Shown here: positions 1 through 64,000 of the stretch, piece by piece
Numbering within the stretch: the stretch's first letter is position 1
Layout of the letters: each line of letters opens with the position of its first letter
NCBI RefSeq assembly: GCF_029871235.1
Contig: NZ_SSOM01000049.1
Location: 1 to 64,000 of the forward strand
Reading direction: 5' to 3'
Source of the DNA: Pseudomonas sp. BN411
GTDB taxonomy: Bacteria > Pseudomonadota > Gammaproteobacteria > Pseudomonadales > Pseudomonadaceae
Length of the DNA: 64,000 nucleotides
Made by a program: the position numbers and the translations under genes
Notes under the pieces: model-generated
Told to the model about the DNA's origin: nothing
The model's database searches: none
Seen by the model: the letters and a program-made list of their open reading frames with translations, nothing else

Positions 1-1823
1 TGCAGGCCTTCGATCACCTGGCGGATTTCCTCCACCGAGTCCTGGGTGCGCTTGGCCAGGTTGCGCACCTCGTCGGCCACCACCGCGAAGCCGCGCCCGG
101 CCTCACCGGCCCGCGCCGCCTCGATGGCGGCGTTGAGCGCCAGCAGGTTGGTCTGCTCGGCGATGGCGCGGATCACTTCCAGCACCGAGCCGATCTGCTC
201 GCTGCTGTTGGCCAGCGCCTGCACCTCTTCCATGGCCGCGCTCATTTCGCTGGCCAGTTGCTCGATGGCGCTGGTGGTGCGACCAATCACGCCGAGGCCT
301 TCCTGGGTGGCATGGTCGGCACCGCGGGCGGCTTCGGCGGCCTGGGCGGCGCTGCGGGCGACGTCCTGGGCAGTGGCGCTCATCTCGTGGGAGGCGGTGG
401 CCACCTGGTCGACTTCGCGGTACTGCTGCTGCATGCCGGCACTGGTCTGGCTGGCCACGGCGGCGGATTGGTCGGCGGTGCCGCGGGCGTCCTGCACCGA
501 GCGTTTCACGTCGGCGATGATCGGCTGCAGCTTGTCGAGGAAGCGGTTGAACCAGCCGGCCAGCTCACCCAGTTCGTCCTGGCGGGCGTAGTCCAGGCGG
601 CGGGTCAGGTCGCCTTCGCCGCTGGCGATGTCCTTGAGCATGCTGGCCACGCCCTGGATCGGCCGGGTCACGCCCCGGGCGGTGAGCCACACCAGCAGCA
701 GGCCGGCGACGCCGGCGACGAGGCCGATCAGCAGGCCGACGAGGTTGGCGGTGTGGTTCTGCGAATCGAGTTTGGCGTCCAGCTCCAGTGCCGGCGCGAG
801 CAGGACCTTTTCCGGTACTTCCAGCAGCACGCTCCAGGGCGCGGCGGTGGGGATCGGTTTGAACGGTTGCATCACCCGCAGCATGCCGTTGTGCTGGAGC
901 TCCACGGTTTTACCGGCCTGGAGGTTGCCGGCCAGTTCACTGGCGTTTTCGCCAAAAGCTTTTTCCAGCTTTGCACTGAGCAAGCTGGCGTCGCGGCTGT
1001 GGCCGGCGAGCAGGCCGGCCGGGCTGAGGATGCTGACGTGGCCGTTGCCGTCATACAGCTCGTGGTTACCGGACATGCTCAGCTGCTGGAGGCTTTCCAG
1101 GTTGATGTCCAGGCCCATGACGCCGACGGTCTTGCCGTTGAGCTGCAGCGGGAAGGCGATGCTGGTCATCAGCACCTGGCGGTCACCGACGTTATCGAAG
1201 TAGGGGTCCAGCACGCAGGCCTGGCCGGTTTTCATCGGGCAGGTGTACCAGGCGTTGTAGGGCGCGCCGCTAGGGCCGGTGCTGCTGTCGGCGAGCAGCT
1301 CCTCGGTCATGGATTCCGACTCCAGTTTGCCGGGGGTGGGTTGGGCCCAATAAAGAGAGAAGCGGCCTTTGTCGTTGCTGCCCAGTTCCGCCTGGTCGAC
1401 GAAGAGTTCGTCCTTGCCGTCCAGGGCGTTGGGTTCGAAGACCAGGTAGAGGCCGAGGATTTCCGGATTGGCTTCCAGGCTGGTGCGGACCTGGCGGGTC
1501 AGGTCCTCACGCAGGTCGAAGGCGTCGAGGAAGCGCTTTTCCGCCTGTTCCTTGAGGAACAGCACCTGGCGCGAGAAGCCCTTGCCGTACTGGTAGTTGT
1601 CCATGAAGTAGCGCTGGATGCGGATGGCCTGCAACTCCGCGCGGGCCTGCAGGCGCTGACGGGCGCTCTGGTCGAGCATCCGGCTACTGTCGGCCTTCAC
1701 CAGGCTGGCGCTGCGCTTGGACTGGTAGAGGGACGAACCGACCAGCAGGGTCACGATGGCCAGCAGGCAGAGGCCGGTTAGCAGGGTGATTTTCCACTGG
1801 ATGGACAGGCGATTGAACGGCAT
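1..1823 (-). CDS. Methyl-accepting chemotaxis protein, TlpQ-like (3' end outside window)
   Basis: Transmembrane chemoreceptor that signals through CheW/CheA. About 607 codons are present and the frame is open through the left edge, so the C-terminus is missing. Translated from the ATG at 1823 it shows TM1 (about residues 12-32), a large periplasmic region of roughly 320 residues fitting a double-CACHE sensor, TM2 (about 356-380), a HAMP domain and the cytoplasmic signalling domain, including the conserved hairpin tip [19 protein letters not shown] (about 554-573). In P. aeruginosa the histamine/polyamine receptor TlpQ sits divergent from a transporter like the one at 2053, near nuo. I infer orthology from that synteny and architecture; the ligand is not proven. 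Family confidence is high, TlpQ identity moderate. Confidence 0.9.
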
Positions 1824-2052
1824 TGGGACTTCCTTCTGTCTCGTCGGAACTTCATTCGTTGTCGGCACGGACGGCAATTTCTTGACGCGAAGACGACGAA
1901 TAGCCGTGCGGAATGCACGAGGGCGCAATTTGCAGGCAAGAATTATGCACAGTACGCCCAATATTCCGAACGCTTTTGACAGTCGCTCCCGGTTTGGGCA
2001 GAGTGCGCGCTTTTTTCGCGGCCGGCATGGCCTGGAAAGCTGAGGAGAGGCG

Positions 2053-3372
2053 ATGAATGCGGTAGTGGCGGCGGTGGGGATCATGCTGGTCCTCAGCCTG
2101 TGCCGGGTGCATGTTGTGGTGGCCCTGATCATTGGCGCACTGGTGGGTGGCCTGGTCGGCGGCCTTGGGATCGACGGATCTCTCGCGGCCTTCAACAAGG
2201 GGCTGGGTGGCGGCGCCACCGTGGCACTGTCCTACGCGCTGCTGGGCGCATTCGCCGTGGCCATTGCGCGTTCCGGCCTGGCTCATGCGTTGGCGGACAA
2301 GGCCCTGGCCCTGGTGGGCCGCCAGGAGGCCAACGGCGGCAATGCACTGAAATGGCTGCTGGTCGCCCTGCTGCTGTGCGTGGCGATCTCCTCGCAGAAC
2401 ATCCTGCCGATCCACATCGCCTTCATCCCGTTGCTGGTTCCTCCTCTTCTCTACGTACTGACGCGGCTTTCCATCGACCGCCGGCTGATCGCCTGCGTGA
2501 TCACCTTTGGCCTGATCACGCCCTACATGTTCTTGCCGGTGGGCTTCGGCAACATTTTCCTGAACGAGATCCTGCTGGCGAATGTGGTGAAAAGTGGCGT
2601 CGACGTTACCGGTGTGAATGTCACCGAGGCGATGTTGATACCGGCGCTGGGTATGGTCGCGGGCCTGTTCATCGCGGTGTTCGTCAGTTATCGCGGCAGG
2701 CGCACCTATGACCTGGAGCGCATCGCCCAGGCAGAGCAGGTGAGCGTCGCCTACAACCCGATGAGCCTCGGCGTGGCCGGCGTGGCCATCCTGGTTGCGT
2801 TCGTGGTGCAGCTCTGGCTGGACTCGATGATCATCGGTGCGCTGCTGGGCTTCGTGATCTTCTCGTTGTCGGGCGTGGTGCGCTGGAAGGAAGCGGACGA
2901 CCTGTTCACCGAGGGCATGAAGATGATGGCCATGATCGGCTTCATCATGATCGCCGCGTCGGGCTTTGCCGAGGTGATGCGCGAAACCGGCCAGGTGGCG
3001 ACCCTGGTGGATGCTTCGGCCGGCTGGATCGGCCACAGCAAGCCGCTGGGGGCGCTGCTGATGCTGCTGGTGGGCCTGTTGGTGACCATGGGCATCGGTT
3101 CGTCCTTTTCCACCGTGCCGATCATCGCGGCGATCTTCGTGCCGCTGTGCGTGCAGCTCGGCTTCAGCCCGCTGGCGATCGTCAGCATCGTCGGCACCGC
3201 CGGTGCGCTGGGCGACGCCGGGTCTCCCGCGTCCGACTCCACCCTGGGCCCGACCGCAGGCCTGAACGTGGATGGCCAGCACAACCATATCTGGGACACC
3301 GTGGTGCCCACTTTCCTGCATTACAACCTGCCGCTGCTGGCCTTCGGCTGGGTTGCGGCGATGGTGCTCTAG
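2053..3372 (+). CDS. Na+/H+ antiporter-family (NhaC/YuiF-like) permease
   Basis: Inner-membrane secondary transporter of 439 residues, almost wholly hydrophobic with about 11-12 predicted TM segments. The N-terminal third resembles the Na_H_antiport_N domain (glycine-rich, [12 protein letters not shown] near residue 30) and the rest the Na+/H+ antiporter domain, including a late Gly/Ser/Asp-rich loop ([10 protein letters not shown], about residue 390). The ATG at 2053 follows a strong ribosome site (GAGGAGAGG). Some relatives such as Bacillus YuiF have been linked to amino-acid rather than ion transport. The 229-bp divergent gap shared with the amine-type chemoreceptor gene suggests uptake of the sensed compound, but the substrate is unknown. 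Confidence 0.85.
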
Positions 3373-3420
3373 CGCACGTCAGCACGGGCGTTCGCTTAAT
3401 CATTTCGACCCAGTAGATGC

Positions 3421-3446
3421 GGGGTTGCCGAGAAATCGGCAACCCC
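3421..3446 (+). terminator. Hairpin terminator of the permease gene
   Basis: A perfect 11-bp stem (GGGGTTGCCGA / TCGGCAACCCC) closed by a GAAA tetraloop, 48 bp after the permease stop codon. The T-tract behind it is weak (gctgtgctttc). Confidence 0.7.
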
Positions 3447-3720
3447 GCTGTGCTTTCTGGCGCCGCTGTCGACAATGTCGCTTGTGGAGACGGGCGCAGT
3501 GGCGGACCGCAAGGTGGCCGCCGGCCGTGGGCCACAAGCTCGGCGGTGGTTTGCATGAGCGTTTCGATGCGCAGCAAGGCACCTATATCCAGACGGTCAG
3601 CCTGGCCTTCATTGACCTGCAATTGCACCGGTCGGTAGACGCAAGCGCATGGTTCGATAACAAGACGGGGGCATGGCGCCCAACCGGAAAAGAAGCCCTG
3701 AGCTGATTTCAGCGAACAAG

Positions 3721-3749
3721 AAAAAACCCGGCGCTTGGCCGGGTTTTTT
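3721..3749. terminator. Bidirectional terminator ending the nuo operon
   Basis: Inverted repeat AAAAAACCCGGC / GCCGGGTTTTTT with a short loop. It gives a GC-rich stem followed by a T-run on both strands, and lies 17 bp beyond the nuoN stop, so it closes the whole nuo transcript. Confidence 0.85.
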
Positions 3750-3765
3750 GTTTTGCGGGCTTGCC

Positions 3766-5229
3766 TTAGTTGGCCAGGGCCACCAGGCCGGAGTGATGGA
3801 CCAGGTCCAGCAGCGGCTGCGGGTAGACACCGAGGAAGAAGGCCAGCAGGGCTACGAACAGCAGCATGATGCCGCCGGCGCGTTGGGCCCAGTGCAGGTC
3901 CGCATCGTGACGACGCAGGTTCGGCTCCACCAGGAACAGGGTGACCATGACGCGCAGGTAGTAGAACACGCCGATGGCGCTGCCCAGGACCATGGCACCC
4001 AGCAGCCACCACAGGCCGGATTCGACACCGGCAGCGATCACGAAGAACTTGCCGATGAAGCCTGCGGTGAGCGGGATGCCGGCGAGCGACAGCATCATCA
4101 CGGTGAGCACGGCGGTCAGGTACGGACGGCGCCAGAACAGGCCGCGGTACTCGTACAGGGCGTCGCAGTCACGGCCGCTGTAGGGGGTGGACATCAGGGT
4201 CACGACACCGAAGGCGCCCAGGCTGGTCAGCACGTAGGTGGCCAGGTAGACACCAATGGCTTCCACGGCCAGGCCCTTGCTCGCGATCAGCGCCACCAGC
4301 AGGTAGCCGAAGTGGGCGATGGAGGAGTAGCCCAGCAGACGCTTGATGTTGTTCTGTACCAGCGCCAGCAGGTTGCCGAACAGGATGGAGGCGATGGCGA
4401 TCACGGTCAGCAGGTCGTTCAGCCAGCCGCCGGCGGTGGCCGGGGAGAGCAGGTAGAGACGCAGCAGCACGGCGAACACAGCAACCTTGCTGGCAGTGGC
4501 CAGGAAGGCGGCCACCGGCGCCGGGGCGCCTTCGTACACGTCCGGGGTCCAGAGGTGGAAGGGCACCAGGGACAGCTTGAACGCCAGGCCGATCAGCATC
4601 ATGCCGATGCCGAGCTGGGAGACCACGTTGGAAGTGCCGGCGGCGGCCAGCTGGCTGAAGCTCAGGCTGCCGGCGTCGGCGTAGAGTAGGGCCATGCCGA
4701 ACAGCAGGAAGGCGGAACCGGCGGCGGACAGCACCATGTACTTGATGCCGGCTTCCAGGGAGCGCTTGTTGAAGAAGGCGTACGCCACCAGGCCGTAGAC
4801 CGGCACGGACAGCAGCTCCAGGCCGATGAACAGGCCGGCCAGGTGCTGCGCGGTGACCAGCACCAGACCGCCAGCGGCGGACAGGAGGATCAGCAGGTAC
4901 ATCTCTTCGCGGTTGCCCGGGTAGCCCTTGCCCGATTCACCGCCCAAGTAGGCGTGGATCAGGGTGACGCAGGCGAGGGTGCCGGCCAGTACCAGCGCCA
5001 TGTAATAGGCGCCGAAGTTGTCGATCATCATCAGCGGGGTCACTTCCAGGGGAGCGACCTTGAGTGCCGGGATGATGGACAGCAGGGCAAGGTTCAGACC
5101 GATGACCGAGAGGCCGAAGGTCCAGGAGTGGTGCCGCTTCCAGGCGATGGCCAGCATCACCACGACAATGGTGGCGCAGGTGACCAGCAGCGGTAGCAGG
5201 GCAATCAGGTGTTGAGTCGTGAATTCCAT
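3766..5229 (-). CDS. nuoN: NADH-quinone oxidoreductase subunit N
   Basis: Antiporter-like proton-pumping subunit of respiratory complex I (membrane arm, inner membrane). 487 residues with about 14 TM helices and the proton antiporter (Proton_antipo_M) core. Conserved features include the lysine-containing broken-helix stretch [20 protein letters not shown] (about residues 216-235) and the [14 protein letters not shown] motif (about 292). The length matches the bacterial NuoN norm. Last gene of the operon: it starts 7 bp after nuoM and is followed directly by a strong terminator. Confidence 0.97.
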
Positions 5230-5236
5230 AACCTAC

Positions 5237-6763
5237 TTACCGGGCAACGAGTTGATTGACGGCGGAGTCCAGCCACTGGTGCACGCCATGCATGGTCGCA
5301 GCGGAGGTATCCAGTACCGGTTGCGGGTAGATGCCGAGCAGGATCAGGAGGCCGGCAAGGCCCAGGACCATGGTCAGTTCGCGATAGCGCAGGCCTTCGT
5401 AGGCTTTGTCGTTCTTCGACGGACCGAAGTAGGCGCGGTGGATCATGATCAGCGAGTAGACCGAGCCGAACACCAGGCCAGTGGAGGCCAGTACGGCAAT
5501 CCACGGTACCTGCTGGAAGGAGCCGACCAGGATCAGGAACTCGCCGACGAAGTTGCCGGTGCCCGGCAGGCCGAGGGCGGCGGCGGCGAAGAACAGGCTG
5601 ATGCCGGGCAGGTACGGCATGCGATTCCAGATACCGCCCATCTCGCGCATGTCACGGGTGTGCAGGCGCTCGTACAGCTGGCCACACAGGATAAAGAGTG
5701 CGGCGGCGGAGAGGCCGTGGGCGATCATCTGCACGATGGCGCCCTGCAGGGCGATCTGGCTGCTGGAGTAGATGGCGATCAGCACGAAGCCCATGTGGGA
5801 CACGCTGGAGTAGGCCACCAGGCGCTTGATGTCAGTCTGGGCGAAGGACAGGAAGGCACCGTAGACAATGGCGAACACACCGAGCCACTGGGCGATCGGC
5901 GCGAACTCGGCCGAGGCATTGGGGAACAGCGGCAGGGCGAAGCGGATCATGCCGTAGGCGGCGGTCTTCAGCAGGATGCCGGCGAGGTCCACGGAGCCCG
6001 CGGTCGGGGCCTGGGCGTGGGCATCGGGCAGCCAGGAGTGGAACGGAACCACCGGGAACTTCACCGCGAAGGCGACAAAGAAGCCGAGCATCAGCAGGTA
6101 CTCGGTGCCCGGAGCGAGCTGGGCCTTCAGCAGGTCGGCGTAGTTGAAGGTCAGCACGCCGGTGTTGCTGTAGTTCACCAGCACCAGGCCGAGGATCGCC
6201 ACCAGCATGATCAGGCCGCTGGCCTGGGTGTAGATGAAGAACTTGGTGGCGGCGTTGATGCGGGTCTTGCCCTTGCTGCCGCTATGACCCCAGAGCGCGA
6301 TGAGGAAGTACATCGGCACCAGCATCATTTCCCAGAAGAAGAAGAACAGGAACAGGTCGATGGCGAGGAACACGCCGACCACGCCGCCGAGGATCCACAT
6401 CAGATTGAGGTGGAAGAAGCCGACGCGGTTCTGGATTTCACGCCAGGAGCAGAGCACGGACAGCACACCGAGCAGGCCGGTGAGGACGATCATCAGGATG
6501 GAGATGCCGTCCAGGGCCAGGTGGATGGTGACGCCGAAGCGCTCGATCCACTGCACCTTGAACTCTTGCGCCCATACCGGCTCGGTGCCGGGCGCGGGAG
6601 CCAGGGTGAAGTCGCCGGTCGCCCACAGCCAGAGGCCGAGGACGAACAGCAGGGTCATGGTGAGCAGGGCGATCCAGCGGGGCAGGGTGGCGCCGAAGCG
6701 CTCACCTTGCCAGCAGAGCAGGCCGCCGATGAAGGGAATCAGGATTAGCCAGGGCAGAATCAT
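5237..6763 (-). CDS. nuoM: NADH-quinone oxidoreductase subunit M
   Basis: Second antiporter-like proton-pumping subunit of complex I, 508 residues, about 14 TM helices. The family core includes the FAVKFPVVPFHSWLPDAHAQ stretch (key Lys in the TM7 region) and RLVAYSSVSHMGFV. The start at 6763 gives the standard N-terminus (MILPWLILIPFIGGLLCW). It lies 25 bp downstream of nuoL and 7 bp upstream of nuoN, so it is translated as part of the operon. Confidence 0.97.
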   Translation of the reverse strand: MILPWLILIPFIGGLLCWQGERFGATLPRWIALLTMTLLFVLGLWLWATGDFTLAPAPGTEPVWAQEFKVQWIERFGVTIHLALDGISILMIVLTGLLGVLSVLCSWREIQNRVGFFHLNLMWILGGVVGVFLAIDLFLFFFFWEMMLVPMYFLIALWGHSGSKGKTRINAATKFFIYTQASGLIMLVAILGLVLVNYSNTGVLTFNYADLLKAQLAPGTEYLLMLGFFVAFAVKFPVVPFHSWLPDAHAQAPTAGSVDLAGILLKTAAYGMIRFALPLFPNASAEFAPIAQWLGVFAIVYGAFLSFAQTDIKRLVAYSSVSHMGFVLIAIYSSSQIALQGAIVQMIAHGLSAAALFILCGQLYERLHTRDMREMGGIWNRMPYLPGISLFFAAAALGLPGTGNFVGEFLILVGSFQQVPWIAVLASTGLVFGSVYSLIMIHRAYFGPSKNDKAYEGLRYRELTMVLGLAGLLILLGIYPQPVLDTSAATMHGVHQWLDSAVNQLVAR

Positions 6764-6788
6764 GACGGGCTCAATTCCTTAAGAAGAT

Positions 6789-8636
6789 TCAGGTCAGCAG
6801 CACGGCGCCGAGCACGAGCACGGCTCCGCCGACGATGGATACGGCGTACCAGCGCAGCTGGCCGGTCTGGCTACGGCTGAGGGCGAAGTTGCCACCCTTC
6901 ACTACACGCGGGACCAGGCCGATGGTGCCGTCGATGGGATCGCGACGGAGCAGGCGGCAGACCAGCAGGTAGGGTTTGACGAACAGCAGGTCGTAGAGCC
7001 AGTCGAAGCCCCAGGCGGCGTACCACCAGGCACCAAGGAAGCGGCCCGGGGCGCTCTGGGCCACGGCGCTGACGAAGCGGCGCTTGCCGAGGAACAGCAG
7101 GGCGGCCAGCAGGATACCTGCCAGGGCGATGGCGCCCGAAGCGATTTCCAGGCTGTGCTTGGCCTCGCCACCGGCATGGCCGACGCTTTCCGGCAGCACG
7201 CCGGCCAGCGGCGGGGTGATCAGCGCGCCGACGAAGGTGGAGAGCACGATCAACACGCTCAGCGGCAGCCAGTGGGCAACGCCGTGGCCAGCGTGGGCTT
7301 CGGTCTGCGCTTCACCGTGGAAGGCGATGAAGATCAGGCGGAAGGTGTAGATCGAGGTCAGGAAGGCACCCGCCAGACCCGCGTAGAGCAGACCGGCGTG
7401 ACCGCTGGCGAAGGCTTCCCAGAGGATCTCGTCCTTGGAGTAGAAGCCCGCGGTGACCAGCGGCAGGGCCGCCAGGGCCGCACCACCGACGATGAAGCTC
7501 GCGTAGGCCAGCGGCAGCTTCTTCCACAGGCCGCCCATCTTGAAGATGTTCTGCTCGTGGTGGCAGGCGTTGATCACTGCACCGGAGGCAAGGAACAGCA
7601 GGGCCTTGAAGAAGGCGTGGGTCATCAGGTGGAAGATCGCCGCGTCCCATGCACCAACGCCGAGGGCGAGGAACATATAGCCGATCTGGCTCATGGTGGA
7701 GTAGGCGAGGATGCGCTTGATGTCGGTCTGCACCAGGGCGGCGAAGCCGGCCAGGACCAGGGTCACGCCACCGACGATGCCGACCAGTTCGAGGATTTCC
7801 GGGGTCAGCAGGAACAGACCGTGGGTACGGGCGATCAGGTAGACGCCCGCGGTCACCATGGTCGCCGCGTGGATCAGCGCGGAAACCGGAGTCGGGCCCG
7901 CCATCGCGTCCGCCAGCCAGGTCTGCAGCGGCAGCTGGGCGGATTTGCCCACGGCGCCGCCGAGCAGCATCAGGGTCGCGACCCAGAGCCAGGCGTCACC
8001 GGCCACGTACTTCTCGGGGGCCAGCTTCATCAGCTCCTGGATGTTCAGGGTGCCCAGGTGGAAGAACAGGATGAACAGGCCGATGGCCATGAACACGTCA
8101 CCCACGCGGGTAACGATGAAGGCCTTGAGCGCTGCGTTGCCGTTGGGCGTGTGCTTGAAGTAGAAGCCGATCAGCAGGTACGAGCACAGACCCACGCCTT
8201 CCCAACCGAAGTAGAGGAACAGCAGGTTATCGCCCAGCACCAGGAACAGCATGCTGGCAATGAACAGGTTGGTGTAGGCGAAGAAGCGGGAGTAGCCCTC
8301 TTCACCGCGCATGTACCAGGAGGCGAACAGGTGGATCAGGAAGCCGACGCCGGTGACCACGCCGAGCATGGTCAGGGACAGGCCGTCCAGGTAGAGGGTG
8401 AAGCTGGGTGCGAAGCCCGCCACGCTCATCCACTGCCAGAGCACCTGGGTGTAGACACCGCCTTCCGGCGGGGCCACGTTGAACTGCCAGATGATCGAGG
8501 CGGCGACCAGGGCCGACAGGCCCACGGAGCCGACGCCGATGACAGCGGAGGTGTTTTCGGAGAGACGCCCGCGGGAGAAGGCCAGGATGAACCAGCCAAG
8601 CAGCGGGAACAGGCAAGTGAGGAATAGAAGGTTCAT
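6789..8636 (-). CDS. nuoL: NADH-quinone oxidoreductase subunit L
   Basis: The distal and largest antiporter-like subunit of complex I, 615 residues. It carries the N-terminal Proton_antipo_N domain, the M domain ([20 protein letters not shown], then [13 protein letters not shown]) and a C-terminal extension with the lateral amphipathic helix plus a final TM that brace NuoM and NuoN. Its ATG overlaps the nuoK stop by 4 bp (translational coupling). Length and motifs are typical. Confidence 0.97.
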
Positions 8637-8941
8637 CCGCGCATCTCGCTGGCAGCGTCGATATCGAGGGTATGGAAGCGGCGGTACAGCTGCAGCAGGA
8701 TCGCCAGGCCAATGGAGGCTTCGGCGGCTGCAAGGCTGATCACCAGAATGAACATGATCTGACCGTCAGGCTGGGCCCAACGGGCGCCGGCGACCACGAA
8801 GGCCAGCGCGGCAGCGTTCATCATGACTTCCAGGCTCATGAGCACGAAGAGGATGTTGCGGCGCACCATCAGGCCGACCAAGCCGAGGCAGAAGAGCACG
8901 CCGGCGACCGCGAGGCCATGTTCCAGTGGGATTGCGTTCAT
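8633..8941 (-). CDS. nuoK: NADH-quinone oxidoreductase subunit K
   Basis: Small membrane subunit of complex I (102 residues, three TM helices, MrpC-like). It retains the two intramembrane glutamates expected of NuoK: one in the [15 protein letters not shown] segment, the other in [17 protein letters not shown]. It sits 3 bp after nuoJ and overlaps nuoL by 4 bp. Confidence 0.96.
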
Positions 8942-8944
8942 GGC

Positions 8945-9445
8945 TTATTCCTTAGCTTCGTGGCGGCCGAGGTGGAAGGCGGCGACCAGGGCTGCGAGCA
9001 GCAGCATGGAAGCCAGTTCCACGGCGAGCAGGTACGGGCCGAAGAGGGCGATGCCGACTGCCTTGGAGTCCACGGTGGTGTGACCGATGGTGGCGCCGCT
9101 GGCATTGCCGAACAGCACGTACAGCAGTTCGGCCAAGAGGACCAGGGAAAGCAGGGCAGGGCCGGTCCAGATGCCGGGTTTGAGCCACTTCTTTTCCTGT
9201 TCGGCGATTGCCGGTCCGAGGTTCAGCATCATCACCACGAAGACGAACAGCACCATGATGGCGCCGGCGTAGACGATGATTTCCAGGGCGCCGGCAAACG
9301 GTGCACCGAGGGCGAAGAAGCACATCGACACCGCCAGCAGCGAGACGATGAGGTACAGCAGGGCATGCACCGGATTGGTGTTGGTGATCACACGCAGGGT
9401 GGAGAGAACGGCCACACCGGCGGCGAAATAGAAGGCGAATTCCAC
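8945..9445 (-). CDS. nuoJ: NADH-quinone oxidoreductase subunit J
   Basis: Membrane subunit of complex I, 166 residues with five TM helices. The EIIVYAGAIMVLFVFVVMML segment is the conserved TM3 that carries a pi-bulge in solved complexes and helps couple quinone reduction to pumping. The gene lies 10 bp after nuoI and 3 bp before nuoK. Confidence 0.96.
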   Translation of the reverse strand: MEFAFYFAAGVAVLSTLRVITNTNPVHALLYLIVSLLAVSMCFFALGAPFAGALEIIVYAGAIMVLFVFVVMMLNLGPAIAEQEKKWLKPGIWTGPALLSLVLLAELLYVLFGNASGATIGHTTVDSKAVGIALFGPYLLAVELASMLLLAALVAAFHLGRHEAKE

Positions 9446-9455
9446 GCGCGTCTCC

Positions 9456-10004
9456 TTAGGGCAGCAGGCTCTTCACGTTGATCGGCTCGGCTTCGTTTTG
9501 CGCGGCGCCTTTCGGCTTGCCGGCGATGGCCATGCCTGCCACGCGATAGAAGTTGTAGTCCGGGTTCTTGCCCGGGCCGGAGATCAGCAGGTCTTCCTTC
9601 TCGTACACCAGGTCCTGGCGCTTGAACTCGCCCATCTCGAAATCCGGGGTTAGCTGGATCGCGGTGGTGGGGCAGGCTTCTTCGCACAGGCCGCAGAAGA
9701 TGCAGCGGGAGAAGTTGATCCGGAAGAACTCGGGGTACCAGCGGCCATCGTCGGTTTCGGCCTTCTGCAGGGAGATGCAGCCAACCGGGCAGGCAACGGC
9801 GCAGAGGTTGCAGGCTACGCAACGCTCTTCGCCATCGGGGTCGCGGGTCAGGACGATGCGGCCACGGTAGCGCGGCGGCAGGTATACCGGCTCTTCCGGG
9901 TATTGCAGGGTGTCACGCTTGCGGAAGGCATGGCCGAAGATCATCACCAGGCTGCGAAGCTGGGTGAAGGTGCCATGCACGACGTGGATGATTTCTTTGA
10001 TCAT
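9456..10004 (-). CDS. nuoI: NADH-quinone oxidoreductase subunit I (two 4Fe-4S clusters)
   Basis: Ferredoxin-like subunit of the peripheral arm that carries clusters N6a and N6b toward NuoB. Two motifs of the CxxCxxCxxxCP type are plain: [12 protein letters not shown] and [13 protein letters not shown] longer open frame extends upstream to 10082, but that extension only reads through the end of nuoH. The ATG at 10004 has an AAGGAG site and gives 182 residues, the usual Pseudomonas length. It lies 11 bp after nuoH. Confidence 0.96.
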
Positions 10005-10015
10005 GGCATTACTCC

Positions 10016-11008
10016 TTACTGGGCCGAGGCCAGCACCAGGGCGCCGGTCACCAGCAGGTTGATCAGGGTCAGCGGCAGGCACACCTTCCAGCTGAAGGCC
10101 ATCACCTGGTCATAGCGCGGGCGCGGGATGGATGCGCGCAGCAGGATGAACAGCATGATGAAGAAGCCGGTCTTCAGTGCGAACCAGATGAAGGGGATCT
10201 GCGGCAGGATGCCGAACGGGCCGTGCCAGCCACCGAAGAACAGGGTTACGAGCAGCGCGGAGATCAGCACGATGCCGATGTACTCGCCCACGAAGAACAT
10301 GCCCCATTTCATGCCGGCGTATTCGATGTGGTAGCCGTCAGCCAGTTCCTGTTCCGCTTCCGGCTGGTCGAACGGGTGACGGTGGGTCACGGCGACGCCG
10401 GCGATGAAGAAGGTACAGAAGCCGAAGAACTGCGGAATGATGAACCACAGGTGCTGGGCCTGGTATTCAACGATGTCGCGCATGTTGAAGGAACCGACCT
10501 GGGCCACGATGCCCATCAGCGACAGAGCCAGGAACACCTCGTAGGAGATGGTCTGGGCCGAGGCGCGCAGGCTGCCGAGCAGGGCGAACTTGTTGTTGCT
10601 CGACCAGCCGGCGAAGAGCACGGCGTATACCGCGATACCGGCCATGGCGAAGAAGAACAGGATGCCGATGTTCAGGTCGGCCACGCCCCAGGTGGGAGTG
10701 ACCGGAATGACCGCGAAGGAGATCAGCAGGGCGCTCATCGCGATGATGGGCGCCAGGGTGAAGATCAGCTTGTCGGCGAACGGCGGGGTCCAGTCTTCCT
10801 TGAAGAACATCTTGATCATGTCCGCGCCCAGCTGGAAGGCACCGAAGGGGCCGACGCGGTTTGGACCGTAACGGTCCTGCCACAGGCCCAGCAGGCGACG
10901 TTCCACCCAGGAGAGCAGCGCACCGCTCACGACCACCGCCAGTAGGATGACGATGGCCTTGAGGACGGCGACGATGATGTCGATCAGTTCGGGCGTCAGC
11001 CAGCTCAT
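10016..11008 (-). CDS. nuoH: NADH-quinone oxidoreductase subunit H
   Basis: Membrane subunit that forms the quinone-access chamber and joins the peripheral and membrane arms (330 residues, eight TM helices). Family signatures are visible: [20 protein letters not shown] near residue 35 and the acidic loop [20 protein letters not shown] that lines the quinone channel. Its start overlaps the nuoG stop by 4 bp. Confidence 0.97.
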
Positions 11009-13713
11009 TGCGCGGACTCCTGTACGGCAGTGACGACGGCACCGGCGAAGATGGCCGGGATACCCGGCAGGCCGGCAGGCAGGCCGATCAGACCGATACC
11101 CATCTCTTCCTTGATGGCCAGCGGCAGACGCAGGGTCTGGCCGTTGACGGTCAGGGCGAGCAGGGCGCCGTCATTGACGCCGAGGCGATCAGCTTCGTCC
11201 TTGGCCATGGCCACGTACGCCTGCGGGATGCGCTCTTGCACCGGCGCGGCGCGGGAGCTGTTCTCCTCGCTGCCGAACAGGTGGTGCAGCGGAACTGCCT
11301 GCCAGGTGCCCTGGGACGGGTTGAAGGCGGCATTGATGCCGAACCAGGGCAGTGCCTGGCCCTTGGCTTCGATCAGGCGCACGCCCGGGTCGCCGGCGCG
11401 CAGGTGACCACCGACTTCGTCCTGGAACTTGTTCCAGGCTTGCGGCGAGTTCCAGCCCGGGGACCAGGCGAACGGAATCTGCTGACGATCTTCCTTGGTG
11501 CCGGCATAACCTTCCATGGAGAAGGCGAATGCGGAGTCCTTGTCCTGGGGCTGACGCGGCTCGTGCACGCTGATGTTGGCGCGCATGGCGGTACGACCGC
11601 TGTAACGGTGGGGTTCGCGGGCGAGCTTCATGCCCTTGATGCGGAAGGAGGCAGTCGGCGCGGCTTCGCGGATGCCGGCCAGCAACGGGCTGCTGTCGGC
11701 ACAGGCCGCGGTGACCTGGTCCAGTTGGGTCCAGTCAACGGCCTTGCCCTGCAGGGTGCTGTGCAGCGCGTGCAGCCAGCGCCAGCCTTCGCGAACGAGG
11801 ATGTTGGCGTCGTAGTAGGTTGGGTCGAAGACCTGGAAGAAGCGCTGGGCGCGGCCTTCCAGGCTGACCAGGGTGCCATCGCCTTCGGCGAAGCTGGCAG
11901 CCGGCAGCACCAGGTGGGCGCGCTCGACAGTAGCGGTCTGCTGATGGTCGGCGACGATCACGACCTTGGCTGCTGCCAGGGCGGCATCGACCTTGGCAGC
12001 GTCGGCGCGGCGGTACAGGTCGTTCTCGAGAACGATGACAGCATCGGCCTTGCCGGCGGTCAGGGCTTCGAGGGCGGCGTCGACGGATTCGCCACCGAAC
12101 AGGGCAAGGCCCATGCTGTTGGCTTCCGGCACCACGAGGCTGAGGGAACCGTTCTTTTCACGGTTCTTCAGTGCGCTGGCGATGTTCGCCGCGGCTTCGA
12201 TCAGGGCCTTTTCGCCCAGGGAAGCGCCGGAGATAACCAGCGGACGCTTGGCATTGATCAGGGCATCGGCGATGCGCTTGACCAGCTCGGAGGCTTCGCC
12301 TTCCAGGCCTTCCACGGCCGGGGCACTCGGGTCGATGGCGTGGGCCACGGCGAAACCGATGCGGGCGAGGTCGGCCGGTGCGGCATGAACGCTTTCCGCG
12401 GCGATGTCATCCAGGCGAGTGGCGGCGACGCTGGCGATGAACAGCGGGTTCAGCGCGTCCTGGGCGACGTTCTGCACGGCGGCCATGTGCCAATCCTGGA
12501 TTTTCATCGAGGCGGCGATATCGGTGGCCTTACCCTTGACGGCTTGGCGCAGGGCGAGGGCCATGCGGGCTGCGGTCTGGGTCAGGTCTTCACCGAGGAC
12601 AAAGATCGCGTCGTGCTTCTCGACGTCGCGCAGGGTGGGCACGGGCAGCGGGCCGTTCTGCAGGATGTCGCGGATCAGGCGCAGGTTGGCGAGTTCCTGG
12701 GCGGCGATGCCGGAGTAGTAGTTCTCGGCGCCGACCAGCTCACGCAGGGCGAAGTTGCCTTCGAGGCTGGCACGGGGCGAGCCGATGCCGATCACGCGCT
12801 TGCCTTTGAGCAGCTCGGCGGCTTTGTCCAGGGCCGCATCCAGACCAAGGTGCTGGTTGCCCAGCAGCGGCTGGCGCGGACGGTCTTCGCGGTTGACGTA
12901 GCCGTAGCCGAAACGGCCGCGGTCGCACAGGAAGTACTGGTTCACCGAGCCGTTGAAACGGTTCTCGATGCGGCGGATCTCGCCGTAGCGCTCACCGGGG
13001 CTGATGTTGCAGCCGCTGGAGCAGCCCTGGCAGATGCTCGGGGCGAACTGCATGTCCCACTTGCGGTTGTAGCGCTCGGAGTGGGTCTTGTCGGTGAACA
13101 CGCCGGTCGGGCAGACCTCGACCAGGTTGCCGGAGAACTCGCTCTCCAGCACACCGTCTTCGACACGGCCGAAGTAGACGTTGTCGTGGGCACCGTAGAC
13201 GCCGAGGTCGGTGCCGCCGGCGTAGTCCTTGTAGTAGCGCACGCAGCGATAGCAGGCGATGCAGCGGTTCATCTCGTGGGAAATGAACGGGCCGAGCTGC
13301 TGGTTCTGGTGGGTACGCTTGGTGAAGCGGTAGCGACGGGCGTTGTGGCCGGTCATTACCGTCATGTCCTGCAGGTGGCAGTGACCGCCTTCCTCGCACA
13401 CGGGGCAGTCGTGCGGGTGGTTGGTCATCAGCCATTCGACGACGCTGGCGCGGAACTGCTTGGCCTCTTCGTCGTCGATGGAAATCCAGCTGTTGTCGGT
13501 GGCGGGTGTCATGCAGGACATGACGAGGCGACCGCGTTTGTCGTTCTCGTCGGTGTACTGCTTGACCGCGCACTGGCGGCAGGCGCCGACGCTACCGAGC
13601 GCCGGGTGCCAGCAGAAGTAGGGGATGTCGAGTCCGAGGGACAGACAGGCCTGCAGGAGGTTGTCTGCACCATCGACTTCGAGCGTCTTGCCGTCTACGT
13701 GGATAGTGGCCAT
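11005..13713 (-). CDS. nuoG: NADH-quinone oxidoreductase subunit G (Fe-S, molybdopterin-like fold)
   Basis: Largest peripheral-arm subunit (902 residues), an electron wire from NuoF/E toward NuoI. Domains in order: N-terminal 2Fe-2S ferredoxin (cysteines in FCWH, GACRQC and MSC, about residues 34-67), the His/Cys cluster N5 segment ([14 protein letters not shown]), two 4Fe-4S motifs ([22 protein letters not shown]), the CQGCSSGC motif, then a long molybdopterin-oxidoreductase-like domain without catalytic molybdenum. The gap to nuoF is 99 bp, the longest in the operon; the stop overlaps nuoH by 4 bp. Confidence 0.97.
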
Positions 13714-13812
13714 GGTTCAGTCTTCATCTGCCCGTGTGACCGGGCTTTGGCTAATGGAATCAGCGTGCGCGCGGGGCCGGGTGAGCGGCCGCCGCTGCGC
13801 GAATTCTTCTGT

Positions 13813-15159
13813 TCAGGCGCCGACGGGAATCGGACGCGCTGCCGGAATCTGGCTGGCGATGCCTGCCTCGAACTCCGGACGGAAATACTTCATCGCACTG
13901 CCCAGTGGCTCGACGGCGCCCGGTGCGTGGGCGCAGAAGGTCTTGCCTGGGCCGAGGAAGCTGACGAGCTGCTCGAGAGTCTCCAGGTCGCCGGCCTGGC
14001 CTTCGCCACGCTCCAGCGCACGGAGAACTTTCACGCTCCACGGCAGGCCGTCACGGCACGGGGTGCACCAGCCGCAGGACTCACGGGCGAAGAACTCTTC
14101 CATGTTGCGGAGCAGGGAGACCATGTTGATGCTGTCGTCCACGGCCAGTGCCAGGCCGGTACCCATACGGGTGCCCACCTTGGCGATGCCGGCTGCGTAC
14201 ATGGGCGCATCCAGGTGTTCCGGGAGCAGGAAGCCGGTACCGGCACCGCCGGGCTGCCAGGCTTTCAGTTTGAAACCGTCGCGCATCCCACCAGCGTAGT
14301 CTTCGAACAGCTCGCGAGCCGGAACGCCGAAGGGCAGCTCCCACAGACCGGGGTTCTTCACCTTGCCGGAGAAGCCCATGAGCTTGGTGCCCATGTCTTC
14401 GCTGCCCGGGCGGGCGAGAGTCTTGTACCAGTCAACACCGTTGGCGACGATCGCCGGCACGTTGCACAGGGTCTCAACGTTGTTGACGCAGGTGGGCTTG
14501 CCCCAGACGCCGACGGCGGCAGGGAAGGGCGGCTTGGAGCGCGGGTTGGCGCGGCGGCCTTCCAGCGAGTTGATCAGGGCAGTCTCTTCACCACAGATAT
14601 AACGGCCTGCGCCGGTGTGGACGAAGAGCTCGAAGTCGAAACCGCTGCCGAGGATGTTCTTGCCCAGCAGGCCAGCGGCCTTGGCTTCGTCGATGGCGCG
14701 ATTGAGGTTGCGCGCCGCGTCGACGTATTCGCCGCGCAGGAAGATGTAGCCGCGATAGGCCTTGAGGGCGCGCGCGGAGATCAGCATGCCTTCCACCAGC
14801 AGGTGGGGCAGCTGCTCCATGAGCATGCGGTCCTTCCAGGTATTGGGTTCCATTTCGTCCGCGTTGCACAGCAGGTAGCGGATGTTCATGGATTCGTCGG
14901 CTGGCATCAGGCCCCACTTCACGCCGGTGGGGAAGCCCGCACCGCCGCGGCCCTTGAGGCCGGAGTCCTTGACTTGCTGAACGATGTCGGCCTGGGCCAT
15001 TTCGGACAGGGCCTTGCGGGCAGCGGCGTAGCCGTTCTTCTGCTGGTATTCGTCGAGCCATACCGGCTGTGCGTCTTCACGCAGGCGCCAGGTCAGCGGA
15101 TGGGTTTCTTCGCTGCGGGCGATGCGGTTGGCCGGGCCAATGGAGGTGAGGGTCTTCAT
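13813..15159 (-). CDS. nuoF: NADH-quinone oxidoreductase subunit F (NADH/FMN-binding)
   Basis: Catalytic entry subunit of complex I: oxidises NADH via FMN and passes electrons to cluster N3. 448 residues with the nucleotide/FMN glycine-rich loop [14 protein letters not shown] (about residues 70-83), the second Gly-rich stretch [19 protein letters not shown], and the 4Fe-4S motif [10 protein letters not shown] with a fourth Cys in FCAHAPG. Its ATG overlaps the nuoE stop by 4 bp. Confidence 0.97.
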
Positions 15160-15650
15160 TGGTAGGCCTCCAGCAGCTTGGCAACGCCATCAGGTTGTAC
15201 GTCGCCGAAGGTGTCATCGTCGATCATCACGGCCGGGGCCTTGTCGCAGTTGCCGAGGCAGCAGACCGGCAGCAGGGTGAAGCGGCTGTCAGTGGTGGTC
15301 TGGCCAAGGGCGATGCCGAGCTGCTTCTGCATTTCGGCAACGACGGACTCATGGCCGCCGACGTAGCAGGTCATGCTGTCGCACACGCGGATGACGTGGC
15401 GGCCGACCGGCTGACGGAAGATCTGGCTATAGAAGGTAGCCACGCCTTCGACATCGCTGGCGGGGATGCCGAGGATCGCGCCGATGGCGTCAGCGGCGCC
15501 GTCCGGCACCCAGCCACGCTCTTTCTGGACGATCTTCAGGGCTTCGATGGACGCCGCGCGCGGGTCCTCGTAGTGATGCATTTCGTGCTCGATGGCCGAG
15601 CGCTCGGTTTCGCTGAGTACGAAACGGTCGGTCTGGATAAGGGTGCTCAT
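15156..15650 (-). CDS. nuoE: NADH-quinone oxidoreductase subunit E (2Fe-2S, thioredoxin-like)
   Basis: Small peripheral subunit, 164 residues, holding cluster N1a next to the FMN of NuoF. The four ligands are seen as the CDSMTC pair and the CLGNC pair in a thioredoxin-like C-terminal half. The helical N-terminus (residues 15-60) is typical. It starts 2 bp after nuoCD and overlaps nuoF by 4 bp. Confidence 0.96.
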
Positions 15651-15652
15651 GA

Positions 15653-17434
15653 TCAGCGGTCCACGTCAGCCATTACGAAGTCGATACTGCCCAGGTAGGC
15701 GATCAGGTCTGCCACCATGCTGCCGCGGATCACCGAGGGGATCTGCTGCAGGTGGGGGAAGCTGGGCGTCCGGATCCGGGTGCGGTAGCTCATGGTGCTG
15801 CCGTCGCTGGTCAGGTAGTAGCTGTTGATGCCCTTGGTCGCCTCGATCATCTGGAAGGCTTCGTTGGCCGGCATGACCGGGCCCCAGGAAACCTGCAGGA
15901 AGTGGGTGATCAGGGTCTCGATGTGCTGCAGCGTGCGCTCTTTCGGCGGCGGCGTAGTCAGCGGGTGGTCCGCCTTGTACGGGCCTTCCGGCATGTTCTT
16001 GAGGCACTGGTCGATGATGCGGATGCTCTGGCGCATCTCTTCCACGCGAACCATGCAGCGGTCGTAGGCGTCGCCGTTGTGAGCCAGGGGCACTTCGAAC
16101 TCGAAGTTCTCGTAGCCGGAGTAAGGGCGGGCCTTGCGCAGGTCGAAGTCGCAGCCAGTGGAACGCAGGCCAGCACCGGTAACGCCCCATTCCAGGGCTT
16201 CCTTGGTGTTGTACTGGGCGACGCCGATGGTACGGCCACGCAGGATGCTGTTCTGCAGGGCAGCCTTTTCGTACTCGTCGAGGCGCTTGGGCAGCCATTC
16301 GACGAACTCTTTCACCAGGCCATCCCAGCCACGCGGCAGGTCGTGGGCGACGCCACCGATGCGGTACCAGGCCGGGTGCAGGCGGAAGCCGGTGACGGCT
16401 TCGATCACCTTGTAGGCACGCTGGCGGTCGGTGAAGGTGAAGAACACCGGCGTCATGGCGCCCACGTCCTGGATGTAGGTGCCCAGGAACAGCAGGTGGC
16501 TGGTGATCCGGAAGAACTCGGCCATCATCACGCGGATGAAGTCGACACGCTGCGGCACCTTGATGCCGGCGAGCTTCTCGACCGCGAGAACGTACGGCAG
16601 GTTGTTCATCACGCCGCCGAGGTAGTCGATACGGTCGGTGTACGGAATGAAGCTGTGCCAGGACTGGCGCTCGGCCATTTTCTCGGCGCCGCGATGGTGG
16701 TAACCGACTTCCGGCACGCAGTCGACGATTTCTTCGCCGTCCAGCTGCAGGATGATACGGAAGGCACCGTGGGCGGAGGGGTGGTTCGGGCCGAGGTTGA
16801 GGAACATGTAGTCCTCGTTCTCGCCGTGGCGTTTCATGCCCCAGTCTTCCGGGCGGAAGCGTGCAGCTTCTTCTTCAAGCTGGTGCTTGGCCAGGGTCAG
16901 GCTGAAGGGGTCGAATTCGGTGGCGCGCGCCGGGTAATCCTTGCGCAGCGGGTGACCTTCCCAGGTGTTGGGCATCATGATCCGCGACAGGTGCGGATGG
17001 CCGGCGAAAGTGATGCCGTACATGTCCCAGACTTCCCGCTCGTACCAGTTGGCGTTCGGCCAGATACCGGTGACGGTAGGCAGGTTGAGGTCGCCCTCGG
17101 ACAAGGCCACCTTGATCATCACGTCACTATTTCGCTCCAGCGACATGAGGTGGTAGAACACCGTGAAATCGGCGTTCGGCAGGCCGCGGCGCTGGGTGCG
17201 CAGGCGCTCGTCCACGCCATGCAGGTCGTACAGCATGACGTAGGGGCGCGGGAGGTTGCGCAGGAACTTCAGGACGTCGATCAGCTTGTCACGGGCGACC
17301 CAGATCACCGGCATTCCGGTACGGGTCGACTGGATGGTCAGGCTTTCGGCGCCAAAGCGGGAATTGAGCTCTACGACGACGTCTTGGTCGTCAGCCTTAT
17401 AAGGCGGAATAGACAGAACGGTGTCTGCAGTCAT
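15653..17434 (-). CDS. nuoCD: NADH-quinone oxidoreductase fused subunit C/D
   Basis: Fused 593-residue subunit. The N-terminal ~190 residues are the NuoC (30-kDa) domain, ending near [20 protein letters not shown] and LRKDYPA. The rest is NuoD (49-kDa), which with NuoB forms the quinone-binding site ([12 protein letters not shown] with quinone-site His about 220-230; [15 protein letters not shown]). Fusion of C and D is normal in Pseudomonas and enterobacteria, so it is not a frameshift artefact. It begins 62 bp after nuoB. Confidence 0.97.
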
Positions 17435-17496
17435 GGTCTCGGTCGCTATCGGTCAACGTAAAGAATGAGCCTGGGGTCTACCGGAGAAGAACAGGC

Positions 17497-18174
17497 TCAG
17501 ACTTCGTCGGGGCTGCGCAGGTTGGTGACCTGAATACGCTGTTCGCGGCGCTTTTCTCGCTCGGAGGGCATATCGGCACGATAGACGCCTTGGTCCCCCA
17601 CGACCCAGGATAGCGGGCGGCGCTCCTGGCCGATGGATTCCTGCAGCAGCATCAGGCCTTGCAGGAACGCCTCCGGACGGGGCGGGCAGCCGGGAATGTA
17701 GACGTCCACGGGCAGGAACTTGTCCACGCCCTGAACGACCGAGTAAATATCGTACATACCACCGGAGTTCGCGCACGAACCCATGGAAATTACCCACTTC
17801 GGCTCCAGCATCTGCTCATAGAGGCGCTGGATGACCGGTGCCATCTTGATGAAGCAGGTGCCGGCGATGACCATGAAGTCGGCCTGGCGTGGTGATGCAC
17901 GAATGACCTCCGCACCGAATCGCGCGATATCGTGCGGCGCGGTGAAGGCAGTGGTCATTTCCACGTAGCAGCAGGAGAGGCCGAAGTTGTACGGCCACAG
18001 GGAGTTCTTGCGACCCCAGTTGACTGCTCCGTTGAGAACATCCTCGAGCTTGCCCAGGAAGATGTTCTTGTGCACCTGATCTTCTAGCAGCGGGTCGGAA
18101 ACGGTCTCCCGTTCGCCGATCGGATACTGCTCGTAAGTGGCATCCGGATCGATCCGAGTAAGTTTGTATTGCAT
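17497..18174 (-). CDS. nuoB: NADH-quinone oxidoreductase subunit B (cluster N2)
   Basis: Carries the terminal 4Fe-4S cluster N2 that reduces quinone. Ligands are visible as the CC pair in GLSCCYVEM, the Cys in GSCANSGG and the Cys in [10 protein letters not shown]. The open frame extends to an upstream TTG at 18180, but the ATG at 18174 has a GAGG site at good spacing and gives 225 residues, the Pseudomonas length. It lies 10 bp after nuoA. Confidence 0.96.
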
Positions 18175-18184
18175 TGCCAAAGCC

Positions 18185-18598
18185 TCATTGTTTTAGCTTC
18201 GCCTGCCGCTTGCGACGACCTTCGGGAGCCCAATCGAGCGCCCCGATGCGCCAAAGGTAGACAAGACCTGCCAACAGAATTGCTATGAAAATGGTTGCTT
18301 CGATAAAACCGGCCCAACCGCTTTCACGGACAGAGACGGACCAAGCGAAGAGAAAGAGGGCTTCGACGTCGAAGATCACGAAGAGCATCGCGACCAGATA
18401 GAACTTTGCGGAGAGGCGGAGGCGGGCCGTGCCGGTGGGGAGCATGCCGGATTCGAAGGGGTCGTTCTTGCTACGACCGATGGCCTTGCTGCCGAGCAGG
18501 CTGGAGACACCGATCATGAAGGCACAGAGGCCGACGACACCCAACAGGAAAACAGCGAAACCCCAGTTGTGGGAGATGATGGCAGTAGCTTCCGACAT
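18185..18598 (-). CDS. nuoA: NADH-quinone oxidoreductase subunit A
   Basis: First gene of the operon; membrane subunit of complex I with three TM helices, 137 residues. The conserved loop between TM1 and TM2 is present ([24 protein letters not shown]), followed by the acidic TM2 ([13 protein letters not shown]). The ribosome site is AAGGAG just upstream. Its promoter must lie in the 490-bp region to the right. Confidence 0.96.
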
Positions 18599-18689
18599 GC
18601 CGGAACTCCTTAGTCAAGGAACGGCGTTCACTTGCGTTTAATAGGTTTAGTGCCGGGTTTCATTGAGACCCTGGCAATCGATTCGGACA

Positions 18690-18719
18690 ATTTTATGCCC
18701 GACCGGGTGTGCAAGTAAA
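18690..18719 (-). promoter_or_regulatory. Candidate sigma-70 promoter of the nuo operon
   Basis: On the minus strand, TTTACT (18719-18714) and TAAAAT (18695-18690) are separated by 18 bp, about 92 bp upstream of the nuoA ATG. The -10 matches 5 of 6 consensus bases, the -35 four of 6. Pattern match only. Confidence 0.4.
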
Positions 18720-18862
18720 TTTTTCACGTCAAAAAATTGCCCGCGCAGCCGGATTTCTGACCCTCTGCTCCTCTGCAGGCCACTACTCATCAGTGTTTCA
18801 GCGTTTTCTTAGGCCTTGGTCGGATTGCGGCCTTATGTCGCAGCGAGCGGTGCTCTAGGTTG

Positions 18863-18881
18863 GCAAATGATAGTCATTAGC
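18863..18881. promoter_or_regulatory. Fur-box-like palindrome
   Basis: GCAAATGATAGTCATTAGC matches the classical 19-bp Fur consensus (GATAATGATAATCATTATC) at 15 of 19 positions, including the central ATGATA-TCAT core. It is 265 bp upstream of nuoA, with no gene starting closer on either strand, so its target is unclear. Could be chance in an AT-rich patch. Confidence 0.45.
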
Positions 18882-19039
18882 GTTTGATTGGTGGTTAATT
18901 AATCACTACACGTGAGTTGCTCAGGAGAACTTGTAAATTGCCTCGGAAAATATGCTGTGAACGTTCCTAAGTTGCTCTTCCAGCTGTTTTCATAATTGCG
19001 ACAATTCCATTTGTTTTTGTTCATATTGAATTGCGAAAG

Positions 19040-19071
19040 AGGAAAAAGAGGCCGGCCCAGATGAGCCGGCC
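19040..19071 (-). terminator. Terminator of the PhoX-family gene
   Basis: On the minus strand a GGCCGGC/GCCGGCC stem (loop 8 nt) is followed by TCTTTTTCC, 18 bp after the stop codon at 19089. Confidence 0.7.
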
Positions 19072-19088
19072 GAAATCCTTGAGGGGAT

Positions 19089-21083
19089 TTAGAGCAGTCG
19101 ACGGCCGTCCTCGCGCTGGATGACCACGGTGGACGAGCGGGGGCGCTTGCCCGGGCCGTCCGGCCAGGCGCTGAGCAGGTTGGTCGCGGTGGAGCCTTCG
19201 CCCGGGTGCTGGATGTTGACGAACAGGGTGCGGAAGTCCGGTGTTGCACTGATGCCGGTGACTTCGGCACCCAGCGGGCCTACCAGGAAGCGCTTGAGTT
19301 CGCCGCTGCGCGGGTCGGCTACGAGCATCTGGTTGTTACCGAAGGGGCCGGCGCTGAGCTGGCTACCACTCATGTCTGTCTGGATCCACAGACGGCCTTC
19401 GTCGTCGAACCAGAGCCCATCCGGGCTGGCGAGGATGTTCTGCGCGCCCAGGGGCTTGCCATCCGGGCCGCGGCTGTCGCCCTCGGGGCCGGCGAGCAGG
19501 AAGATGTTCCAATCGAAACGGCTGCCTGCGTGGTCGCGGCTGTTTTCGCGCCAGCGGATGATGTGGCCGTAGGCGTTGGCCGTGCGCGGGTTGGCGGCGT
19601 CTGCGGTGGTGCGGGAGGTGTTGTTGGTGAGGGTGAAGTACACCTCGCCATTGTCCGGATTAACTGCGCCCCATTCCGGGCGGTCCATGCGGGTGGCGCC
19701 GACGACATCGGCGGCCAGGCGGGTGTTGATCAGCACGTCGCCCTGGTCGGCAAAGGTGACGCCGGCGGCGAGGCAGGCCTTGAGGAAGTTGCGATCGTTG
19801 ATGTCCAGGGGCAGCCAGTCGCCGCTGCCGTCGGCATTGAAACGGCCGACATAGAGGGTGCCTTCGTCCAACAGGCGACCGTTGGCCTGGCCGGGGCGGT
19901 ACTTGTCGCGGCTGACGTACTTGTAGATGTATTCGTTCTGCGAGTCGTCGCCGGAATAGCAGACTACCGGGCGACCGGGTTTCACCGGGGCGAAGATCAG
20001 GCCTTCGTGGGCGAATCGGCCCAGAGCAGTGTGCTTCACCGGCGTGGAATCCGGGTCGAAGGGATCGATTTCGACGATCCAGCCGAAGTGGTTCGGCTCA
20101 TTGCGGTAGTCGCCCGTGGCGTCGGCGGTCTTGCGGGTCGCGTCGAAGCGTTCGAATTCGTCGCCCGGCAAGGTTTCCCAGCCGAAGCGGCTGCTGCTGC
20201 GCAGACCGTAGCGCTGCAGTTCGCGCGGCAGGCCGGTATCGCGGGTGGCGAAGTAGCCGGCCCAGTTCTCCTCGCAGGTGAGGTAGGTGCCCCAGGGCGT
20301 GAAGCCGTTGGAGCAGTTGTTCTGGGTGCCACGAGTGGCGGTGCCCTGCGGGCTGTAGCGGGTTTGCAGCAGCTTGTGGCCGCGGGCCGGCCCGGTGATC
20401 TGCATCGGCGTGGCGGCGGTGATGCGGCGGTTGCGGCGGCTCGGCACTACTTCCCATTCGCCGTTTACATTGCGGCGGATTTCGACCACTGAAACGCCGT
20501 GAGCGTTGATTTCTTTGCGGACTTCTTCAGCGATGGTGCGCTTGCCGCTGACCACGGTCGGGCCGTTGGGGTGCAGCAGCGGGGCATCGATGTACTCGTG
20601 GTTGAGAACCAGCAGGCCGTGGTCGGAACGTTTGCCTGGGCCGCGACGGGCGTCGATGGGGAAGAAGTGCATGCCGTCATGGTGCATGCCGATCTGCTCG
20701 GCCTGATCCTGGGCGCTGTTGCTGGCATCCTCTGCGAAGGCCGGATAGCGGCCCGTGATTGGCGTGCCCCACGGAATGAACGGTGTGGCCTTGTAGCCTG
20801 GCGGCACGGTGATGGTGTCGGCGCGGCCAGTGGGGATGGCATCGAAGGGCAGGCGCGAGCGCGGCTTGAAGGGGAAGCCCTTGGCCTGCGAGTCGGCGGC
20901 CATCGCGTCGCCTGGAAGGGCTGCACCAAGGAATGCCAGGGCACTCGCGGCAGCGCCACCGATCAATACCTGGCGGCGGTTGAGGCTACCGATCAAGTTG
21001 TTGATGTGCGGGTTGTTGGAGGTGTTGCTGGGCAGTTCGTCGCCGTTACCAAAGAGCACGGCGTTGTCGTTGTGTTCGTTCAA
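19089..21083 (-). CDS. PhoX-family phosphatase (DUF839), Tat-exported
   Basis: 664-residue protein of the PhoX/DUF839 family (Ca/Fe-dependent alkaline phosphatases with a beta-propeller fold). The N-terminus has a twin-arginine signal: LNRRQVLIGG with RR at 36-37, then a hydrophobic stretch ending in GDAMA near residue 62, so a folded, cofactor-bearing periplasmic protein is expected. Family stretches seen include HDGMHFFP, NHEYIDAPLL, CSNGFTPWGTYLTCEENWAGYF, FAHEGLIFAPVKPGRPVVCYSGDD and SPDGLWFDDEGRLWIQTD. A Pho-box-like repeat lies about 53 bp upstream. A phosphate-scavenging role is inferred; the substrate may differ from that of characterised PhoX. Confidence 0.85.
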   Translation of the reverse strand: MNEHNDNAVLFGNGDELPSNTSNNPHINNLIGSLNRRQVLIGGAAASALAFLGAALPGDAMAADSQAKGFPFKPRSRLPFDAIPTGRADTITVPPGYKATPFIPWGTPITGRYPAFAEDASNSAQDQAEQIGMHHDGMHFFPIDARRGPGKRSDHGLLVLNHEYIDAPLLHPNGPTVVSGKRTIAEEVRKEINAHGVSVVEIRRNVNGEWEVVPSRRNRRITAATPMQITGPARGHKLLQTRYSPQGTATRGTQNNCSNGFTPWGTYLTCEENWAGYFATRDTGLPRELQRYGLRSSSRFGWETLPGDEFERFDATRKTADATGDYRNEPNHFGWIVEIDPFDPDSTPVKHTALGRFAHEGLIFAPVKPGRPVVCYSGDDSQNEYIYKYVSRDKYRPGQANGRLLDEGTLYVGRFNADGSGDWLPLDINDRNFLKACLAAGVTFADQGDVLINTRLAADVVGATRMDRPEWGAVNPDNGEVYFTLTNNTSRTTADAANPRTANAYGHIIRWRENSRDHAGSRFDWNIFLLAGPEGDSRGPDGKPLGAQNILASPDGLWFDDEGRLWIQTDMSGSQLSAGPFGNNQMLVADPRSGELKRFLVGPLGAEVTGISATPDFRTLFVNIQHPGEGSTATNLLSAWPDGPGKRPRSSTVVIQREDGRRLL

Positions 21084-21135
21084 GGCGGGTCTCCACGCAG
21101 GCGAATCGACGGAGACCTGACGCTAATTCCCAAAA

Positions 21136-21153
21136 GCGACGGAACAATGACAG
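21136..21153 (-). promoter_or_regulatory. Candidate Pho box upstream of the PhoX-family gene
   Basis: On the minus strand CTGTCAT-TGTT-CCGTCGC: two 7-bp half-sites spaced 4 bp as in PhoB boxes (CTGTCAT-N4-CTGTCAT). The first half is perfect, the second matches 4 of 7. It lies 53 bp before the phosphatase start, a sensible activator position. Confidence 0.45.
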
Positions 21154-21197
21154 AGATGTGGAGATGCTGTTGCGTGGGACTCGGCGCACGTCTTGCG

Positions 21198-21797
21198 TCA
21201 TTCGCTCGCGACTGAGGGGAACTTCTGGCTGATGGCGAAAATCAGCGCCCCTCCCGAGAGCTGCTCTATCACGCGGTCGCGATCCACTCTTGCCAGTACC
21301 AGGCAGCCATAGCTGCGCCCAGGTACGCCGTGCTCGCGGATGAAGTCGTCTTCCATGTACGCGTTGGCGTGAATGACGATGGCGCGCTCCTCGGCATTGC
21401 TATTGCTCGCGCTGAGCCCGATGAGACGCATGGAACGGCCGTGGCCCGGCTCGTCGCTGTCGAACACCTGTGACGTGCGGAACAGGCCCAGGGAACTGGA
21501 GCGGCTTCCGAAATCGTTGGAGAAACTGTCTGCGTAACCATCGTGATCCGGGTCCGAGCCCTTGCCATGGGCGACGCGGAAACTGCCGAGCAGGGCGTGG
21601 CTGCGGCTGTCGAACAGATAGAAGCGCGGCAGGGTGGACGCGCGGCCATAGTCCACTACAGCGAAGTGCGGGTGCCTGTTGGCTTTCAGCTTGTCCAGTA
21701 TCTCGCCTAGCCGGGGCTGACTAACCAGTAGTTCCAGGTCGCCGGCGCGCAGAGTAGAGGAGGCAAATAGTAGAATCAGCAGCAGGAAGCGCGGCAC
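21198..21797 (-). CDS. Murein L,D-transpeptidase catalytic domain (YkuD_2-like) protein
   Basis: 199-residue secreted protein if started at the GTG at 21797, which has a GGAG site 8 bp upstream and opens directly into a signal peptide (VPRFLLLILLFASSTLRA). The open frame continues further upstream, but that part reads through the aceA terminator and is not credible. The mature part has the YkuD_2 pattern: HGKGSDPDHDGYADSFSN, then VIHANAYM (His) and GRSYGCLVL, where the Ser-x-Gly-Cys holds the likely catalytic Cys. Predicted to act on peptidoglycan or as a related acyl-transfer enzyme in the periplasm; substrate unproven. Confidence 0.75.
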   Translation of the reverse strand: MPRFLLLILLFASSTLRAGDLELLVSQPRLGEILDKLKANRHPHFAVVDYGRASTLPRFYLFDSRSHALLGSFRVAHGKGSDPDHDGYADSFSNDFGSRSSSLGLFRTSQVFDSDEPGHGRSMRLIGLSASNSNAEERAIVIHANAYMEDDFIREHGVPGRSYGCLVLARVDRDRVIEQLSGGALIFAISQKFPSVASE

Positions 21798-21890
21798 GAC
21801 AGGAGCTCCAGGGTTTTCTGCAGATTCTAGGAATGCGCCACGGCCTGGCAAGACGTTGCAGACCATTGGCCATGGTGCAGAAAAGAAAAA

Positions 21891-21910
21891 CCCCGGTGCA
21901 TGCACCGGGG
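21891..21910 (-). terminator. Terminator of aceA
   Basis: Perfect palindrome CCCCGGTGCATGCACCGGGG, followed on the minus strand by TTTTTCTTTTC, 54 bp after the aceA stop. Confidence 0.85.
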
Positions 21911-21964
21911 TCTTCTTGACTCGCCATGTCCGGCCGATGCGTGGTCGGCCGGTGGCAGTTCCTC

Positions 21965-23560
21965 TTAGTGGAACTGGTTCATGGTGTTGTCTTTACCGCT
22001 CGCTTTCAGAGCAGCTTCGCCAGCGAAGTACTCTTTGTGGTTGTCGCCGATGTCGGAGCCAGCCATGTTCTGGTGCTTGACGCAGGCGATGCCCTGACGC
22101 AGTTCCTGACGCTGAACGCCCTTCACGTAGGCCAGCATGCCCTGGTCGGCGAAGTAACCTTTGGCCAGGTTGTCGGTGGACAGGGCCGCGGTGTGGTAGG
22201 TCGGCAGGGTGATCAGGTGGTGGAAGATGCCGGCGTGGGCCGAACCGTCGCGCTGGAAGGTACGGATCTTCTCGTCTGCAACCTGGGCCAGCTCGGTCTC
22301 GTCGTACTCGACGCTCATCAGCTTGGCACGGTCGTAGGCGGAAACATCTTTGCCTTCAGCAACGAACGCATCGAACACTTGCTGACGGAAGTTCAGGGTC
22401 CAGTTGAAGGACGGGCTGTTGTTGTAAACCAGCTTGGCGTTCGGGATGACCTGACGGATGCGGTCAACCATGCCTTTGATCTGGCCAACGTGGGGCTTCT
22501 CGGTTTCGATCCACAGCAGGTCGGCGCCGTTCTGCAGCGAGGTGATGCAGTCCAGGACGCAGCGGTCTTCGCCGGTGCCCTTGCGGAACTGGAACAGGTT
22601 GCTCGGCAGACGCTTCGGACGCAGCAGTTTGCCGCCGCGGTTGATCACCACGTCGCCGTTCTGCAGGTCGGATGCGTTGATTTCGTCGCAGTCCAGGAAG
22701 GAGTTGTACTGGTCGCCCAGGTCGCCCGGTTGCTTGGTCACGGCGATCTGCTTGGTCAGGCCGGCACCCAGGGAGTCGGTACGGGCAACGATCACGCCAT
22801 CGTCAACGCCCAGCTCGAGGAAGGCGTAGCGAACAGCGTTGATCTTGGCGAGGAAGTCTTCGTGCGGAACGGTCACTTTGCCGTCCTGGTGGCCGCACTG
22901 CTTCTCGTCGGAAACCTGGTTCTCGATCTGGATGCAGCAGGCACCGGCTTCGATCATTTTCTTGGCCAGCAGGTAGGTGGCTTCCGGGTTACCGAAACCA
23001 GCGTCGATGTCGGCAATGATCGGTACTACGTGGGTTTCGTAGCCGTCGATCTGAGCCTGGATTTCGTCCTGCTTGACCTTGTCGCCAGCGGCGCGGGCGG
23101 CATCCAGCGCGGTGAACAGCAGGTCCAGTTCGCGGGCGTCAGCCTGGCGCAGGAAGGTGTAGAGCTCTTCGATCAGGCCGGAAACGGCAGTCTTCTCGTG
23201 CATGGACTGGTCGGGCAGCGGGCCGAAGTCGGAACGCAGCGCGGCAACCATCCAGCCGGACAGGTAGAGGTAACGCTTGTTGGTGGTCTTCAGGTGCTTC
23301 TTGATGGAGATCAGCTTCTGCTGACCGATGAAGCCGTGCCAGCAGCCCAGGGATTGGGTGTAGACGGAGGAGTCGGCGTCGTACTCGGCCATGTCCTTGC
23401 GCATGATGGCCGCAGTGTACTTGGCGATATCCAGACCGGTCTTGAAGCGGTTCTGGGCGCGCATACGGGCAACCGACTCGGGGTTGATAGCGCTCCAGCT
23501 GTTGCCGTTCGCTTCTTTCAGAGCGGCAATGGCCTTGATGTCGTTTTGATAAGCGGACAT
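21965..23560 (-). CDS. aceA: Isocitrate lyase (531-residue type)
   Basis: Cleaves isocitrate to glyoxylate and succinate, the entry to the glyoxylate shunt used for growth on acetate or fatty acids (cytosol). The signature catalytic loop reads KQCGH (residues 220-224) with the active-site Cys, and the metal-site DIDAGFGN precedes it. 531 residues is the longer subtype found in Pseudomonas. The ATG at 23560 has an AAGGA site; an in-frame ATG-less extension to 23611 is rejected. The gene stands alone between two hairpin-bounded regions, and has about 440 bp between its start and a putative upstream operator. Confidence 0.96.
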   Translation of the reverse strand: MSAYQNDIKAIAALKEANGNSWSAINPESVARMRAQNRFKTGLDIAKYTAAIMRKDMAEYDADSSVYTQSLGCWHGFIGQQKLISIKKHLKTTNKRYLYLSGWMVAALRSDFGPLPDQSMHEKTAVSGLIEELYTFLRQADARELDLLFTALDAARAAGDKVKQDEIQAQIDGYETHVVPIIADIDAGFGNPEATYLLAKKMIEAGACCIQIENQVSDEKQCGHQDGKVTVPHEDFLAKINAVRYAFLELGVDDGVIVARTDSLGAGLTKQIAVTKQPGDLGDQYNSFLDCDEINASDLQNGDVVINRGGKLLRPKRLPSNLFQFRKGTGEDRCVLDCITSLQNGADLLWIETEKPHVGQIKGMVDRIRQVIPNAKLVYNNSPSFNWTLNFRQQVFDAFVAEGKDVSAYDRAKLMSVEYDETELAQVADEKIRTFQRDGSAHAGIFHHLITLPTYHTAALSTDNLAKGYFADQGMLAYVKGVQRQELRQGIACVKHQNMAGSDIGDNHKEYFAGEAALKASGKDNTMNQFH

Positions 23561-24068
23561 GGTCAATCCTTCAAAGTGTGTATGGGGTTGAGCACCGACT
23601 TTCCCACTCAAAAACCTGCGTTCTGAAGGTTATTGCGGGTTGCTCACCGCAGCGCGTCGAAGGACCGACTGGAGAGATGTAGCTGGAGGAGGGGTGACTG
23701 ACTGCAGACGCTCGCGAAATCGATGGGTGGTTTTGCGCTCTTTGATCACTTGCCGGTTCGTGGAAACCGTTGGGCGATCTGCCGGGCACTGCCTTCGATC
23801 CTGCGATTGTTGCGGGTGCTTCCCCGTCCCTCAGGACAACCTCGTTCCAGTCGCAACCTCGTCGCACTGCCTTATGGGCTGTTACAACACGGGTCGGCTC
23901 GGCTGGTTGGCTGGAGCGCGACCCGGAGGCCCTTTTCAGAGCCCCTGGCTAGCGGGAGCGAGGCCATCTTGCTCTTTCAAACAAGTGTTCGTCAATCGTT
24001 TTGTAGTGTTTTTTTTGGACTACTACATAAGACCTTCGGATGAGACCGGGTGGTCTGAAAAGAGGCTG
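23561..24068 (-). promoter_or_regulatory. Long aceA upstream/leader region
   Basis: 508 bp between the stop of the secretin-N-like gene and the aceA ATG, both read leftward. Apart from the operator candidate at 24002-24027 I see no gene: the short frame 23571-23867 has no ribosome site or recognisable product. If transcription starts near the operator, the message would carry a leader of about 400 nt. No sigma-54 -24/-12 site was found by eye. Confidence 0.5.
24002..24027. promoter_or_regulatory. Inverted repeat TGTAGT-N14-ACTACA (RpiR/RccR-type operator candidate)
   Basis: Perfect 6-bp half-sites TGTAGT (24002-24007) and ACTACA (24022-24027), with a T-rich 14-bp spacer. From memory, the RpiR-family regulator RccR, which controls pyruvate and glyoxylate-shunt genes including aceA in Pseudomonas, recognises TGTAGT/ACTACA half-sites; I could not verify the published spacing. 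It lies 442 bp upstream of aceA. Confidence 0.5.
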
Positions 24069-24878
24069 TCAGTCGACTGCGTCGACCTTGAGGCGCAGGG
24101 TCATGTCTTCACGTCCCTGGGTGGTGCGGTGGCGCAGGAAGCCACTCTGGTCGGACTGGCTGTCTTCGTTCACTGCGCCGATGGTGATCCACTCGCCAAG
24201 GCGGCCGCTGACCTTGGTGTCGGTGCTCTGCACGTCGATCACGCCGGGCTGGCTGCTGTTCAGGCGATCCCGGTTGCTGCTGATGCTGACGTGCACCAGC
24301 TCGCCGGAAAGGGTGGCGGTGACGTAGAAGCCGCGGGTTACGTTGCGGTATTCGGTGTTGCTGTAGACCTCGCCGTAGGGACCGCTGCTGGTCGTGGTGA
24401 GGGGGACGCTCTGGCCCACCTGGATCAGCGCCGGGTAGCCCTCGGTGGTCTGCACTTGCTGCACGCCCGCGCCACGGCTGTCGGTAGTGCGGCGAATCAT
24501 GCGGACCTGGTCGCGGCCATTCACTTCGCCACGGCCGGCCTGGACTTCGACGCCACCGGCGCTGGCCGAACCATTGACCGCATAGCCGCGGTCGCTCTGG
24601 AAGTTGCTGTCGCTGGTATCGACGCTGATCAGCAGGCGTCGCGGCTTCGTGTCGAGCTGGTCGAGGAGGTTGCGCAGTTCGCTGATCTTTGCCGGTTCGG
24701 CGTTGACGATCAGTTGGTTGCCGTAGGCGCTGACGCGACCCTCGTTGCCCAGCACCGACTGCGCCATCGGCAGCAGCTCATCCGCTGTGCGGTAGCGCAG
24801 CTGGATGAGCTCCGTCGCCGCCTGCAGGGGCAGGCAGACTAGCAGAAGGAGGGCTGCGAGCAGGGCGCGTGGGGTCAT
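24069..24878 (-). CDS. Periplasmic secretin N-domain-like protein
   Basis: 269 residues with a clear signal peptide (MTPRALLAALLLLVCLPLQA). After it come about 80 residues resembling a secretin N0/N1 (Secretin_N) domain: LIQLRYRTADELLPMAQSVLG ... QLIVNAEPAKISELRNLLDQLD. The C-terminal part is beta-rich, resembling the region just before a secretin pore (GYPALIQVGQSVPL), but the outer-membrane pore domain is absent. It cannot therefore form a secretion channel alone. Function unknown; perhaps an accessory to another secretin. It overlaps the next gene upstream by 4 bp, so it is co-transcribed with the PLD-like and GNAT genes. Confidence 0.7.
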   Translation of the reverse strand: MTPRALLAALLLLVCLPLQAATELIQLRYRTADELLPMAQSVLGNEGRVSAYGNQLIVNAEPAKISELRNLLDQLDTKPRRLLISVDTSDSNFQSDRGYAVNGSASAGGVEVQAGRGEVNGRDQVRMIRRTTDSRGAGVQQVQTTEGYPALIQVGQSVPLTTTSSGPYGEVYSNTEYRNVTRGFYVTATLSGELVHVSISSNRDRLNSSQPGVIDVQSTDTKVSGRLGEWITIGAVNEDSQSDQSGFLRHRTTQGREDMTLRLKVDAVD

Positions 24879-25504
24879 ATCAGGAAGCTCCGCAAATCGG
24901 GGTCGGTAATGCTCAGGTCCCAGGCCTGGTCGAAGCGGGTCTGCTGCAGCCGGGTCCTTCCGGGGTCGTTGTACAGGGCGTAACCGGCCAGCTGCTCGGG
25001 CTCGGGGCGCACGAGCAGGCCGCGGTCATCGGCAATCAGATAGGCGAGGTCCTCCGAGGGGTGGTCGGGGTTGATCCGGCGAATCTGGAAGTTGCTGGAG
25101 AGGCGCCGACTCAGGCTGAGCAGGCGATGGCCTTCCTTCACGGCGCGGCTCAGGTCGCGCACGAGGATGCGCAGTTGGCACTTGGGGTCGCTGACCAGCA
25201 GGCGGGTGCAGGCCTGTTGGATGGCGCTGTTGTGGTAGAGCCAGGGTTCGAGGTCCGGGCTGTACAGGCACAGTCGGCGGCGGGCCTGCTGCATCAGCGC
25301 AAGGGCATGGGCGCGGGCATCTTCCAGGGTGCTGAAGCGTTCGAGTCGGTCGTGGATGCCGAGGCTGAATGGGGCGGGTTCCCAGTCGGAGGCTTCGGGC
25401 TGAGGGGGCGTTGGATTGTGAATGCTGAAACGCCCCGGCGACTGGAACTCGATTGCCGGTAATTCGACTTCGTTCTCAGCAGCTTCCGGGGCGTTTTCGT
25501 TCAT
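24875..25504 (-). CDS. PLD-like-fold hypothetical protein (DUF7931-like)
   Basis: 209-residue cytosolic protein of unknown role. The middle and C-terminal parts (about residues 65-200) look like one half of a phospholipase-D fold (RRRLCLYSPDLEPWLYHN..., RILVRDLSRAVKEGHRLLSLSRRL), but no complete HxK(x4)D motif is visible, so activity is doubtful. The first 50 residues are acidic and proline-rich, probably disordered. In other pseudomonads it sits next to the GNAT gene, as here. The start has a fair ribosome site. Confidence 0.6.
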   Translation of the reverse strand: MNENAPEAAENEVELPAIEFQSPGRFSIHNPTPPQPEASDWEPAPFSLGIHDRLERFSTLEDARAHALALMQQARRRLCLYSPDLEPWLYHNSAIQQACTRLLVSDPKCQLRILVRDLSRAVKEGHRLLSLSRRLSSNFQIRRINPDHPSEDLAYLIADDRGLLVRPEPEQLAGYALYNDPGRTRLQQTRFDQAWDLSITDPDLRSFLI

Positions 25505-25512
25505 TCGGACCT

Positions 25513-25938
25513 CTACTGGCTTTCGCGCACCATGTCCACGTGGGGAATGCCAGCCTCGAGGAACTCGCTGCTGACGATCTTGAAGCCGTGGCGTTCGTAG
25601 AACGCGGTGGCGTGGACCTGTGCCGAGAGCATCTGGCGCTTCAGGCCACGGCGTTCGGCTTCAGCGATAGCTGCCTGCAGCAGCCGGTCACCGACTTTGA
25701 GTCCGCGCCAGTCCCTGAGGACCGAAACGCGGCCGATGTGGCCATCCGGCAACAAGCGGGCGGTGCCGATAGCATAGTCCCGCTCGAAGGCGAGAAAGTG
25801 CACGGCGTCCGCATCTTCGGTGTCCCACTCCAGTTCCGGTGCGACGGATTGCTCGGCGATGAATACGGCCTCACGAATACGGCGCAGGTCGGCATTGTCC
25901 TTCTGCCAGTCGGCAACGCGGACGTGTATCTCACTCAT
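25513..25938 (-). CDS. GNAT-family N-acetyltransferase
   Basis: 141 residues, a compact GNAT fold: IRxxVFxxEQxV at the N-terminus (IREAVFIAEQSV), acetyl-CoA loop region IGRVSVLRDWRGLKVGDRLL and the C-terminal FYERHGF motif. The ATG at 25938 with a CTGGAG site is chosen over the upstream TTG. It overlaps the 3' end of the roxA-like gene by 8 bp, indicating coupled translation. Acceptor unknown. Confidence 0.85.
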   Translation of the reverse strand: MSEIHVRVADWQKDNADLRRIREAVFIAEQSVAPELEWDTEDADAVHFLAFERDYAIGTARLLPDGHIGRVSVLRDWRGLKVGDRLLQAAIAEAERRGLKRQMLSAQVHATAFYERHGFKIVSSEFLEAGIPHVDMVRESQ

Positions 25939-27097
25939 CGGCAAACTCCAGACTTCCTTGCTTGATCAGTTCCAGAAGAAGCTTACGCCCGTCCTCATCG
26001 CCCAGCCATTGGCCGAGATTGTCGAAATGCAATGCTTCGGCAGCGCAGATCAGTTTAAGGAGTTCGCGCAGGCTGCTCGGCAGCAGGCGGCTCTGGCCGC
26101 TGGCGAAGAGCACCAGGCCGATATCGACTTCGGACCAGGCCAGGCGTGCGCTGGGGTTGCGGATCAGTACCGCGCCGTCTTCGATTGCGCCGAGGAAGTC
26201 CTCTTCCTCTACGTCTGCGCCGGCGACCAGTTCCGGGTAGCGCGGCTCGGTCATGAACTGGCCGAACCAGGTGAGGAGCAGGCGTTCGTCGCTCATGTGC
26301 TCGTTGAGCAGGACCTTGAGGCGGTCCAGGGCGTCGCGCTGGATTTCATGCGGGTCGCTGGCGGGGGCGGTGCCGGCGTCGCTGTAGCGTTCTTCGTCCG
26401 GCAGGAACTGCGCGAGGAAGTCGGTGAAGTGGGTCAGTACTTCGGCGGCACTGGGAGCGCGGAAGCCAACGGAGTAGGTCATGCAGTCGTCTTCGGCGAT
26501 GCCGAAATGGGCCAGGCGCGGCGGCAGGTAGAGCATGTCGCCGGGCTCCAGAACCCATTCGTCGGTCTGCTGGAAGTCGGCGAGGATGCGCAGGTCGGCG
26601 TGGGGCAGCAGGGCGCTCTCGGCGTCGCACATCTGGCCGATCTTCCAGCGACGGCAGCCGTGGCCCTGCAGGAGGAACACGTCGTAGTTGTCGAAATGCG
26701 GTCCTACACCGCCACCCGGCGCGGCGTAGCTGATCATCACGTCATCGATCCGCCAGCTCGGCAGGAAGCGGAAGTGTTCCAGCAGTTCGGCGACTTCCGG
26801 GACGAACTGGTCGACCGCCTGGACCAGCAGGGTCCAGTCGCGCTCGGGAAGGTTCTGATAGGTGTCTTCGGCGAAGGGGCCACGACGCATTTCCCAGGGA
26901 CGCTCGCCGTGCTCGAGAACCACGCGGGATTCAACTTCCTCTTCCAGGGAAAGGCCCGCGAGCTCGTCGGGAGAGATGGGGCTTTCGAATCCGGGGATGG
27001 CCTGGCGGATCAGAAGCGGCTTCTGTTGCCAGTAGTCGCGCAGGAATTCGCGCGCAGTAAGGCCACCCAGAAGTTGAAGAGGAGTATCAGGATTCAT
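25931..27097 (-). CDS. roxA: Ribosomal protein uL16 arginine hydroxylase (JmjC/cupin)
   Basis: 2-oxoglutarate/Fe(II) oxygenase of the RoxA/YcfD family; the E. coli enzyme hydroxylates an arginine of ribosomal protein uL16. 388 residues from the ATG at 27097. The cupin iron motif is visible as GPHFDNYDVFLLQ (HxD), with the third ligand in LPPRLAHFGIAED; substrate-binding GHGCRRWKIG follows. The C-terminal winged-helix part is present. It follows purB by 60 bp with the purB terminator between, so it probably has its own start. Confidence 0.9.
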   Translation of the reverse strand: MNPDTPLQLLGGLTAREFLRDYWQQKPLLIRQAIPGFESPISPDELAGLSLEEEVESRVVLEHGERPWEMRRGPFAEDTYQNLPERDWTLLVQAVDQFVPEVAELLEHFRFLPSWRIDDVMISYAAPGGGVGPHFDNYDVFLLQGHGCRRWKIGQMCDAESALLPHADLRILADFQQTDEWVLEPGDMLYLPPRLAHFGIAEDDCMTYSVGFRAPSAAEVLTHFTDFLAQFLPDEERYSDAGTAPASDPHEIQRDALDRLKVLLNEHMSDERLLLTWFGQFMTEPRYPELVAGADVEEEDFLGAIEDGAVLIRNPSARLAWSEVDIGLVLFASGQSRLLPSSLRELLKLICAAEALHFDNLGQWLGDEDGRKLLLELIKQGSLEFADE

Positions 27098-27119
27098 GTC
27101 TAAGCCTTTGAAATAAAAA

Positions 27120-27138
27120 CGCCCGGCACAGCCGGGCG
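27120..27138 (-). terminator. Terminator of purB
   Basis: Stem CGCCCGGC / GCCGGGCG with a 3-nt loop, then TTTTTATTT on the minus strand, 19 bp after the purB stop. Confidence 0.85.
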
Positions 27139-27157
27139 TGCACTGGTTCAAAACCGA

Positions 27158-28570
<1,413 letters not shown>

Positions 28571-28636
28571 TCATACATGGTTTTCGTCCCGCTCGCTGCT
28601 TGTGCGCCATGGTCGACGACACATGGCGCAGGCGAG

Positions 28637-29257
28637 TCAGCCGCGCAGGAGCGGGTAAAGCTCGTTGAGCAGCTTGCGACGGCTGAACAGGAGCTGCCAG
28701 CGATTGCCGCCCAGCTGGCGCCAGAGGCGCGCGGCGCGGATGCCGGTGAGCAGCAGGGCGCGGATTTTCGCGGCGTTGCTGGATTGCTGCAGGTGGCGCA
28801 TGTCGCCGTGTACCTGGATGCGCTGGCGGAAGGTGCTCAGCGTGTCCTGGTACAAGCTGGCGCAGGCAGCAATGACGTTGTCGTGCACCAGACCGAAGTG
28901 CTGCACCTGCTGCTGGATCTGGTCCAGGCGAGTGCCGATCACGTCGAGCATATCGCCGCGCTTGGCCAGCTGGCGCTCCAGGGTCAGAAGCGCCAGGGCG
29001 TAACGCAGGGGCTCGCGCTGCAGGCTGGAGGGCTCGCGCTCCAGGGCGCTGACCAGGGCCTTGTAGCCGTCGCGCAGGTTGAGGTCGTCACCGCCGTAGA
29101 CGTCCAGGGTGTCTTTCGGATCTCGGACCAGCAGGCTGCCGAGCATGCAGCCGAGCGGCGGTTCGCTGATCTGGCCGGTCTTGGCGATGCGGTCCACCAG
29201 CGCGGCCGCTTCGAAGACGGCGCCAAGTGCGACCAGTTGCTCACGGGTCTGGTTCAT
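28637..29257 (-). CDS. hflD: High frequency lysogenization protein HflD homolog
   Basis: 206-residue helical protein of the HflD family, which in E. coli binds phage lambda CII at the inner membrane and affects lysogenisation; its housekeeping role is unclear. Family stretches are present ([29 protein letters not shown]-like [26 protein letters not shown]-like end). It overlaps mnmA by 4 bp, the usual mnmA-hflD pair. Confidence 0.92.
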
Positions 29258-30372
29258 GGGCGTTTCACTCCGGCATCCGAAGGCTCGGCGCTTTCGATCA
29301 CGCCGCCGCCGAGGCAGATTTCACCGTCGTAGAAGACCACGGATTGTCCTGGGGTGACGGCCCGCTGGGCTTCGTCGAACACCGCAACATAACCGTCTGC
29401 AGTCGCTTCCAGGGTGCAGGGCTGGTCGCTCTGGCGATAGCGCACCTTGGCCTTGAGTTGACGCGGTTGGCTGAGGTCGATGGGGTTTACCCAGTAGATT
29501 TCCGACACCTTCAGCGAGCGGGAGTAAAGCCAGGGGTTCTCGTTGCCCTGGCCGACGATCAGTACGTTGCGTGACAGGTCCTTCGCGAGGACGTACCAGG
29601 GCTCATCGCTCGCGTCTTTCATGCCGCCGATGCCCAAGCCCTGGCGCTGGCCGATGGTGTGGTACATCAGGCCGTGATGGCGGCCTATGACGTCGCCTTC
29701 GGTGGTTTCGATGTCGCCGGGTTGTGCGGGCAGGTACTGCTTGAGGAAGTCGGTGAAGCGGCGCTCGCCGATGAAGCAGATACCGGTGGAATCCTTCTTG
29801 CGCGCGGTGGCCAGGCCGTATTTTTCGGCGATGGCGCGCACTTCGGGTTTCTCCAGCTCACCCACGGGGAACAGGGTGCGGGCGATCTGCTCGCCGCCAA
29901 CCGCGTGGAGGAAGTAGCTCTGGTCCTTGTTCGGGTCCAGGCCCTTGAGCAGCTCGGTGCGTCCGTCGATGTCGCGGCGGCGTACGTAGTGGCCGGTGGC
30001 GATCAGGTCGGCGCCCAGGGAGAGGGCGTAGTCGAGGAAGGCTTTGAACTTGATCTCGCGGTTGCAGAGGATGTCCGGGTTGGGTGTGCGGCCGGCCTTG
30101 TATTCCTCAAGGAAGTGCTCGAACACATGGTCCCAATACTCGGCGGCGAAGTTCGCGGTATGCAGCTTGATACCGATGCGGTCGCACACGGCCTGGGCAT
30201 CGGCCAGGTCTACCTTGGCGGTGCAGTACTCGGTGCCGTCGTCTTCGTCCCAGTTCTTCATGAACAGGCCTTCAACCTGATAGCCCTGTTCGAGCAGGAG
30301 GAGGGCGGAAACCGAGGAGTCGACGCCGCCGGACATGCCGACTATGACGCGGGTATTGGCTGGATCACGCAT
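29254..30372 (-). CDS. mnmA: tRNA-specific 2-thiouridylase
   Basis: ATP-dependent enzyme that installs s2U at wobble position 34 of Lys/Glu/Gln tRNAs, taking sulfur from TusE. 372 residues from the ATG at 30372; a GTG four codons upstream is an alternative and neither has a strong ribosome site. The PP-loop SGGVDSS is near residue 13. Catalytic cysteines are seen in NPDILCN and GICFIGE, with YHTIGQRQG in the C-terminal half. TusBCDE are encoded at 50755-52139. Confidence 0.96.
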
Positions 30373-30427
30373 GGGAATCTGCACTGGCTATTACGCAAAA
30401 GCGGAATTCTATCAGGCTGGGCGGCGT

Positions 30428-30871
30428 TCAGGCGACGCGGATCAGGCTGAGAGGGAAGCGCTCGCCTGCCAGGTAGTCATCGATGCAGAGCATGACCAGA
30501 TGGCTGCGCCAGCGATCCTTCTCGGTCAGGAGTTCTTCGCGGGTCAGCCAGCGCGGGCCGATGATGCCGTCGTCCAGCTGCTGCTCCGGGTGGTGACGCA
30601 GCGGCTTGGCGGCGAAGCAGACGCGCTGGTAGGTCACGCCGTTGCTGGGGGCGGTGTAGAGATAGATGCCGGTGACTGCGGTCAGCTCGATCTCCCAGCC
30701 GGTTTCCTCGAAGGTTTCGCGCAGTGCGGCTTCAAGGAGAGTCTCGTTGGCTTCCAAGTGGCCGGCGGGCTGGTTGAACACGGCGCGGCCATCGGCTTCT
30801 TCCTCCACCAGAAGGAAACGGCCCTGGTCCTCGACAATGGTCGCGACGGTGATGTGGGGTTGCCAGGTCAT
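30428..30871 (-). CDS. nudJ: NudJ-type Nudix hydrolase
   Basis: 147-residue Nudix pyrophosphatase; the NudJ family releases phosphate from nucleoside tri- and diphosphates and thiamine pyrophosphate. The Nudix box GHLEANETLLEAALRETFEETG fits GX5EX7REUXEEXGU. The ATG at 30871 has a GGAG site; the longer open frame runs back into the idh terminator and is rejected. It sits just upstream of mnmA, as in enterobacteria. Confidence 0.88.
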   Translation of the reverse strand: MTWQPHITVATIVEDQGRFLLVEEEADGRAVFNQPAGHLEANETLLEAALRETFEETGWEIELTAVTGIYLYTAPSNGVTYQRVCFAAKPLRHHPEQQLDDGIIGPRWLTREELLTEKDRWRSHLVMLCIDDYLAGERFPLSLIRVA

Positions 30872-30926
30872 CGGCAAGGCTCCGGAAAAAGGGGGCGACA
30901 TCATAAAGCGCCGGTGGCGGAAAAAA

Positions 30927-30953
30927 GAAACCCCGGGCAATGCCCGGGGTTTC
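30927..30953 (-). terminator. Terminator of idh
   Basis: 13-bp perfect stem GAAACCCCGGGCA / TGCCCGGGGTTTC, followed by a T-run on the minus strand, 18 bp past the idh stop. Confidence 0.85.
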
Positions 30954-30970
30954 CTGTGTCGCTCTGTGGC

Positions 30971-33205
<2,235 letters not shown>

Positions 33206-33264
33206 TTAACTCTCTTCTTTTCTGGGCGCGCACAGAGTCTCGAAGCGCATTGGTAGACGCATTC

Positions 33265-33283
33265 GCTCAATGTCGAATTGAGC
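33265..33283. repeat. Inverted repeat 7-5-7 in the idh/icd region
   Basis: GCTCAATGTCGAATTGAGC: perfect 7-bp arms with a 5-bp spacer, 66 bp upstream of idh. The overlapping words ATGTCGA...ATGTCGA (33269 and 33285 areas) add a direct repeat. Could be an operator; no regulator is assigned. Confidence 0.45.
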
Positions 33284-33374
33284 TATGTCGAGAATTGCCG
33301 CGGGGGTAATGGAGCGCCAGTAGAGCGTTGTGCAGTCGATCCATGGTGGTGGCACGGCTGCGACGAGGACAGTG

Positions 33375-33390
33375 AGTCTGGTCCCAGACT
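33375..33390. repeat. Inverted repeat 7-2-7 in the idh/icd region
   Basis: AGTCTGGTCCCAGACT: perfect 7-bp arms with a 2-bp centre, roughly midway between the two start codons. Possible dimeric-repressor site; not a terminator since no T-run follows. Confidence 0.4.
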
Positions 33391-33555
33391 GCTCGCCCCC
33401 GATGACTATCAAGTCACGGCGCGCAGTATACCACTCCTTTGGGTGGGCTGACTCAGACGTGCGATTTCGACTAAGGAAGATATGGTCGATGACCGGACAA
33501 CTGGAGTAGGCTCACGAGCTGCAAGAGCGTTCTCAACCACAACACGGAGCTCAGC

Positions 33556-34812
33556 ATGGGATACCAAAAGATCCAGGTGCCGGCAGTCGGTGACAAAATC
33601 ACCGTCAATGCAGATATGTCCCTGAACGTACCGAACAACCCGATCATCCCGTTCATCGAGGGTGACGGCATCGGCGTCGACATCAGCCCTGTCATGATCA
33701 AGGTAGTGGATGCCGCCGTCGCCAAGGCGTACGGCAATGCCCGCAAGATTTCCTGGATGGAAGTCTATGCCGGTGAGAAGGCCACTCAGGTCTACGATCA
33801 GGACACCTGGCTGCCGAAAGAAACCCTCGAAGCCGTTCGCGACTACGTCGTTTCCATCAAGGGCCCGCTGACCACGCCGGTCGGTGGTGGCATTCGTTCG
33901 CTCAACGTGGCCCTGCGCCAGGAGCTCGATCTCTATGTCTGCCAGCGTCCGGTGCGCTGGTTCGAAGGCGTGCCCAGTCCGGTGAAAAAACCTGGCGACG
34001 TCGACATGGTGATATTCCGCGAGAACTCTGAAGACATTTACGCCGGCGTCGAGTGGAAGGCCGGCAGCCCCGAGGCCGAGAAGGTCATCAAGTTCCTCAC
34101 CGAGGAAATGGGCGTCAAGAAGATCCGCTTCACCGAAAACTGCGGCATCGGCATCAAGCCGGTTTCCCAGGATGGCACCAAGCGCCTGGTGCGCAAGGCC
34201 CTGCAGTACGCCGTGGATAACGATCGCAGCTCCGTGACCATCGTCCACAAGGGCAACATCATGAAGTTCACCGAAGGTGCCTTCAAAGAGTGGGGCTACG
34301 AGGTCGCTCGCGACGAATTTGGCGCCGAGCTGCTGGATGGCGGGCCGTGGATGCAGTTCAAGAACCCGCACACCGGCAAGAATGTCGTGGTCAAGGACGT
34401 GATCGCCGACGCCATGCTGCAGCAGATCCTGCTGCGTCCGGCCGAGTACGACGTGATCGCCACCCTCAACCTGAACGGTGACTACCTGTCCGACGCCCTG
34501 GCGGCTGAGGTGGGTGGTATCGGCATCGCGCCCGGCGCCAACCTGTCCGACACCGTCGCCATGTTCGAAGCTACTCACGGTACCGCGCCGAAGTATGCTG
34601 GCCAGGACAAGGTGAACCCGGGTTCGGTCATCCTCTCCGCCGAGATGATGCTGCGCCACATGGGCTGGACCGAAGCTGCTGACCTGATCATCAAGGGCAC
34701 CAACGGTGCTATCGCCGCGAAGACCGTGACCTACGACTTCGAGCGTCTGATGGATGGCGCCAAGCTGCTGTCGTGCTCCGGGTTCGGCGACGCCCTCATT
34801 GCTCATATGTGA
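33556..34812 (+). CDS. icd: Isocitrate dehydrogenase, NADP-dependent, dimeric type
   Basis: 418 residues, E. coli Icd-like. The phosphorylation-loop serine (target of AceK kinase/phosphatase in enterics) lies in [12 protein letters not shown] (about residues 111-121). Substrate-metal residues are in [25 protein letters not shown] and [10 protein letters not shown]. The ATG at 33556 follows a CGGAG site. Having both this and the monomeric Idh is typical of P. aeruginosa-like species. Competes with isocitrate lyase at the isocitrate branch point. Confidence 0.97.
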
Positions 34813-34829
34813 GTCAGAAGGCGGACACG

Positions 34830-34859
34830 AAAAGGCCGGTCATCTGACCGGCCTTTTTT
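34830..34859 (+). terminator. Terminator of icd
   Basis: Stem AAAGGCCGGTCA / TGACCGGCCTTT with a 2-nt centre, followed by TTT. 18 bp after the icd stop and just before the end of convergent cspD. Confidence 0.85.
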
Positions 34860-34879
34860 ATGCCCATATATTGCGGGGC

Positions 34880-35143
34880 TCAAACTTCTACCGTGCTGCC
34901 CTGGGGTTGGCTGATTGAGGCAGGTGCTTCGGTGGTGGCCGTGACCGGGCGAATATTCACGGCGTGTAGCCCTTTCGGGCCCTGGATGATATCGAAGCTT
35001 ACCGGCTGTCCAGCCTTTAGCGTCTTGTAGCCGTCCATCTGGATGGCCGAATAGTGGGCGAACAGGTCCTCATCTCGGCCTTCGGCGAGGATGAATCCAT
35101 AGCCTTTGGCGTTGTTGAACCACTTGACCTTACCGCTAAGCAT
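34880..35143 (-). CDS. cspD: Cold-shock-domain protein CspD
   Basis: 87-residue cold-shock protein with the RNA-binding motifs [14 protein letters not shown] and DLFAHYSAI (RNP1/RNP2), then [10 protein letters not shown]. CspD in E. coli is a stationary-phase inhibitor of replication rather than a cold-induced chaperone. The ATG at 35143 has a GAGGGA site. It is divergent from clpS, the same arrangement as in E. coli. Confidence 0.93.
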
Positions 35144-35372
35144 GCTGATATCCCTCTGCAAAGGACTCCATCACTGGAGTATCATCCACTTCGACTCCAT
35201 GCCCTGAAGGCCGCCATGGCCGCGCGCATGGAACCCCTGATACCCGAAGACGGGTATCCACTGGTTGTAACACCGTTTTGCCGTTAGTCAAGGCGTTCCC
35301 CGTAACGCCTGAGAAACGGATCAAAGTCTTTCCAGTAGCCGTTTTCATTCATCCATGACCTTTATTTCCAGC

Positions 35373-35735
35373 ATGCATGCAAGCAGCCAGATTCGACTAA
35401 CATTCAATCAGGACAGTCCGCAGCATCATGAGGACGACTCCACGGGCCTGGCGGTGCAGGAAGCGAAACCGGCCCTGCAGGCGCCACCTATGTATAAGGT
35501 GGTGATGTTTAACGATGACTACACCCCTATGGATTTTGTGGTCGAGGTGCTCGAGACGTTCTTCGGTATGAACCGGGAACTCGCCACCAAGATCATGCTG
35601 ACCGTGCATACGGAGGGTCGGGCGGTTTGTGGCGTGTTCACTCGCGACATCGCCGAAACCAAGGCCATGCAGGTCAATCAATATGCGAGAGAGAGCCAGC
35701 ATCCGCTGCTCTGTGAGATCGAGAAGGACGGTTAA
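35373..35735 (+). CDS. clpS: ATP-dependent Clp protease adaptor ClpS
   Basis: Adaptor that recognises N-degron substrates (N-terminal Leu, Phe, Tyr, Trp) and hands them to ClpAP. The core is canonical: [20 protein letters not shown], then [12 protein letters not shown]. An in-frame ATG also occurs at 35355. I prefer 35373 (120 residues) because the family N-terminus begins about there; neither start has a strong ribosome site. clpA follows after 28 bp. Confidence 0.93.
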
Positions 35736-35763
35736 CGCCGCCGCTTGGGTATGAGGTGAAGCC

Positions 35764-38034
35764 ATGTTGAACCGCGAGCTCGAAGTCACCCTCAATCTTG
35801 CCTTCAAGGAGGCCCGCGCCAAGCGCCACGAATTCATGACGGTCGAGCACTTGTTGCTCGCACTGCTGGATAACGAAGCCGCTGCCACCGTATTGCGTGC
35901 ATGCGGCGCGAACATGGACAAACTGCGGCACGACCTGCAGGAGTTCATCGATTCCACCACCCCGCTGATTCCGCAGCACGACGAAGACCGTGAAACCCAG
36001 CCCACGCTCGGATTCCAGCGCGTTCTGCAGCGCGCGGTATTCCACGTGCAGAGTTCCGGGAAGCGTGAAGTCACTGGCGCCAACGTATTGGTCGCCATCT
36101 TCAGCGAGCAGGAGAGCCAGGCCGTATTCCTGCTGAAGCAGCAGAGCGTGGCTCGTATCGACGTCGTCAACTACATCGCCCATGGCATCTCCAAGGTGCC
36201 GGGCCATGGCGAGCAGCACGAACACGACCAGGAGATGCAGGACGAGGAGGGCGGCGAAGCCTCCGCGTCCGGCCATCCGCTGGATGCCTATGCCAGCAAC
36301 CTCAACGAGCTGGCACGCATGGGGCGGATTGATCCGCTGGTTGGTCGTGAGCTCGAAGTAGAGCGCGTTGCCCAGATTCTGGCGCGTCGCCGCAAGAACA
36401 ATCCGCTGCTGGTCGGTGAGGCCGGTGTCGGCAAGACTGCGATCGCCGAAGGCCTGGCCAAGCGCATCGTCGACAATCAGGTGCCTGACCTGCTGGCCGA
36501 CAGCGTGGTCTATTCCCTGGATCTCGGTGCACTGTTGGCGGGAACCAAGTATCGCGGTGACTTCGAGAAGCGCTTCAAGGCGCTGCTCAATGAGCTGCGC
36601 AAACGCCCGCACGCCATCCTCTTCATCGATGAAATCCACACCATCATTGGTGCGGGAGCAGCGTCGGGCGGGGTGATGGATGCGTCGAACCTCCTCAAAC
36701 CGCTGCTTTCTTCCGGCGAGATCCGTTGCATCGGCTCCACTACCTTCCAGGAGTTCCGCGGCATTTTCGAGAAGGATCGGGCGCTGGCGCGGCGCTTCCA
36801 GAAAGTCGACGTGACAGAGCCGTCGGTCGAGGACACCGTGGGTATCCTCAAGGGGCTCAAGGCGCGCTTCGAGCAGCATCACCACATCGAGTACAGCGAT
36901 GAGGCGCTGCGTGCCGCGGCTGAACTGGCGGCGCGCTACATCAACGACCGGCACATGCCCGACAAGGCAATCGATGTGATTGACGAAGCCGGCGCCTACC
37001 AGCGTCTGCAGCCGGAAGAGAAGCGCGCCAAGCGTATCGAAGTGGCGCAGGTCGAAGACATTGTGGCCAAGATCGCGCGGATTCCTCCAAAACACGTCAC
37101 CAGCTCCGACAAGGAACTGCTGCGTAACCTGGAGCGCGACCTGAAGCTGACGGTGTTCGGCCAGGACGCCGCCATCGATTCCCTGTCGACCGCCATCAAG
37201 CTTTCCCGTGCGGGCCTCAAGTCTCCGGACAAGCCGGTAGGTTCCTTCCTGTTCGCCGGCCCCACCGGTGTGGGCAAGACCGAAGTGGCGCGCCAGTTGG
37301 CGAAGGCGATGGGTATCGAGTTGCTTCGCTTCGATATGTCCGAGTACATGGAGCGCCACACCGTTTCGCGTCTGATCGGTGCACCTCCGGGGTATGTCGG
37401 TTTCGACCAGGGCGGCCTGCTGACCGAGGCCATCACCAAGATGCCGCACTGCGTGTTGCTGCTGGATGAGATCGAAAAGGCTCACCCGGAAGTCTTCAAC
37501 CTGCTGCTGCAGGTGATGGACCACGGCACTCTGACCGACAACAACGGTCGCAAGGCGGACTTCCGTAACGTGATCCTGATCATGACCACCAACGCCGGCG
37601 CCGAAACTGCTGCGCGGGCTTCCATTGGTTTCACCCTGCAGGATCACTCCTCGGATGCCATGGAAGTCATTCGCAAGAGCTTCACGCCGGAATTCCGCAA
37701 CCGCCTGGATACCATCATCCAGTTCGGCCGCCTGAGCCACGAAGTCATCAAAAACGTCGTGGACAAGTTCCTCACGGAGCTGCAGGCCCAGTTGGAAGAC
37801 AAGCGCGTGCAGTTGGTTGTCAGTGATGAGGCGCGCGGTTGGCTGGCTGAGCGTGGCTACGATGCGCAAATGGGGGCTCGGCCCATGGCGCGCCTGATCC
37901 AGGACAAGATCAAGCGCCCGCTGGCGGAGGAAATCCTGTTTGGCGAACTGGCCGAGCACGGCGGAGTGGTGCACGTCGACGTCAAGGACGAGGAGCTCAG
38001 CTTCGAGTTCGAAACCACTGCAGAGATGGCCTGA
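35764..38034 (+). CDS. clpA: ATP-dependent Clp protease ATP-binding subunit ClpA
   Basis: Hexameric AAA+ unfoldase partner of ClpP, 756 residues. The N-terminal double Clp_N domain (about 1-145) is the ClpS docking site, followed by an acidic linker with a His/Glu-rich patch. D1 has Walker [10 protein letters not shown] (about 218) and Walker [11 protein letters not shown]2 has Walker [10 protein letters not shown] (about 498) and [11 protein letters not shown]. The C-terminal D2-small domain is complete. The ribosome site is GAGGTGAAG. Confidence 0.97.
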
Positions 38035-38045
38035 CGGCCATCCAC

Positions 38046-38075
38046 AAAAAAGCCCGGCAGATGCCGGGCTTTTTT
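38046..38075. terminator. Bidirectional terminator between clpA and infA
   Basis: AAAAAGCCCGGCA / TGCCGGGCTTTTT, with T-runs on both strands, placed between the converging stops of clpA (38034) and infA (38088). Confidence 0.85.
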
Positions 38076-38087
38076 ATGACCATTCGA

Positions 38088-38306
38088 TCAACGGGCGCGG
38101 TAGGTGATGCGGCCCTTGCTCAGATCGTACGGCGTCAGCTCGACGCGAACTTTATCGCCGGTGAGGATGCGGATGTAATTCTTGCGCATCTTGCCGGAAA
38201 TGTGCGCGGTGACGACGTGCCCATTTTCCAACTCCACACGGAACATGGTGTTGGGCAGGGTGTCGATGACAGTGCCTTCCATTTCGAAGCTGTCTTCTTT
38301 CGACAT
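38088..38306 (-). CDS. infA: Translation initiation factor IF-1
   Basis: 72-residue S1/OB-fold factor that occupies the ribosomal A site during initiation. Canonical sequence ([20 protein letters not shown]...), with [17 protein letters not shown] and [11 protein letters not shown]. The ATG at 38306 is chosen; the longer frame up to 38360 is non-family. Next to clpA in convergent orientation. Confidence 0.97.
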
Positions 38307-38406
38307 GCAGTAAAGCCCTCGGTATTCAATGATGGGCCCTGCCGCAGAGGCGGCGGGCAAAAACGGCGTGCATTGTGCCCGAAAACAGCACCGCTCGCCA
38401 AGGGCT

Positions 38407-39114
38407 TCAGCTAAGCGTCACCCAGCGCTGATTGACGAACAGCTCGATAGGCCGGTACTGGGTCTTGTAGTTCATCTTCCTGCAGTTCTTGATCCAGTAG
38501 CCGAGATAGACGGCCTGCAGGCCGAGGCGAGCGGTTTCGCCGATCTGCCAGAGGATGGCATAGCGGCCAAGGCTGCGACGCTCCTCGTCGGGGTCGTAGA
38601 AGGTGTAGACCGCTGAAAGCCCATTGGGCAGGACGTCCGTGACGGCCACCGCCTTCAATGTGCCGTTGAGGCGGAATTCGTAGAAGCGGGAAAAGGGCAG
38701 GTCGCGCACCAGGAAGGTGGAGAACTGGTCGCGGCTGGGCGGATACATGTCGCCGTCGGCGTGGCGCTGCTCGATGTATCGGACGTAGAGCGCGTAGTAC
38801 TCCTCGGTAAATGCCGGGCGTACGGCGATCACGGTGAGGTCCGCGTTGCGCTTGAGGATGCGCTTCTGCTGGCGATTGGGGATGAACTGATCGGCCGGAA
38901 TGCGCGCCGGTACGCAGGCATTGCAACGCTGGCAGTGGGGGCGGTAGAGGTGGTCGCCGCTGCGGCGGAAACCCATTTCCGAGAGTTCGGCATAGACGTC
39001 CACGTCCATGGGCTGGCTGGGGTCGAGGAACAGAGTGGTGGCCTGCTCCTCGGGCAAGTAGCTGCATGGATGCGGTTGAGTGGCGTAAAACTTGAGACGA
39101 GCCAGCTCGGTCAT
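38407..39114 (-). CDS. bpt: Aspartate/glutamate leucyltransferase (arginyltransferase-family Bpt)
   Basis: Adds leucine from Leu-tRNA to N-terminal Asp/Glu, creating a ClpS-recognised N-degron. 235 residues from the ATG at 39114. The N-terminal cysteine cluster HPCSYL ... CQRCNACVP and the C-terminal GNAT-like fold ([49 protein letters not shown]) are present. Annotated as ate in older Pseudomonas genomes. It follows aat, the other N-degron transferase. Confidence 0.93.
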
Positions 39115-39168
39115 GATCAACCCCCGGGGGAACCCTTCAGCAAGTGTATGTCAGGCTGCGGGGCTCGC

Positions 39169-39849
39169 CTAGGCGATCCAGTCAGCGACGTTCGGCTGGT
39201 CGAGGTAGAGCTGCAGGTGGCGGGCGAACTTCTCGCGGCTGATGGTGCGGGCGCCAAAACTCTGCAGGTGCTGGGTGGGCATCTGGCAATCGATGAGTAC
39301 GAATCCCCACTTGTGCAGGTGCTGCACGAGGGTGGCAAAGCCGACCTTAGAGGCGTTGTCGACCCTGCTGAACATGGATTCACCGAAGAACAGCTTGCCC
39401 ATGGCGAGGCCATACAGGCCGCCGACGAGCTTGTCGTCTTGCCAGACTTCCACGGAATGCGCCACGCCCCGGTGGTGTAGTTCGACATAGGCGGACTGCA
39501 TGGACGAGGTGATCCAGGTGCCGTCGGCGTAGCTGCGCGGCTCGGCGCAGCCTTCGATGACCGCGGGGAATGCCTGATCGAAGGTCACCCGGAAGCGATT
39601 CTGGCGCATCAGCTTGGAAAGGCTGCGGGAGATATGGATCTCCTGCGGTGGCAACACGGTCCGTGGATCGGGAGACCACCATAGGATGGGTTGGCCTTCC
39701 TGGTACCAGGGGAAGCAGCCGTGGCGATAAGCCTGGATCAGTCGCTCAGGCGACAGGTCGCCGCCGGCCGCGAGCAGGCCGTTGGGTTCGCGCATGGCGC
39801 GCCCGAGTGGCGGGAAGTCGAGAGCGTCGCGTTGCAGCCAGGTGAGCAT
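39169..39849 (-). CDS. aat: Leucyl/phenylalanyl-tRNA--protein transferase
   Basis: 226 residues. Transfers Leu or Phe from aminoacyl-tRNA to N-terminal Lys/Arg, marking proteins for ClpAPS. Conserved features: [44 protein letters not shown] and [20 protein letters not shown]. It sits 54 bp upstream of bpt on the same strand and close to clpS/clpA. Confidence 0.96.
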
Positions 39850-39888
39850 GGAGGAGGGGAGGGCGGACCCGAAGGTCCGCCGTGCCTG

Positions 39889-40917
<1,029 letters not shown>

Positions 40918-41105
40918 CTACACCGAAGCGCGAGACGTCGCCAAAACGCCGGAGCGACAATCCGTTCCCACATGGCGTCGCGCGGGCAAATCCGTACAAT
41001 GGGCCACGTTCCGAATGGGTTGGAGCCCGTGATGGCACACTGCCTGGCGGACTTTCACCCTCGACCGACTCTTGAACGCGCCACGGGCGCAGGAAAAGAC
41101 GCGTT

Positions 41106-43514
<2,409 letters not shown>

Positions 43515-43543
43515 TCCGAAACGGATTTTTGACGAGGATTTCC

Positions 43544-44170
43544 ATGCGACTGATCCGCATGCTCATGGTGGCCGTACTTGGTCTGGCCGCCCTGAACGCC
43601 CAGGCTGATGACAACGTGGCCATCAACCGCCTGACTGAAATGCTGAACAAGGCCCAGACCATCACGGGTCGCTTCTCCCAACTGACGCTGGACGGCTCCG
43701 GTACCCAGCTGCAGGAAACTTCCGGCGAGTTGTCGCTCAAGCGTCCAGGGCTCTTCCGTTGGCACACCGATGCGCCAATGGAGCAATTGCTGGTGTCCAA
43801 TGGTGAAAAGGTTTGGCTCTATGACCCGGACCTGCAACAGGTGACCATCCAGACCCTGGACCAGCGCCTGACTCACACTCCGGCGCTGCTGCTGTCCGGT
43901 GACGTCTCGAAGATCAGCGAGAATTTCGAGATCACCCACAAGGAAGGCGGCGACGTGGTGGACTTCATCCTCAAGCCCAAGGCCAAGGACACCCTGTTTG
44001 ACACTCTGCGACTGTCGTTCCGCAATGGCGTGATCAATGACATGCAGCTGATCGACAGCGTTGGCCAGCGCACCAACATCCTCTTCCTTGGGATCAAGAT
44101 GAACCAGGCAATCGACGCCGCGCAGTTCAACTTCCAGATTCCGGAAGGCGCCGACGTCATCCAGGAATAA
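43544..44170 (+). CDS. lolA: Outer-membrane lipoprotein carrier protein LolA
   Basis: Periplasmic chaperone that carries lipoproteins from LolCDE to LolB. 208 residues, signal peptide [21 protein letters not shown], then the LolA core ([42 protein letters not shown]). The ATG at 43544 follows GACGAGGA at good spacing and is preferred to the upstream frame start at 43529. It lies 29 bp after ftsK and 12 bp before rarA, a conserved ftsK-lolA-rarA order. Confidence 0.95.
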
Positions 44171-44182
44171 GCTGTAACGCCC

Positions 44183-45504
44183 ATGGACCTCTTCCGCTCC
44201 GAACCCATCGCCCAGCCGCTGGCGGCGCGCTTGCGAGCCGCTAGCCTGGACGAGTACGTCGGTCAGGAGCACCTGCTGGCGCCAGGCAAGCCGCTTCGCG
44301 AGGCCCTGGAGCAGGGCGCGCTGCACTCGATGATCTTCTGGGGGCCGCCGGGGGTGGGCAAGACCACCCTGGCCAAGCTGCTGGCACAGGTCACCGACGC
44401 TCATTTCGAAACCATCTCGGCTGTGCTGTCCGGGGTGAAGGAAATCCGCCAGTCGGTGGAAATGGCAAAGCAGCAGGCTGCCCAGTACGGTCGCCGCACC
44501 ATCCTCTTCGTGGACGAGGTGCACCGCTTCAACAAGTCCCAGCAGGACGCCTTTCTGCCCTACGTGGAAGACGGCACCCTGATCTTCATCGGCGCCACCA
44601 CCGAGAACCCCTCCTTCGAGCTCAACAACGCGCTGTTGTCCCGCGCTCGCGTCTACGTGCTGAAGAGCCTGGATGAGGTTGCGCTACGCAAGCTGGTGGC
44701 CCGCGCCCTGAACGAGGACAAGGGGCTAGGCAAGCGCCAGCTGAGCCTGCCGGACGAGAGCTTTTCCATTCTCATGGCAGCTGCCGACGGCGATGGCCGG
44801 CGTCTGCTCAATCTGCTGGAAAACGCGGCGGACCTCGCCGAAGACGGCGGTGAGATTGGCGCCGAATTGCTGCAAAACCTGCTGGGAGATAGCCGTCGCC
44901 GCTTCGACAAGGGTGGCGAGGCGTTCTACGACCAGATTTCCGCCCTGCACAAATCGGTGCGTGGCTCCGACCCGGATGCCGCGCTCTACTGGTACGCACG
45001 CATGCTCGACGGCGGTTGTGATCCGCTGTACATCGCGCGTCGGGTCGTGCGCATGGCCAGCGAAGACATCGGCAATGCCGACCCGCGCGCCCTGAGCCTT
45101 TGCCTGTCCGCCTGGGATGTCCAGGAGCGCCTCGGGAGCCCCGAAGGCGAACTGGCCGTCGCCCAGGCCATCACCTATTTGGCTTGCGCGCCGAAGAGCA
45201 ACGCTGTCTACATGGCCTTCAAGGCTGCCATGCGCGACGCTGCCGAGAACGGTTCGCTGGAAGTGCCGCTGCACCTGCGTAATGCTCCGACCAAGCTGAT
45301 GAAGCAACTGGGCTATGGCGAGGAGTATCGTTATGCCCATGACGAGCCGGATGCCTATGCGGCGGGGGAAGACTACTTCCCCGACCAGCTCGAGCCACGG
45401 CAGTACTACCAACCGGTACCGCGCGGCCTGGAGTTGAAGATCCGCGACAAGCTGCAGCACCTGAAGAACCTGGACCGCAGCAGTCCCTGGCAACGGAGAA
45501 AGTC

Positions 45505-45508
<4 letters not shown>
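44183..45508 (+). CDS. rarA: Replication-associated recombination protein RarA (MgsA)
   Basis: AAA+ ATPase related to clamp loaders, acting at stalled replication forks. 441 residues with Walker [10 protein letters not shown] (about 53-61), Walker [21 protein letters not shown], sensor [12 protein letters not shown] and the C-terminal tetramerisation domain. The stop overlaps crcB by 4 bp. Confidence 0.96.
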
Positions 45509-47176
<1,668 letters not shown>

Positions 47177-47184
47177 TTGCTTTT

Positions 47185-47202
47185 CCCCTGTTATGGCAGG
47201 GG
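47185..47202 (+). terminator. Short hairpin after serS
   Basis: CCCCTG / CAGGGG with a 6-nt loop, 8 bp after the serS stop. Only TT follows, so it is weak as an intrinsic terminator. Confidence 0.4.
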
Positions 47203-47216
47203 TTGCGCAACGTCCT

Positions 47217-47252
47217 ACCGCCCGCGTCGTAGCCAGGCTGCACGCGGGCGGT
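47217..47252 (+). repeat. Perfect 11-bp inverted repeat in the cysG leader
   Basis: ACCGCCCGCGT (47217-47227) and ACGCGGGCGGT (47242-47252) with a 14-nt loop, ending 44 bp before the cysG ATG. No T-run follows, so it could be an RNA structure in the leader or half of a two-hairpin terminator. Confidence 0.45.
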
Positions 47253-47296
47253 GACCATTCAAGCTCCACCACCCGTTATTGCTAGAAGGCGCTGCT

Positions 47297-48691
47297 ATGG
47301 ATTTCCTCCCGCTGTTCCACAATCTTCAAGGGCGCCAGGTGCTCGTGGTAGGTGGGGGCGAAGTAGCCCTGCGCAAGGCGCGTTTGTTGGCGGATGCCGG
47401 CGCGCGGCTGCGAGTGGTTGCGCCACAGATCGATGCTCAACTGCTGGAAATGGTGGAGCAGGGCGGTGGCGAGTCCCTGCTGCGTGGCTACCAGGAGGCG
47501 GATCTGGATGCCTGCGTACTGGTCATTGCCGCCAGTGACGATCAGCCGCTGAACGCCAAGATTTCAGCCCAGGCCCAGGCGCGCGGTATTCCGGTCAATG
47601 TCGTGGACGCGCCGAAGCTGTGCAGCGTGATCTTCCCTGCCATCGTCGATCGTTCGCCCTTGATCGTGGCCGTCTCCAGTGCCGGCGATGCGCCGGTGCT
47701 GGCTCGGCTGATTCGCGCGAAGATCGAAACCTGGATTCCCGCTGCGTATGGCCAGTTGGCTGGCCTGGCGAAGAAATTCCGTGACCAGGTAAAGACCCTC
47801 TTCCCGGATGTACAGCAGCGTCGGGTGTTCTGGGAGGAGGTGTTCCAGGGGCCGGTGGCCGAGCGCATGCTGGCTGGGCAGGGCGTTGAGGCCGAGCGCC
47901 TCCTGGCCGAGCGGGTCGCCGGTGGCGCCCCCAAAGCTCTGGGCGAGGTCTATCTGGTGGGTGCCGGGCCGGGTGATCCTGACCTGCTGACCTTCCGCGC
48001 CCTGCGCCTGATGCAGCAGGCCGATGTAGTGCTCTACGACCGTTTGGTGGCAGAGCCAATCATCGAACTCTGCCGTCGTGACGCCGAGCGCATCTACGTG
48101 GGCAAGCGCCGGGCCGATCATGCCGTGCCGCAGGATGAGATCAACCGCCTGTTGATCGAACAGGCCAAGCTGGGCAAGCGCGTGCTGCGCCTGAAAGGCG
48201 GGGACCCCTTCATCTTCGGCCGCGGTGGCGAGGAGATCGAAGAGTTGGCGGCCAACGACATTCCCTTCCAGGTCGTGCCCGGTATCACTGCCGCTTCGGG
48301 TTGCTCCACCTATGCCGGTATTCCGTTGACCCATCGCGACTATGCGCAATCGGTGCGCTTCGTCACTGGCCACCTGAAGGACGGAAGCTGTGATCTGCCC
48401 TGGCGTGATCTCGTTGCGCCGGGGCAGACCTTGGTGTTCTACATGGGCCTGGTCGGCTTACCGGTAATCTGCGAGCAGTTGATCAAACATGGCCGCGCTG
48501 CTGAAACGCCGGCGGCACTGATACAACAGGGCACCACCAGTCACCAGCGAGTGTTCACCGGCACCCTGGCCAACTTGCCGCAACTGGTGGCGGAGCACGA
48601 AGTCCACGCGCCCACCCTGGTAATCGTGGGTGAAGTCGTGACCCTGCGTGACAAGTTGGCCTGGTTCGAAGGCGATCAGGCCGGAGCCTGA
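47297..48691 (+). CDS. cysG: Siroheme synthase (trifunctional CysG)
   Basis: Makes siroheme for sulfite and nitrite reductases from uroporphyrinogen III. 464 residues. The N-terminal half is the NAD-dependent dehydrogenase/ferrochelatase ([36 protein letters not shown]). The C-terminal half from about 216 is uroporphyrinogen-III methyltransferase ([45 protein letters not shown]). The ATG at 47297 has an AAGG site; an upstream in-frame start at 47279 is not needed. The last 16 bp overlap the converging GST gene. Confidence 0.96.
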
Positions 48692-49689
48692 TCCTTCTCC
48701 GCGACTGGCAGGGCCTTCAGATGCTCGCGGCCATGGGGGCGAGTGAAGTTCTGCACTGGCCCCAGCGGCACCACGCCTGTGGGATTGATAGTGCGATGGC
48801 TGGCGTAGTAGTGGTGCTTGATGTGGGTGAAGTTCACCGTCTCCGCCACGCCCGGCCACTGGTACAGCTCACGAAGCCAGCCTGAAAGATTGGGGTAGTC
48901 CTCCAGGCGCCGCAGGTTGCACTTGAAGTGCCCGTGGTACACCGCATCGAAGCGGATCAGAGTGGTGAAGAGGCGCCAGTCCGCCTCGGTGATCTGTTCG
49001 CCGGTCAGGTAGCGACGCGTTTCCAGCAGGGCATCCAACTGATCCAGTTCGTCGAAGAGGGCGTGGAAGGCTTCCTCGTAAGCGTCCTGGGAGGTGGCAA
49101 AGCCGGCGCGATACACGCCATTGTTGATCGCCGGGTAGATGCGCTCGTTGAGTGCATCGATCTCGGCTCGCAGCAATTCCGGGTAGAAGTCGAGACGATT
49201 GCCAGTGAGGTGATCGAAGGCGCTGTTGAACATCCGGATGATCTCGGACGACTCGTTGCTGACGATGCTTCCGGTCTGCTTGTCCCACAGCAAGGGCACG
49301 GTAACCCGACCGCTGTAGTCGGCGGTGTCCTGCGTATAGCGCTGGTGCAGGTAGGCCAGTCCTCCCAACTGATCGCCGGTGGATCCGAATTGCGGGTCGA
49401 AGGTCCAGCCCTGTTCCCGCATCAGCCAGCTCACCACTGACACGTCGATTAGCGATTCCAGGCCTTTAAGCTTGCGGAAGATCAGCGTGCGGTGTGCCCA
49501 GGGGCACGCCAGGGATACATAAAGGTGATAGCGGCCGGCTTCGGCGGGGAAGCCGCCTATGCCCGAAGGACCTGGTGAGCCATCAGCAGTGATCCAGTTG
49601 CGTCGCCGCGCGCTTTCACGCTGGAAGCGGCCATCCTTGGCGGTGTCGTACCACTTGTCTTGCCATTTTCCATCGATCAACAGGCCCAT
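48676..49689 (-). CDS. Glutathionyl-hydroquinone reductase-like glutathione S-transferase (Xi class)
   Basis: 337-residue GST of the YqjG/PcpF type. The catalytic cysteine is in the CPWAHRT motif (about residues 62-68) in place of the usual Tyr/Ser. [16 protein letters not shown] and a C-terminal helical domain ([25 protein letters not shown]) fit the Xi class. Such enzymes remove glutathione from glutathionyl-hydroquinones. The 3' end overlaps cysG tail to tail with no terminator between. Confidence 0.88.
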
Positions 49690-49774
49690 GGTCGGTCTCC
49701 GAAATTGAGTTCGGATTAGAGTCTATCGATAGCCGTTCGATGGAAAAGCGTAAATTAGTGGTCCTGACTATCGA

Positions 49775-50758
49775 TCAGTTCGATGGCTTGCGTGCTTCCC
49801 AGATGCGATCCGCTTCCGCAAAGGCCTGCTCACGTTCCGTGCCGAGCCCGCGCAAGGCCAGGGCCAGGGTGGCTCGAATCGCCAGTCGGCCATATTCGTC
49901 TTCGCATTCACCGCGCCAGACGCGGACGAGCTGGGTGGCATCCAGGCTTTCCGGCTTCACATGTCGCAATGGGGAAAGCGCGGGCCACTCTTCATCCCAG
50001 GCTGCGCCATCGGTCGTACCGTAGAGATGGCAGATGGCGTCCGGGTTGGCTTCGATCTCGCCACCTTCGCCTTTGATGACGATGGCGTGATCACCGAGGA
50101 GCCTGCTGGCTTCGCGGTGTTCCGCCTGGTATCCGGGATGGAAGATGCTCTGCAGGCCACAGCGGGCGCCGAGCGGGTTGAGGATGCGCGCCAGGGAGTG
50201 GATGGGAGAGCGCAGGCCGAGGGTGTTGCGCAGGTCGATCATCCGCTGCAATTGCGGCGCCCAGGCTCCCAAGGGGATGAAGGCCAGTTGGCGCTCGTCG
50301 AGGGCAGTGGCGACCTGTTCCCAGTTCTGGCACAGGGGGATATCCAGCAGCTCCAGCAACTGCTCGCTGTAGAGACGCCCGGCGGTATGGGCGCCGCCGC
50401 CGTGCAGCAGGATGCGTATGCCGCTGTCGGCCAGAGCTTTGGCGGCCAACAGGTACCAGGGCAGGTGGCGCTTCTTGCCGGCGTAGCTTGGCCAGTCCAG
50501 ATCGACGGTGATCGCCGGCGCCTGGTTGCGTTGCCGGAATGCTTCGGTGAACCCGGCCAGCTCCTCGGCGTTCTCCTCCTTGTGGCGCAGCAGCATGAGG
50601 AAGGCACCAAGCTGGGTGTCTTCCACTTCGCCGTCAAGAAGCATGCCCATGGCTTCGCGCGCTTCCTCACGGGTCATGTTTCGGGCGCCGCGCTTGCCCT
50701 TGCCGAGTATCCGTACGAACTGGGCGAAGGGATGTTCAGGTGGGGTGACGAGATTCAT
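49775..50758 (-). CDS. TrpD2/YbiB-like glycosyltransferase-family-3 protein
   Basis: 327 residues resembling anthranilate phosphoribosyltransferase (N-terminal helical domain; LLHGGGAHTAGRLYSEQLLELL; LGLRSPIHSLARILNP), but of the TrpD2/YbiB group. E. coli YbiB binds nucleic acid and lacks TrpD activity. The ATG at 50758 overlaps the tusE stop by 4 bp, making it the last gene of the tus operon, so a role around tRNA or DNA is more likely than tryptophan synthesis. Role inferred. Confidence 0.8.
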   Translation of the reverse strand: MNLVTPPEHPFAQFVRILGKGKRGARNMTREEAREAMGMLLDGEVEDTQLGAFLMLLRHKEENAEELAGFTEAFRQRNQAPAITVDLDWPSYAGKKRHLPWYLLAAKALADSGIRILLHGGGAHTAGRLYSEQLLELLDIPLCQNWEQVATALDERQLAFIPLGAWAPQLQRMIDLRNTLGLRSPIHSLARILNPLGARCGLQSIFHPGYQAEHREASRLLGDHAIVIKGEGGEIEANPDAICHLYGTTDGAAWDEEWPALSPLRHVKPESLDATQLVRVWRGECEDEYGRLAIRATLALALRGLGTEREQAFAEADRIWEARKPSN

Positions 50759-51090
50759 AGGCAATTGGTCGGCTTCGGCAGTCCGGCGAGCTTGGCAGCA
50801 AGCTTGGCCGGTGCGCCCTTGAACAGGCGGTTCAGGTGCAGGCTGTTGCCCTTGTCAGGGCCGAGCTTCTGCGCCACGTATTTGACCAGCGGGCGGTTGG
50901 CCGGGGAGAGCTGGAATTCGGCATAGAAGCCCCGCAACAGCTCAAGGATCTCCCAGTGCTCCGGCTGCAACTCCAGTTCTTCGCGTACGGCCAGGGCATT
51001 GGCCACCGACGGGCTCCAGTCGGCCAGCTCCTGGAGGTAGCCATCCTTGTCCAGCGGGATGCTGCGGCCGTCGATCAGAAGTTCGCTCAT
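50755..51090 (-). CDS. tusE: Sulfur carrier TusE (DsrC family)
   Basis: 111-residue sulfur-relay protein that accepts persulfide from TusBCD and passes it to MnmA. The C-terminal arm ends PTNCL, with the conserved penultimate Cys (C110). The second Cys of true DsrC is absent, matching the TusE subgroup. The ATG at 51090 overlaps the tusB stop by 4 bp. Confidence 0.93.
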   Translation of the reverse strand: MSELLIDGRSIPLDKDGYLQELADWSPSVANALAVREELELQPEHWEILELLRGFYAEFQLSPANRPLVKYVAQKLGPDKGNSLHLNRLFKGAPAKLAAKLAGLPKPTNCL

Positions 51091-51389
51091 ATCCAGCTGT
51101 TCACCTTGTCGTAGCGACAGCACAGCTCGACGAACGCGGGATAGTCCGCTGCGTTCAGGCGTGAGGGCAGGTCAGTCAGGGCTCGGGCCTCGAGGTCTTC
51201 AGCAAGCGCGTGCAATGCAATCGATTCGGGCATCAGCTCCAGGGCCTGACGGGCCACGCTGCCTGGTTGCAGGGCGTAGACCGCTTCACCGCTGAGTAGC
51301 AGGCCATCATTGGGTCCCAGCAATCGGATGCAGCTGCCGAGGCGGCTGTCAGAGAACGGGGAGTGGGAAAGGATATGCAGCGTGGCCAT
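51087..51389 (-). CDS. tusB: Sulfur relay protein TusB (DsrH family)
   Basis: 100-residue subunit of the TusBCD complex in tRNA 2-thiouridine synthesis. It begins MATLHILSHSPF and has the small DsrH/TusB fold (GLLLSGEAVYAL). It starts at the tusC stop (TGATG, 1-bp overlap) and overlaps tusE by 4 bp. Confidence 0.88.
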   Translation of the reverse strand: MATLHILSHSPFSDSRLGSCIRLLGPNDGLLLSGEAVYALQPGSVARQALELMPESIALHALAEDLEARALTDLPSRLNAADYPAFVELCCRYDKVNSWI

Positions 51390-51745
51390 CAGAGAGTGAG
51401 CACCTGGTCGTAACGGTCGATAAGGGCAGTCAGGGCGCTGTCGTCGAGAACTTCCACCGCGAGTTTCAGGGTGGCGCCTTCCAGTCCACGCTCCTGCAGG
51501 CTGCGTTTAGAGACGTAGAGCGACTCCACGCCAAACAGCGGCAGGGCCTGGAGGTTGGCGGTCAGGTCCTTTTGCTCAAGCGTAGTGGGCTGTTGATTGG
51601 CGACGAGCTGGAACACGCCGTCATCCAGAAACAGCAAACCAAGGGGCAGATCGAAGGCGCCGCCGGCGAGGGCAATATCCAGCGCCTCGCGGGCCCCAGG
51701 ACCGCTCCACGGACCTTGGCGGCTGATGATCAGCATGGACTTCAT
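51389..51745 (-). CDS. tusC: Sulfur relay protein TusC (DsrF family)
   Basis: 118-residue DsrE/F-like subunit of TusBCD. Fold signature near the N-terminus (MLIISRQGPWSGPGAREALDIAL) and GLLFLDDGVFQL. The ATG at 51745 has a near-perfect GGAGG site and is preferred to the start five codons upstream. One base separates it from tusD. Confidence 0.88.
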   Translation of the reverse strand: MKSMLIISRQGPWSGPGAREALDIALAGGAFDLPLGLLFLDDGVFQLVANQQPTTLEQKDLTANLQALPLFGVESLYVSKRSLQERGLEGATLKLAVEVLDDSALTALIDRYDQVLTL

Positions 51746-51746
51746 C

Positions 51747-52139
51747 TTAATTGCCTCCAAAGCTGACCAATCTGTCGGCCATCTGTGCCGCCTCGTGCAG
51801 CTGGCCCAGGCCGGAAAGCTCCCAGCCCTCGGCCAGGTTGGCAGCCGGGCGCCCGTAGCGTCGTGCCTCTTCCTGGTTCAGCACGCCCCGGCGCAACGCC
51901 GCGGCAATGCAGACGACGCCGTCCAGCTTGTGCTTGCGTACGAAATCACTCCATGCGGCGGAGAGGTTCGGCTCGTCCTGGGGGGCGACGACATTGACGG
52001 AGGCGCTGTGTACGCCGTCCTGATAGAAGAACAGGCGGACGATTTCATGGCCGCCGGCCAGGCACGCTTCCGCAAAGCGCAGGGCGCGACGGGAGGAAGG
52101 CGCGTGGGGCGGGGCGAACAAGGCAATGGCGAATTTCAT
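51747..52139 (-). CDS. tusD: Sulfurtransferase TusD (DsrE family)
   Basis: 130-residue catalytic subunit of TusBCD, which receives sulfur from TusA. The active-site Cys is C77 in DGVVCIAAALRRG, matching Cys78 of E. coli TusD. First gene of the tusDCBE-trpD2-like operon; it starts 113 bp after yccA with the yccA terminator between. Confidence 0.92.
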   Translation of the reverse strand: MKFAIALFAPPHAPSSRRALRFAEACLAGGHEIVRLFFYQDGVHSASVNVVAPQDEPNLSAAWSDFVRKHKLDGVVCIAAALRRGVLNQEEARRYGRPAANLAEGWELSGLGQLHEAAQMADRLVSFGGN

Positions 52140-52213
52140 GGTCGCTCGGGCGAATGGGAAACTGCTGGAATGATACGGCTAGGCGCATTCTTTTGCCCGT
52201 CCGGACAGAAAAA

Positions 52214-52231
52214 AGCCCGCCGAAGCGGGCT
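52214..52231 (-). terminator. Terminator of yccA
   Basis: AGCCCGC / GCGGGCT with a 4-nt loop, followed by TTTTTT on the minus strand, 22 bp after the yccA stop. Confidence 0.8.
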
Positions 52232-52252
52232 AGTCCGAGGAGCGGTTGGCGA

Positions 52253-52921
52253 TCAATCGTCGCTGCTGAATACGCCAACCAGTTGCAGCAAGCTGATGAA
52301 CAGGTTGTAGATGGATACGTACAGGCTGATGGTGGCCATGATGTAGTTGCGCTCGCCACCATGGATGATGGCGCTGGTCTGGAACAGGATGCAGACCGAC
52401 GAGAACACCACGAAGCCGGCGCTGATCGCCAACTGCAGACCGCTGATGTTGAAGAAGAGGCTGACCAGCGTGGCACCGATCAGCACGAAGAAGCCTGCAG
52501 TGATGAAACCGCCGAGAAAGCTCATGTCCTTGCGGGTGGTCAGCACGTAAGCGGACAGGCCGAAGAACACCAGGGCGGTCATGGCGAAGGCCGAGCTCAC
52601 CACCTCGCCGCCGTTTGGCATGCCGAGGTACATGTTGAGGATCGGGCCCAGGGTGTAGCCCATGAAACCGGTCAGGGCGAAGGTGGATACCAGGCCCCAG
52701 GCGGAGTCGCGCAGCTTCACGGTCAGGAAGAACAGGCCGTAGAAACCGATCAGTACGACGAAGATGCTGGGGTAGGGCACGCGCATCTGTTGCGCGACGT
52801 AGGCGACCAGACCGCTGAACGCCAGCGTCAGGGCCAGCAGCCCGTAGGTATTGCGAAGGACGCGGCTGACTTCCAGCTGCTCCGCCTGCGCGGGGTTGAG
52901 GGCATAGTTCTGTTCGTTCAT
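52253..52921 (-). CDS. yccA: Bax inhibitor-1/YccA family membrane protein
   Basis: 222-residue inner-membrane protein with seven TM helices of the BI-1/YccA family. E. coli YccA interacts with the FtsH protease and slows degradation of stuck SecY. The family C-terminal stretch ISLYVSIYNLFISLLQLVG is intact. It lies upstream of the tus operon, as in P. aeruginosa, and is followed by its own terminator. Confidence 0.92.
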   Translation of the reverse strand: MNEQNYALNPAQAEQLEVSRVLRNTYGLLALTLAFSGLVAYVAQQMRVPYPSIFVVLIGFYGLFFLTVKLRDSAWGLVSTFALTGFMGYTLGPILNMYLGMPNGGEVVSSAFAMTALVFFGLSAYVLTTRKDMSFLGGFITAGFFVLIGATLVSLFFNISGLQLAISAGFVVFSSVCILFQTSAIIHGGERNYIMATISLYVSIYNLFISLLQLVGVFSSDD

Positions 52922-53048
52922 CGCGACACTCCCGAAAATGGTTTCCGTGACCTTGGTCAGTTCTGGATATTAACAGAGGCTCTGAAGCCGCCAATTGCAA
53001 GAGTTTGACAGCGTGTTGCGTTCCGGTAGTATGGCGCCCCGCGCAAGC

Positions 53049-53138
53049 GGAGGTGTGGCCGAGTGGTTTAAGGCAGCGGTCTTGAAAACCGCCGAAGGGG
53101 AGACTCTTCCGTGAGTTCGAATCTCACCGCCTCCGCCA
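53049..53138 (+). tRNA. tRNA-Ser(UGA)
   Basis: 90-nt class II tRNA. The acceptor stem GGAGGTG pairs with CGCCTCC, the anticodon loop is CTTGAAA (anticodon TGA), a long variable arm follows, the T-arm carries GTTCGAATC, and CCA is encoded. The integrase gene begins its 3' end 123 bp downstream, so this tRNA is the likely integration target of the neighbouring element. Confidence 0.95.
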
Positions 53139-53173
53139 TCTAACTCATTGATTTCAAAGGAAAAATATTCCTG

Positions 53174-53214
53174 AAAACGCCAAATGGGAGCGTTTTGGGA
53201 ACACTTTGGGAACA
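53174..53214 (+). repeat. Repeats beside tRNA-Ser, putative integrase arm sites
   Basis: Between the tRNA and int: an inverted repeat AAAACGC-N9-GCGTTTT (53174-53196), and a tandem direct repeat TTTGGGAACA at 53194-53203 and 53205-53214 with an 11-bp period. Position and helical spacing suit binding sites for the tyrosine recombinase or its directionality factor. Confidence 0.45.
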
Positions 53215-53220
53215 ATAGAC

Positions 53221-53255
53221 CACTGGGGGCCTTCTCGACAGAGAGGCCCCCAGTG
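53221..53255. terminator. Hairpin after the integrase gene
   Basis: CACTGGGGGCC...GGCCCCCAGTG, extended by TCTC/GAGA around a 4-nt loop with one bulge. It follows the int stop by 6 bp. No good T-run on the minus strand, so termination efficiency is uncertain. Confidence 0.55.
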
Positions 53256-53260
53256 TCGTT

Positions 53261-54427
53261 TCAGAGGTCCAGCGCGCGGTTCAGCATGCCCACGATGTCG
53301 GGGCCGTCCTTGCTGATGAATTTGGCGTAGTGCTTGAAGACCATGGCTGTGGAACTGTGCCCCAGCTGGTCGGCGATCCACTCTGGTGAGGCCACGCTGC
53401 TGCTGAGGATCTGGCTGGCGAAGGTGTGTCGGCACTGATTCGGGCCGCGATAGCGCACACCGGCCTTCTTCAGGTGACTCTTCCACCAGCCGTTACGCAG
53501 GTTGTCCGAGGTCGAATAGGGCTGGCCGGTACCGCCGTTGTGGAAGACAAACCGCACCTTCGGTCGCCGGATTGTCCGGTTATCTCGCTCCGTCACCTCG
53601 ATCTCTACCGGTTTCAGGTTACCTGTCAGTTTTACCTGCGCCTGAAGTGCTCTGAGCGCTGGGGCGAGGAGGCGCACCTCTCGCGTTGAGCGGCGCGTCT
53701 TGGTGACCTTGTACTTGCTCCGCACCCTGGCCCGCCGGAAAAGGACGGTGCCGGCGACCAGGTCCACGTCCTCCCAGGCCAGCGAGATCGCCTCCGAAAC
53801 CCTCGGCCCCGTCCAGATCATGAACTGTGCAAGGTTCAGCTCCTGGGCGCGATCTGACTCCGTGCTAAGGATCAGATCGATCTCCTCCCTGGTGAAAGGA
53901 TCGGGGTCGTCCGAGTCCGGCAGCGATACCACGATGCCGTCTGTTGGGTCGTGCGCTGATCTGTTCCTGGTGCGATAGAGACGGAAGACCTGCCGCACGA
54001 TGCTCAGAATCTCGCGCACGGTCTTGTTATGCAGCTTTGGCATCAGCGTGCCCTGGATCCATACCTGCAGGTCCAGGTGGTCGATCTGGTCGGCGTGGAC
54101 GTGGCCCCAGCGTGGCCGAACGTGGTGCTCGATCCGGCTCTCGTGACTGCGGATGCCCGAGGCAGCCATCTGGTTGCGCTTGATGCCCAGCCAGAGGTCG
54201 ATGTAGTGGCCAAAGGTGTTGGTCTGGATCCTGGTCGAATCCGGGAAGTGCCGGGCATAGCTGAACGTTCCGGCCTCGATCTCGTACTGAATGACGCCGA
54301 CTATGCGCTCGGCGTTGGCAATGTTTGCTGGTGTGGCGGCGCCGGGAATTGGCTCCCGGCAAAGCTCGCCCTCGTATCGGAAGTAGATGCGGATACTGTT
54401 GCCGCGAACCTCGACGCCCGCTGACAT
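53261..54427 (-). CDS. int: Tyrosine-recombinase integrase (DUF3596-type N-terminus)
   Basis: Site-specific recombinase of 388 residues, pointing toward the tRNA target. The first ~30 residues (VEVRGNSIRIYFRYEGELCRE) resemble the arm-binding DUF3596 domain of phage integrases. A SAM-like core-binding domain spans about 75-165. Catalytic residues: Arg in TGPRVSEA (about 208), Arg-His in QCRHTFAS (about 333), His in LGHSS and nucleophile Tyr in FKHYAKF (about 365). The first His of the usual HxxR box is replaced by Asn/Gln context, as in many phage relatives. It appears intact and functional. Confidence 0.93.
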   Translation of the reverse strand: MSAGVEVRGNSIRIYFRYEGELCREPIPGAATPANIANAERIVGVIQYEIEAGTFSYARHFPDSTRIQTNTFGHYIDLWLGIKRNQMAASGIRSHESRIEHHVRPRWGHVHADQIDHLDLQVWIQGTLMPKLHNKTVREILSIVRQVFRLYRTRNRSAHDPTDGIVVSLPDSDDPDPFTREEIDLILSTESDRAQELNLAQFMIWTGPRVSEAISLAWEDVDLVAGTVLFRRARVRSKYKVTKTRRSTREVRLLAPALRALQAQVKLTGNLKPVEIEVTERDNRTIRRPKVRFVFHNGGTGQPYSTSDNLRNGWWKSHLKKAGVRYRGPNQCRHTFASQILSSSVASPEWIADQLGHSSTAMVFKHYAKFISKDGPDIVGMLNRALDL

Positions 54428-54518
54428 AACACTCTCAATCCTCTGCTGCGTGTAAATCGGGAAGCCATTGGTAGCCCAACTGGCTGGTGGATGCTGTCAG
54501 CTCCTGCTGAATACAGCG

Positions 54519-57320
54519 CTAGAGCGAGCTGAACGTCCAACACTTCACCGTCCCCGGTCGCGCCGACATCGGGTTGCGCAGGGCATGGTGGCTGCGCACC
54601 GCGCTGTCCACTGCCTTGCTGGCGCCGAGGAACTTACGCGACTGGCTGTTGCGCAGCACCTCGCGAAGGGTGCCGACGTTGGCCAGTTGCTGGCGGTGCT
54701 CGCTGGCGCGCTGGACGAACTCGTTGAGGTTGATGGCGATCAGTTTCGGGTTCTTGCTGTGGTTCACCACCGGGCCGTCGTCCAGGGACTCCAGGTACTC
54801 GAACACCTCCCAGAACTCCGCCACAGCCGGGTGATCGGCGCTGACGGCGGACTGGCGCTCCAGGGCCATGGCCGCAAGGCAAAGGCGGGTCTGGTTGACC
54901 TGGTGCTCGCTCAGCTTCACCACCTGACGCAGGCAATCCAGGCTGGCCAGGAGCTGGGCGTGGTTCTTGATGATCCGCTCGATGCGGATTTGCCCTCGTA
55001 GCCTGTTGCCGCAGTGACTACAGGCGGCGTTCTCATCCGCGCTGGGGAAGTGCTGACCGCAGGCGAAGCAGCGCGTGTGCATGTGCCGCAGGCGGGTGTC
55101 GTGCGCCTGCAGGCACTCGGCGAAGCATTCCAGCACCTGGGCCTCGTGCTTCACCGCGCGCAGCAGGAAGTGGCACAGCCGATCGCCGTCCAGGGCGTTG
55201 AGGTTGTCTGCCGCCGCAATGCTCTCGTCGGTGGTCGTGGGGCGAACGAAGTGCAGCTTGCAGATACGGGTGAGGATCGCCTCAGAGGCACTGACAGGGG
55301 CGTTCTGGCTGATGACGATGGTGCCGCGAAAAGGCGGCTCGTAGGTTTCGTTGCCGGCAGTCTTCATGCCCCGGGTACGCAGCGTTCCACCGCCATAGAA
55401 GTCCTTCAGCTCGTCCCAGTCGAAGGACTTCAGGTGCAGCCGGTCTGGCTCGTTGCGGTCGGCCTCGATCAGAACCACCGGCATTCCGGCGACCTGGCCC
55501 ATCAAGCGGGAGCGCCCCGCGACAGATGATTTCGACGGGTCGAAACCCTCATAGCCAGCACGGCCCAGCAGCTTCCAGAGGAACATGAGCAAGGTGGATT
55601 TGCCGGCGCCGGCCTCGCCTGTCATTTCCAGGAAGGGGAAGGTCTGCCAGCGGGCGCGGATCTGCTCGGCGAACAGCGAGGCGAAGAAGAAGGTCAGCGC
55701 CACCACGCCCTGGGCGCCGAAGCAGGTCCAGAGCAGCCGTAGCCACTCCTCGTCGTAGCGTTTCGAATCCCGCTCTGGGCGAATGACGATGGATTTCTGC
55801 AGGCTCTTCAGGCGCAGCTTGCCGAACTCGAAGAAGTCCTCCGCGTTGACCTGGTTCACCACGCCATTGCGCACGGCCACATCGCCGAACACATAGCAGC
55901 CGTGCTCCTTGCTGTAGCCCACGTAGTCGATGGTCTCGACGGTTTTCAGGCCGTAGAGCTGGTCCTTCATGATCTTGTCCAACTGCTGGCCGCTGCCGGT
56001 GAACACGGCGCCGGCGGCCATGCTCAGCAGGCGCTTTTTGAACTCGCTGGCCGCCGCCACCTGGGCGCCGGTGAAGGTGTTCTTTACGCTGGGGCCGTCG
56101 TGGGGGAAGTCCACGCGGAAGTAGTACCAGGACTCGTCGGTGATCTCGTTGCGCTGGAAGTACAGCGCTTCGGCATAGCAGTTGGCGATTTCCGTCACGC
56201 AGCCCGATTCGCGCAGGGCCTTGGCTTCCCTCTGCTTGTCGTTGAGTAGCTTGTCTTCGTGGTGCTCGCTTTTCAGGAGGGAGTCCTTCGCTTTCTTGTA
56301 CTTGTCGTCATCCAGCTTGAACCAGTACAGGCGCCGCTCGAAACCGAAGTGGAACTCGTGCCGTTTGTCCCGCTCGTGCATCAGTAGGCCCTTCTCAGCG
56401 GCGCTCTGGGCCAGCAGCAGGGCGCCGTGGTGGCGGGCCTCCTCGAGGGCGCGCTGGCGCAGGTCGGCTCGTTTCTCCTCGTCGCTCTCGAAGCTCCAGC
56501 GCTGGTGCAGGTCATTCCAGTCCACCTTGCGGCCGTCTGGCTGGGGTACTTGCGCCGCGTCGCAGGCATAGCCCAGCTCGCGCGCCTGCCGCACCCACTT
56601 CTTCGTGTAGCGGTGCGCCCCGGGTTCGTTGTCCAGCGCCCAGACCAGCTTCGGCAGCTTGCCGCCGCGGTTGCGTGCCAGGGCCTTGAGGGACTCTTCA
56701 GGGAAAGCGTTCGACGACAGCGCAGCCACGGCCGCTATGCCGTGGTGGAGCAGGGCGATGGCGTCGAAAATGCCCTCGACAATCCAGAGCTCCTTCACCT
56801 CAAACAGATCCACGCAGGGCGGGCACCACCACACGCCCTTGTAGCTGGCCCCGGGCTTGAAGCGCGCTTTCTGCTTGCCGAAGCGGTGGGGTCGGTCGAT
56901 CAGCCGTTCCCAATAGCCGCCTTTCTCCAGGGCGAAGCGCACCGTGGCTGAGCCTTCGCCCAGCTCGCGGGACCAGAAATGCTCCTGGCTGAACCAGCCC
57001 TCGATCAGCTCCAGGCGAAAGCCCCGGGCGAACTCCAGGTAGGCGCGGGCGGTGGCGTTGGGTTGCTGGTCCGTCGCCGGTACCCGGTCGCTCCAGTCGT
57101 CAAACAGATCCTCGTACAGCTCCTTCACGTGCCACTGCTGGCCGCACTTGCTCTCGCGGCCGCAGTGCACCGTCCAGGGCGAGTCGGACCGGCAGTAGAG
57201 CTCCCGCTTCCCGCAGGCCGGGCAGGTGCCCTTGCGCAGGTACAGCGTGCCCGTGATCGCCTGCAGGCCGTAGTCAGCCTGCAGGCGCTGTAGAAGCTCG
57301 CTGCGCAGTGCATCTCTCAT
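54519..57320 (-). CDS. Toprim primase/helicase (P4-alpha-like replication protein)
   Basis: 933-residue replication protein. An N-terminal zinc ribbon (CPAC...C...C, residues 33-59), a Toprim nucleotidyl-transfer core (ELWIVEGIFDAIALL, about 176-190, then ALDNEPGAHRYTKK), a central linker, and a P-loop helicase-like domain with Walker A GEAGAGKSTL (about 568-577). A second zinc finger follows (CFACGQHF...CSHC, about 750-770). The arrangement fits primase/helicases of phage satellites and integrated islands rather than DnaG. It overlaps the next small gene by 4 bp and is the largest gene of the element. Autonomous replication after excision is inferred. Confidence 0.82.
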   Translation of the reverse strand: MRDALRSELLQRLQADYGLQAITGTLYLRKGTCPACGKRELYCRSDSPWTVHCGRESKCGQQWHVKELYEDLFDDWSDRVPATDQQPNATARAYLEFARGFRLELIEGWFSQEHFWSRELGEGSATVRFALEKGGYWERLIDRPHRFGKQKARFKPGASYKGVWWCPPCVDLFEVKELWIVEGIFDAIALLHHGIAAVAALSSNAFPEESLKALARNRGGKLPKLVWALDNEPGAHRYTKKWVRQARELGYACDAAQVPQPDGRKVDWNDLHQRWSFESDEEKRADLRQRALEEARHHGALLLAQSAAEKGLLMHERDKRHEFHFGFERRLYWFKLDDDKYKKAKDSLLKSEHHEDKLLNDKQREAKALRESGCVTEIANCYAEALYFQRNEITDESWYYFRVDFPHDGPSVKNTFTGAQVAAASEFKKRLLSMAAGAVFTGSGQQLDKIMKDQLYGLKTVETIDYVGYSKEHGCYVFGDVAVRNGVVNQVNAEDFFEFGKLRLKSLQKSIVIRPERDSKRYDEEWLRLLWTCFGAQGVVALTFFFASLFAEQIRARWQTFPFLEMTGEAGAGKSTLLMFLWKLLGRAGYEGFDPSKSSVAGRSRLMGQVAGMPVVLIEADRNEPDRLHLKSFDWDELKDFYGGGTLRTRGMKTAGNETYEPPFRGTIVISQNAPVSASEAILTRICKLHFVRPTTTDESIAAADNLNALDGDRLCHFLLRAVKHEAQVLECFAECLQAHDTRLRHMHTRCFACGQHFPSADENAACSHCGNRLRGQIRIERIIKNHAQLLASLDCLRQVVKLSEHQVNQTRLCLAAMALERQSAVSADHPAVAEFWEVFEYLESLDDGPVVNHSKNPKLIAINLNEFVQRASEHRQQLANVGTLREVLRNSQSRKFLGASKAVDSAVRSHHALRNPMSARPGTVKCWTFSSL

Positions 57321-57559
57321 CTGCTTGGCCCCAATGCGCGTACGGCGTCTCTGGCCGCCTGTAGCGTGCGGGAGAGGGCCGCCAGTGCTGGGTAGTCGTC
57401 CAGGATGCGACGGGTGCGGATCTTCGCCGGTACCGTGCGGTAGCGGTCAGCGAACCACTGCAACTGAATCGAATGCTCGTACTGCGCCACCAGAAAGCGG
57501 TGGTAGGCGCGCACCTGCTTGGGTGTGAGCTCCAGGTGCAGATTGACGGTGTGGGTCAT
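57317..57559 (-). CDS. Hypothetical protein
   Basis: 80 residues from an ATG with an AAGGAG site; the stop overlaps the primase start (ATGA), so the two are translationally coupled. Highly basic and helical (LTPKQVRAYHRFLVAQYEHS..., RTVPAKIRTRRILDDYPALA). No family recognised. Position suggests a replication accessory. Confidence 0.65.
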   Translation of the reverse strand: MTHTVNLHLELTPKQVRAYHRFLVAQYEHSIQLQWFADRYRTVPAKIRTRRILDDYPALAALSRTLQAARDAVRALGPSR

Positions 57560-57622
57560 GCGGATCTCCTTGCGCTGGGCGTAGCTCACCCAAACCCATG
57601 GCAATGGGCGGGCGGAATGGGC

Positions 57623-57985
57623 TCAGGCGTGTCGGGTGAGAGTGGCGGGGCGTTGGTCCAGCAGGCGCTGGGGCAGGAGGCGCAGCGGGATGGGGAAGCG
57701 CAGGTTGTTTCGGTAGTCGATCAGGTAGGCCACTGTGGCATCCGGCTCGGCGGCCCAGTCGATGCCAAGCCATTGCGGTTCCTGCCATTGGCGGAACTCA
57801 TTCCAGGCCCGCTGACTGAGTTGCTGCGCCAGAAACAGCGGCACCTCCAGCGCGGTGCAGAGGTGATGCACGCAGTTGTCGTACAGCAGGTCTGCATCGC
57901 CCAGATAGTGCGCCTTGTGCCGGCGCAAATAGGCGAGGGCGGCAACCTGCATGCTGGTGCGGTAGTCGAGGGTATCCATGTTCAT
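57623..57985 (-). CDS. Hypothetical protein
   Basis: 120 residues with a good GGAGG site before the ATG at 57985. Helical N-terminal half with several His/Cys (YLRRHKAHYLGDADLLYDNCVHHLC), no clear metal motif. No family recognised. It lies between the Ogr-like gene (2 bp upstream) and the primase-coupled gene, so it is part of the same leftward operon. Confidence 0.65.
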   Translation of the reverse strand: MNMDTLDYRTSMQVAALAYLRRHKAHYLGDADLLYDNCVHHLCTALEVPLFLAQQLSQRAWNEFRQWQEPQWLGIDWAAEPDATVAYLIDYRNNLRFPIPLRLLPQRLLDQRPATLTRHA

Positions 57986-57987
57986 GA

Positions 57988-58275
57988 CTAAGCCTCCAGT
58001 AGGGAATCCAACAGATCCAATTGGTCGGTCTTGGTGGCGGACATCATCGCGGCTACGCGCAATGCCCTGTCCGCAAGGGGTAGCTGCACGGCCGGGTTGG
58101 CCATGCCGCTGGGACTGAGCTCGTGGGTCATTTCAAACTGCGCCCGCACGCTCCAGCCGCAACTCTCGTTGCGGCACTGCAGGTAGGCCACCCGCAAGAA
58201 GATGTGCGTGCCTTCGCTGGTGCGAATACGCATGCGGCTGTGGCAATGCGGGCAAACGAGTTTGTACGTGCTCAC
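57988..58275 (-). CDS. Ogr/Delta-type zinc-finger transcriptional activator
   Basis: 95 residues if started at the GTG at 58275, which has a GGAG site. The zinc finger reads CPHCHSRMRIR ... YLQCRNESCGWSV, i.e. CxxC-X~22-CxxxxC, the pattern of P2 Ogr and satellite P4 Delta proteins that turn on late phage promoters with the alpha subunit of RNA polymerase. In a satellite such a protein would sense or drive helper-phage late genes. The frame upstream of 58275 belongs to a different reading of the preceding gene. Confidence 0.75.
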   Translation of the reverse strand: MSTYKLVCPHCHSRMRIRTSEGTHIFLRVAYLQCRNESCGWSVRAQFEMTHELSPSGMANPAVQLPLADRALRVAAMMSATKTDQLDLLDSLLEA

Positions 58276-58277
58276 TG

Positions 58278-58556
58278 TCACTCCTGGGTATTGCAGGTGG
58301 CGAGCACCACGCGCGCTGGCGTCGGTGCCTTCCCCAGCAGGCGCTCGTTCCAACGCGAGAGGAAATCGTTTGGCAGCTCGATCACTTGGCCGTTGTCCTC
58401 GCAGTGCGGGTTGAAACCAGCCTGGGTGAGGCAGTGGGCGATCAGCAGCAGCAAGCTGGATTGGCCAGCACCGCTGGAGCCGCTGATTTCGATCCTGATG
58501 TCCTCGCGTACCGCCATTTCTGCGTGGTGCAGATTCGGGTTGTGGTTTACGTCCAT
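58278..58556 (-). CDS. Small protein with degenerate Walker A motif
   Basis: 92 residues. After DIRIEISGSSGAGQSSLLLLIAHCL (about 19-43) the layout is exactly that of a P-loop NTPase start, but the invariant Lys is Gln (GAGQSS). The rest is too short for a full NTPase fold. Homologous phage genes with an intact GKT/GKS probably exist, but I cannot check. It ends 2 bp before the Ogr-like gene. May bind nucleotide weakly, or have lost the function. Confidence 0.6.
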   Translation of the reverse strand: MDVNHNPNLHHAEMAVREDIRIEISGSSGAGQSSLLLLIAHCLTQAGFNPHCEDNGQVIELPNDFLSRWNERLLGKAPTPARVVLATCNTQE

Positions 58557-58606
58557 GAAACACCCCTATGGATGGTTGAACTACGGGGCCGCCAGTCGGC
58601 CCCTGG

Positions 58607-58789
58607 TTACTTCTGTTGCACCAGGACCAGCGCACGGCCACGCCCTGGTGCTCGATCCGCGTGCTTGCGCAACGCCTGCTTGGCCAGCCACTCGGCCACC
58701 TGCTGAATGCTCTCCAGCCCCTGCTGCTGGCGAACCTGTTCCAGGAGCTCCAATTGATCAGGGGTGAAGGTGAGGGTTTGGTCTGGCAT
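58607..58789 (-). CDS. Small hypothetical protein, ribbon-helix-helix-like
   Basis: 60 residues: a short strand (QTLTFTPDQLELLEQVR) then two helices (ESIQQVAEWLAKQALRKHAD) resembling Arc/CopG-type DNA-binding proteins, with a basic tail. Probably a small regulator of the element. Family uncertain. Confidence 0.5.
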   Translation of the reverse strand: MPDQTLTFTPDQLELLEQVRQQQGLESIQQVAEWLAKQALRKHADRAPGRGRALVLVQQK

Positions 58790-58817
58790 CTCTTCGGCTG
58801 CTCGTGTGGGCCTGCTC

Positions 58818-59006
58818 TCAGGCGCGGGCCTGGGGGATGCTGGCGCTGTCCAGCACGGCTGTGGCTTCGCGCATCACCATCTCGCGCAGCAGGGTGGCGA
58901 GCTGCTCGCCCTTGTAGTTGGCCAGCGCCTTGATCAGGTCGTGCTCGTAGTCGTCGAAGCGCAGCACAACGCGGTTGTCGCGGACGCGGCGAGGGTCTGG
59001 ATACAT
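58818..59006 (-). CDS. Small ribbon-helix-helix-like protein
   Basis: 62 residues: RVRDNRVVLRFDDYEHDLIKALANYKGEQLATLLREMVMREA has the strand-helix-helix pattern of CopG/MobC-like proteins. It follows the gp16-like gene by 12 bp in the same leftward operon. Target unknown. Confidence 0.6.
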   Translation of the reverse strand: MYPDPRRVRDNRVVLRFDDYEHDLIKALANYKGEQLATLLREMVMREATAVLDSASIPQARA

Positions 59007-59018
59007 GGCAGTCGTCCC

Positions 59019-59246
59019 TTACTGATTGGCCGGTGTGGGCGAGGAGGGAGAGGCGTTTTCGCCTTCCTTGATGCCGAGCAGAACTGCGGCGCGGTGGGCT
59101 TCGCCGCGCTGGCCTTTCTTTCGCCCGTTCAGCAGGTCGCTGACCAGGTTCTTGTTCAGGCTATGGAGGCGGGAGAACTGGGCGAGGCTCATGCCCTTGC
59201 GGTCCAGAACCGCACGGGCTTGCTCGGGTGAAAGCAGCGTGGGCAT
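59019..59246 (-). CDS. BcepMu gp16-family phage-associated HTH protein
   Basis: 75 residues with a helix-turn-helix (GMSLAQFSRLHSLNKNLVSDLLNGRKKGQRGEAHRAAVLLGI) very like the BcepMu gp16 family, small early DNA-binding proteins near phage repressors. The disordered Ser/Pro tail is expected. First gene of the leftward element operon and divergent from the CI-like repressor, the usual place for a Cro/early regulator. Confidence 0.78.
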   Translation of the reverse strand: MPTLLSPEQARAVLDRKGMSLAQFSRLHSLNKNLVSDLLNGRKKGQRGEAHRAAVLLGIKEGENASPSSPTPANQ

Positions 59247-59255
59247 AGTCAGTAA

Positions 59256-59284
59256 CCGTGTTTATTCGTGTTCACGGCTCGAAT
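59256..59284. promoter_or_regulatory. Nested operator-like repeats between gp16-like gene and repressor
   Basis: Two interlocking inverted repeats in the 52-bp divergent gap: CCGTG-N12-CACGG (59256-59277) and ATTCG-N11-CGAAT (59264-59284). The position suits a lysis-lysogeny-type switch bound by the two flanking HTH proteins. Confidence 0.5.
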
Positions 59285-59298
59285 GAACGCATAAAAAA

Positions 59299-59679
59299 AT
59301 GAGCAATAGAATGGGTGATTGCTTGCAAACGAGTGCTTTGGGAAATCGGCTATATGAGGAGCGGAATCGTCTTACGTTGACGCAGGAAGAACTGGCACAA
59401 ATCGGTGGGGTAAACCGCAACACACAGCGTAACTATGAGAAGGGGGAGCGAAATCCAGACGCTGTGTACCTGATGGCAATTGCCGCTATTGGTGTCGACA
59501 TCATGTATGTACTGACAGGTAACCGGAACATAAGCACGGTGGGCGAGCTCACTCCAGCCGAATCAAAGGTCCTGGCGAACTACCGGTCGCTGCCAGACGA
59601 AGACAAAGCTTCGGTGCGGCGGCTCACTGATGCGCTTGCGCAATCGTTAGATTCGTCCACGAAGGAGCGCGCGGGTTAG
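59299..59679 (+). CDS. XRE/CI-like repressor (helix-turn-helix)
   Basis: 126 residues. An N-terminal HTH_3 domain (LGNRLYEERNRLTLTQEELAQIGGVNRNTQRNYEKGERNPD, about 14-54) is followed by a short helical tail with no peptidase (LexA-like) domain, so it would not be self-cleaved in SOS. No ribosome site precedes the ATG at 59299, which may mean a leaderless or weakly translated message. Likely maintains quiescence of the element. Confidence 0.8.
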   Translation: MSNRMGDCLQTSALGNRLYEERNRLTLTQEELAQIGGVNRNTQRNYEKGERNPDAVYLMAIAAIGVDIMYVLTGNRNISTVGELTPAESKVLANYRSLPDEDKASVRRLTDALAQSLDSSTKERAG

Positions 59680-59743
59680 GACAATGGCCCACCCAGCGGG
59701 TACCAGGACTTCAACGTAGTAGGGATGTGAGCAGGAGGCTCTC

Positions 59744-60328
59744 ATGGAAGTATTTTTCTTTCTCGCCATTCTTATTGGCTTCATCTGGGCTGTGCTTGGC
59801 AGTCGCGATCAAGCTCGGACACTGGAGGCTGGAGAGCCGGTGGGGAGCACTTGGCACCATATGGTCCAAATCCTGAAGCGAGGTGTGGGACATCCGGAGG
59901 AGAAAACGCTAGAGGTCGAGCAGCCCGCTAAACCCCCTATGCCTTCGCCCCAAAAGCCTTTCCGTCCATTGACCAAGCAGCAGCGCAAACGGTTGAAACT
60001 AAAAGAGAGAAACCCTCTACCGAAGTTCCTCCATCAACCCCCATCGCGCCAACCCGAGGCCAAGAAAGAGAAAACGACTCGGGCAATTCAAAGAGGCTGG
60101 AGCATAGGGACGGTTGAGTTCCTCTATGAGGATGCGGAAGGAGATATTAGCCACCGCCAGGTAACAGTTCATTCGGTCACCTCGATATACATCAAAGGTG
60201 AATGCCACACCCGTCAGGCGGAGCGAACCTTTCGAATTGACCGCGTCATTGGTGATATTACAGATTGCGACACAGGCGAAATGTCGGCACCCCAGAAGTG
60301 GGCTAGGAAGCTTCAGCGACAAAACTGA
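59744..60328 (+). CDS. Membrane-anchored protein with WYL-like C-terminal domain
   Basis: 194 residues. An N-terminal TM helix (VFFFLAILIGFIWAVLG) is followed by a long basic, Pro/Lys-rich linker (about 60-115) and a C-terminal beta-rich domain of about 75 residues. The pattern VEFLYEDAEG...R.VTVHSV...YIKGECH then ERTFRIDRV is strongly reminiscent of WYL domains, which bind ligands or nucleic acid and occur in anti-phage regulators. It lacks the usual HTH. An AGGAGG site precedes the ATG. First cargo gene after the repressor; function unknown. Confidence 0.6.
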   Translation: MEVFFFLAILIGFIWAVLGSRDQARTLEAGEPVGSTWHHMVQILKRGVGHPEEKTLEVEQPAKPPMPSPQKPFRPLTKQQRKRLKLKERNPLPKFLHQPPSRQPEAKKEKTTRAIQRGWSIGTVEFLYEDAEGDISHRQVTVHSVTSIYIKGECHTRQAERTFRIDRVIGDITDCDTGEMSAPQKWARKLQRQN

Positions 60329-60360
60329 TCGTCTTCTGCGTGACCAAAAAGAGGACAGAT

Positions 60361-60996
60361 TTATTTTCCTGCGTAGCTGAGACGGCGGCGTGACAATTCT
60401 TGGGCGATTGCCCCCCAAGATTCCCGCGAGCCTTTGAAATTGCATCCAGGGGGAGCCGCTGCGGCGGCTGGCAGGTAGGGGACAGCAATGCTCTTAAGGC
60501 GAGACTGGGCCTTGTTGCCCAAGGCGACGACTAGTGCCCTTGAGAAGAGTGCAATTTGTGGTTTCAGATAGCTCGCCGTGCAAGCGCGCCAGGCAGACGC
60601 CGGAACATTTCCACCTTCGATACTGGCTGAGCAAAGCACCGACTCTGTCATCCAGACCTTTCTGAGCTGCTCATCAAAGGTGAGCGAAGGAAAGCATTGA
60701 TCGAGAATCCACCGGACATTCCGGTGGAAAAGGTCTTTCCCATCCCTCATGCATCTGTAGGTGTGCTGAAGCGTCGTCTCAAGGCCAGTGTGAACCTCAC
60801 CCAAATGTGGATCTCCGGGTTCGGCGAAGACCAGCACGAGTTCCACTTCAGTGGGGGAGCCCGTTGCACCGAGATAACCTCTCGGAACGTGCCCATTCTC
60901 AGGGACCCACCGCATGCAGGTGCACGCACCGGAAAAATGGGCACAAGGGGCGTACGCCGGGGCAAGCAAGCGCATAACTTCGTTGCAAGGCTTCAT
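60361..60996 (-). CDS. Divergent uracil-DNA-glycosylase-fold-like protein with Cys cluster
   Basis: 211 residues. The N-terminal cysteines C18-x6-C25-x-C27 (APCAHFSGACTCMRW) could bind Zn or an Fe-S cluster, as family 4/5 glycosylases do. The layout then follows the UDG superfamily: a motif-A-like strand-loop VLVFAEPGDPH (54-64), a central VLCSAS strand (about 119), a Rossmann-like ALVVALGNKAQSRL (about 153) and a Pro-rich loop AAPPGCNF (about 180) where true UDGs have HPS. The catalytic Asp/Asn and His are therefore not canonical. It is the second gene of a two-gene leftward operon, 21 bp after its partner. Assignment by fold pattern only. Confidence 0.5.
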   Translation of the reverse strand: MKPCNEVMRLLAPAYAPCAHFSGACTCMRWVPENGHVPRGYLGATGSPTEVELVLVFAEPGDPHLGEVHTGLETTLQHTYRCMRDGKDLFHRNVRWILDQCFPSLTFDEQLRKVWMTESVLCSASIEGGNVPASAWRACTASYLKPQIALFSRALVVALGNKAQSRLKSIAVPYLPAAAAAPPGCNFKGSRESWGAIAQELSRRRLSYAGK

Positions 60997-61017
60997 GGTT
61001 AAGAAATGCCTCCGTCT

Positions 61018-61620
61018 TTACGCTCGTGAGCGTTGATCGCCAGATGTACAAATCATCCTGATCTGCTCACCTAGTGCGCGCGCCTTAACCTCCGACCAAC
61101 CCCGTGCAAAATGATCGACGTAAATCACCTCTGCATTCAGAGACAGTCCCTTTAGGCACGCTTCGGCGTCACGACCATGCGCGACAATGAGCTGTGGCTG
61201 AATTGTGTTTAGCAGGAACTCAAAAGGATCCGAGTCGCGGTCTGCCAGGGCCAGTTCGCCGAGTGTCGAAGTTGCCGTAGCGTAGGTGTTGGTTTCCAGG
61301 CAGCGGTACGGCGCTGCGGACAACGTCACCCATTCGAGTACCCTGCGTGTATTGCTAATGGGATTCCGCCGAGTCTTCCCTGGCTTCAGTGGCCTCGTTT
61401 GGCGCTCCTTGAGGTAGGCATCCATCCAGGCTGCTTTGTTGAAGCCGATACCAGGTCTCCAAAACGACCAGAAATCCTCTTCCATCTCGGTAGCCGGGTT
61501 AGCTCCAACCAGGATCACTTGGCAGGTCAGGGGCGAGCCGTCGCAGATGAAGGGGCGCAGTCTGGAAGGTCGGCCAATCAGGCGGGTTAGTCCTGCTTCG
61601 AACTCCGCGAGGTCGCTCAT
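61018..61620 (-). CDS. Divergent uracil-DNA-glycosylase-fold-like protein (TDG/Mug-like motif)
   Basis: 200 residues, AGGAG site before the ATG. QVILVGANPATEMEEDFWSFW (34-54) recalls the GINPG motif-A region of TDG/Mug enzymes, followed by a GFN segment. LETNTYATAT (about 108-117), LIVAHGRDAEACL (about 144-156) and VIYVDHFARGWS (about 167-178, a His in the place of the HPS loop) follow in the order expected of the superfamily. No homolog of known function is recognised. First gene of the operon with 60361-60996. Nucleobase excision or recognition of modified phage DNA is inference. Confidence 0.55.
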   Translation of the reverse strand: MSDLAEFEAGLTRLIGRPSRLRPFICDGSPLTCQVILVGANPATEMEEDFWSFWRPGIGFNKAAWMDAYLKERQTRPLKPGKTRRNPISNTRRVLEWVTLSAAPYRCLETNTYATATSTLGELALADRDSDPFEFLLNTIQPQLIVAHGRDAEACLKGLSLNAEVIYVDHFARGWSEVKARALGEQIRMICTSGDQRSRA

Positions 61621-62024
61621 CGTCCTTTCTCCTGCTTCAGGAGTGTTGGTGGCCTAAAGCGTAGCTCCGCAATCTATGCGTCGATGGAAGCCTGGCACTC
61701 ACTTCCTAGACGCACCCCCCGACCATCAGCACGCCGCAGCCCAGTCCACGTGTCAATGGCGTGACAGCGCATGCCGCCTGTCGACCGCGTTGTCTTCCTT
61801 GTCATGAAATGAAAAGCACTTGGCATGGAATGAAAAATCGAGCCTGCAGCGCTGATCAATACTGCTCGCCCGATTAGCGGGTGGGAATTCGAACATGGAA
61901 CTCGGCCTTTACTTTGTATGGGGCCTTTTCATTTTTGTTTGCCTGAATGGGTGAGGAGGCTTTTAAGAAGATTTTTCTCATTCAATATTTTAATAAAAAA
62001 TGTAAATCTATGGGCGGGTTGTAA
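61621..62024. other. Intergenic region, upstream of the glycosylase-like operon and the PEGA lipoprotein
   Basis: 404 bp between divergent genes. The left part is GC-rich without clear motifs; the right part (61900-62020) is strongly AT-rich, fitting a promoter for the lipoprotein. It holds a pair of 13-bp direct repeats. The frame 61674-61859 has no support as a gene. Confidence 0.5.
61803..61836 (+). repeat. Pair of 13-bp direct repeats, 21-bp period
   Basis: CATGAAATGAAAA (61803-61815) and CATGGAATGAAAA (61824-61836) differ by one base and are spaced two helical turns apart. Possible regulator-binding sites or iteron-like repeats. Confidence 0.4.
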
Positions 62025-62642
62025 ATGAATAGAGTTCAGGTCTCTGCGCTATTGCTGATTTCTTCGGCAATTGTTTCAGGGTGCGCGACTATTGTTGATG
62101 GAAAAACACAGGCTGTAACTTTCAACTCCGAGCCACAAGGTGCGGAGGTTTCTGTAGCGGGTCGTGTAATGGGGACGACTCCCGTAACTGCTCAGGTTGA
62201 AAGGGATAAAAACTTGGCAGTTACTTTTAGCAAGGATGGCTATAAGCAATATACGACGCAGATGGGAACTACCACCAACAGCTTCTTCTGGGGAAATATT
62301 GTGCTGGGTGGCTTGATCGGCTCAACTGTAGATGCGTCTACGGGCGCCATGTATGAATACTCACCCAATCAGTACTTTGTAACCCTCAAGTCCGATGCTC
62401 CGCTGGCAGTCACTACGTCCAAGCCGCGTCAAATTAAGGAAATAGTGGTTGGCGCGGGTGATGAATTGCGTCACGAACTGGCAGCCGGTGGTGGTGAAAA
62501 TACCAATGCAATTCTTGCGGTGGTTGGGGTCGGTAAGGCCGACGCTCCTTCAGCCGTCAAAGCACTCGCAAAGATGGCTCAGAGTCAAACTAATGACCTT
62601 GAATTTGCGGAGTCGATAATCGCTCTGTATGAAGTTCAATGA
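62025..62642 (+). CDS. PEGA-domain lipoprotein
   Basis: 205 residues with a lipoprotein signal (VSALLLISSAIVSGC, lipidated Cys about residue 19), so it is probably outer-membrane anchored. A PEGA-like repeat follows (TFNSEPQGAEVSVAGRVMGTTPVTAQV), then a small glycine-rich hydrophobic segment (FFWGNIVLGGLIGSTVDASTGAMYEY) typical of this lipoprotein group. The C-terminal 60 residues are helical. Codon use is more AT-rich than the core genes. Role unknown; could belong to the element or to an older island. Confidence 0.75.
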   Translation: MNRVQVSALLLISSAIVSGCATIVDGKTQAVTFNSEPQGAEVSVAGRVMGTTPVTAQVERDKNLAVTFSKDGYKQYTTQMGTTTNSFFWGNIVLGGLIGSTVDASTGAMYEYSPNQYFVTLKSDAPLAVTTSKPRQIKEIVVGAGDELRHELAAGGGENTNAILAVVGVGKADAPSAVKALAKMAQSQTNDLEFAESIIALYEVQ

Positions 62643-62700
62643 TTGACTGGCGTGAGAGAGGGGCAGATTAGTTTCTGTCCCCCCTTAAGGCGGAAAGGGC

Positions 62701-63870
62701 CTATGATGCTTTGAGTTCCGCCAGTGTCTGCTGTGCTTTCGTTATTTTGTTGTCCAACTCAATTAGCAGTTTTTTGTTGCTCTGCAATTCATTGAGTGCA
62801 GATATGTATGAGTCCCAAGTGATGCTGCCTACTTTGGTGACTTCCTCTATGCCGAAATTGGATTTTCTCGAATCGAATTCAATTTTTCGGCCTTCATCGT
62901 TTCTCATAGAGACTGGGCGTAACACGATTGTTGTGGTTTTTGCCTTCTTCCACGCGGTTGTTTCAGTGAAGTCGTTGATTAGATGATCTGCTGGATCTAT
63001 AGATATTTTCTCGACTCGGGTTTCACCGGGATTTAATCCGGCTTCGAGTTTGACGGAAGCGTACGTTCCTTCTCTTATGGGGGTGTTTGATTCATCTAGA
63101 TAGACATAAGCATGCAGTGTTATGGAATCGATGGTCTTCGTGGATTTGTTGGTGACGGCAGTGTCGAATTCAATGTAGTTGCTGATATGTTCCGTTGTTA
63201 TTGATTTTCGGGGATTGACCGTTACCGGTGCTATATCAATAAAGTCGTTTGGTTGAATTGCCGTTTTTCCAGAGCGAACTGAGGAAATAAAGCTAGATAC
63301 TTTCGGCTCCAAAACTTGCAGTTCAGCAGTTAAGGTGGAATTTCTCTTGAGAATCTCTGATTTTTTTGAAGTTGAAGTGCTAATCGTGTTGTTAGCGTCG
63401 CGGTAGGCTAAGAACTGCTCAGAGGTTTTCAAGCCTACTTGCTCGGCCTGATGTTGATAGTATGGATTTCGAACGATATCGAAGACATATTTGTCGATAT
63501 GGCTAAAGGTGTCGACGAAATCGTAGATGGTTCGGCTTTCTTCGGTGCCGCCTTTAACTGTTTGGTTTGTGTATCTAATATTTTGGTAGGCAAATTCATC
63601 CGAACCTTTGGCTCGTACTACAACCTTTGCCTCGCAGGATCTTAAGCCTGCATCAGTGTCCGCCTTGAGCGTGACGATTTCTGTAACTGAGATATCGGAG
63701 ATAAAGTCCATTGCCCCTGGTGGAAGTTTACTTTCCAGATTCGAGCGGAAATCGGATGAGATCCGAGAGGTAGCTTCCTTTGAGTCACACTCTATCGCGC
63801 TTTGGATACATCCGGTGAGGCTAAGTGGGGCTATGAAAATTGCCAGGGTCTTTAGGGAAAGCTCTTTCAT
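62701..63870 (-). CDS. Hypothetical lipoprotein with coiled-coil ends
   Basis: 389 residues. Signal with lipobox LSLTGC (Cys about 21). The mature protein has an N-terminal alpha/beta region, a predicted coiled coil (about 165-200), a beta-sandwich-like middle (ISNYIEFDTAVTNKSTKTIDSITLHAYVYLD, a pattern seen in extracellular Ig-like or FxLYD-type domains) and a second coiled coil at the C-terminus (ELQSNKKLLIELDNKITKAQQTLAEL). AT-rich relative to the core. Converges on the PEGA lipoprotein gene. No family recognised. Confidence 0.65.
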   Translation of the reverse strand: MKELSLKTLAIFIAPLSLTGCIQSAIECDSKEATSRISSDFRSNLESKLPPGAMDFISDISVTEIVTLKADTDAGLRSCEAKVVVRAKGSDEFAYQNIRYTNQTVKGGTEESRTIYDFVDTFSHIDKYVFDIVRNPYYQHQAEQVGLKTSEQFLAYRDANNTISTSTSKKSEILKRNSTLTAELQVLEPKVSSFISSVRSGKTAIQPNDFIDIAPVTVNPRKSITTEHISNYIEFDTAVTNKSTKTIDSITLHAYVYLDESNTPIREGTYASVKLEAGLNPGETRVEKISIDPADHLINDFTETTAWKKAKTTTIVLRPVSMRNDEGRKIEFDSRKSNFGIEEVTKVGSITWDSYISALNELQSNKKLLIELDNKITKAQQTLAELKAS

Positions 63871-63950
63871 TGGCGCACGCTTCGGAGTTGAGTTGATAAG
63901 TTTGGCTGGAAAGGGGGCTTTTATTTAAAGTGCACTAAATGCGGATTTAT

Positions 63951-64000
63951 CTACGCCAAATGTTTCTTTGCAAGCTGCCAGAGTTGGTGTGCGTCATCTA
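63951..64000 (-). CDS. Possible C-terminal tail of a gene beyond the window
   Basis: On the minus strand one frame is open from the right edge to a TAG at 63951-63953 and reads like a helical protein end (DDAHQLWQLAKKHLA). Only 16 codons are visible, so it may be chance. Confidence 0.25.
   Translation of the reverse strand, partial: DDAHQLWQLAKKHLA

Follow-up and report, generated by a model that had tools for sequence, protein, structure and literature searches.

Among the branches of bacterial immunity, the excision of bases from modified phage DNA is a young one, and few members are described in the literature found. Brig1 is described as a glycosylase that excises alpha-glucosyl-hmC (PMC11078745), and Brig3 as one that excises hmC and acts with BapA, a deglucosylase (PMC13160076). 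Two further kinds of antiviral glycosylase are attributed to Getz et al. 2025 (doi 10.1101/2025.10.29.685425), as cited in PMC13160076 and PMC13216743: Brig2 of Pseudomonas, directed at a modified thymine, and Dag1/Dag2, directed at a modified guanine.

The locus compared with them here lies in a stretch of 64,000 nucleotides (the window) from a contig of Pseudomonas sp. BN411. Two adjacent genes, P1 and P2, are read as the anti-phage cargo of a P2-family prophage, encoding two UDG-superfamily DNA glycosylases that diverge from each other, and this reading is given a probability of about 0.5. Its established part comprises the predicted fold, the conserved residues of active-site type, the location in mobile cargo, the rarity and the recurring linkage of the two genes.

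The two open reading frames of the original prediction were both recovered on the minus strand, P1 at 61018-61620 (200 amino acids) and P2 at 60361-60996 (211 amino acids, family-4-like). The divergent gene arrangement suggested for them was not; P2 follows P1 in tandem on the same strand after an intergenic gap of 21 bp, and a purine-rich stretch resembling an RBS is seen by eye upstream of each. In this tandem arrangement the genes could form one operon, and they are carried together and probably co-transcribed. GC content is lower across the P1-P2 stretch (53-57%) than across the phage backbone on the left, at 53000-58999 (59-66%). P1 and P2 are not chance reading frames, since relatives occur in other genera at approximately 29-55% identity across most of their length and the closest P1 copies differ mainly by synonymous substitutions. 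The P1 of Stutzerimonas kunmingensis has a dS of 0.64 and a dN of 0.09 against that of P. marginalis, and a dS of 0.16 and a dN of 0.05 against that of genome G162; synonymous sites are saturated for every P1 pair involving the window copy.

The structural models place both proteins in the UDG superfamily, with its alpha/beta/alpha fold. The UDG-like fold originally proposed is thus upheld by the PF03167 scores, the AF2 models and the Foldseek and VIA-align searches, in which all 50 matches listed per table, for P1 and P2 alike, were UDG-superfamily enzyme entries; folds unrelated to UDG, one of the outcomes that the original prediction had set against itself, were not what the models gave. 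Direct comparison of the P1 and P2 profiles gave a weak match (E 0.15), so the homology of the two proteins rests on the fold and on PF03167. Neither was matched by PADLOC.

P1 scores against PF03167 at E 0.088, and one of the four P1 relatives scanned, that of Paracoccus, passes the cut-off of the family (27.9 bits). Its AF2 model has a pLDDT of 86.2 and a pTM of 0.84. The recognisable motifs are a GxNPA motif A (N41), an LETN strand (N111), a VAHG strand (H148) and a late loop with H170. In TDG and MUG, motif A is GINPG, and the Asn of motif A is the catalytic Asn in TDG, MUG and SMUG1. P1 has Ala in place of the final Gly, and Asn41 is found in all 12 aligned members, Pro42 in eight (lost in four), Asn111 in 11 (lost in one) and His170 in ten (lost in two). 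Asn111 lies in the core strand that precedes the third, which carries an invariant HG; Cys26 and Cys33 are also invariant. The earlier statement that neither protein has canonical catalytic residues therefore fails for P1, as the motif-A Asn is conserved in 12/12 members.

P2 matches PF03167 at E 5.7e-5 with 23.7 bits, against a cut-off of 24.3; in the whole-genome run it reached 24.3 bits and was counted as over the cut-off. Its AF2 model is of moderate confidence (pLDDT 66.9, pTM 0.74), based on four input sequences, two of them one and the same viral protein. Family-4 UDGs have a GE[AP]PG motif A and an HPS-type motif B. Both are absent from the P2 alignments, which instead show AEPGDP, along with FHxN and a late APPG loop at the place expected for motif B; to our knowledge, this loop is unlike any HPS-type motif B. 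Glu59 and His91 are invariant in the aligned members. The Cys cluster that had been noted in one of the proteins was confirmed as C18, C25, C122 and C139 of P2, present in 7/7 aligned members. By sequence, the set looks like the family-4 Fe-S ligand arrangement, a resemblance that ties P2 to an already described family of UDGs. As C122 and C139 fall within a strand-plus-Cys segment that aligns to the family-4 UDG 1ui0 (E 0.0043), the cluster is probably an iron-sulfur site.

The left part of the prophage has a tyrosine integrase (53261-54427, minus strand) adjoining a tRNA-Ser gene (53049-53138, plus strand), the likely attachment site; in the annotation of phage Sirocco, a member of the genus Citexvirus, a tRNA-Ser stands at the end of the phage. 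A right-hand attachment repeat was not found between 53000 and 72500 or on the contig as a whole, where no second copy of at least 12 bases of the tRNA-Ser occurs. By eye, the gene at the end of the contig is IS-like. The phage DNA primase (54519-57320, minus strand; phrog_1139, 1236.7 bits) is matched at the DNA level in 15 records; six of them, all of P. aeruginosa phages, share approximately 73% identity with it over 90-92%. Among these six are three phages filed as Peduoviridae, genus Citexvirus, namely Dobby (two records), Sirocco and D14A. An ORF at 57988-58641 (minus strand) contains an Ogr/Delta zinc finger (PF04606, 8.9e-17), which we take to be that of the late-gene activator of P2-family phages. 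The control region holds a small HTH protein (59019-59246, minus strand; phrog_925, 6.4e-23) and a CI-like phage repressor (59299-59679, plus strand; HTH_3 4.1e-8, phrog_8 9.9e-15).

P1 and P2 are cargo in the interval between gpD and the repressor of this P2-family, Citexvirus-like prophage, in keeping with the mobile-element position first proposed. P2 has a convergent neighbour of 194 amino acids (59744-60328, plus strand), not counted in the system, with a C-terminal WYL-like domain (PF13280, E 1.9e-4) and, by eye, an N-terminal hydrophobic stretch. The same interval contains a PEGA-domain gene (62025-62642, plus strand; PF08308, 2.1e-9), a gene that is lipoprotein-like by eye (62701-63870, minus strand; no Pfam family over the cut-off) and a PDDEXK_4 nuclease, which begins at the last bases of the window (contig positions 63951-65090) and matches the PADLOC candidate defence family PDC-S26 (E 9e-102). 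Past the window, the nuclease is followed by gpD, the tape measure and more tail genes, the last by eye. The four related phage records compared carry different genes between gpD and the control region. Dobby and Sirocco hold an HTH regulator, which Pfam assigns to the LuxR type in Sirocco, and another gene; D14A has a cytosine methyltransferase and two further genes, one annotated as ParB-like; OQ658368 has a 1.4-kb gene without known function and smaller ones, its repressor being unannotated. This variation makes the site of P1 and P2 a cargo slot similar to those of P2-like phages, in which small, high-turnover loci between conserved genes are described as holding anti-phage systems; the E. 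coli slot in that account has a different position in the phage genome, beside cos (PMC9122126).

A third UDG-like gene lies outside the window at contig positions 72928-73641 (locus L078, 9928-10641) on the plus strand, antisense among minus-strand tail-type genes. Its protein, encoded by 72982-73641, carries the motifs GFNPGG...ASNL...LCCGN...LPHMSRY and its profile matches that of P1 (hhalign E 1.1e-6); the match to the P2 profile is weak (E 0.064). A Roseibium relative passes PF03167 (29.6 bits), while neither the protein itself (at E 0.1) nor two other relatives have a Pfam match. Matches occur in 6/296 Pseudomonadaceae genomes (E 0.001), near full length in only one besides that of the window. 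The prophage thus very probably carries three UDG-superfamily genes. Other UDG-like genes were met as side finds. In a Burkholderiales MAG (L035, 9959-11284) a P1 domain that has lost N111 and H170 reads through, with no stop codon between, into another UDG-like domain (GINPGG); in the assembly, this copy carries a frameshift close to its start. A relative of this latter domain is encoded on an Azospirillum plasmid (L072, 5031-5717; PF03167 E 4.5e-4), adjoining a Tn3-family transposase gene and, 13 bp on, an uncharacterised gene for 265 amino acids.

In the proposed mechanism, P1 and P2 would each flip out and excise a modified, non-host base of incoming phage DNA, and the abasic sites left behind would block phage replication, as with Brig1-type enzymes. 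P1, with a TDG/MUG-like motif A and no four-Cys set, and P2, family-4-like and probably with an Fe-S site, may differ in base specificity; together with the third UDG-like gene they would widen the range of phages attacked. Each probably works alone. A closer cooperation is considered unlikely; in it, P1 and P2 would jointly or successively attack one and the same hypermodified phage DNA, and each of the three UDG-type enzymes of the prophage would serve a different modified base.

Both genes are rare. In counts that include the genome of the window, P1 or P2 was found only in that genome among 18 of the genus; P1 occurs in seven and P2 in three of 298 Pseudomonadaceae genomes, and P1 in one of 369 in the class-level sample, again that of the window. 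Homologs are therefore not the unlinked housekeeping genes that the original prediction had named as a sign against it. The family of Paraburkholderia humisilvae, Burkholderiaceae, gave P2 matches in eight of 299 genomes. Four are full length, with a shared neighbourhood in G788 and G811; G935 diverges after 154 positions, G745 and G958 are broken, and G710 is marginal (22.3 bits, 30 positions). The P2 copies at L057, L058 and L059 are truncated or broken, which fits fast-turnover cargo. A peptide-pattern scan of genome contigs found at least nine loci, a lower bound as a single pattern was used, and the annotated phage collection held no match to P1 or P2. Several candidates were rejected. 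The G025 match (Pseudomonadaceae) to P2 is antisense to a peptidase-like gene, and the viral match at L009 covers 15 residues and runs antisense to an ORF of 1521 aa; the gene after P1 in Paracoccus is a different protein from P2; the apparent long N-terminal domain fused to P1 at L040 looks by eye like a GC-rich antisense frame.

The linkage of the two genes bears on a still less likely reading, that P1 and P2 are the two obligate subunits of one glycosylase, or a sensor and its enzyme, with modified phage DNA as the target. All three P2-bearing Pseudomonadaceae genomes have P1 on the same strand at most 0.9 kb away, in two gene orders; the probability that all three would carry P1 by chance is 8e-6 if the genomes are taken as independent. 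In S. kunmingensis (G163), P2 precedes P1 by approximately 0.2 kb, and in G242 the two are approximately 0.8 kb apart, separated by a 199-aa gene. The window and Stutzerimonas copies of each protein are 54-55% identical and their order is reversed, so the association either outlived a rearrangement or arose twice. The joined UDG-like domains of the MAG gene also favour this reading, although that copy is frameshifted. However, the two Stutzerimonas loci are close relatives with flanks in common, which leaves only two independent arrangements, and most copies occur singly. P2 is absent from 7/7 further P1 genomes (G162, G222, G159, G234, P. marginalis, Paraburkholderia humisilvae and the Burkholderiales MAG, where P1 is joined to another UDG type) and from three of the four plasmid records with P1 that were tested; the remaining one, from B. 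contaminans, has the genes 35 kb apart. Conversely, five of the seven Burkholderiaceae P2 genomes tested lack P1, the other two (G745 and G958, with broken P2) have only a partial, weaker P1 match elsewhere, and a Cupriavidus plasmid has P2 without P1. The two-subunit idea of the original prediction is therefore weakened, even though every Pseudomonadaceae genome with P2 has the pair linked. As each gene mostly occurs alone, stacked and separately acting enzymes are favoured over a single two-subunit enzyme.

An anti-phage role of P1 and P2 is proposed on the basis of genomic context. On the B. contaminans plasmid, the P1 relative lies directly downstream of SngB-SngC of Shango (E 2e-173 and 2.3e-269), in S. 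stutzeri it is approximately 3 kb from ZorA2/ZorB2, and in Paraburkholderia aromaticivorans it precedes a NADAR gene. PADLOC matched defence models for 6/10 neighbour proteins, a hand-picked set without a random-gene control; the four picked neighbours without a match were three proteins of L036 and the product of a gene annotated as superinfection exclusion B beside the P1 of B. glumae. Further neighbours are recorded as observations. A Paraburkholderia plasmid (L073, 4618-6444) has a P1 relative flanked by DUF4326 and NADAR genes in a single direction. The 199-aa gene of G242 (L023, 9197-9796), absent in G163, has a weak PADLOC match to JetA (3.3e-4). On a viral contig (L065, 7920-9389), a P2 relative, with an uncharacterised 209-aa gene after it, lies between genes that by eye resemble those of the small and the large terminase; a third component shared with G242 was rejected, as the 199-aa and 209-aa proteins had no blastp match at E 1. 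Genes that appear by eye to be tyrosine recombinases lie near the P1 of P. marginalis (L033, 8900-9580) and the P2 of G793 (L056, 11657-12460); they are 52% identical and perhaps mark a common carrier element of P1 and P2 copies.

The UDG fold alone shows neither glycosylase activity nor target. P1 and P2 might be ordinary accessory repair glycosylases for uracil, deaminated or damaged bases, aiding the element or its host under stress, a reading held as doubtful as the two-subunit one. The TDG/MUG-like motif A of P1 and the family-4-like Fe-S pattern of P2, whose closest structures among the matches listed are repair UDGs, are compatible with repair, and mobile elements can carry repair genes, as in B. 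glumae, where a Y-family polymerase gene lies approximately 1.3 kb from P1 and is followed by imuA. Against this, the host already has a separate UDG-superfamily gene elsewhere in its genome (66.5 bits), the distribution is very sparse, P2 is without an HPS-type motif B, and the genes occupy a variable prophage cargo slot. Least probable is that one or both are non-catalytic DNA binders with a UDG fold (sensors of damage or modification, UdgX-like covalent binders, or prophage regulators or counter-defence proteins): UdgX entries are among the best P1 matches listed, P2 departs from family 4 in its AEPGDP and APPG motifs, some P1 copies have lost residues, and relatives lie among late-type genes by eye (P1 among late or tail-type genes of one viral contig, the same P2 gene in two), but N41 of P1 and, in P2, E59 and H91 do not vary among the aligned members, an unusual pattern for an active site in decay, and the His loop of UdgX was not identified.

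If P1 and P2 are anti-phage glycosylases, phages themselves would stock such enzymes against competitors, here as two adjacent genes and a distant one of UDG type. The proteins would then offer candidate glycosylases of new base specificity, of use in studying the arms race around DNA modification and in tools for the detection of modified bases.

Among the established families, P2 is closest to the family-4 UDGs (UDGa; T. thermophilus 1ui0, S. tokodaii 4zby), sharing the fold, the aligned strand-plus-Cys segment and the four Cys. It differs in motif A, in motif B and in its N-terminal Cys pair, which is Cx6-7C rather than the CxxC of family 4. P1 differs from TDG/MUG and SMUG1 in a motif A that ends in A rather than G, in a late loop of HF/HL where theirs is MPS/NPS/HPS, and in the additional invariant Cys26, Cys33 and His148. 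It matches the fold of M. smegmatis UdgX (Foldseek E 2.7e-4) but has no conserved four-Cys set, and the covalent-His loop that UdgX possesses was not identified in P1.

The literature search found no adjacent pair of UDG-superfamily defence genes; the preprint of Getz et al. 2025, which might describe one, lay outside that search. No Brig entry was among the Foldseek and VIA-align matches listed, which does not exclude a relation. Similar to Brig1 and Brig3, as these are described, P1 and P2 are UDG-superfamily proteins by fold and are placed in accessory DNA, that is, in defence islands or mobile elements (PMC11078745, PMC13160076). The best structural match reported for Brig1 is likewise the S. 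tokodaii family-4 UDG, and Brig3 belongs to a two-gene operon, as P1 and P2 may. Compared by description only, the partner of Brig3 is the deglucosylase BapA, whereas P1 and P2 are two unlike, adjacent UDG-fold proteins. P1, P2 or the third protein could also be members of the Brig2 or Dag1/Dag2 families.
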